Virus record (IMG/VR): IMGVR_UViG_3300046009_006870
Span: 1-23,093 of that record
From: a virus
Strand: one strand, 5' to 3'
Length of the DNA: 23,093 nt
Shown here: one piece after another, positions 1 through 23,093 of the stretch
Numbering within the stretch: position 1 is the first letter of the stretch
How the letters are laid out: every line of letters starts with the position of its first letter
The notes under the pieces: model-generated
What the model saw: only the letters and a program-made list of their open reading frames with translations
Database searches by the model: none
What the model was told of the DNA's origin: nothing
Position numbers and translations under genes: made by a program

Positions 1-148
1 CACTAGAAGTTTTACCAAAAATAATTTTACCTGCACGAATCCATTTAGTGTTACAAGTATAAAATCTTTTGTTAGAATAAGAATTAACCTCAATCGAAGT
101 ATCAATCTTATCTACTATTTCTTCAAATAAAACACTAATATCTCTCAT
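1..148 (-). CDS. Partial phage protein cut by the left edge
   Basis: The first 49 codons of a gene that continues beyond the left edge. The ATG at 148-146 overlaps the TGA of the upstream connector-like gene (ATGA), so the two are probably translationally coupled. The N-terminus begins MRDISVLFEEIVDKIDTS and is followed by a basic, aromatic stretch (NKRFYTCNTKWIRAGK). I recognise no domain. By position, just after a head-tail connector candidate, a head-completion or neck protein is plausible, but this is inference from gene order only. Confidence 0.6.
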   Translation of the reverse strand, partial: MRDISVLFEEIVDKIDTSIEVNSYSNKRFYTCNTKWIRAGKIIFGKTSS

Positions 149-648
149 ATCCAATAAGCATATTGTTTATTATATCCTCTAAAGTCTGGATAAGTACCTA
201 AGTTTAACATTATATAATCTTGAATAGCGCGATAAGTCTTTACAGATTCATTGTAACGTAAGTATATAGGTGTGTGCGCTGAAATAGGTGTAGAATTCTC
301 TGTAGACTGTTTAACAACTCCTATAGGTGTAGTTTGAGTAACAGAATCCTTCATATACTCAAAATAGATGAATCCTAAGAGCATATCTTTCATTCCCTTA
401 GAGATAAGCAATCTAATATCCATTTCTTCCTTAAAAGGCTCGAATAACTTAGTGAACTTTGCAGTCACTGGCTCGCTGTTAACATCTAAGTCAGCTATAA
501 ATTCATCATAAAGTGTTACACCCAACAGTTCAGTCAGGTATATATCCTCGTATCTGTCAATGTAAGACTGGATATTAGTATTCGCATACATTCCAGTAGA
601 AAGTGCAAACTTTCCAGTAAAATCATTAATCGTTACAAACAACCCCAT
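145..648 (-). CDS. Putative head-tail connector (adaptor) protein
   Basis: A 167-aa protein with an N-terminal half rich in helices (YIDRYEDIYLTELLG around residues 29-43, then a charged helix around 60-90), as in small gp6-like head-tail connectors of siphophages. It lies two genes downstream of the prohead protease, where connectors are usually found. Its start overlaps the upstream 63-aa gene by 23 nt and its stop overlaps the next start (ATGA), so it sits in a tight operon. I recognise no catalytic motif. The assignment rests on size, helical character and position. It could also be another head-completion protein. Confidence 0.55.
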   Translation of the reverse strand: MGLFVTINDFTGKFALSTGMYANTNIQSYIDRYEDIYLTELLGVTLYDEFIADLDVNSEPVTAKFTKLFEPFKEEMDIRLLISKGMKDMLLGFIYFEYMKDSVTQTTPIGVVKQSTENSTPISAHTPIYLRYNESVKTYRAIQDYIMLNLGTYPDFRGYNKQYAYWI

Positions 649-817
649 AACCTTGCTCTAAAAAGATATTTGCGTGTTCACCAGAAATAACTACTACCTC
701 ACCTTCTTGATTGAATGGTGCTTTAGCGTTAAAAGAAAATTTAACTAATTCTTTGTTATCAAACTTTTCATTTAAAACAACTTTAGCCTCTTTAGTAGTA
801 CGTTTTACTTTTTCCAT
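626..817 (-). CDS. Small protein of the head module, unknown function
   Basis: A 63-aa protein with a lysine-rich N-terminus (MEKVKRTTKEAKVVLNEKFD) and a C-terminus ending HANIFLEQGYGVVCND. Short proteins ending in a similar 'G-Y/F-V' tail are common beside capsid genes in tailed phages, but I cannot name a family. It starts 5 nt after the protease stop and overlaps the connector start by 23 nt. In HK97-like modules the major capsid gene normally occupies this slot, and this protein is far too small to be one. Confidence 0.6.
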   Translation of the reverse strand: MEKVKRTTKEAKVVLNEKFDNKELVKFSFNAKAPFNQEGEVVVISGEHANIFLEQGYGVVCND

Positions 818-821
818 GTTA

Positions 822-1586
822 TTATTTAATATTAGTTACAACTTTACTCCAATCAAAAGATTTTTCTTCTTCTGTAGGTTCGATTATTTTTTTAACGTCT
901 AATGCTTCTACATTTAAACTTGCTATTTCAGATAATTGAGCAACTAAGAACTTATGTCTCATTTCAAGTGAATATAAACTATCATCTGTACGACTTCCGT
1001 TACCTAATGCTTTAATTATAGTGTCCATTTCTTTTGTGATAGTAGTGATAATCTTAGATTTTTCTTCTGATTTACCAACTTCTAATACTGGAGTCATTTC
1101 GTTAGCACCGAAAGTAACTGCTGAACCTTCCCATAATGCAACTTCTGAAACTAAGTAATATCCACCACCATCTTTTGTTTCGTCTTCAATCCACTTAATC
1201 TTATCAGCTAGATATTTAAAACCAATAGAATGCTCACGGATAATTCCATCTTGATAATCACATAAAGCGTCATTACCTAAGGTAGAACTTCCAAGTTCAC
1301 CTACAGCATATAATCCGTTTTCGTCTTCCTTAAGTTCAACGAACTTTCCTATTTGCATTTTCCAATCATGGTGTCTTAGGAAAGCAATTTTTCTATTTGA
1401 AGAAGAGTCACAACCTCTTTCTTGTAAAGATTTAGAAAAGGCACCTTTTACAATCATATCTTGGTCGGAATCAATGTTCCCAAAATGTGCTAAATACATT
1501 GCTACCTTACGTGATTTAGTGTCAACATCCTTAATTTCTAAAGAATGTGATTTAATTTTATAGGTAGAATTAAGTTTATTATTCAT
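822..1586 (-). CDS. HK97-family prohead protease
   Basis: A 254-aa protein with the features of phage prohead serine proteases (peptidase U35 type). Near the start is the stretch NIDSDQDMIVKGAF (about 37-50). FLRHHDW (69-75) supplies the conserved His, and IREHSIGFKYL (116-126) the H-x-S-x-G-F motif with the probable catalytic Ser120. The C-terminal 80 residues look helical and could act as a built-in scaffold, which is inference. In this family the enzyme processes the capsid precursor during head assembly. The ATG at 1586 lies about 21 nt downstream of a TACATTTG -7 element. It is transcribed away from the portal gene, which is unusual. Confidence 0.88.
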   Translation of the reverse strand: MNNKLNSTYKIKSHSLEIKDVDTKSRKVAMYLAHFGNIDSDQDMIVKGAFSKSLQERGCDSSSNRKIAFLRHHDWKMQIGKFVELKEDENGLYAVGELGSSTLGNDALCDYQDGIIREHSIGFKYLADKIKWIEDETKDGGGYYLVSEVALWEGSAVTFGANEMTPVLEVGKSEEKSKIITTITKEMDTIIKALGNGSRTDDSLYSLEMRHKFLVAQLSEIASLNVEALDVKKIIEPTEEEKSFDWSKVVTNIK

Positions 1587-1593
1587 ATTTACT

Positions 1594-1601
1594 TAAATTT
1601 G
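1594..1601 (+). promoter_or_regulatory. Plus-strand -7 promoter element for the portal gene
   Basis: TAAATTTG matches the Bacteroidota -7 consensus TAnnTTTG. It ends 25 nt before the ATG at 1626, like the 21-25 nt seen at other short-leader promoters here. No good TTG box is visible at the -33 position. It interlocks with an opposing element at 1607-1614. Confidence 0.55.
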
Positions 1602-1606
1602 TTGTA

Positions 1607-1614
1607 CAAATGTA
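1607..1614 (-). promoter_or_regulatory. Minus-strand -7 promoter element for the protease operon
   Basis: On the minus strand this reads TACATTTG, matching TAnnTTTG, and it ends 21 nt before the protease ATG. Together with the plus-strand element it forms the inverted repeat ATTTG-TTGTA-CAAAT, so the two transcription starts would be only a few bases apart and each transcript would run through the other promoter. Confidence 0.55.
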
Positions 1615-1625
1615 AAAAAATTATT

Positions 1626-2855
1626 ATGAGTAACCCTTCTTTTTGGAATGCTTTTTTCGGAACACCTATAAATAATAATCAACTTAGGGAAATAAATACC
1701 CTATTAGATACAAATAGAGCATATCAACATGACTTCTATGGTAAGAAAGTGCCTATCTGGATGAATACTGAAAAACCATTTCAAGCATACGTTGAAATAC
1801 CAGAATTAAGAACTGTTGTCGATAAAAAGGCTCAAATGCTTTCACAAGGTCGTCCAAGGCTTGTAAAAGAGGATGGAACGGAAGTAGAAAAACATTGGGT
1901 ACTTGATTTGATTAAAAATCCTAATCCAATGCAAACTTGGCAAGACGTTATGTATTCTATATCTGTAAATGATAGTTTATTTTCAACTGCTTTATGTTAT
2001 GCGCCAAGAAGAAGTTTCGGAATAGTTAATTTATTTGTTCCACTTGCTAGACATAAGGTTCAAATCAATACTTCGGGTCGTACTCTTAAACAAATGGATA
2101 AAGGTGGTCTTATTAAAGATTATACTTATAACTATGAAGGTGAAAAGCCAGAAACATTAACAAATGAAGAAGTTGTTATCATTCAAACTACGGATGGTGT
2201 TAATATTTTAGATTCTATATCAAGAATTGAGTCTTTAAAGTACCCATTATCTAATATTAAGGCACAATACAATAAACGTAACATACTTTTAGAGAACATT
2301 GGTGCTATTGGTATCTTATCTGCTTCAAACTCTGACTTAGGTGGTGCTTTACCAATGAGTCCAGAAGAAAAAGAACAAATACGTAAAGATTGGTATAACA
2401 GAAGTAAAGATGAGATTATTATTTCTGAAAACGATGTTAAGTGGACACCAATGTCTTATCCCACTAAGGATTTAATGTTGTTTGATGAACTTAAAGCTGA
2501 TAAACTTGCTATTATAGACGCTTTTGGTCTTAACTACTATATTTTCTCTAATGAAAGTGGTTCGACTTACTCCAACGTTAATTATGGTGAGAGATTGTGT
2601 TACACTTCTACTATCATTCCAGAAGCTGAAAGAATTTACAATAATATTACTGAACAATTAGGATTAGATAAAGAAGGATTGAGATTAGTTGCTGATTATA
2701 CTCATTTACCAGTTCTACAGAATGATATACTTCAAGAAAGTCAATCTATAGATTACAGAGCATCTGCTTTAATCAAAATAGAAAATGAAATAGGAATTAC
2801 TTTAACTGATGATGAAAAAAAGATATTCCTTGGATTGAAAAAAGGAATTAAATAG
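1626..2855 (+). CDS. HK97-type phage portal protein, inverted relative to its neighbours
   Basis: A 409-aa protein starting MSNPSFWNAFFGTP. It has the organisation of HK97-family portals: an N-terminal aromatic segment, a helix with ELRTVVDKKAQMLSQGR (about 49-65), then LIKNPNPMQTWQDVMYSI, which resembles the 'L...PNP.M...' region of portals, and a late segment NYYIFSNESGSTYSNVNYGE. Portals form the dodecameric DNA gate of the head. A TTG 27 nt upstream keeps the frame open, but the ATG at 1626 fits the promoter spacing better. It is the only confident plus-strand gene in the window, and is followed by its own terminator. Confidence 0.85.
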   Translation: MSNPSFWNAFFGTPINNNQLREINTLLDTNRAYQHDFYGKKVPIWMNTEKPFQAYVEIPELRTVVDKKAQMLSQGRPRLVKEDGTEVEKHWVLDLIKNPNPMQTWQDVMYSISVNDSLFSTALCYAPRRSFGIVNLFVPLARHKVQINTSGRTLKQMDKGGLIKDYTYNYEGEKPETLTNEEVVIIQTTDGVNILDSISRIESLKYPLSNIKAQYNKRNILLENIGAIGILSASNSDLGGALPMSPEEKEQIRKDWYNRSKDEIIISENDVKWTPMSYPTKDLMLFDELKADKLAIIDAFGLNYYIFSNESGSTYSNVNYGERLCYTSTIIPEAERIYNNITEQLGLDKEGLRLVADYTHLPVLQNDILQESQSIDYRASALIKIENEIGITLTDDEKKIFLGLKKGIK

Positions 2856-2877
2856 GTATCATACTACCTTTATTTTT

Positions 2878-2908
2878 AAGACTCGACTAATAATCGGGTC
2901 TTTTTTTT
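2878..2908 (+). terminator. Rho-independent terminator of the portal gene
   Basis: The stem GACTCGA (2880-2886) pairs with TCGGGTC (2894-2900), with one G-U, across a 7-nt loop, and eight T follow. It lies 25 nt after the portal stop codon. Confidence 0.85.
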
Positions 2909-2915
2909 GTGCATT

Positions 2916-2952
2916 AAAAAAGCCCTCAAGCCAAATAAATAGCGAGAGGGCT
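2916..2952 (-). terminator. Minus-strand terminator downstream of the large terminase
   Basis: On the minus strand AGCCCTC pairs perfectly with GAGGGCT (plus 2946-2952 and 2921-2927) across an 18-nt loop, followed by six T. It insulates the convergent terminase and portal genes and would also end the small transcript proposed from 3015. Confidence 0.85.
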
Positions 2953-3009
2953 GAAAAAAGAATCAAAAGTAGTTAGCACCGAAAGAAAAGAAAGAAAAGC
3001 ACTAATAAC
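2916..3009 (-). ncRNA. Candidate small RNA between terminase and portal
   Basis: A promoter at 3015-3042 fires into a stretch with no ORF that ends at the terminator at 2916-2952, predicting an RNA of about 95 nt. The RNA has a pyrimidine-rich middle made of repeated CTTTTCTTT units and a 3' terminator hairpin. A weak 5' pairing AGTTA/TAACT is possible. No known RNA family is recognised. It could instead be only an extended 3' UTR of the terminase transcript. Confidence 0.4.
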
Positions 3010-3014
3010 TTGCA

Positions 3015-3042
3015 CAAATATACTCTTTTTTTATATATCCAA
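3015..3042 (-). promoter_or_regulatory. Promoter at the 3' end of the terminase gene
   Basis: The minus strand has TTG (3042-3040), a 17-nt spacer, then TATATTTG (3022-3015), a strong match to TTG-N17-23-TAnnTTTG. The -33 box lies inside the last codons of the large terminase, and no minus-strand gene follows before the terminator. Confidence 0.55.
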
Positions 3043-4467
3043 CCTTTTAAATAAAGATTTAATTAACATTGATAATCCTGCTAGACAATCTGGAGCATCA
3101 TCATTTTTCATTTTACCTTCCTTACTAAAAGATAGTAGGTTTGTCATAAACTGGTGATAATCGTTGTTATTCTCATATTTTACGAAAACAAAGGCATTAT
3201 TTATACTTGCAGATTGCATAATTATTCTAGTCATTTTATTTTGTGTGTTATGCACTTGTAAAATCTTCGTTCTAGTTTGTTTTTGAAGTGTTCTAGCAAA
3301 GACCGCGCCCATTGCGTTACTTTCTACGCGACAATAAGACGTTCTGTATCTATTTAACTTCTCTGCAATCAAAGGAATAGTTACATCGGTATTATTTTTG
3401 TTAAAACAATAATCTGCAATGTAAATTGTACCATCAATAATAACAGCAAGTGCCATAGCTGTGTAATCTGCACCTTGGTCTGATACATCGACGTAAGCAA
3501 TACTTCCTGCACTTCTACCCTTGATAAGATTAAAGTCTGCTTCACTAATAGTACGTAAGTTAGAGAATAAACGACCTTTTAAATCGACTGGTTCTTGCAT
3601 ATACTCCGCACTCCAAATATCTGGATTGATTTTCTTACGAATCATTTTATATTGCTCTGTAGACATTACATCAGCACAAAAAGTTTCTTCATTCGCATCA
3701 AGTGCAGGAATAACAATAGATTCATCATAACTACCTTCTTGAAAATTCTTACCTATAACATCGTTTGTCGACCATCTTGTACCAATATCAATCTTAGCAC
3801 ACGTTCGTTCAAGACGTGAGTCGTGAGTACCTTCTTTCCATTGTAAAACTCTGTCATTGGTAACATCAGATAGTGCATCTTCAATACCACGATACAAGTC
3901 ATCGGTAATAGCAAGTTTTGTAGCACCAAAACCGATAATTGTTCCACCTACACCAGCACCAAAGTAACCTACTTGACGAGATTGGTTAGTATTCCAACCA
4001 TTAAGGTTTGCTTTATCATTGGAAATAGTTACTTCTGGAAATACGGAGTTAAACTTTTCTGATTTTAACACTTGACGTACATCGTAAGAGAACTTTTGAT
4101 ATAGAGTTCCAGTACAAGTATTACGCATAACAGATTCAGAAGGATTCCTACCTAAAGTCCAAGCACAGAATAATGTTGTTATATATGATTTTCCTCCCCT
4201 TGGTGGAACTGATACAGATAAGGAGTTAATCTTACCTTCCTCGATTCTTTGGAAGGCTCTAGCGACACGTTGTAAGAATTTACGTTTAAGAAAAAAGTCT
4301 TTATCATAAAACTTACAAAACTCCCAGAAATCATCTTTACCTAACTTGGCTCTAAGATGGTATTCCAGAACTTTCTTCGCTTCTTCCTTCGTCGCTATCT
4401 TCTGTTCCTGCTCCGAGTGCAAGTTCTTGTTCTCTAAAGTAGTCTGGTTCGTCATCGTCATCGTCAT
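3031..4467 (-). CDS. terL: Terminase large subunit
   Basis: A 478-aa DNA-packaging motor with an N-terminal ATPase and a C-terminal nuclease. Walker A is PPRGGKS (88-94). Walker B is LAITDD (185-190). The RNase H-like nuclease shows YVDVSDQGADYTAM with Asp327, RVESNAMG with Glu382, and NDDAPDCLAG with Asp residues at 456-460. The N-terminus reads MTMTMT because of an (ATGACG)3 repeat, giving three possible in-frame starts (4467, 4461, 4455). All of them overlap the end of the small-subunit gene by more than 100 nt in another frame. It is the last gene of its operon. Confidence 0.92.
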   Translation of the reverse strand: MTMTMTNQTTLENKNLHSEQEQKIATKEEAKKVLEYHLRAKLGKDDFWEFCKFYDKDFFLKRKFLQRVARAFQRIEEGKINSLSVSVPPRGGKSYITTLFCAWTLGRNPSESVMRNTCTGTLYQKFSYDVRQVLKSEKFNSVFPEVTISNDKANLNGWNTNQSRQVGYFGAGVGGTIIGFGATKLAITDDLYRGIEDALSDVTNDRVLQWKEGTHDSRLERTCAKIDIGTRWSTNDVIGKNFQEGSYDESIVIPALDANEETFCADVMSTEQYKMIRKKINPDIWSAEYMQEPVDLKGRLFSNLRTISEADFNLIKGRSAGSIAYVDVSDQGADYTAMALAVIIDGTIYIADYCFNKNNTDVTIPLIAEKLNRYRTSYCRVESNAMGAVFARTLQKQTRTKILQVHNTQNKMTRIIMQSASINNAFVFVKYENNNDYHQFMTNLLSFSKEGKMKNDDAPDCLAGLSMLIKSLFKRLDI

Positions 4468-5053
4468 TTAATAGTGCTTTAATATCTTCTTCTGAAAAAT
4501 TGCTAATATCAACTGTTACGTTTTTACTCTCAACTTCTTGTGCGTGAGGTTTATACGCATTATCCATCAATGCTTTATAGGCATTTACATCACCTTTTAG
4601 TGCTTTCTGTAATATTGCTAAAGTCATTTGATATTCTATAGGAATATATGACTCAATACCAGTAATAGGGTCTTTTCCCCATCGTGTAGCTTCTAAAATA
4701 GCACGAACAACTGTACTTCTATTCAATCTACCTTTAGGTCTACCGTGACCTCTTTTGGGTACATCAACTTGTTCAACTTGAATAGGCTCTGGTTCTTTTT
4801 CTAATTTTTCCAATTCTTTTCGCGGTGTTACGTGTCTTTTAGGATAAAGTGCATCTTTTATCTCATCTTCGCTGTATTTATTACGAAATTTAACCTTTTC
4901 AATGAAAGTAAGTCCTTCATCACCTCGTTTTTTAGGCTTTATAACGTATTTACCACGCTTAGTTCCTGCCTTTACACCTCTTGAATCAGGCGCTTTCTTC
5001 TTAGGTCTGCCAAGTTTAGGCTTTAAAGGGTCGTGTTCTTTGTCTTTTTCCAT
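4352..5053 (-). CDS. terS: Probable terminase small subunit
   Basis: A 233-aa protein. The N-terminal half is very basic and disordered-looking (GRPKKKAPDSRG, then KPKKRGDEG). The centre has the DNA-binding-like RGHGRPKGRLNRSTVVRAI and the helical LAILQKALKGDVNAYKALMDNAYK, as in DUF5681-like small terminases. The C-terminal tail is acidic (LNDDDDDEPDYFREQE). Its position immediately before the large subunit supports the call. The last 116 nt are shared with the start of the large-subunit gene in a different frame. Small terminases recognise phage DNA for packaging. The role rests on position and overall architecture. Confidence 0.72.
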   Translation of the reverse strand: MEKDKEHDPLKPKLGRPKKKAPDSRGVKAGTKRGKYVIKPKKRGDEGLTFIEKVKFRNKYSEDEIKDALYPKRHVTPRKELEKLEKEPEPIQVEQVDVPKRGHGRPKGRLNRSTVVRAILEATRWGKDPITGIESYIPIEYQMTLAILQKALKGDVNAYKALMDNAYKPHAQEVESKNVTVDISNFSEEDIKALLNDDDDDEPDYFREQELALGAGTEDSDEGRSEESSGIPS

Positions 5054-5325
5054 TAGAATAAATCAATTAATTTGTCTGCTTGAATAACATTCGTTTCGTA
5101 TTTACCTCTGCCAGACTTAGTTTTTAATCCAAGGTTAAACTTTTCACGAATTAACTCGTCTTGTTCTTCGTTGGTACAAATAACTATGAAGTGTGAACGT
5201 TGTTCTGTAGGTTCTTTTTGTGGTTCAAACATATTATCGAATGAATCAAAAACCATTTCATCTAACTGAATATCTAAGTTCAGTTCGTCTAGTGAAAAAC
5301 TACCAAAACTTAAATCACCTTCCAT
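5053..5325 (-). CDS. Hypothetical protein upstream of the terminase
   Basis: A 90-aa protein from the ATG at 5325 (MEGDLSFGSFSLDEL). An upstream ATG at 5367 would add 14 residues and lengthen the overlap with the preceding gene. The N-terminal half is acidic (LDELNLDIQLDEMVFDSFDN). The C-terminal half holds HFIVICTNEEQDELIREKF, a strand-helix pattern. I do not recognise the family. It is joined to the small terminase gene by a 1-nt overlap, so it may serve packaging or regulation, which is inference. Confidence 0.6.
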   Translation of the reverse strand: MEGDLSFGSFSLDELNLDIQLDEMVFDSFDNMFEPQKEPTEQRSHFIVICTNEEQDELIREKFNLGLKTKSGRGKYETNVIQADKLIDLF

Positions 5326-5510
5326 AGTTTCAATGCGATTGTTACGATTAGTACCAACATGAAGCAAGAGGTTACGATAACCTCGAACCTCTTGTCTTTT
5401 TTTAGTTGCTTACGAACTTTGTTATTATGTACTTTAACAATCTTTTCACGTTTTACTGGATTCTGTAAATCACGTTTTAATTGTCTTTTTTGTTTTCTAG
5501 CGTAACTCAT
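5310..5510 (-). CDS. Small basic single-pass membrane protein
   Basis: A 66-aa protein with a highly basic N-terminal 43 residues (MSYARKQKRQLKRDLQNPVK) followed by one hydrophobic helix, VIVTSCFMLVLIVTIALKLW (about 44-63). The topology would leave the basic part in the cytoplasm. It overlaps both neighbours. No family recognised. Confidence 0.65.
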   Translation of the reverse strand: MSYARKQKRQLKRDLQNPVKREKIVKVHNNKVRKQLKKDKRFEVIVTSCFMLVLIVTIALKLWKVI

Positions 5511-6087
5511 TTCTTAGTTTTTTAGCTTTTTCGTCATACCACTTAGCTTTCTCTAATTCACGTTCTATAGGTTGCTCTGGCTTCGTTCCTGCTCTCATTC
5601 TGTATTTAAAAGCTGTCATTTCACAATGCGCAATTAATGCTTCCGTACCCCATAAAAGTTTCATCATGTCAATTACTTCCATGCTACCACGTTTGTAGTG
5701 TTCTGGATTCACGAAGTCGTATTCCTCTTTTTGGTCTAAGTTGTTAAGATTATCTAGTTTTTCAGTTATTTTATCTTTACTCATTGTTCTAAAAAATTCA
5801 GTTGTGAAAGTATTTATACCTTCAATTTTACCACCACTTTTACATTCTATAAGTTCACCAAGGAAATTTTCATAATCATCACCTAAAAAATGGTAGAATT
5901 TAACTAGAAAGTTTTCGGATTCTAATAAGTCGCCACATTTAGGTTCAAACTTTATGTAATATGTTTCAAACTTATCTTTACTTATACAGTGGTTATGTAA
6001 GCCTATTCTTAATCCTACGAAACCATCAGTAGTATAGCCTACAAATTTGCAAGCTACACCAGTATCTTTATGTTGATATATTCCCAT
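5497..6087 (-). CDS. DUF3310-domain protein
   Basis: A 196-aa protein whose C-terminal ~70 residues match DUF3310, a domain common in phages and present in the T7 gp1.7 nucleotide kinase. The visible pattern is NPEHYKRG (127-134), MEVIDMM (136-142), a helix ending KYRMRAGTK (161-169), and ELEKAKWYDEKA. The N-terminal ~110 residues (GIYQHKDTGVACKF...) are unrecognised and make the protein longer than a bare DUF3310 protein. The start codon overlaps the stop of the MazG-like gene by one base, pairing two nucleotide-metabolism candidates. Confidence 0.78.
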   Translation of the reverse strand: MGIYQHKDTGVACKFVGYTTDGFVGLRIGLHNHCISKDKFETYYIKFEPKCGDLLESENFLVKFYHFLGDDYENFLGELIECKSGGKIEGINTFTTEFFRTMSKDKITEKLDNLNNLDQKEEYDFVNPEHYKRGSMEVIDMMKLLWGTEALIAHCEMTAFKYRMRAGTKPEQPIERELEKAKWYDEKAKKLRNELR

Positions 6088-6374
6088 TAGTCCTTGATAA
6101 AAGTTCCCGCGATTGTACTTCCCGTGCGATTTTTTATCTCGTCATAAGCACACTCTACACACGTAGCTAAGTCAAATCCTAATTGTTCAGCTAATATTGT
6201 AAGTACGATTACACAGTCGCCTAAGCCATCGATAATTTCAGCTTTATTATCATCTAACATTGCAACGTACAATTCATTACTTTCTTCTTGTAGTTTAGAA
6301 TATTGCTTAAATCTATTTTCGTATTTCAATAAATTTTTATTGTCAGCCCATTCTAATATTTCTTTCTTTCTCAT
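6087..6374 (-). CDS. MazG-like nucleotide pyrophosphohydrolase
   Basis: A 95-aa all-alpha protein with the metal-binding pattern of MazG-type NTP pyrophosphatases: E31xxE34 in LQEESNEL, then E46xxD49 and D53 in AEIIDGLGDCVIVL. A final helix contains AYDEIKNRTG. Such enzymes hydrolyse nucleoside triphosphates to monophosphates, and phage versions may alter nucleotide or alarmone pools. The length is right for a single-domain phage member. It is joined to the DUF3310 gene (TAATG-type overlap). Confidence 0.82.
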   Translation of the reverse strand: MRKKEILEWADNKNLLKYENRFKQYSKLQEESNELYVAMLDDNKAEIIDGLGDCVIVLTILAEQLGFDLATCVECAYDEIKNRTGSTIAGTFIKD

Positions 6375-6379
6375 TGTTT

Positions 6380-6517
6380 TTAATTTAAATCGTCATTTAA
6401 CATATTCATTTGTTTTCTTAGCTTTCTATAGAAGTTAAACACTCCTTTTCTATTCTCACGAAATCTAAATCGTATCGCGAATAGTTCACGCTTTGATAGT
6501 TTCACTAGAATATCCAT
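6380..6517 (-). CDS. Small basic protein, 45 aa
   Basis: Begins MDILVKLSKRELFAIRFRFR and is strongly basic through RKGVFNFYRKLRKQMNM, ending NDDLN. Its start overlaps the upstream membrane-protein gene by 13 nt and its stop is followed 5 nt later by the MazG-like start, so it fills what would otherwise be a gap in a compact operon. Unrecognised. The positive charge could suit nucleic-acid binding. Confidence 0.5.
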   Translation of the reverse strand: MDILVKLSKRELFAIRFRFRENRKGVFNFYRKLRKQMNMLNDDLN

Positions 6518-6726
6518 TTAAAGATTAATAACACAACCAAAGCAAATGTTACTCTGATTACACTCTCTACTATCATATCATTCTTTCTTAACCATTGCAT
6601 AAGTGATTCAGTCTTTAACCAAACAAATGGTACAACTACTAATCTATCTGCAACGAATACAGAAAACATTATCGGCATCAATAAGACACCGATAAATAAT
6701 TTAAAACCTTTTTTAAACTTACTCAT
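6505..6726 (-). CDS. Small two-helix membrane protein
   Basis: A 73-aa protein with two hydrophobic segments, about residues 10-37 (LFIGVLLMPIMFSVFVADRL and on) and 56-73 (VIRVTFALVVLLIFKWIF), joined by a charged loop. The basic start MSKFKKGFK suggests the N-terminus is inside. It overlaps its upstream neighbour by 4 nt. The function is unknown. A holin is possible from topology, but the location in a metabolic/packaging operon does not favour it. Confidence 0.65.
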   Translation of the reverse strand: MSKFKKGFKLFIGVLLMPIMFSVFVADRLVVVPFVWLKTESLMQWLRKNDMIVESVIRVTFALVVLLIFKWIF

Positions 6727-6971
6727 TCTATTTTTATGAATTTAATTTCTACTATGTGATTTAAGTTTATTCCTTGATTGTGCGTTTGTTCTTCTGCTAA
6801 CTCTCCGTTGTAGCAATTAATCTCTCTATAACAACGATGAATTGAGTTTGGAGTAAAATAATCAAATACTCTTTCCTCTGGAGATTCCCATGATTTAATA
6901 CCTACCAGACTAACTCTAGTCATAATTCTTACATCGTTAGTAAGTATCAAACAAACAATATAATCAGTCAT
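6723..6971 (-). CDS. Hypothetical protein, 82 aa
   Basis: Begins MTDYIVCLILTNDVRIMTRV and ends NHIVEIKFIKIE, with strand-like segments at both ends and a central FDYFTPNSIHRCYREINCYN. No motif recognised. It lies 2 nt after the DUF3127 gene and overlaps the next start by 4 nt, so it belongs to the same operon. Confidence 0.6.
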   Translation of the reverse strand: MTDYIVCLILTNDVRIMTRVSLVGIKSWESPEERVFDYFTPNSIHRCYREINCYNGELAEEQTHNQGINLNHIVEIKFIKIE

Positions 6972-6973
6972 GA

Positions 6974-7360
6974 TTAAAATGGTAAAATACTATCATTAGA
7001 AACTACTTCTTCTGCAATTGGCATAACACTAGCCTTAGGTTCAAAACCTTGTCCTTGTGCATCCTTTACAGCATTACTACCTAACTTACTAATCTTCCAT
7101 ACATCTAGTGTATTAAAGAACTTAATCTCGCCTTTAGGATTAACCCATTCTCTACCATTAAGATTGAAACTAACCTCTACTTCATCACCAATAACCAAAC
7201 TATCAATAAGGTTACACTTATCTTGTGTTAACTGAAACATAATGTCCTGAGGATACATATTAGTATCATCCGTTACTACAAACTCTCTCTTAGAGAACTT
7301 CTCACTAATCTGTAAAGTAGTTCCTACTACCTTAACTTTTCCTTTCATTACATAACTCAT
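6974..7360 (-). CDS. DUF3127 family, SSB-like OB-fold protein
   Basis: A 128-aa protein with the DUF3127 pattern typical of Bacteroidota and their phages: GKVKVVGTTLQISEKFSKRE (7-26), then MYPQDIMFQLTQDKCNLID, GDEVEVSFNLNGREW, and FFNTLDVWKI. The fold is expected to be an OB barrel. A linker leads to an acidic/hydrophobic tip (SNDSILPF) resembling the C-terminal tip by which bacterial SSB recruits partners. It is therefore a likely single-stranded-DNA-binding protein of this phage, which is inference. It heads the 7360-3031 operon behind a strong promoter. Confidence 0.82.
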   Translation of the reverse strand: MSYVMKGKVKVVGTTLQISEKFSKREFVVTDDTNMYPQDIMFQLTQDKCNLIDSLVIGDEVEVSFNLNGREWVNPKGEIKFFNTLDVWKISKLGSNAVKDAQGQGFEPKASVMPIAEEVVSNDSILPF

Positions 7361-7383
7361 AATTCTATTTTTTAATTATATCA

Positions 7384-7413
7384 CAAAGATAACTTTTAAA
7401 TATTTAAAAACAA
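7384..7413 (-). promoter_or_regulatory. Promoter of the DUF3127-terminase operon
   Basis: On the minus strand TTG (7413-7411), a 19-nt AT-rich spacer, then TATCTTTG (7391-7384), an excellent Bacteroidota promoter match. The -7 element ends 24 nt before the ATG at 7360. Confidence 0.75.
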
Positions 7414-7531
7414 CACTTAATTTAAATAATTACACATTTTTACACAAACTATACAACTAACTACAAACCAATAATATATAAAATAATACTTAAATATGTT
7501 AATAACACCTTAATAACTAAGAATCTAAGTA

Positions 7532-7724
7532 TCATATACTATTGACAATGTCAATTATTTCTTGTAACTTCACTTCGTCATGTAAACGTCGCCTTGCGAC
7601 AACGATTGACACTCCTGCCCACTCAGGTAACTTGGAGTAACTATATCCCATCCTTTAACAGTTTGTAATGTTCTGCTATTAACTCTCTGCGTTCGTTATC
7701 TAAAACCCAGTGTTTAAATTACAT
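7532..7724 (-). pseudogene. Frameshifted small helix-turn-helix protein gene
   Basis: One frame reads K-H-W-V-L-D then NERRELIAEHYKLLKDGI and stops at 7647. An overlapping frame starts at ATG 7651 (MGYSYSKLPEWAGVS) and runs 39 codons to TGA 7532. Removing one G from GGG at 7648-7650 joins them into one reading frame (LLKDGYSYSKLPEWAGVS), and the joined C-terminal part looks like a helix-turn-helix (LPEWAGVSIVVARRRLHDE). The only in-frame ATG upstream (7724) is followed at once by TAA, where a related repeat at 7930 has CAA. So there is one apparent frameshift and one nonsense change. Alternatively, the 39-aa ORF is itself the functional gene. Confidence 0.45.
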
Positions 7725-7940
7725 CCGTTTTTTCACACAAAAATTTTTTAAATTACATTTGATATTTTTCAGAAATTTTATAGGCATGTCTGAATAGGCT
7801 ACTTGCATTTCTCCATGAGCATGGGGGTGGGGTGTGTATTGAGTTTCAGGACGTTACGTGTTGAGTGTGTTGTTAATTATGTTGGTTTTCAGTTGTTTAT
7901 GTTGTTTAGGTTGTGTTTTTTAAATTGCATGAAGGATTGA

Positions 7941-8070
7941 TTTGTGTAAATCGGAGTAAATTGGTTTTTATAGCTTTTGTGCAAATTCATTTAGTGGTTT
8001 TTTATTCTTTTGTGCAAAGTTAAATTTGATTTATTCTTTTGTGCAAATGTTATTTGTTGTTTTGTGTAAA
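7941..8070 (+). repeat. Cluster of five TTTGTGYAAA elements
   Basis: Copies lie at 7941-7950 (T variant), 7976-7985, 8009-8018, 8038-8047 (C variants) and 8061-8070 (T variant). Two of them are part of an exact 18-bp direct repeat beginning TTTATTCTTTTG (8001-8018 and 8030-8047, offset 29). The core TTTG-YR-CAAA is near-palindromic, as expected for a dimeric DNA-binding protein. The same element occurs at three promoters elsewhere in the window. Confidence 0.7.
8015..8047 (-). promoter_or_regulatory. Possible leftward promoter inside the repeat cluster
   Basis: On the minus strand TTTG (within the repeat at 8038-8047), about 21 nt, then TAACTTTG (8022-8015). Repeat units thus coincide with both promoter boxes. 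It would transcribe towards the broken helix-turn-helix gene. Confidence 0.4.
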
Positions 8071-8133
8071 GTTGTTTAATGGTTTTTTGTAATATTTTTT
8101 GTGTGTTTTTTATTGTGTTGTAATGTATGAATA

Positions 8134-8164
8134 TAAAAAAAGCCCTTACTATATGTAAAGGCTT
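8134..8164 (-). terminator. Terminator of the small-protein operon
   Basis: On the minus strand AGCCTTTAC pairs with GTAAGGGCT (one G-U) across a 5-nt loop and is followed by seven T. It lies about 27 nt past the stop of the last gene of the operon. Confidence 0.85.
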
Positions 8165-8190
8165 GGTATATTGTTTGTTATGTTGTTTAA

Positions 8191-8385
8191 TTAGTTTATT
8201 TCGATGTATTGTTTTATTATATTAAAATTAGTATTCAGTATACATTCTTTGTAACCTTTGTTTGTGTCTCCTAACTTAATGAATTCCTTTACATTATCTA
8301 AGTATCTACGCTTATCTACTTCATGTATGTTTGTTGGTAGATTGGATTCTATTTGTTGGTATGTTTGTCCGTTATAAGTATTCAT
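8191..8385 (-). CDS. Hypothetical protein, 64 aa, last gene of small-protein operon
   Basis: Starts MNTYNGQTYQQIESNLPTNI, ending IIKQYIEIN. Largely helical and mixed in charge, without cysteine pairs or a membrane segment. No family recognised. It begins 11 nt after the previous gene and is followed by the operon terminator. Confidence 0.6.
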   Translation of the reverse strand: MNTYNGQTYQQIESNLPTNIHEVDKRRYLDNVKEFIKLGDTNKGYKECILNTNFNIIKQYIEIN

Positions 8386-8396
8386 GTTGCTAATTA

Positions 8397-8573
8397 TTAA
8401 AATATTATTTCTATTTGATTTGTGCCTAAATTTTGGTAGTGTTTTAATCTTTGTTTATGGTATTGTTTATTGCTATTAAGTTTGTCTATTTCCTTACTTA
8501 GCCTCTTTAATTGTTCAGAGTGTTTTAATATCTTACTATTTATGTATTCCTCTGTTAATACCTTAGTTTTCAT
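8397..8573 (-). CDS. Small coiled-coil protein, 58 aa
   Basis: A reading frame from ATG 8573 with MKTKVLTEEYINSKILKHSE, followed by LKRLSKEIDKLNSNKQY and HKQRLKHYQNLG. Leu/Ile spacing and alternating charge suggest a coiled coil in residues 8-48. It is basic overall. It lies between two co-directional genes with small gaps, which supports it as real. Confidence 0.5.
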   Translation of the reverse strand: MKTKVLTEEYINSKILKHSEQLKRLSKEIDKLNSNKQYHKQRLKHYQNLGTNQIEIIF

Positions 8574-8579
8574 AGTTAA

Positions 8580-8666
8580 TTATATTAAGTTTATCAATGT
8601 TAGTTTTATTAATGTATAGCCTACGTAAAGAAGGATTAAAGCTGTTAGTTGTTGTATTCCATTCAT
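8580..8666 (-). CDS. Tiny hydrophobic protein, 28 aa
   Basis: Begins MNGIQQLTALILLYVGYTLI and ends KLTLINLI, i.e. one potential membrane helix. Placed 7 nt upstream of the next start and 1 nt after the previous gene's stop, it fits the spacing of the operon. Small single-helix proteins are common among phage early genes, but the function is unknown. Confidence 0.4.
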   Translation of the reverse strand: MNGIQQLTALILLYVGYTLIKLTLINLI

Positions 8667-8667
8667 G

Positions 8668-8946
8668 TTAATTAATTATATCGTTTATGTTTAAATTGTT
8701 TTTACTTGCTATTGTTCGGAGTACGTTATTAAATATTGAACTTTCTCTAGTGTTTAGCAACTCCATGTTTTGAGTACTTATATACATATCGTTTAATTGT
8801 TTTGTTAATTGCTCTCTAAATTCGTTTCTATGGTATTCTCTAAAGTATTGAGATATTGTGTCGAACTGACTATAAAACAAACTTTCTTGTATTTCTTTGT
8901 TTTCTTCTACTTTGAAGAGTAGGTTAATTAAATCTTTTGCTTTCAT
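8668..8946 (-). CDS. Hypothetical protein, 92 aa
   Basis: Predicted helical: MKAKDLINLLFKVEENKEIQ, then FDTISQYFREYHRNEFREQL and NMELLNTRESSIFNNVLRTI, ending NINDIIN. Rich in Asn, Glu, Arg and Phe. No motif or family recognised. It lies in the middle of the small-protein operon, 9 nt from the preceding gene. Confidence 0.6.
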   Translation of the reverse strand: MKAKDLINLLFKVEENKEIQESLFYSQFDTISQYFREYHRNEFREQLTKQLNDMYISTQNMELLNTRESSIFNNVLRTIASKNNLNINDIIN

Positions 8947-8955
8947 GGTATTTAT

Positions 8956-9189
8956 TTATATTGATAAGTATTTAATATCTCTAATTTCAAAGTAATTTAA
9001 TTTACATAGACTAAAATGATTTTGTACATACTTTTCTATATCTTTATTTGTATAGTCTTCAACTTTTTTAGTTCTTTGTTCTGCTAAAAAATCAGATATA
9101 CAGCTTTTTAAATCTTCGCCTGGTATGTTTGTTAACGCATAGAAATTTTCTTCTTTGTATGCCGTTGTATTTATTTCAATTATATACAT
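8956..9189 (-). CDS. Hypothetical protein, 77 aa
   Basis: MYIIEINTTAYKEENFYALT, then GEDLKSCISDFLAEQRTKKV and DYTNKDIEKYVQNHF, ending NYFEIRDIKYLSI. Alternating strand-helix-strand character suggests a small alpha/beta fold. The start overlaps the stop of the upstream gene by 10 nt. Unrecognised. Confidence 0.6.
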   Translation of the reverse strand: MYIIEINTTAYKEENFYALTNIPGEDLKSCISDFLAEQRTKKVEDYTNKDIEKYVQNHFSLCKLNYFEIRDIKYLSI

Positions 9190-9356
9190 TTCTTTCTAGT
9201 TTTAATTTTAAACAAACTATTAATCATGGATTCAGCAAGCAATTTATCTGCTATTTGCAAGGATTCTTTTTTGCTTAAACACGGTAAAATACTTTCTTTT
9301 AATTCATTCCCATATCTATCCAGGTATACAAATGTGTAGTCATATAAATTTTTCAT
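9180..9356 (-). CDS. Hypothetical protein, 58 aa
   Basis: A frame from ATG 9356 coding MKNLYDYTFVYLDRYGNELK, ESILPCLSKKESLQIADKLL, ending KIKTRKKCI. It starts with a strand pair and then a helix, with a basic tail. It overlaps the following gene by 10 nt (ATGTATATAA), a coupling like others in this phage, which supports translation. Family unknown. Confidence 0.5.
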   Translation of the reverse strand: MKNLYDYTFVYLDRYGNELKESILPCLSKKESLQIADKLLAESMINSLFKIKTRKKCI

Positions 9357-9383
9357 TTTCTTTTGTTTTAAAGGTTTAAATTC

Positions 9384-9521
9384 TTATTTATTATAATTAC
9401 TCCATACTATTTCTAAAATACGCTTATATCGTCTAATTTCAAGTATTTCGTTTCTTTTTTCTAGTTGTACTATTTTATTGTTTATACTTTCAATAAATAA
9501 AGTTATGTTTTGCGTTTCCAT
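9384..9521 (-). CDS. Small helical protein, 45 aa
   Basis: A frame from ATG 9521: METQNITLFIESINNKIVQL, then EKRNEILEIRRYKRILEIVW, ending SNYNK. It has the heptad-like pattern of a short coiled coil and a basic second half. It starts 11 nt after the stop of the first gene of the operon. Unrecognised. Confidence 0.5.
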   Translation of the reverse strand: METQNITLFIESINNKIVQLEKRNEILEIRRYKRILEIVWSNYNK

Positions 9522-9531
9522 CGTGTTCAAA

Positions 9532-9900
9532 TTAATCGTTAAAAATTTCTTCGTTTTCTACTTCGTTAATAAAGTCACCTAATTGACTTGTTAACATACT
9601 TTGAATTAATAAGGTCGCTAATAATTCAGAATTTAATTTGTCGGTTGTATATCCGTATTCGTTCGCTATTTCTAAACTATCGCATAAACTTTGGTCGTGT
9701 TCCATCAGTAATTTGATAGCGGTTGAGTAATAAATTATTTCTACTTCTTGGATTCTTTCTTGTATTCTTTCTTCTAGTTCTTCAACGTCGTTTATCTCGT
9801 CGTAGTATTCAGTATTTAAAACACTATCGATATCGATATACTCACTTAATAAATAAGCATCGTTAAACAATTCTTTTAATCTTTCGTTTCTTGTTTCCAT
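9532..9900 (-). CDS. Acidic protein, first gene of the small-protein operon
   Basis: A 122-aa strongly acidic protein. The first half has DIDSVLNTEYYDEINDVEEL and a Glu/Arg-rich helix. The second half has DQSLCDSLEIANEYGYTTDK followed by LNSELLATLL, resembling the DUF7222-type region I recall from gut phages and plasmids (low certainty). The negative charge is reminiscent of DNA-mimic anti-restriction proteins, which is speculation. It sits 46 nt after its own -7 element with an A-rich leader (AAAAAAAAGAAACC) before the ATG. Confidence 0.65.
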   Translation of the reverse strand: METRNERLKELFNDAYLLSEYIDIDSVLNTEYYDEINDVEELEERIQERIQEVEIIYYSTAIKLLMEHDQSLCDSLEIANEYGYTTDKLNSELLATLLIQSMLTSQLGDFINEVENEEIFND

Positions 9901-9945
9901 GGTTTCTTTTTTTTAGTTGTTAATACTTTGTTTCTTTCTTCTATA

Positions 9946-9978
9946 CAAATATACAACTTTATTTTAATATCGTGCAAA
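9946..9978 (-). promoter_or_regulatory. Promoter of the small-protein operon
   Basis: On the minus strand TTTG (9978-9975), 21 nt, TATATTTG (9953-9946). The -33 box lies inside the palindrome-like GTGTAAATTTGCAC (9985-9972), which includes the TTTGTGTAAA element found at other promoters, so repressor control is likely. Confidence 0.75.
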
Positions 9979-10239
9979 TTTACACAAAAATAATTCATTT
10001 ATTTTCATTTCAATTGATACTCAACTAATTACACTTAAAAATAGTTACTTTCTTATTTGTATAAATGTACGTGTACACGTGTATAAAACTATTTTTTAAT
10101 TAAACAAGTCTTTTGTAATATTTATTTTTTATTGATTGGATTGGATTATTATATAGAATGATTCTAAATAATACTTATTGCCTTATACTGGTGATTTTGA
10201 TTCTGTATATACAAAAATGGAAATTCTGAAAAAGCTAAC

Positions 10240-10370
10240 GCTATACCATTTTTTGGAGATTGAAAATTCTGGAGGGCTATACAAAAATTCTGAAATTGAA
10301 AAAACTATACGATTTTTACTATACCAAAAATCTAAAATTGAAAATTCTGGTGAGCTATACCATTTTTTTT
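10240..10370. repeat. Degenerate CTATAC repeat array
   Basis: CTATAC occurs at 10241, 10277, 10305, 10319 and 10355. A longer unit of ATTGAAAATTCTGG plus a short spacer and GCTATAC repeats at 10259-10282 and 10337-10360 (24 bp, about two mismatches, offset 78), and GCTATACCATTTTTT repeats at 10240 and 10354. No open reading frame explains the repetition. The array ends 12 bp before the 3' end of the HNH gene. Confidence 0.65.
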
Positions 10371-10382
10371 AAAGTGAAACTA

Positions 10383-10886
10383 CTACTCTTTAATAGAATC
10401 TAAGTAATTCTTTAACGCTATTTGATAAGCATTACTCGCTTCTAATTCATCGTTAAAAGCACCTAATCTTTTGTGTTTTCCATCTATACGTATGTGAGAA
10501 ACCCACTTATTTTCAAACCTATTCCAACATACACCTCTATAATTACTAGAGTATTTACCTTGAGTTTTGCATGTATTTTCTCGCTGTGTAATTAACTGCA
10601 GATTCTCTAATGTATTATTTAACTTATTATCATCTATATGGTCTACAACTATTTTATGTCCACAAGGGACATGATTTAGAAATGCCATAGCTACTAATTG
10701 AGATGTTTTCATAGATTTAGAAACAGCATCTTTTGATAAGACTACATGTACATATCCGTAAGGATTAGTGGCAGGTTTTAGTATTTTCTCTTTCTTCTGC
10801 TTGTTATTTCCTAACGATTTAACCCTTCCAAGACTACTAACTTGATAAATACCTTCATAATTCGGTATATCTTTCCATATTTCCAT
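10383..10886 (-). CDS. HNH homing endonuclease with NUMOD4 and AP2 domains
   Basis: A 167-aa protein. NUMOD4 is at the start (MEIWKDIPNYEGIYQVSSLG, 1-20, then RVKSLG). The HNH nuclease has the core VDHIDDNKLNNTLENLQLIT (about 93-112), and a C-terminal AP2-like domain has YRGVCWNRFENKWVSHIRID. These enzymes are free-standing homing endonucleases common in phages. An ATG at 10928 would add 14 residues, but the NUMOD4 domain normally begins at the internal Met, so 10886 is chosen. It is preceded by a terminator, its own promoter and a structured leader. Confidence 0.88.
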   Translation of the reverse strand: MEIWKDIPNYEGIYQVSSLGRVKSLGNNKQKKEKILKPATNPYGYVHVVLSKDAVSKSMKTSQLVAMAFLNHVPCGHKIVVDHIDDNKLNNTLENLQLITQRENTCKTQGKYSSNYRGVCWNRFENKWVSHIRIDGKHKRLGAFNDELEASNAYQIALKNYLDSIKE

Positions 10887-10891
10887 AAAAC

Positions 10892-10969
10892 AAAAAACCC
10901 CATCAATCGGAAGTCGCAGGTTCGTCATGATAGGGAATTATAAAATTTCTTAATGTATCTGCGACAATA
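10892..10969 (-). ncRNA. Structured leader RNA of the HNH gene, pseudoknot plus terminator
   Basis: Read 5' to 3' on the minus strand: arm A GTCGCAG (10965-10959), terminator 5' arm CCCTATCA (10935-10928), arm A' CTGCGAC (10919-10913) within the terminator loop, terminator 3' arm TGATGGGG (10905-10898), then six T. A pairs perfectly with A' (7 bp). The terminator arms pair over 8 bp with one G-U, so the pairing is complete only in minus-strand RNA. The order A-T-A'-T' makes a pseudoknot, or two alternative structures as in an attenuator. It lies between promoter and start codon. The same topology recurs at 18514-18604. Confidence 0.6.
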
Positions 10970-10974
10970 CAGTA

Positions 10975-10982
10975 CAAATATA
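10975..10982 (-). promoter_or_regulatory. Promoter -7 element of the HNH leader
   Basis: TATATTTG on the minus strand, ending 10 nt before leader arm A, so the RNA would begin almost at the stem. There is no clear -33 TTG. The upstream side is occupied by a terminator. Confidence 0.6.
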
Positions 10983-10984
10983 AT

Positions 10985-11012
10985 AAAAAAAACCCAGTAC
11001 TTGCATACTGGG
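10985..11012 (-). terminator. Terminator between the 54/59-aa gene and the HNH gene
   Basis: On the minus strand CCCAGTA pairs perfectly with TACTGGG across a 6-nt loop, followed by eight T. Confidence 0.9.
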
Positions 11013-11048
11013 AAAAGCCATTTAAAACAAATCACCCCTGAGTTAATA

Positions 11049-11213
11049 TTAAATTATCGGCTTTATTTTCTTTAATTCGTGTAAACATTCACGAAGTTTT
11101 ATATTATCACGTCTAACACGTTCTAAGCTATCTATAATTAAATCTTTATCATAGTTTTCTAAATCGGATTCAATTACTAATTCAATCGATTCGTTTATTG
11201 TCGGGCAAGTCAT
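11049..11213 (-). CDS. Small hypothetical protein, 54 aa
   Basis: From ATG 11213 the protein starts MTCPTINESIELVIESDLEN and continues YDKDLIIDSLERVRRDNIKL to LKKIKPII. It is helical, with a charged C-terminal half resembling a short coiled coil. An in-frame ATG at 11228 (59 aa) lies only 9 nt after the -7 element, which would leave almost no leader. The ATG at 11213 gives the 21-25 nt spacing seen at other promoters here and is preferred. It has its own promoter and terminator, so it is a single-gene unit. Function unknown. Confidence 0.6.
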   Translation of the reverse strand: MTCPTINESIELVIESDLENYDKDLIIDSLERVRRDNIKLRECLHELKKIKPII

Positions 11214-11236
11214 ACTTGGTATAATCATAATCGCGA

Positions 11237-11244
11237 CAAATATA
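11237..11244 (-). promoter_or_regulatory. Promoter -7 element of the small 54-aa gene
   Basis: TATATTTG on the minus strand, ending 24 nt before ATG 11213 and 9 nt before ATG 11228. Confidence 0.6.
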
Positions 11245-11256
11245 GCATTATTTCAT

Positions 11257-11445
11257 TTACTTACTTATCTTTTTATCATATTGACTGTATTCATAATCTA
11301 ACCACACATCGTGACTGCTTTTAAAGTTACAATAACCACATTGTATTGTATCTCCTTCCATTATGTTTCTTTTAAACTTTGCAGGTCTTTCTTCGCATGA
11401 CTTACAACCACAGCTATTTTCTCGCTTACATGAAGGGCAAAACAT
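11257..11445 (-). CDS. Small zinc-ribbon protein
   Basis: A 62-aa protein with three Cys clusters: CPSC near residue 3, C-G-C-K-S-C around 12-17, and CGYC around 36-39. This is the arrangement of small zinc-binding proteins. The tail is rich in aromatic and charged residues (VWLDYEYSQYDKKISK). The start overlaps the ThyX stop by one base. The role is unknown. Nucleic-acid or protein binding is likely for a small zinc ribbon. Confidence 0.7.
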   Translation of the reverse strand: MFCPSCKRENSCGCKSCEERPAKFKRNIMEGDTIQCGYCNFKSSHDVWLDYEYSQYDKKISK

Positions 11446-12080
11446 TATAATTCAAATGCTTTTAATGAATACTTAAAACTTCCATTTTCATTCACTTGAT
11501 TTAACATCATTTGCACTAACTCTCTTGTTTCTTGTTGTGCATCTGGCTTTAATCTCTGCTTGCATAACCTAATGAATGAATAAAGTGAACCAGTCCAAAT
11601 CTGAGTAGTATTTAGGTTTAAAGGCAAAATTGTTCTTGCTTGTTCTTTTGATACTCCTTGATTTATCAATCTTTCATATGCAATCTTACAGAAGTGTATC
11701 ACTTCCTCTTCTATTTCATTACAAATACCTTGATTATTTACTACTCCTTCACTTCCTTGCTTACTATCTTTCGATTGTTTACGCCACTCTTTAATTGTTG
11801 TGTATGTATCTGAAAAGTCAACATACCTTCCTGATATTGAATTATATTCTACTCCTGCTTGTGTTTTTATAATCTGACGTTCTACATAGATTGGCATTGT
11901 TAACCTAAACTGAATCTTTGGATGACTAAATGGACTCCAGTGATTATGATTAGCTAAGTACTTAATCAATTTATGATTCTGTTCTTCGGTATAATTACTT
12001 GCCTCTTTTGAGTATGACACTCTTGCTGATTCGCAAACCATAATATCATTTCCGAATATATTTAATAATTCTACTTTCAT
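11445..12080 (-). CDS. thyX: Flavin-dependent thymidylate synthase ThyX
   Basis: A 211-aa protein with ThyX features in order: ESARVSY (17-23), NHWSPFSH (46-53), the signature region RQIIKTQAGVEYNSISGRY (68-86), and the C-terminal substrate-binding part ARTILPLNLNTTQIWTGSLY (148-167) with R-x8-AQQETREL. ThyX makes dTMP from dUMP using FAD and methylene-tetrahydrofolate. The usual RHR-x-x-S / NE-x-S-x-RY motif is altered here: KTQ replaces RHR and NS replaces NE. Phage forms with KHQ at this site exist as I recall, but the middle His is also lost here. It supports phage DNA synthesis together with MazG-like and DUF3310 genes. Confidence 0.88.
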   Translation of the reverse strand: MKVELLNIFGNDIMVCESARVSYSKEASNYTEEQNHKLIKYLANHNHWSPFSHPKIQFRLTMPIYVERQIIKTQAGVEYNSISGRYVDFSDTYTTIKEWRKQSKDSKQGSEGVVNNQGICNEIEEEVIHFCKIAYERLINQGVSKEQARTILPLNLNTTQIWTGSLYSFIRLCKQRLKPDAQQETRELVQMMLNQVNENGSFKYSLKAFEL

Positions 12081-12096
12081 TTCTTAATAATTTTAA

Positions 12097-12408
12097 TTAA
12101 ATCCTACAAAATTTTACGGCATTATTATAAATCTGACGTTCACTAGGACTTAAATCTTCAAAAGTATAGTTATGCTCTTTTAACATATTTTCTTCTGAAT
12201 CGTACGCTTCATTCTTATGCCCTAAATGTAACTTAGTGCTGAACTTCTCTAGTTCTTTTTCTAATCGTTTACGACCTTCTATTTCACATTTAGAAACTCT
12301 ATTGGCACGTTTACTTAGTTCGTTAATAATAGTTTGATTAAACGGTTGTCTTTGTAGTCTATTAGTCAACATTTCCGTACTTAATTTCTTTGCTAGTGAT
12401 GGTATCAT
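12097..12408 (-). CDS. Hypothetical protein, 103 aa
   Basis: MIPSLAKKLSTEMLTNRLQR at the start, then a basic region around KRANRVSKCEIEGRKRLEKE, and LSPSERQIYNNAVKFCRI at the end. Mostly helical and basic. No motif recognised. It starts 2 nt before the stop-to-start junction of the glucosaminidase-like gene and is followed by thyX after 16 nt. Confidence 0.6.
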   Translation of the reverse strand: MIPSLAKKLSTEMLTNRLQRQPFNQTIINELSKRANRVSKCEIEGRKRLEKELEKFSTKLHLGHKNEAYDSEENMLKEHNYTFEDLSPSERQIYNNAVKFCRI

Positions 12409-12409
12409 T

Positions 12410-12751
12410 TTAAAATTGTTTTAATTTATCTACATAACTTCTGTCGGAAGCCCATTTAACTCTAATTAAAAAGTCATACCAATGCTCATGTTTTTTCATT
12501 CTGCGAGTCTGTAAATCCTTTAGGTACGTTACACTATGCTCTAGTGTCTTAAACTTCATTAGCTTGCCGTTTAAAGTGAAACCTAATGGATTATTTAATT
12601 GTTTAAATCCTCTGGAAGTAAAATTACCAGTTTCTAATCTTGCTTGGTTGTAAACAATCTCATGGTATTTAACCTTATGTTGTTTAAGCATTGTTTTAAA
12701 TGTAGTGTGAGAACATAAAGTAACCCACACCACAAACAATATCATTCTCAT
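12410..12751 (-). CDS. Glucosaminidase-like lytic protein with signal peptide
   Basis: A 113-aa protein. Residues 1-14 form a short hydrophobic N-terminus (MRMILFVVWVTLCS) that could be a signal peptide. The core YNQARLETGNFTS (34-46, Glu40 in the catalytic position) followed by NNPLGF (53-58) matches the flagellar-J/endo-N-acetylglucosaminidase lysozyme-like fold, and SVTYLKDLQ fits its later helix. It probably cuts peptidoglycan sugars. It is short for the family. The start overlaps the Gp157 stop (ATGA). It is set in a recombination/nucleotide operon and not beside the M15 endolysin, which is odd. Confidence 0.65.
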   Translation of the reverse strand: MRMILFVVWVTLCSHTTFKTMLKQHKVKYHEIVYNQARLETGNFTSRGFKQLNNPLGFTLNGKLMKFKTLEHSVTYLKDLQTRRMKKHEHWYDFLIRVKWASDRSYVDKLKQF

Positions 12752-13242
12752 TTAATTGCTAAATTATGTTTCTCAATTATCGCACAACCTTCAATAGTTA
12801 TTCCAGATTGTAATGCTTTTTTGATTGCTGTTTTATCTGCTGTTTCAGTAACCTTTACCGATTTAAATTCTTTTGGCAAATCGTTTGTATCACAAAACAC
12901 TTCTACAGAACTATTTTTACGTGTTGAAAATGTAAAGAATCCAGAAGTAAACGTACCAAAATTCTCAACTGCTTGCAATAAGTAAGATTTTAAAATGTCT
13001 ACTGCTTTTTCTTTTTGCTTTTTTAAGGCTTGCAAACGCTTTATTTCATTATCAATAGCACTAAGATATGCTTCTTGACTTTTAATCACGTGAACATAGT
13101 TTTCTGACTTAACAATAAGTTCTTCCTTGTTAATTTGTAACCCTTCCTCTAACTCTGGAGTTAATACTCCTTCACATTCTTCAATTTCTTGCATTAAACT
13201 TCTGTATTCAGCAGTTATAGCATATAAACTTTTATTTTCCAT
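12748..13242 (-). CDS. Siphovirus Gp157-family protein
   Basis: A 164-aa protein with the Gp157 layout: an N-terminal helical part (LYAITAEYRSLMQEIEECEG), a long coiled coil around residues 58-93 (DNEIKRLQALKKQKEKAVDI), and a C-terminal beta part with FSTRKNSSVEVFCDTNDLPK and a final GCAIIEKHNLAIK. The family was named from a Streptococcus thermophilus phage and linked there to phage resistance. In recombination modules it commonly accompanies ERF/RecT-type annealing proteins, as here. Confidence 0.8.
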   Translation of the reverse strand: MENKSLYAITAEYRSLMQEIEECEGVLTPELEEGLQINKEELIVKSENYVHVIKSQEAYLSAIDNEIKRLQALKKQKEKAVDILKSYLLQAVENFGTFTSGFFTFSTRKNSSVEVFCDTNDLPKEFKSVKVTETADKTAIKKALQSGITIEGCAIIEKHNLAIK

Positions 13243-13248
13243 AATTTA

Positions 13249-13404
13249 TTATTTAATTGTTATACCTTTTTGTTGTATTAATATTTTGTTTATTATGTTA
13301 CGAGTATCTCGTATTAGTTCGTAAATTCCTTCACTTTTCAAAAACCATTCTTCGTGTCCTTGTTTAACAAGTTCTTTAATAATTTTCTCTGTTGTAATTT
13401 TCAT
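13249..13404 (-). CDS. Small hypothetical protein, 51 aa
   Basis: A frame from ATG 13404: MKITTEKIIKELVKQGHEEW, then FLKSEGIYELIRDTRNIINK, ending ILIQQKGITIK. Helical. The ATGA overlap with the upstream gene and the 6-nt gap to the next start support translation. No family recognised. Confidence 0.55.
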   Translation of the reverse strand: MKITTEKIIKELVKQGHEEWFLKSEGIYELIRDTRNIINKILIQQKGITIK

Positions 13405-13607
13405 AACTTTTCTATTTCTTGTTTAACTTCTTCATAATAATCCATCCATCCATAATATCCACCAGTATATCCTGAAAGTTCAATCAACTCATCAGCTGCA
13501 ATTAATGCACATTGTTTAGAAGATTCATAGCATTTACCCATTTCATCACTTGGTATAGCCATGTAAAATTTATTAAATAACTCTTTTGCTTTTTCTTTTG
13601 GTGTCAT
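13401..13607 (-). CDS. Hypothetical protein common in flavobacterial phages
   Basis: A 68-aa protein from ATG 13607: MTPKEKAKELFNKFYMAIPS, then SSKQCALIAADELIELSG and DYYEEVKQEIEKL at the end. The pattern 'MTPKEKAKEL...CALIA.DE......Y..EVKQEIEKL' is one I recall from many Bacteroidota phages, without known function. A longer frame from 13643 would overlap the preceding gene by 35 nt, and the start right after its TAG is preferred. Confidence 0.7.
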   Translation of the reverse strand: MTPKEKAKELFNKFYMAIPSDEMGKCYESSKQCALIAADELIELSGYTGGYYGWMDYYEEVKQEIEKL

Positions 13608-13608
13608 A

Positions 13609-13926
13609 CTATTTCTTTTTAAATTGTTCAAAATATGTTTCAAAATACCATTTTATTCTTTCAATAGTTTTTATATCTGAAAGCTTCAACTCTACTTCTG
13701 TATCTAAGAACTTCATAATTTTATCTTCCTCAATATACATTTTTTCAGAAGAACCAATATTATCTAGCATAGTAATAAGTTTTTCTTCAGAAACCTCCTC
13801 ATTTTTAAAATAATATTTTCTTTGTGGATAATCTTGGATTGCCAAGAGTTTAGAATACTTTTTATTACGTATAATAATCACGTATTGAGAGCCTTCTGAG
13901 TGTAATTTTAATATACTTGTGTTCAT
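13609..13926 (-). CDS. Hypothetical protein, 105 aa
   Basis: MNTSILKLHSEGSQYVIIIR at the start, a strand-rich first half (KYSKLLAIQDYPQRKYYFKN), then acidic helices and a basic tail (YFETYFEQFKKK). No motif recognised. The stop TAG is directly followed by the next start. It lies below three micro-ORFs in the same operon. Confidence 0.6.
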   Translation of the reverse strand: MNTSILKLHSEGSQYVIIIRNKKYSKLLAIQDYPQRKYYFKNEEVSEEKLITMLDNIGSSEKMYIEEDKIMKFLDTEVELKLSDIKTIERIKWYFETYFEQFKKK

Positions 13927-13942
13927 TTTATTTAATTTTTAA

Positions 13943-13987
13943 TTATTTAATTTCTTCTCCTAATAATTGTGCTATCGTCTTTTCCAT
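13943..13987 (-). CDS. Micro-ORF, 14 aa
   Basis: MEKTIAQLLGEEIK followed by TAA. It is preceded by an A-rich leader (AAAAAAAAAGAAATAAG), the usual translation-start context in this phage. Too short for homology. It is listed because it continues a chain of three A-leader ORFs. Confidence 0.25.
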   Translation of the reverse strand: MEKTIAQLLGEEIK

Positions 13988-14002
13988 CTTATTTCTTTTT
14001 TT

Positions 14003-14053
14003 TTAAATTTTATCTGAAAGTGTATAACCTTGATTAATTAATTCTTCTTTCAT
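14003..14053 (-). CDS. Micro-ORF, 16 aa
   Basis: MKEELINQGYTLSDKI followed by TAA, with the leader AAAAAAAAGAAAG directly before the ATG. It may be a real micro-peptide or a remnant of a longer gene. Translation is not proven by sequence. Confidence 0.25.
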   Translation of the reverse strand: MKEELINQGYTLSDKI

Positions 14054-14069
14054 CTTTCTTTTTTTTAAG

Positions 14070-14159
14070 TTAAGCATTGGGAACATTTGACTGCTCCCAC
14101 TCTAATTGCATCATGTATTCTGGGTCTTGCATAAGCATTTCCATGTACAACTCATCCAT
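14070..14159 (-). CDS. Small Met/Glu-rich ORF, 29 aa
   Basis: MDELYMEMLMQDPEYMMQLE then WEQSNVPNA. It is very rich in Met and acidic residues. The ATG overlaps the end of the ERF gene (ATGGATGA), the coupling seen throughout the window, which favours translation. Function unknown. Confidence 0.4.
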   Translation of the reverse strand: MDELYMEMLMQDPEYMMQLEWEQSNVPNA

Positions 14160-14727
14160 TGGTAATTGCTTTAATTTCTAATGCTTGTTTACCAGTCAAA
14201 GTATAAGTAGTAGCCAACTTAGTGAAAATATCTGCTTCACCACTTTCAAAACGTGCTATTGCTTTTTCAAATAATAAATCTGAACAAGTTGGTAATACTT
14301 TTTTAGGTTCGTCCTTATGACTATTTGTAGCATCTGAATCAGCAACATCATCTAGCAATAATAAACCACCTAAAGCATACTTTCTAGCATAAGAACTTGC
14401 AGTACCAAATGTCTGTGGAATATCCATACCTTTTTTATGAATATCAACTCCTGCAGAAGCTGTAACAGAAATTTCTCCGAATGGACAAATAAAAGTTGCT
14501 GTACTTTCCACTACTGGAATACCACATATCTCACTTACTTTATCTGCAAGTACGATTACTGCTTCCCAACCAAGTAAAATAGGTTTAACTGCTACTTGAA
14601 TGTCCTCTACAGAACGAAACTTGTATTTACCAAAAGCATTAAAGTTGTTTTTTAATACCTTAACTTCATTTTGAACTTTACTCAATAAGTGAGATACTCC
14701 GTTCATTTCTAATTCTAAATCTTTCAT
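14152..14727 (-). CDS. ERF-family single-strand annealing recombinase
   Basis: A 191-aa protein with the ERF pattern: YKFRSVEDI (35-43), a central beta region, then the signature DIPQTFGTASSYARKYALGG (102-121) followed by LLLLDDVADSDATN. The C-terminus (about 145-191) is a separate small helical domain. ERF proteins anneal complementary strands in phage recombination and double-strand-break-primed replication. It lies upstream of the Gp157 gene, a frequent pairing, and 2 nt after the preceding gene. Confidence 0.88.
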   Translation of the reverse strand: MKDLELEMNGVSHLLSKVQNEVKVLKNNFNAFGKYKFRSVEDIQVAVKPILLGWEAVIVLADKVSEICGIPVVESTATFICPFGEISVTASAGVDIHKKGMDIPQTFGTASSYARKYALGGLLLLDDVADSDATNSHKDEPKKVLPTCSDLLFEKAIARFESGEADIFTKLATTYTLTGKQALEIKAITNG

Positions 14728-14728
14728 C

Positions 14729-14953
14729 TTATTTAATTTTTGCTAATAATTCACGACTAATATGCCCTTGTTCAACTGCAATTGAAAACAACTCTAAAGC
14801 ATATTCAATTTGTTTTGCCTTTGTTTTTGCTAATGAAAACTCTTTTCTCATTATACTTACTTGCAATGCTATATCCATTGCGTTTTCTACTTGAACACTA
14901 GATTGTACAGTTACTTTCTTGTATTCGTTTACAATTACTGCTTTTTTTGCCAT
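14729..14953 (-). CDS. Hypothetical protein, 74 aa
   Basis: MAKKAVIVNEYKKVTVQSSV, then MDIALQVSIMRKEFSLAKTK and a helical tail to ISRELLAKIK. Mostly helical with a basic start. One-base start/stop overlap with the gene before it and a 2-nt gap to ERF. Unrecognised. It may assist the recombinase (position only). Confidence 0.6.
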   Translation of the reverse strand: MAKKAVIVNEYKKVTVQSSVQVENAMDIALQVSIMRKEFSLAKTKAKQIEYALELFSIAVEQGHISRELLAKIK

Positions 14954-15222
14954 TATATTTTATTTAAAATTGAAATTATATACTCTTTGTCTTTATTCTT
15001 AGTTTCTGCCATAAACATAATGCTTAATAACAATTCATAAACTGAACTTTTAAATTCAAGCATATTCATGGATTCATGTGTGCTTGGGTATTTAACACGA
15101 TTGTTGTTTTCTACTTCTGATACAAAACATTTGTATAAATGCTTTAATTCATCAAGTTTTTGTCGGGTAGCTTCGCCTTCAATATTTTTAGCGAATTCTT
15201 TTGCTCTTTGTAAAGATTTCAT
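14953..15222 (-). CDS. Hypothetical helical protein, first gene of the recombination operon
   Basis: An 89-aa protein from ATG 15222 (MKSLQRAKEFAKNIEGEATR), with LDELKHLYKCFVSEVENNNR and a second helical region. An in-frame ATG at 15234 would add four residues but sits only 11 nt after the -7 element. The ATG at 15222 gives the 23-nt spacing typical here. No family recognised. Confidence 0.6.
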   Translation of the reverse strand: MKSLQRAKEFAKNIEGEATRQKLDELKHLYKCFVSEVENNNRVKYPSTHESMNMLEFKSSVYELLLSIMFMAETKNKDKEYIISILNKI

Positions 15223-15244
15223 AATTTTTGCCATTTGGTTTCAG

Positions 15245-15277
15245 CAAAGTTACACAATCATTTTAAATAATCGTGCA
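15245..15277 (-). promoter_or_regulatory. Promoter of the recombination operon
   Basis: On the minus strand TTG (15277-15275 region, inside GTTGCAC), about 23 nt, then TAACTTTG (15252-15245). Overlapping the -33 side is the plus-strand sequence GTGCAACTTTGTGTA, containing TTTGTGTAAA (15280-15289), the element shared with other promoters. Confidence 0.6.
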
Positions 15278-15306
15278 ACTTTGTGTAAAAATATTTAATT
15301 TATTTT

Positions 15307-15741
15307 CTAACTTGTTGTTTTATAGAACTTTCCAAGTATATTATTATTCAAATAACTTTCATCTTCTAGTACCTCATTAATGAATTGGTGCTTAACTTCC
15401 TTGTATGTTAGTTCAATTTTAGAGTAACAAATCTCAAGAATTACACGATTTATTTCACCTCCAGATTGTTTATGTGCTTTTAGAACTTCATTAGAACTAT
15501 AGTAATTTTTGTAAGTGAACTTTCTTACACGTTTGTATTGTTTTAATCTTTTATCGGTAGGCATTTCTTTTTTACCCAACTTAGTCTTTACATCGGCATA
15601 GAAATTTTTTTTACCAATGTATTTAACGAATTTACCATCTATTACTGCTGTCATTAAGTAGACAAATCCAACTGCATTTTCTGGTATCATTTCTTCTATA
15701 AACTCCATTTGTTTACCATCTTTATTAATTTTCCAACTCAT
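15307..15741 (-). CDS. SegE-like GIY-YIG putative endonuclease
   Basis: A 144-aa protein. GFVYLM (25-30) and KYIGKKNF (40-47) give the two halves of a GIY-YIG signature. Then follow KRVRKFTYKNYYSSNEVLKA, INRVILEICYSKIELTYKEV, a conserved-looking Glu in the last helix, and a final NNNILGKFYKT. This matches the SegE-like putative endonucleases I know from T4-like and Bacteroidota phages. It is the last gene of the replication operon and may act in homing or DNA processing. Confidence 0.75.
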   Translation of the reverse strand: MSWKINKDGKQMEFIEEMIPENAVGFVYLMTAVIDGKFVKYIGKKNFYADVKTKLGKKEMPTDKRLKQYKRVRKFTYKNYYSSNEVLKAHKQSGGEINRVILEICYSKIELTYKEVKHQFINEVLEDESYLNNNILGKFYKTTS

Positions 15742-15743
15742 AA

Positions 15744-16166
15744 TTATTTATTTTTAATTGTTAATTCTTCTCCCGTTAAAATGAAGTATAGGTTTTGTAA
15801 TTGGTGAACATATTTAAAATCATATCCAGTTACAAATCTTTTTTCGTTAAATTCTGGTATCATTTTATTTTTATTTACCGTCCAATACAATTTTAATTCA
15901 TGGTTTCTACTTTGGTGATATTCATTATTTATTAAATCAAATCCAAACTTCAACAACCAATCTTCTGTTAGTGGTATTCCAAATAATAAATCAAATCTAT
16001 ATTCGGGTTCAATCCATCTATCAGCTATTTCCCCCCATCTTCCATCATCTTCTATTGAAAGATTTATTCCTTTTTCACTAATAGATTCTACTTCAAATAT
16101 GGTTTTAAATGAATCATAATACCCATCTGTAACATAATTACCTATCATTAATTCTGATGTTTTCAT
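15744..16166 (-). CDS. Conserved phage hypothetical protein
   Basis: A 140-aa protein starting MKTSELMIGNYVTDGYYDSF, with IPLTEDWLLKFGFD in the middle and YVHQLQNLYFILTGEELTIK at the end. I recall this 'MKT.ELMIGNYV ... IPLTEE.LLKFGF ... VHQLQNLYFALTGEEL' layout from many flavobacterial and Bacteroides phages. Function unknown. The start overlaps the upstream stop by 4 nt. Confidence 0.75.
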   Translation of the reverse strand: MKTSELMIGNYVTDGYYDSFKTIFEVESISEKGINLSIEDDGRWGEIADRWIEPEYRFDLLFGIPLTEDWLLKFGFDLINNEYHQSRNHELKLYWTVNKNKMIPEFNEKRFVTGYDFKYVHQLQNLYFILTGEELTIKNK

Positions 16167-16456
16167 AATCCTTCTAATAATAATTTATTTTGTTTTTCTA
16201 ATATTCTAATTCTTTCTTCTAACTGCATAATATGACTGCAATAGTTGTTAGAAAGTAATCTTGCCGTTCTATACTCTTTTTCTAGCACGTCATACATCGA
16301 AACTGAAAAAACGAGTTGTCCTATGGAATCTTCCATTGAGTTCGTTAAATCGGTTCTTTGGGGGTTCTTTTCCTTTATTTCATCTGTACTTAGTTTAAGT
16401 TTTGCAATTGTAGTGTTAATATTTACTCTAGCGAGTATTAAATCTAGTTCATTCAT
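16163..16456 (-). CDS. Coiled-coil protein after the helicase
   Basis: A 97-aa all-helical protein: MNELDLILARVNINTTIAKL, and a leucine-rich C-terminal coiled coil IMQLEERIRILEKQNKLLLE. It starts 2 nt from the end of the ATPase gene. It could be an accessory subunit of the replication machinery, inferred from position only. Confidence 0.6.
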   Translation of the reverse strand: MNELDLILARVNINTTIAKLKLSTDEIKEKNPQRTDLTNSMEDSIGQLVFSVSMYDVLEKEYRTARLLSNNYCSHIMQLEERIRILEKQNKLLLEGL

Positions 16457-16458
16457 AA

Positions 16459-17451
16459 TTAAAATGGAAATTGAATCCCTTTGTCAGGGTCGTTAATAAT
16501 TCTTTCTGGTTCATTCTCTCTAACTCCTGCTTCGTAGAAACTTGCTACTGGAGGATATTTTGGTATTGGAAGTTCTACTGGTGCTTGGCAACTTGTTTTA
16601 GGGTGCTTAATGCAATCTATACCTCCACACTTAAATCCGTTTGCAGAATTGTAGTTAAACATTATTGGTTTTTCAAGCATTGTTTGACTTCCACCATCAT
16701 CCGTATCTTTAACTTTTTTAATTTCCACAAGTGTTTCAAACTTCATTGTTTCACTACCAATAAGTCTGTGAATTATAATAAAATCATCTGCTTTATTTGA
16801 AAATGCTTTACCACCTTCAATATCATCTTTAAACGGAGGTGTAATATGTCCAGCCCATGTATGTCCTTGTGGATATACAGCTTGTCTACGTCCACTTGCT
16901 GTACTTGGGTGAGCATTTATGTATATCGTAGCGTTAGTAGTCTTACAAAACATTTTTAAATCATTTAAAACATCGTAATTACTAGAATAAGATAAAGCTG
17001 TTTTTAATCCATTGAAAGGGTCGATTAAGTAAGCATCCGTTTTACTTGTTTTAAACACCTCTAATAATTCCTCTGGAGTATATCGTTTAAGATTATCTAC
17101 AAACTTAAAATGGTGTTCAATTTTCATTATTCCTACTTGTAATTCAGAATTTGTAAGTTCAGTTATCTTTCTTCCGAAATACATTCTAATCAAATCTCTC
17201 ATTGCTTTTTGTGCTGAATTTTCATCCATAAACAAAGTGAATGTAAGATTGTGATTAGTTGCTAGTGCAAGAAAATACCATAACATCCAGTAGGATTTAC
17301 CTACGTTATCATGTCCAAGTATAAAATTTAATTGACCTCTTTTAAATCTTAAATAATCATCTAAGTAAATACCTAATCCAAGCCCTTGTGGTATTTTACC
17401 GTCTCTGTAGTCAAATAGGTATTTAGTGCTATGTCCGTCTTTTAAAATCAT
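16459..17451 (-). CDS. RecA/DnaB-like replicative ATPase (helicase)
   Basis: A 330-aa protein with a RecA-fold ATPase core. Walker A is GHDNVGKS (46-53), Walker B YLIDPFN (141-147, Asp144), and a motif-3-like YINAHPST (177-184) follows. Before the core is an N-terminal ~40 residues. The C-terminal ~60 residues carry four Cys or His (GGIDCIKHPKTSC) and Pro-rich segments. It lacks the large N-terminal domain of cellular DnaB, like phage single-domain helicases such as RepA-type or Cas-type replicative ATPases. It follows directly after the initiator gene with a 4-nt overlap. Confidence 0.82.
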   Translation of the reverse strand: MILKDGHSTKYLFDYRDGKIPQGLGLGIYLDDYLRFKRGQLNFILGHDNVGKSYWMLWYFLALATNHNLTFTLFMDENSAQKAMRDLIRMYFGRKITELTNSELQVGIMKIEHHFKFVDNLKRYTPEELLEVFKTSKTDAYLIDPFNGLKTALSYSSNYDVLNDLKMFCKTTNATIYINAHPSTASGRRQAVYPQGHTWAGHITPPFKDDIEGGKAFSNKADDFIIIHRLIGSETMKFETLVEIKKVKDTDDGGSQTMLEKPIMFNYNSANGFKCGGIDCIKHPKTSCQAPVELPIPKYPPVASFYEAGVRENEPERIINDPDKGIQFPF

Positions 17452-18266
17452 AATTTCCCCATTTGTTTGTAAACACTATAAACATATTGGTCTGTTACAA
17501 CTTCACCATCTGCTGTTGTGCCTAAAACATCAGACTTATTACTAACTTGACCTTTCATTTTTAATTTAAAAACATTCCAATATTCAATACCTTCTTGATT
17601 CTTCTTCCTTAGCTTTAGAATACTTAAAAAATTTGTTTTCCAGAAATCATCGTTTTTAATGTATCTTACAATTTCACAAATTTCTTTAAAAGTTAAACCA
17701 TCAATTCTGTTTAGCTTATCAATACAATCTAACCATTTATTTTTTGCAGATTCAGTTTCTGGTTTAGTACCATCAAAAAATTGAACTAAATAATCAAAGG
17801 CTTTAAACACATCCTGCGAAAATTCATTTTTCGTAGAAGAAGGATTATCTTCTTTTCTTTTCTTTTCTTTTCTTTTCTCTTCTGTATTACTATCGTAATT
17901 CGGTCGTAATACGGTCGTATTACTATCGTTATTCGTTCCTAATACTATCGTATTACGTTTAGCCCACCTCTTTTCTACTGATTCTCTGGCTTTTACAGAT
18001 TTTTCTAAGGCATTTTCAAACTGTTCATCTAAGAAATAAATTTTTATAAAACCACCAACTTCTTTAATCACTTTTTTAGATAAAAGATTTTTATAATTTA
18101 CTTCATCACATTCAATAATTGCATCTTCAATAGAAAGTTTAGTTTCATTTATCCAGTATAAACAACATAATTCCATAAATGAAGATTTAGCTTCTGGAGT
18201 ACATTTTTGAATTTTTCCCATCTTCCATTCAGAAATAGAGAATTTAAACCATTGCATTTTTTCCAT
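17448..18266 (-). CDS. Phage replication initiator / helicase-loader-like protein
   Basis: A 272-aa protein. The N-terminal ~100 residues (WFKFSISEWKMGKIQKC, then KSSFMELCCLYW) resemble DUF1376-like winged-helix domains of phage replication proteins. Residues about 105-145 form a low-complexity linker containing an 11-aa repeat (NTIVLGTNNDS / NTTVLRPNYDS) and a Lys/Glu/Arg block (EEKRKEKKRKED). The C-terminal part (FDYLVQFFDG to YWNVFKLKM) resembles helicase-loading domains. The linker DNA consists of iteron-like repeats, as in lambda O. The ATPase gene follows with 4-nt overlap. Initiation at its own gene is inferred. Confidence 0.78.
   Translation of the reverse strand: MEKMQWFKFSISEWKMGKIQKCTPEAKSSFMELCCLYWINETKLSIEDAIIECDEVNYKNLLSKKVIKEVGGFIKIYFLDEQFENALEKSVKARESVEKRWAKRNTIVLGTNNDSNTTVLRPNYDSNTEEKRKEKKRKEDNPSSTKNEFSQDVFKAFDYLVQFFDGTKPETESAKNKWLDCIDKLNRIDGLTFKEICEIVRYIKNDDFWKTNFLSILKLRKKNQEGIEYWNVFKLKMKGQVSNKSDVLGTTADGEVVTDQYVYSVYKQMGKL
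17850..17880 (-). repeat. Polypyrimidine (TTTTC)5 tract in the initiator gene
   Basis: Five perfect TTTTC units on the plus strand (17853-17877), flanked by further TC. On the coding strand it is an A/G tract. The strand asymmetry and adjacency to the 11-bp repeats resemble the A/T-rich part of a phage origin. A pentamer tract is also prone to slippage. Confidence 0.85.
17889..17954 (+). repeat. Six tandem 11-bp iteron-like repeats, candidate origin
   Basis: Six consecutive 11-bp units: ACTATCGTAAT (17889), TCGGTCGTAAT (17900), ACGGTCGTATT (17911), ACTATCGTTAT (17922), TCGTTCCTAAT (17933) and ACTATCGTATT (17944). The core TACTATCGT recurs at 17888, 17921 and 17943, so spacing is 33 and 22 bp, on the same face of the helix. 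The fifth unit is the most diverged. They lie inside the initiator coding sequence and encode its 11-aa repeat. Confidence 0.8.
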
Positions 18267-18268
18267 AA

Positions 18269-18469
18269 CTAATCTAATAAAGCAATTTGTTTACGAAGTT
18301 CTTTAGATAGCTTAATAGCCGTAAACTTATCTAGTATTACACCACAAGTTTCGTGTTCTTGATTAAAATCATCATGATTAACTATTACAATTTCAATTCT
18401 TTGATTGTTCGCTTCTATTTCAATAAAATCTTTTGAAATTAATGCGCATTTAAATTTTAAACTTACCAT
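18269..18469 (-). CDS. Hypothetical protein, 66 aa, first gene of the replication operon
   Basis: MVSLKFKCALISKDFIEIEA, then NQRIEIVIVNHDDFNQEHET, and KFTAIKLSKELRKQIALLD at the end. A beta-rich first half and a C-terminal helix. No family recognised. It starts about 45 nt after a terminator and no promoter is visible between, so its expression probably depends on read-through of the structured RNA upstream. Confidence 0.6.
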   Translation of the reverse strand: MVSLKFKCALISKDFIEIEANNQRIEIVIVNHDDFNQEHETCGVILDKFTAIKLSKELRKQIALLD

Positions 18470-18513
18470 AATAAAATAAAGGTTTTTAGATTACCAGTAA
18501 CTTTTAGTTAAAT

Positions 18514-18604
18514 AAAAAAGCCAAGCTAACGAAGGCGCGTAGGAAAACCTTGTTGCTTGACTTTGTGTTATAAAAAATGTTTTTCGGAGTTTCCTACGCT
18601 TCGA
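18514..18604 (-). ncRNA. Structured RNA before the replication operon, pseudoknot plus terminator
   Basis: Read 5' to 3' on the minus strand: arm A CGAA-GCGTAGGAAA (18603-18590), terminator 5' arm AAGTCAAGC (18563-18555), arm A' TTTCCTACGC (18546-18537) plus TTCG (18533-18530), terminator 3' arm GCTTGGCTT (18526-18518), then six T. A and A' pair over 10 bp without mismatch, plus 4 bp beyond a 3-nt bulge. The terminator arms pair over 9 bp with one G-U. The promoter places the 5' end at the first base pair of A. The order A-T-A'-T' is the same pseudoknot topology as the HNH leader. Confidence 0.65.
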
Positions 18605-18609
18605 TATGA

Positions 18610-18617
18610 CAAATATA
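18610..18617 (-). promoter_or_regulatory. Promoter -7 element of the structured RNA
   Basis: TATATTTG on the minus strand, 6 nt before arm A of the RNA. The -33 region has no clear TTG, so strength is uncertain. Confidence 0.6.
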
Positions 18618-18637
18618 GTAAATTATTTGATTATAAT

Positions 18638-19009
18638 TTATTTTTTTAATTTTTCTTCATTTAAAATTCTTTGCATTCCAAAACATCCTTCTAATATTGA
18701 GTTAGCTCTCTGTGTCAGTGATATTATCATTCCTTCTATTTCATTCTCGTCATAAGAAACGTAATAGCCTTTAGAAGTTGATATTATGGGTAGTATTGCA
18801 TTTACTCGATAATGATTAATTATTTTTCTTAATCTCCTATCTGAAAACTTTTGTGTTAGTTTCATATTTTTATTTACACCAGTTACAATTTCATTTGCTG
18901 TTACTGGGTTATTTTTACTTCTTTTAGAGAATGCAGAAATTAATCGATTAGCTAACATTCTTTCTTCTTCGTTTAGTTCTTCCGTAAAACTCTCATGTCC
19001 GTTTATCAT
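18638..19009 (-). CDS. Winged-helix DNA-binding protein
   Basis: A 123-aa protein from ATG 19009 (MINGHESFTEELNEEERMLA). The central part FSDRRLRKIINHYRVNAILP followed by ISTSKGYYVSYDENEIEGMI matches a winged-helix pattern I know from Bacteroidota phages, where 'STSKGYY' forms the wing. A C-terminal helix (SLTQRANSILEGCFGMQRIL) follows. A regulator or replication accessory role is likely. A frame from 19057 would add 16 hydrophobic residues overlapping the upstream gene and is rejected. Confidence 0.72.
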   Translation of the reverse strand: MINGHESFTEELNEEERMLANRLISAFSKRSKNNPVTANEIVTGVNKNMKLTQKFSDRRLRKIINHYRVNAILPIISTSKGYYVSYDENEIEGMIISLTQRANSILEGCFGMQRILNEEKLKK

Positions 19010-19010
19010 C

Positions 19011-19226
19011 TTATATAAATTTATAAAGTGCAACAATAACAAGTAAAAGCAATACAATGTATAAGAATGTTTGAATCATTTGTAAACAACCATAATTACT
19101 TTCAAATTCTACTTTTTCTGGTTCAATAGGTTCTTTAACTTTTCTTGCTTCTAAGAACTCCGTGTACTTATCTGTGTCGAATCTATCGAAAAACATTATT
19201 CGGTCTATTAGATTAGGTCTTTTCAT
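19011..19226 (-). CDS. Small C-terminally anchored membrane protein
   Basis: A 71-aa protein from ATG 19226 (MKRPNLIDRIMFFDRFDTDK). A charged cytoplasmic-looking part with EPIEPEKVEFESNYG is followed by one C-terminal hydrophobic helix (MIQTFLYIVLLLLVIVALYK). A longer frame from 19376 overlaps the upstream gene in another frame and is unlikely. Function unknown. Confidence 0.6.
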   Translation of the reverse strand: MKRPNLIDRIMFFDRFDTDKYTEFLEARKVKEPIEPEKVEFESNYGCLQMIQTFLYIVLLLLVIVALYKFI

Positions 19227-19227
19227 A

Positions 19228-19602
19228 CTATAAAGGATAAAATAATTCACATTCACATTCTTCTGTTTCGTAACACGACATACAACATTCAGAAGCTGAT
19301 TTAGTACAGTACAATCTTTGTTGAGTGCCTTTACCATTACAATGAATACAAGTGTTTTCTTCTGCAAAGTTCTCAAACTGCATTAAATCTTCTGTTTCAA
19401 AGCAATAACCATTATCAAACCATTCATCATCCTCTTGTTCAATAGGACACCATTCAGTACCATACACGCAAAACTTACGTGAAATACCTCTCCAATTAAT
19501 CTGTAATTCTGATTGATTTAAGAAAGTAAATACAACTTCACTTTCATCTATGTAATCAGGTCTATAGCCTAATACATAACTCATTAATTTCTCTTTTTCC
19601 AT
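19228..19602 (-). CDS. Cys-rich zinc-binding-like protein
   Basis: A 124-aa protein from ATG 19602 (MEKEKLMSYVLGYRPDYIDE). The C-terminal 45 residues hold repeated Cys pairs, CIHCNGKGTQQ, then ECCMSC and CECEL, like a DnaJ-type zinc ribbon half. The front half is mixed and acidic. The start is fixed by a promoter 23 nt upstream. Frames starting further upstream would begin before transcription. Confidence 0.65.
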   Translation of the reverse strand: MEKEKLMSYVLGYRPDYIDESEVVFTFLNQSELQINWRGISRKFCVYGTEWCPIEQEDDEWFDNGYCFETEDLMQFENFAEENTCIHCNGKGTQQRLYCTKSASECCMSCYETEECECELFYPL

Positions 19603-19624
19603 TGCCAAATGTTTTAATTTTTTA

Positions 19625-19657
19625 CAAATATAACTATTTATTTTAATTCTACACAAA
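19625..19657 (-). promoter_or_regulatory. Promoter of the Cys-rich/winged-helix operon
   Basis: On the minus strand TTTG (19657-19654), 21 nt, TATATTTG (19632-19625), ending 23 nt before ATG 19602. The -33 side carries TTTGTGCAAATTTGTGT, including the shared TTTGTGCAAA element (19667-19658). Confidence 0.78.
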
Positions 19658-19664
19658 TTTGCAC

Positions 19665-19693
19665 AAAAAAACCTTGCTAAATTAATAACAAGG
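19665..19693 (-). terminator. Terminator after the endolysin gene
   Basis: On the minus strand CCTTGTTA pairs with TAGCAAGG (one G-U) across a 6-nt loop, followed by seven T. A second short hairpin (TAAACT/AGTTTA, plus 19696-19715) precedes it in the RNA. The T-run abuts the next promoter's operator-like element. Confidence 0.8.
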
Positions 19694-19744
19694 CTTAAAC
19701 TCATGGCAAAGTTTATCGAAAAGAACTATGTAAATATAGTAATT

Positions 19745-20149
19745 TTATGGTTTAAAAAACCTTTTTCCTGATTTTGGTGGTACAATTTGTACATGTAACC
19801 AAGTTTTCGTAGCTGAAAAGTCTTCCATCCACAATCCTGCGTCTTCCATTACCTTCATATTATTCAACACCCAAGCCTTTAAAGCACCATTTCCATCTGC
19901 AAAATCTACTGCTCTACCAAACAAATGATTAGATTTCATAGGAACTTTTGGTGGATAAATACCTTTTCTAGCGTAAATATTTAAGTGGTGTTTCATTGTA
20001 CGTAGTCCAGATGTAACTGTCATTGGTTTTCCGTACGCTGAACGCACTATATTTACTCTCCTAAGTAATTCAGTTAAGTTTGCTTTTTGCTCGTCTGTAC
20101 ACTCATTAAATGAGCATTGTCCAGACAATAATTCTGACATACTTATCAT
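19745..20149 (-). CDS. Endolysin, M15-family peptidase
   Basis: A 134-aa protein with the zinc-peptidase pattern of Peptidase_M15_3: TVTSGLR (44-50), HLFGRAVDF with His75 and Asp82 (H-x6-D), and WLHVQ with His119. Such enzymes cut peptide bonds in peptidoglycan (D-Ala-D-Ala or related). It has no signal peptide, so it would need the adjacent holin-like protein for release. The start overlaps the holin-like stop by 4 nt. Confidence 0.88.
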   Translation of the reverse strand: MISMSELLSGQCSFNECTDEQKANLTELLRRVNIVRSAYGKPMTVTSGLRTMKHHLNIYARKGIYPPKVPMKSNHLFGRAVDFADGNGALKAWVLNNMKVMEDAGLWMEDFSATKTWLHVQIVPPKSGKRFFKP

Positions 20150-20361
20150 TCTTCTACTTTTTCTACCTTTTGAGCATTATAAACTGCTATCGCGCCGAGT
20201 TTAGCTGATAATATCTCTAGTGCAATCTTAATAAGTGGTTTATGGTCTACCAATCCACTTTCTGCAATAGTCAAAGAAGTACCTGCAAGTACAGTAGTTA
20301 CAACTCCTATTGTTTTGTTTTTCTTTGGAGTTTTATCTCCGATACGTTTAAAAATTCCCAT
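20146..20361 (-). CDS. Holin-like small protein
   Basis: A 71-aa protein with a basic N-terminus (MGIFKRIGDKTPKKNK), a hydrophobic segment TIGVVTTVLAGTSLTIA (17-33), and a weaker second one LIKIALEILSAKLGAIAVYN (43-62). It lies directly upstream of the endolysin with 4-nt overlap. It may let the endolysin reach the wall. The family is not certain. Confidence 0.6.
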   Translation of the reverse strand: MGIFKRIGDKTPKKNKTIGVVTTVLAGTSLTIAESGLVDHKPLIKIALEILSAKLGAIAVYNAQKVEKVEE

Positions 20362-20367
20362 AATTTA

Positions 20368-20490
20368 TCATTTATATATTTTCCATGTTCCATCCGTAAA
20401 AGTCAGCATATATCCAGTACCATCCCTAAAGACTTCCTTTATCTTTTTACCTTCTACTATCATTCCTTCGCAAAACCTTCTTCTAGCCAT
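20368..20490 (-). CDS. Small basic protein, 40 aa
   Basis: A frame from ATG 20490: MARRRFCEGMIVEGKKIKEV then FRDGTGYMLTFTDGTWKIYK. It looks like a small beta-barrel-type fold with repeated 'DGT'. It overlaps the end of the upstream tail gene by 8 nt and stops 7 nt before the holin-like start. Unrecognised. Confidence 0.55.
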   Translation of the reverse strand: MARRRFCEGMIVEGKKIKEVFRDGTGYMLTFTDGTWKIYK

Positions 20491-21379
20491 TGTATTTAGT
20501 TAATTTATCTTTTTTCTTATCTTGTAACTTCGCTGTTATTTTAACAAAGTTAGTAAAATCTATGTAATCCATTGTAGGTGATTCTTCTACAATAAGTGCT
20601 GTATCTTTAAATTCAGAACTAAAATTGAAAGGATTATGGTCGGAAGCGTATATTTCAAACTCTGAAAGTAAGTATAAGTCAATTATTTTATCCGAAGCCT
20701 TTTGTTTGATAGGGTCTGTAAATAAAGTATAATTATTAATTACTTCACGTTGTACATTATAAGATTTTCTGTCTTGATAAACTAAGTTATCTGTAATAAT
20801 TGTAGGTTCACGCTTACCAAAGAAACCAGTTAAACGCATTGTGTCCTCAACTTTAGAATTAGTAAAGTCAATATCTTCAATGGAATGAAATTGATTTAAT
20901 ACAACTCTTAATCGTATTGTTCCTTTAGCTGTATCAGTAGAATAAGTAAGTAATTGATATTCACCCCAAGTAGTAGTTCCTACTACACCATCAACATTCC
21001 ATTCTAGTTTATATGTATAACAACCTTCACCATCTGTAGATAAAACTGTTTTCCATGGAATTGTAGCGTAAAAATCTGTTCCGAATGGATTTACTTTAAA
21101 TTCAGTTTTTGTAGGCTGAAACGTAGCTAAAACATCAACTCCACCAACTTGTTTATACAGTTTAAATTCAATAGTGTCAACTGCTGAATCATTTAGTTTA
21201 AACCATGCAGAAGTAATATCGTTCTTCCAAGTAGTAGTAGGGTCTGTAAGTGATGCTAAAACAAGTTCTGGAACGCAACATTCTTTTGGAGTATCGTCGT
21301 AAACTTCTTTAGGTTTATCACTTCTTTTTTTTATTACTCTAAAACATTTTTTAGTTCTATTGTATAATGGAGTTGGCAT
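20483..21379 (-). CDS. Putative tail or baseplate structural protein
   Basis: A 298-aa protein starting MPTPLYNRTKKCFRVIKKRS, then a large beta-rich part with LYKQVGGVDVLATFQ, YKLEWNVDGVVGTTTWGEYQ and LRVVLNQFHSIEDIDFTNSK, and EFEIYASDHNPFNFSSEF near the end. The two Cys pairs at 33-35 (ECC) and the beta content suit a virion protein. It lies among fibre and lysis genes. I recognise no named family. Confidence 0.6.
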   Translation of the reverse strand: MPTPLYNRTKKCFRVIKKRSDKPKEVYDDTPKECCVPELVLASLTDPTTTWKNDITSAWFKLNDSAVDTIEFKLYKQVGGVDVLATFQPTKTEFKVNPFGTDFYATIPWKTVLSTDGEGCYTYKLEWNVDGVVGTTTWGEYQLLTYSTDTAKGTIRLRVVLNQFHSIEDIDFTNSKVEDTMRLTGFFGKREPTIITDNLVYQDRKSYNVQREVINNYTLFTDPIKQKASDKIIDLYLLSEFEIYASDHNPFNFSSEFKDTALIVEESPTMDYIDFTNFVKITAKLQDKKKDKLTKYNG

Positions 21380-21408
21380 ATAATTAAATTTTTTACTAAG
21401 ATACTTAC

Positions 21409-22023
21409 TTATTCGCAGAGTATTCTGCCTATCTCATTTGTTTTTTGTTTGAACTCATGGTAATTAAAATTCAATTTATTATATTCTTTAACGTAATCAA
21501 GTCCAATATAAGCTACAAAATATCCATCTTTAAAATAAGGTGCTACTATTAATGATTTAATACCTTGTTCTTTTAATGATATTCTAGTAGATGCTTCTTT
21601 TAAACAATCTACATCTTCATATTTGCATTTATCCAACATAACTTCTTGAAGAAATATTGGGAATAAACTAACTGGTAACTTTTGTAATTCTCTGGATTCA
21701 TAACTAATCCCATTTGCACATACTTCGAATGACATGCTAGTGTGATTTCTATGTGTTTGGTCGTAGTAAATTACATTGTTTGAGAACTGGAAAATGTACG
21801 CTCTGTCAGCCTTATAATCTAACATAAGGTTGTTTAACATTTTTTGAATGACAATATTATTGTTAATGTCTTTCTTTACTTCATCTACTTTATTCACCTT
21901 AATTTCAACTACTTCTGTAATTAAAGATTTGTAATAAAATAATACAAAAGCAATTAGCAAAATTATAATTACCAAAGTTTTTGTCTTTCTTAGTTGTTCA
22001 AGTATATTTTTAATTTCATTCAT
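21409..22023 (-). CDS. Membrane-anchored GAF-like domain protein
   Basis: A 204-aa protein. One N-terminal transmembrane helix LVIIILLIAFVLFYYKSL (17-34) is followed by a coiled linker. Then LMLDYKADRAYIFQFSNNVI (66-85) and FEVCANGISYESRELQKLP begin an alpha/beta part, which ends SLIVAPYFKDGYFVAYIGLD. This order resembles a GAF sensor domain and a phage membrane-protein group I recall with 'DRAYIFQFHNG'. It is coupled by a one-base overlap to the tail-fibre gene. Ligand and role are unknown. Confidence 0.62.
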   Translation of the reverse strand: MNEIKNILEQLRKTKTLVIIILLIAFVLFYYKSLITEVVEIKVNKVDEVKKDINNNIVIQKMLNNLMLDYKADRAYIFQFSNNVIYYDQTHRNHTSMSFEVCANGISYESRELQKLPVSLFPIFLQEVMLDKCKYEDVDCLKEASTRISLKEQGIKSLIVAPYFKDGYFVAYIGLDYVKEYNKLNFNYHEFKQKTNEIGRILCE

Positions 22024-23093
22024 TACACTGGTATTTTAATTGCTGAAACATTTAAATCTGCTACTCTCATGTTTGAACTTGATGTGTTTTTAACAAATAC
22101 TTCGACATAATCATTTGTAGTCATGCTTAATTGACAAGATGTAGAACCTGGGTATTCTTGATTGGCAACATCAGTTCTAATTGTCATTTCACTTTCCGCT
22201 AATATCGTTCCGTTTTTTGCTATTCCAACTGATATAACTTGCGAAGTAGAACCCGACCTAACGTTACAATTTACACTAATCTGAAAAGAATTTGAAAATG
22301 CACCAGTGTAAGTAAGTCTATTTGCAGAATGTGAAAACTTAGAGTTGTCGGCACTTGCGGTAGTTGTACCACTCGCCTTCACCCATACGTTTACGTTTGT
22401 AGTACCTATAGTAGTATCTGTAGTGTTGTTTACCATGTACATAAATCCACGTGTAGCTGTATTTGTAATATTTACACAGTTAACAAACAATGCTTTGTTG
22501 CTAGTATGTGTTACTCCTGATACATACGAACCACCACCACTAAAGTTTATAGTATCTAAGATGTATTTTTCATCACCAATAGTAGCACTAGCGTTTACGT
22601 TTAATGCTGTTTCACCTGATAATACAACAAATGAAGAGTAAATAATTCTAAATCTACGTGTAATATTCGCTCCTGATGATATTGTTATTGCTGTACCTGA
22701 TGCTTTACAATCAAATAATGAATTGCTTATTCCAATAGTCCCAATAGTACCATCAAAAGTTAATCCTTGTGAGTTTAAGAAAGCACTATCCGACATCACA
22801 AAGTTTGTATAGTTAGCAATTGTACCAACTGTGTTACAATCTGTAAAGTTTACGCCGAACCAATCTAACGCAGTAGTTACACCATCACCACTTAAATCTA
22901 AAGCTATATCTGCTTCAATTGTTACGTTTCTAATTGGTAGAGAGTAAGAAGAGGTGATTAATGCAGTACCAGTAAGTCCAGTTGACTTTATTCTGCAATT
23001 TTCAGATGAACCACCTAAAATAGTCGTATTAGTGTTACCTACTAACCTATCTCCAGTTAAATCTACTGTAGTAGTAAAATAATAAGTTACGTT
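22023..23093 (-). CDS. Tail fibre / receptor-binding protein, start beyond right edge
   Basis: The frame is open from the right edge to TAA at 22023, at least 356 codons, with the start outside. It is Thr/Ser/Asn/Gly-rich and beta-helix-like in its first half (SGDGVTTALDWFGVNFTDCN, TGTALITSSYSLPIRNVT). The last ~120 residues (NVWVKASGTTTASADNSKFS to SSNMRVADLNVSAIKIPV) resemble a C1q/TNF-like jelly-roll tip. It is probably the trimeric tip that contacts the host surface. A GTG-ATG at 22799 also could start a shorter frame, but the upstream frame reads as the same protein. Confidence 0.75.
   Translation of the reverse strand, partial: NVTYYFTTTVDLTGDRLVGNTNTTILGGSSENCRIKSTGLTGTALITSSYSLPIRNVTIEADIALDLSGDGVTTALDWFGVNFTDCNTVGTIANYTNFVMSDSAFLNSQGLTFDGTIGTIGISNSLFDCKASGTAITISSGANITRRFRIIYSSFVVLSGETALNVNASATIGDEKYILDTINFSGGGSYVSGVTHTSNKALFVNCVNITNTATRGFMYMVNNTTDTTIGTTNVNVWVKASGTTTASADNSKFSHSANRLTYTGAFSNSFQISVNCNVRSGSTSQVISVGIAKNGTILAESEMTIRTDVANQEYPGSTSCQLSMTTNDYVEVFVKNTSSSNMRVADLNVSAIKIPV

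Follow-up and report, generated by a model that had tools for sequence, protein, structure and literature searches.

The window analysed here is a stretch of 23,093 nucleotides (IMG/VR virus record IMGVR_UViG_3300046009_006870, positions 1 to 23,093). On its minus strand lies a homing endonuclease gene, preceded by a promoter element and a short leader RNA with the following parts, given from 5' to 3'.

10982-10975, minus strand: -7 promoter element TATATTTG, read from the sequence
10954-10971, minus strand: P1, the 5' hairpin, a TGTAT/ATACA stem with an 8-nt loop TGTCGCAG (RNAfold and the 27-leader alignment)
10971-10967 and 10958-10954, minus strand: P1 stem strands TGTAT and ATACA
10965-10959, minus strand: A, the kissing sequence GTCGCAG inside the P1 loop
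10935-10928, minus strand: B, 5' strand of the terminator stem P2, CCCTATCA
10906-10927, minus strand: upper part of the P2 hairpin, with a UGA/GAU internal loop, the P3 stem GAA/TTC and the apical loop (RNAfold and the 27-leader alignment)
10919-10913, minus strand: A', the kissing partner CTGCGAC in the terminator loop
10905-10898, minus strand: B', 3' strand of P2, TGATGGGG
10897-10892, minus strand: U-tract of six T, read from the sequence
10383-10886, minus strand: NUMOD4-HNH-AP2-like homing endonuclease of 167 aa, true start at 10886 (Pfam NUMOD4 9e-16, HNH_3 4e-9)

TATATTTG fits the Bacteroidota -7 consensus TAnnTTTG (PMC7366714), and its TTT is invariant across the 27-leader alignment. 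It is followed by a short spacer and P1, and an A/T-rich linker joins P1 to CCCTATCA. Between the P2 strands the minus strand reads TGAC-GAA-C-CTGCGAC-TTC-C-GAT, and a gap of 5 nt separates the U-tract from the ATG at 10886. A 181-aa ORF from ATG 10928 was rejected as the HNH protein, as it would cross the terminator and the NUMOD4 domain, which begins with MEIWKDIPNYEG at 10886, fits the later ATG. The whole RNA therefore precedes the coding region.

In the RNAfold prediction for the window RNA, the only helices are P1 and those of the terminator hairpin, which has a small upper stem, and both loops are unpaired. The folding energy of this RNA alone was ordinary (z -1.2), so the case depends on comparison. 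A and A' are complementary over 7 bp. This GTCGCAG-CTGCGAC pairing, the terminator stem and the six T had been described in an earlier note on this DNA and were confirmed, all on the minus strand; what the note overlooked was the P1 hairpin around GTCGCAG and the GAA/TTC flanks of CTGCGAC. Since GTCGCAG sits in the P1 loop and CTGCGAC is flanked by paired GAA/TTC, the pairing is one of two kissing hairpin loops. A plain H-type pseudoknot, the structure first assumed, was dropped once covariation in P1 and P3 was seen.

The same note had pointed to a second RNA at 18514-18604. It has the same order of arms and the same promoter element, and it stands before a replication operon.

18617-18610, minus strand: -7 promoter element TATATTTG of the second RNA
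18514-18599, minus strand: second RNA overall, its U-tract ending at 18514
18599-18590, minus strand: A of the second RNA, GCGTAGGAAA
18564-18555, minus strand: B, AAAGTCAAGC
18546-18537, minus strand: A', TTTCCTACGC
18526-18517, minus strand: B', GCTTGGCTTT
16459-18469, minus strand: replication operon behind the second RNA (PHROGs)
18269-18469, minus strand: 66-aa ORF of the operon
17448-18266, minus strand: DnaD-like helicase loader (PHROGs)
16459-17451, minus strand: primase/helicase-like protein (PHROGs)

The flanks of A' pair here as AAGG/CCTT, and the P1 stem is weak. The counterpart of this RNA in locus L133 retains the A:A' pairing through paired changes (GCGTGAGAAA/TTTCTCACGC). Scanning both window strands for the order A-B-A'-B'-T-run returned exactly two places (10892 and 18514), both behind TATATTTG. 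In 150 dinucleotide shuffles of the window the mean was 0.03 matches, and no shuffle gave two matches or one with the promoter. In 70 terminase-selected phage loci, the promoter was present at 8 of 12 matches, compared with 5.6 matches in shuffles, none of them with the promoter. A promoter-anchored scan of 12,985 promoter-like sites brought 61 real and 3 shuffled sites to the strict cut-off. The scan thus bears out two copies of one topology in the window. Their description as independent is doubtful: in locus L139, the leader at the site corresponding to 18514 shares 85% identity with the L145 HNH leader, which ties both window copies into one family. The two look like distant members of it.

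Related leaders were collected with the pattern TTTGN{3,9}TATTGTCGCNGATAC, which specifies the end of the promoter and the P1 hairpin and nothing else. It returned 27 stretches, from which 3 unrelated ones were dropped. In the 24 P1-selected leaders retained, the loop base N was always opposite CTGCGAC when it was A and always opposite CAGCGAC or CAGCGAT when it was T, the CAGCGAT variant giving a G-U pair in the kissing helix. The terminator stem of these leaders is highly divergent in sequence and its pairing is always kept. In the 27-leader alignment, P1 was 97% paired with changes on both sides at 4 of 4 modelled pairs, P3 was 97.5% paired (both-side changes at 3/3 pairs), and the kissing helix was paired in 94.7% of cells (both-side changes at 5 of its 7 pairs). 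The covariation score of 0.43 compares with 0.19 for shuffled and at most 0.25 for slid controls. P2 reached only 64% in this alignment due to a register shift introduced by MAFFT. On this comparative evidence, compensatory changes maintain the structure in related phages.

We built a covariance model that describes P1, P2 and P3 and leaves out the loop-loop pairing; it matched 59 places. All 30 distinct loop pairs were complementary over at least 6 bp, whereas loops taken from different RNAs were complementary in 6%. In 80 loci chosen by HNH homology, each of the 19 distinct full-length model matches kissed (19/19). Many training leaders had first been found via complementarity, and we therefore place the weight on the pattern-selected and homology-selected sets. 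The second window RNA is too distant in sequence for the model to match. The model found no match in 667 kb of terminase loci and one marginal match only in 685 kb of chromosomal HNH loci. A model search of 395 Bacteroidota genomes and 199 from one other phylum returned nothing, which is weak evidence as only 10-21 candidates per genome were scored; an exact pattern had one match, probably by chance, in the 395 Bacteroidota genomes.

A start codon (ATG) follows 0-17 nt after the model end in 59/59 matches. NUMOD4-HNH genes stand behind the majority of them; others precede GIY-YIG genes (with NUMOD3 in L245) or HNH_3 genes without NUMOD4. Replication genes are also found: the O-like/primosomal protein of Polaribacter phages P12002L/S (gp44/gp43, annotated as primosomal protein), a replication initiation protein in L236 and a DUF3987/Prim-Pol helicase-primase in L249. 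Flavobacterium phage FCV-1 carries copies before the HNH gene gp61 and before gp52. Leaders of GIY-YIG and NUMOD4-HNH genes are 85-89% identical while the proteins are unrelated. In viral loci fetched by protein, most closer homologues of the HNH protein have the structure directly before the gene; most distant homologues lack it, and many of these belong to phages that do not have this type of promoter. The kissing loops differ among the leaders of contigs that carry at least two (L245, L249, L231, L232, L236, L241, L223; few cases). Two outcomes had been named in advance as refuting the proposal of a common regulatory device, namely homologues that keep the protein and lose the pairings, and a topology seen in no other phage. 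Neither occurred, as homologues keep the pairings with compensatory changes and many phages carry the topology, including the cultured Polaribacter and Flavobacterium phages. The proposal is supported to that extent, and regulation itself remains an inference.

Members of the same HNH family can also be preceded by a second, different class of leader. It is an H-type pseudoknot that contains an inner hairpin, in many cases around TTAATTA, and has a U-rich third loop. The 3' strand of its second stem is repeated just before the ATG, e.g., TTTAAACGCA...TTTAAACGCA, and looks as if two registers could compete. This class lies directly before HNH genes in L149, L150, L155, L159, L161, L170, L174, L183, L184, L216, L221 and L251, and occurs in L140 at 13075-13186 (P12002L gp22) and before gp33 at 28031. 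The L150 example had no Rfam match.

In two relatives of the window phage (L013 and L007), the HNH gene and the RNA are both absent at the same place. By this comparison, the promoter, the RNA and the HNH gene form one cassette directly after the upstream terminator. On the 3' side of the HNH gene, positions 10160-10370 of the window hold A/T-rich degenerate repeats GGTATAG...CAGAATTTTCAATTT, which are also present at the empty site of L013. A hot spot lies at window 2855-3030, between the terminase and the convergent gene whose end is at 2855. In the relatives compared there (L006, L008, L010, L011, L012, L014, L015, L016), this gap is occupied by HNH-like sequence, by a further HNH gene and its own RNA, or by RNA elements, and the window itself has only terminator-like hairpins.

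The terminator signature was examined across 50 distinct leaders. Directly 3' of P2, an average of 5.3 of the first six bases are T, 98% of leaders have four or more, and the stem is 77% GC at its base and 35% at its top. Some of these leaders had been selected by a scan in which T-runs raised the score, and they contribute to the statistic. As a signature only, without transcript data, the intrinsic-terminator criterion (GC-rich stem base, immediate U-run) is met. The U-tract is weak in a few related leaders (L076, L079, L087, and FCV-1 at 35876). In L076, L079, L087, L154 and L162, the leader before the HNH gene has a bulged terminator stem, fully paired arms of 11-14 bp and a weak U-tract.

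As in a classical attenuator, a terminator lies between promoter and start codon. No competing antiterminator was found: the best helix between upstream sequence and B' was -5.3 kcal/mol vs. -5.0 in shuffled sequences, and P2 is approximately -14. The leader is therefore not a classical attenuator, and the switch step is left without a visible second state. In L011, L012, L016 and L021, a variant with fully complementary loops precedes ∼290 nt of noncoding DNA and no gene, which argues for action at the level of transcription and not of translation. This noncoding stretch (L012 2780-3060; L016 ∼1400-1720; L011 ∼3160-3470, minus strand; L021 5400-5660) lies between convergent genes directly behind the kissing-loop terminator and is conserved among L011, L012 and L016. 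In L012 it has a fold z of -2.3 and no Rfam match and is possibly a structured phage RNA.

The structure, its covariation, the terminator signature, the promoter element, the start-codon position and the sharing across unrelated genes are established computationally. The U-tract and GC-base signature, the lack of an upstream competitor and the variant before noncoding DNA favor a kissing-loop terminator that works as an attenuator. With moderate confidence, we propose that the HNH mRNA has this RNA as its 5' leader and that the leader is a promoter-proximal, kissing-loop transcription attenuator of new architecture. Transcription would start a few bases before P1, and RNA polymerase would next make the A/U-rich linker and then the intrinsic terminator hairpin. 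The apical loop of the terminator sits on a short stem, with a tandem G-A internal loop beneath, and is predicted to form a kissing helix of 7-8 bp with the P1 loop. In the putative default state, docked P1 would aid folding of the terminator and most transcripts would stop just before the start codon; if docking failed or was blocked by a phage or host factor, polymerase would read into the gene. With the same device at the head of the replication operon (18514), expression of the endonuclease may coincide with DNA replication, a time at which homing would be useful. Termination in vivo, the favoring of termination by docking, and a trans factor or condition as the switch are all inferred, there being no transcript data. 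The device probably controls when the downstream genes are switched on, its regulation, direction and trigger being likewise inferences.

The start codon lies consistently close to the U-tract, and this would also suit translational control, for which T4 gene 32 is a precedent. The kissing fold by the start codon would then set 30S access or bind a repressor, and the U-tract would be an A/U-rich ribosome landing site. We consider this unlikely, although more likely than the other rival readings. It fits the 0-17 nt spacing in 59/59 model matches, and T-even-like phages are known to have RNA hairpins ahead of the start codons of homing endonucleases, which control I-TevI, segB and mobE by masking the ribosome binding site of early transcripts (PMC2988022). 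The T4-type elements are likewise RNA structures directly before the start codon of a phage homing endonuclease. However, they consist of one hairpin, whereas here a first hairpin kisses a second one that is a terminator, and unrelated endonuclease families and replication genes have the leader in common. A hairpin that sequesters the ribosome binding site in the T4 manner was rejected because the U-tract and the ATG lie outside the P1, P2 and P3 stems. Translational control also has against it that a GC-rich stem base followed by a U-run is the signature of a terminator, that spacing between leader and gene reaches ∼44 nt in the 18514 group, and that L011, L012, L016 and L021 have no gene behind the leader.

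It is improbable that the terminated RNA itself is the product, i.e., a phage small RNA of ∼80-90 nt stabilized by the kissing fold, with the gene expressed by leak-through. Its own promoter element, its own terminator, a compact conserved fold and some copies of the fully complementary variant without a gene behind would suit such an RNA, but a gene follows immediately in 59/59 model matches, and the loops, the likeliest part to pair with a target, vary freely while staying mutually complementary. We give still less credence to an mRNA stabilizer or general expression element, in which the 5' hairpin and kissing fold block ribonucleases and the U-tract terminates inefficiently. P1 does start within a few bases of the inferred transcription start in nearly all leaders, but this leaves unexplained why a terminator stem with its U-run should stand immediately ahead of the start codon. 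Chance or a compositional artefact of the A/T-rich phage genome, which the unremarkable single-sequence energy (z -1.2) would allow, is excluded by the shuffles, the covariation and the gene association, and retains virtually no probability.

No Rfam 15 family, including guanidine-II and HEARO, scored above its gathering score in the window and 20 loci, and a permissive Rfam search gave chance matches only. An IscB/HEARO-type guide RNA of the HNH protein was rejected, the protein being NUMOD4-HNH and a near-identical RNA standing before GIY-YIG, with relatives before replication genes. A literature search found no published description of a kissing-loop leader. A DNA similarity search of phage records with two leader queries gave no match, due to a family held by structure more than by sequence.

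The trp, T-box and terminator-riboswitch systems place a promoter, a leader and an intrinsic terminator ahead of the coding region, and the order is the same here. Unlike in those attenuators, no antiterminator was found and there is no leader peptide; the conserved part is the pairing of a loop with the terminator loop. In plasmid copy control (ColE1 RNA I/RNA II with Rop; the IncI repZ pseudoknot), loop-loop helices of ∼7 bp govern replication functions. The phage leaders share a loop-loop helix of ∼7 bp and the tie to replication functions, but their two hairpins are part of a single short transcript, with a terminator as the second. The guanidine-II riboswitch (mini-ykkC) also consists of two linker-joined hairpins, which kiss through short ACGR loops, whereas the loops here are at least 8 nt, pair over 7-9 bp and vary in sequence. 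A further system open to comparison is the HK022 put-type antitermination RNA, where the nascent transcript causes polymerase to disregard later terminators. The purpose of the leader is of a known kind and, as far as these searches show, the architecture is new.

A wider reading is put forward only tentatively, as possible and short of probable: a new class of phage riboregulator, in which intramolecular kissing between a 5' hairpin and a terminator controls a regulon within one phage (the replication operon and several mobile endonucleases), one trans factor or signal is read by all copies, and the leader has spread as a timing cassette for endonucleases. Because the kissing loops vary yet keep their pairing, mutants and compensatory mutants would be a direct test. 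If true, the finding would describe an RNA family not described before, with a clear structure, a gene context and cultured examples (Polaribacter phages P12002L/S and Flavobacterium phage FCV-1), and would add a terminator governed by loop-loop pairing and not by a competing helix. Bacteroidota hosts do not rely on Shine-Dalgarno sequences, and the leader would show how selfish endonucleases in Bacteroidota phages hold their expression in check.

Follow-up and report, generated by a model that had tools for sequence, protein, structure and literature searches.

By comparison with related phage loci, the minus-strand leader at 18617-18514 of the window is a genuine RNA whose fold has been kept while nearly all of its letters changed. 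The window is the whole 23,093-nt stretch of virus record IMGVR_UViG_3300046009_006870 and carries replication and recombination genes. The leader joins an intrinsic terminator to a covarying kissing loop and represents a new, apparently unnamed RNA family. The same comparison establishes its promoter motif, its four helices, their layout and the position of the leader at three kinds of gene. A first-pass annotation, made from the letters of the window, had described a minus-strand structured leader, with a pseudoknotted terminator, ahead of the replication operon, and our results support that description.

Anatomy of the leader RNA

On the minus strand, to which all coordinates refer unless stated otherwise, a -7 element is followed in order by hairpin A, a linker, and terminator T, which encloses hairpin B. 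The RNA is about 95 bases long and consists of two hairpins with mutually pairing loops, one hairpin being the intrinsic terminator. The -7 element (TATATTTG, 18617-18610) is of the Bacteroidetes type (consensus TAnnTTTG), and transcription would start at about 18606-18603. Hairpin A (18604-18584) pairs UCG-A-AG (18604-18599) with CU-C-CGA (18589-18584), interrupted by a single A-C mismatch (18601/18587). An A/U-rich linker (18583-18565), AAGAAAUU-like in many relatives, leads to T (18564-18517), in which 18564-18555 pairs with 18526-18517 over 10 bp with one U-G pair; the 9-bp core of this stem (18563-18555 with 18526-18518) is extendable by A18564-U18517. Apical hairpin B (18551-18532) is formed by AAGG (18551-18548) and CCUU (18535-18532).

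The loop of hairpin A (K5, GCGUAGGAAA, 18599-18590) can pair along its whole length with that of hairpin B (K3, UUUCCUACGC, 18546-18537), its exact reverse complement. The resulting helix K, an intramolecular kissing loop, comprises 10 Watson-Crick bp (G18599-A18590 with U18546-C18537); G18599 is common to A and K, and beyond K lie 4 bp between CGAA (18603-18600) and UUCG (18533-18530). The 10-bp stem with its 4 further bp, the 9-bp terminator, the U-run and the -7 element before the stem had all been listed in the first-pass annotation, and each is present on the minus strand at the coordinates given here. That annotation had left open whether the interleaved helices form a pseudoknot or exclude each other. 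The pseudoknot stands, and the need for exclusion falls away: since K links the loops of two hairpins, nothing in the topology prevents K, A, B and T from forming together. The annotation lacked hairpin B, the second copy at 10982-10892, the part that hairpin A plays in the kissing contact, and the small pseudoknot before the start codon described below.

T has the form of an intrinsic terminator, a 10-bp covarying stem followed by a run of six U (18519-18514). A scanner for short-loop terminators missed it in the window because its loop is about 28 nt long. Minimum free-energy folding, which is blind to pseudoknots, returned T and B, and the window fold was more stable than dinucleotide shuffles (z = -2.2). 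It is the comparison of related loci, however, that decides the matter.

Conservation of layout and covariation

With the first downstream gene (ORF66) and the helicase loader as queries, searches yielded some 60 distinct phage loci, and 5' of nearly all of these a descriptor scan picked up the anatomy seen in the window, in sequences that were almost wholly different. Because the descriptor itself selects for K, we added a selection-free test that used the ORF66 loci and their best terminator stem only. When a terminator loop was compared with the 5' region of the same locus, the longest complementary stretch averaged 7.8 nt, as against 5.1 nt for mismatched loci, and reached at least 7 nt in 77% of loci (n = 60 distinct) compared with 10% for mismatched loci.

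The main alignment (A8) held the 29 matches (28 distinct) of a covariance model with A, T and B but without K. In it, 96.8% of the cells of these helices were paired and 19 of 19 pairs showed double changes (A 5/5, T 10/10, B 4/4), figures that are biased towards the three helices because the rows had been fitted to them. With K included there were 27 pairs, of which 25 showed double changes, and 96.5% of 722 cells were paired (0/500 shuffles; slid controls 36-46% paired). K alone was 95.8% paired, with one G-U among 192 cells, versus 31-41% in slid controls; K was absent from the model, yet the model's sequence positions had been trained on many of the same rows. Related sequences are counted repeatedly in these covariation figures, but they still include more than 20 different K sequences.

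Lengths were similar across loci: 3-7 nt from the -7 element to A, a linker mostly of 11-19 nt, and a T span of about 48 nt. Some unpaired bases were conserved; they lie after K5 (A..AUA), in the linker and in a UGA/GGAU internal loop. Helices A, K, B and T total about 28 bp, and by a rough estimate a 13-nt linker would only just span a straight rod of that length. K and T may therefore be strained when formed together, or the rod may be bent at the conserved UGA/GGAU internal loop.

Some descriptor parses (for example at L138, L145, L224 and L199) were wrong or background and were left out of the evidence. At six other loci (L170, L178, L180, L105, L148 and L149) the covariance model missed relatives of the leader that are larger or rearranged and have longer loops or stems.

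The subclass of the window's own copy

Under the general covariance model the window's own copy scored 10 bits and went unrecognised, because its hairpin A is short and contains the A-C mismatch. We therefore assembled a subclass alignment (A11) of 12 sequences with GAAG/CUUC or similar in hairpin A; GAAG/CUUC occurs at L020, L021, L024, L032 and L037. In this alignment 8 pairs of K and T showed double changes (0/500 shuffles; slid controls 0-1), and T alone had 4 covarying pairs. In L003 and L017, two neighbouring pairs of the window's K are changed with compensation, A18595-U18541 becoming G-C and G18594-C18542 becoming A-U. Covarying pairs in related phages, which the first-pass annotation had proposed to look for, were thus found both overall and in the subclass. 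The subclass and the main class agree in promoter distance and lengths, in the order of the helices, in gene context and in the downstream pseudoknot. We therefore treat the two as one family, an assignment based on architecture and gene context, not on model score.

Promoter and downstream replication genes

In 59 of 60 loci the motif TAnnTTTG stands 5' of the terminator stem, and in none of 60 does it stand between the terminator and the ATG. This search covered the known consensus only; promoters of another type, such as one recognised by a phage factor, may occur. The next gene had been annotated as having no visible promoter, and for this consensus that held across the loci. If no promoter of another type exists, every ORF66 transcript must pass T.

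In the window the leader sits between a phrog_2113 gene and ORF66 (18469-18269). Next on the same strand are a DnaD-like helicase loader or replication initiator (18266-17448; phrog_2514, E 2.6e-15) and a primase/helicase-like protein (17451-16459; phrog_18375, E 1.3e-21). Across the roughly 60 distinct loci, the element nearly always lies 42-53 nt before the gene of about 66 aa (ORF66), which is followed by replication genes. The ORF66 family (54 viral relatives) had no PHROG or Pfam match; its C-terminus reads LDKsTAIKLSKELRKQIALLD. The window's protein was predicted to fold as beta-beta-beta-beta-alpha (model pLDDT 79), and the solved structures nearest to the model were MRP1/MRP2 and WHY2, which have nucleic-acid-binding Whirly folds; their E values of 0.4-1.0 are not significant.

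Within the DnaD-like loader gene, about seven 11-bp tandem units (TCGTAATACGG-like, of inverted-repeat character) occupy 17884-17960 of the window, adjoined by a TTCTT tract at 17850-17883. By analogy with lambda O, the 11-bp units look like iterons of a replication origin inside the initiator gene.

Between T and the ORF66 ATG lies a small H-type pseudoknot (18502-18481), in which AG (18502-18501) pairs with CU (18489-18488) and GGU (18495-18493) with ACC (18483-18481). Two of its 5 pairs covary among 17 sequences, and at L105, L125, L148 and L149 it is replaced by unrelated sequence of the same H-type topology. Autoregulation by ORF66 through this pseudoknot, on the analogy of T4 gp32 (PMC535899), is a lead, nothing more.

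A second copy before an HNH endonuclease gene

A second copy of the element, found by the descriptor, lies at 10982-10892. It matched the covariance model at E 8e-7, being itself within the model's training set. Its -7 element (10982-10975) is followed by A (10971-10967 with 10958-10954), K (GUCGCAG, 10965-10959, with CUGCGAC, 10919-10913), T (10935-10928 with 10905-10898) and a U-run (10897-10892). A free-standing HNH endonuclease gene (10886-10383; phrog_59, E 1e-33) begins with an ATG 12 nt after the T stem.

The same arrangement, with the leader directly before the gene and in many cases 9-21 nt from it, recurs at some 16 low-GC loci (about 12 distinct sequences) out of 60 viral relatives of the HNH protein. 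The covariance model matched the HNH leaders L171, L172, L181, L192 and L193 at E 4e-9 or better; L171, L181 and L192 were outside its training set (E 1e-11 to 4e-9). Matches at L165 and L163 were weaker, and at L177 and L179 a plain -7 motif stands 12-26 nt before the ATG in place of the leader.

Distribution of the element

Cultured phages carry the element. It was present in Flavobacterium phage morran9-1 (L010:5895), in Cellulophaga phage phi18:3 (L162:3170-3270; covariance model E 1e-9, not in training), about 13 nt before a primosomal gene in Polaribacter phages P12002L/S, and before an HNH gene in F. columnare phage FCV-1. About 1.3 kb upstream of the morran9-1 element is a separate Rfam RNA, DUF805b (RF02914; L010:4555-4589, 52 bits).

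In the window and 29 relative loci, Rfam 15 (4227 families) gave no match at the element at curated score, the best sub-threshold match being Yfr10 (E 0.17, 24 of 43 bits). In the literature consulted we found no description of a kissing-loop terminator leader. When bacterial copies were sought by a genome scan with a single 8-residue pattern, only an archaeal false match (L081) was returned. We also considered and rejected a phage-wide set of such leaders: sequence spanning the greater part of about 20 phage genomes gave one descriptor match per phage, at ORF66. The descriptor's background in a Markov control was 4 matches in 1.77 Mb.

Little is known about how Bacteroidetes phages regulate their genes, and the leader is a widespread RNA fold at the entrance to the replication operon that free-standing HNH endonuclease genes have also taken up. 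It occurs in growable phages, with Flavobacterium, Cellulophaga and Polaribacter hosts. As all four helices, including the pseudoknot, are backed by compensatory changes, exact mutants can be designed.

Proposed function and alternatives

On balance we favour a cis-acting leader RNA of Flavobacteriia phages, in which read-through of T supplies the downstream genes and K sets that read-through or permits it to be changed. A host-type promoter would start transcription at the foot of hairpin A. As the polymerase advanced, loop A would pair through K with the loop of hairpin B, which sits atop T, and the U-run of T would end 9-53 nt short of the start codon. Only polymerases reading through T would express what lies downstream (ORF66 and the replication genes, a primosomal gene, or HNH). 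By fixing the fold, the kissing loop would set the fraction that reads through, or let something alter it. We infer, then, that T terminates, that read-through feeds the downstream genes and that K affects termination; the leader probably limits the timing or strength of replication-gene expression.

Cis control of read-through is the best explanation because none of 60 loci has a TAnnTTTG promoter between terminator and gene, and cis action is favoured because three kinds of gene have the unit immediately before them in the same orientation. We found no sign of a classical attenuator with an antiterminator, as no mutually exclusive helix with a terminator arm was conserved across loci. In eight pairing tests for an antiterminator, only K and T exceeded mismatched loci; own pairing was no better than in mismatched loci for leader with T5, leader with T3 or T3 with the downstream region. 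Any regulation would therefore act through K, a bound factor or a fixed leak. More tentatively, the leader could be a new kind of attenuator without antiterminator, in which the kissing contact between the 5'-end hairpin and the apical hairpin of the terminator sets termination. A factor or mechanical event that forms or disrupts K would then gate both the replication operon and the mobile HNH genes in Flavobacteriia phages. The riboswitch-like sensor proposed in the first-pass annotation gained no supporting evidence, and a riboswitch or other known RNA seems unlikely for want of an Rfam match. A riboswitch would be expected to have a near-invariant ligand-binding core and to stand before metabolic genes; the leader has the conserved unpaired bases listed above and stands before replication and HNH genes. 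A leader peptide was rejected: the window's leader has no ATG, and the AUGA of its relatives falls within the terminator's internal loop and is not kept as a frame.

The layout, without an antiterminator, would also suit an RNA that simply ends at T. Such a trans-acting phage small RNA, the main rival reading, a product of about 95 nt stabilised by K that hits host or phage targets, with the next gene incidental, would have its own promoter 3-7 nt before hairpin A, a strong terminator and a compact fold of tight lengths (linker mostly 11-19 nt, T about 48 nt) despite sequence change. We consider it less likely than cis action, as the element is always directly upstream, on the same strand, of a gene, in three unrelated gene contexts, and those genes lack a TAnnTTTG promoter of their own. 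Moreover, its loops vary except for the linker and small internal-loop motifs, leaving no constant target seed.

T would also stop transcripts of the same-strand upstream gene (18638-19057), as expected if an ordinary terminator with a 5' stability element shielded the operon from transcription arriving from upstream and K had no regulatory part. An insulator needs neither its own adjacent promoter nor a covarying kissing loop, and we regard this as improbable. Least probable is a self-assembling RNA with K formed between molecules in dimers or rings, as in phi29 pRNA or ROOL/GOLLD: complementary loops covary likewise in multimeric RNAs, kissing loops join ROOL and GOLLD chains (PMC12286853) and K is essentially free of G-U pairs, but intramolecular pairing already explains the complementarity, the linkers look long enough by a rough estimate, and the HNH leaders make a structural role unlikely.

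Comparison with known systems

Like the cis-acting leader favoured here, phi29 pRNA and ROOL/GOLLD are phage RNAs with covarying kissing loops; the leader is much smaller than these, ends in a terminator before a gene and has no Rfam match.

Plasmids pT181 and pIP501 control their rep genes by antisense-RNA-controlled attenuation. They share with the leader kissing loops and attenuation before a replication gene, but here both loops lie in one transcript. An antisense RNA of that kind comes from the opposite strand, and inspection of the plus strand at 18440-18625 revealed no TAnnTTTG promoter, the only type sought there; the sole TTTG is TGACTTTG.

Upstream hairpins of T4-type homing endonuclease genes (I-TevI, segB, Aeh1 mobE) sequester the ribosome-binding site (PMC2988022). 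There too a structured leader probably restrains a homing endonuclease gene, but the element described here forms an intrinsic terminator, with the start codon 9-53 nt beyond the stem. T4 gene 32 has an autoregulatory pseudoknot before the start codon of a replication gene (PMC535899), comparable to the element at 18502-18481; here the first gene, ORF66, is small and its product may bind nucleic acid. T4 gene 32 has no counterpart to the kissing-loop terminator.

With the intrinsic-terminator attenuators of bacteria and phages the leader shares a promoter, a structured leader, a terminator with U-run and a gene without its own promoter. It differs from them in that no exclusive antiterminator is conserved and the terminator loop is tied to the 5' hairpin by a kissing helix that covaries. 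If K does gate termination, this would be attenuation by a tertiary contact rather than by competing helices.
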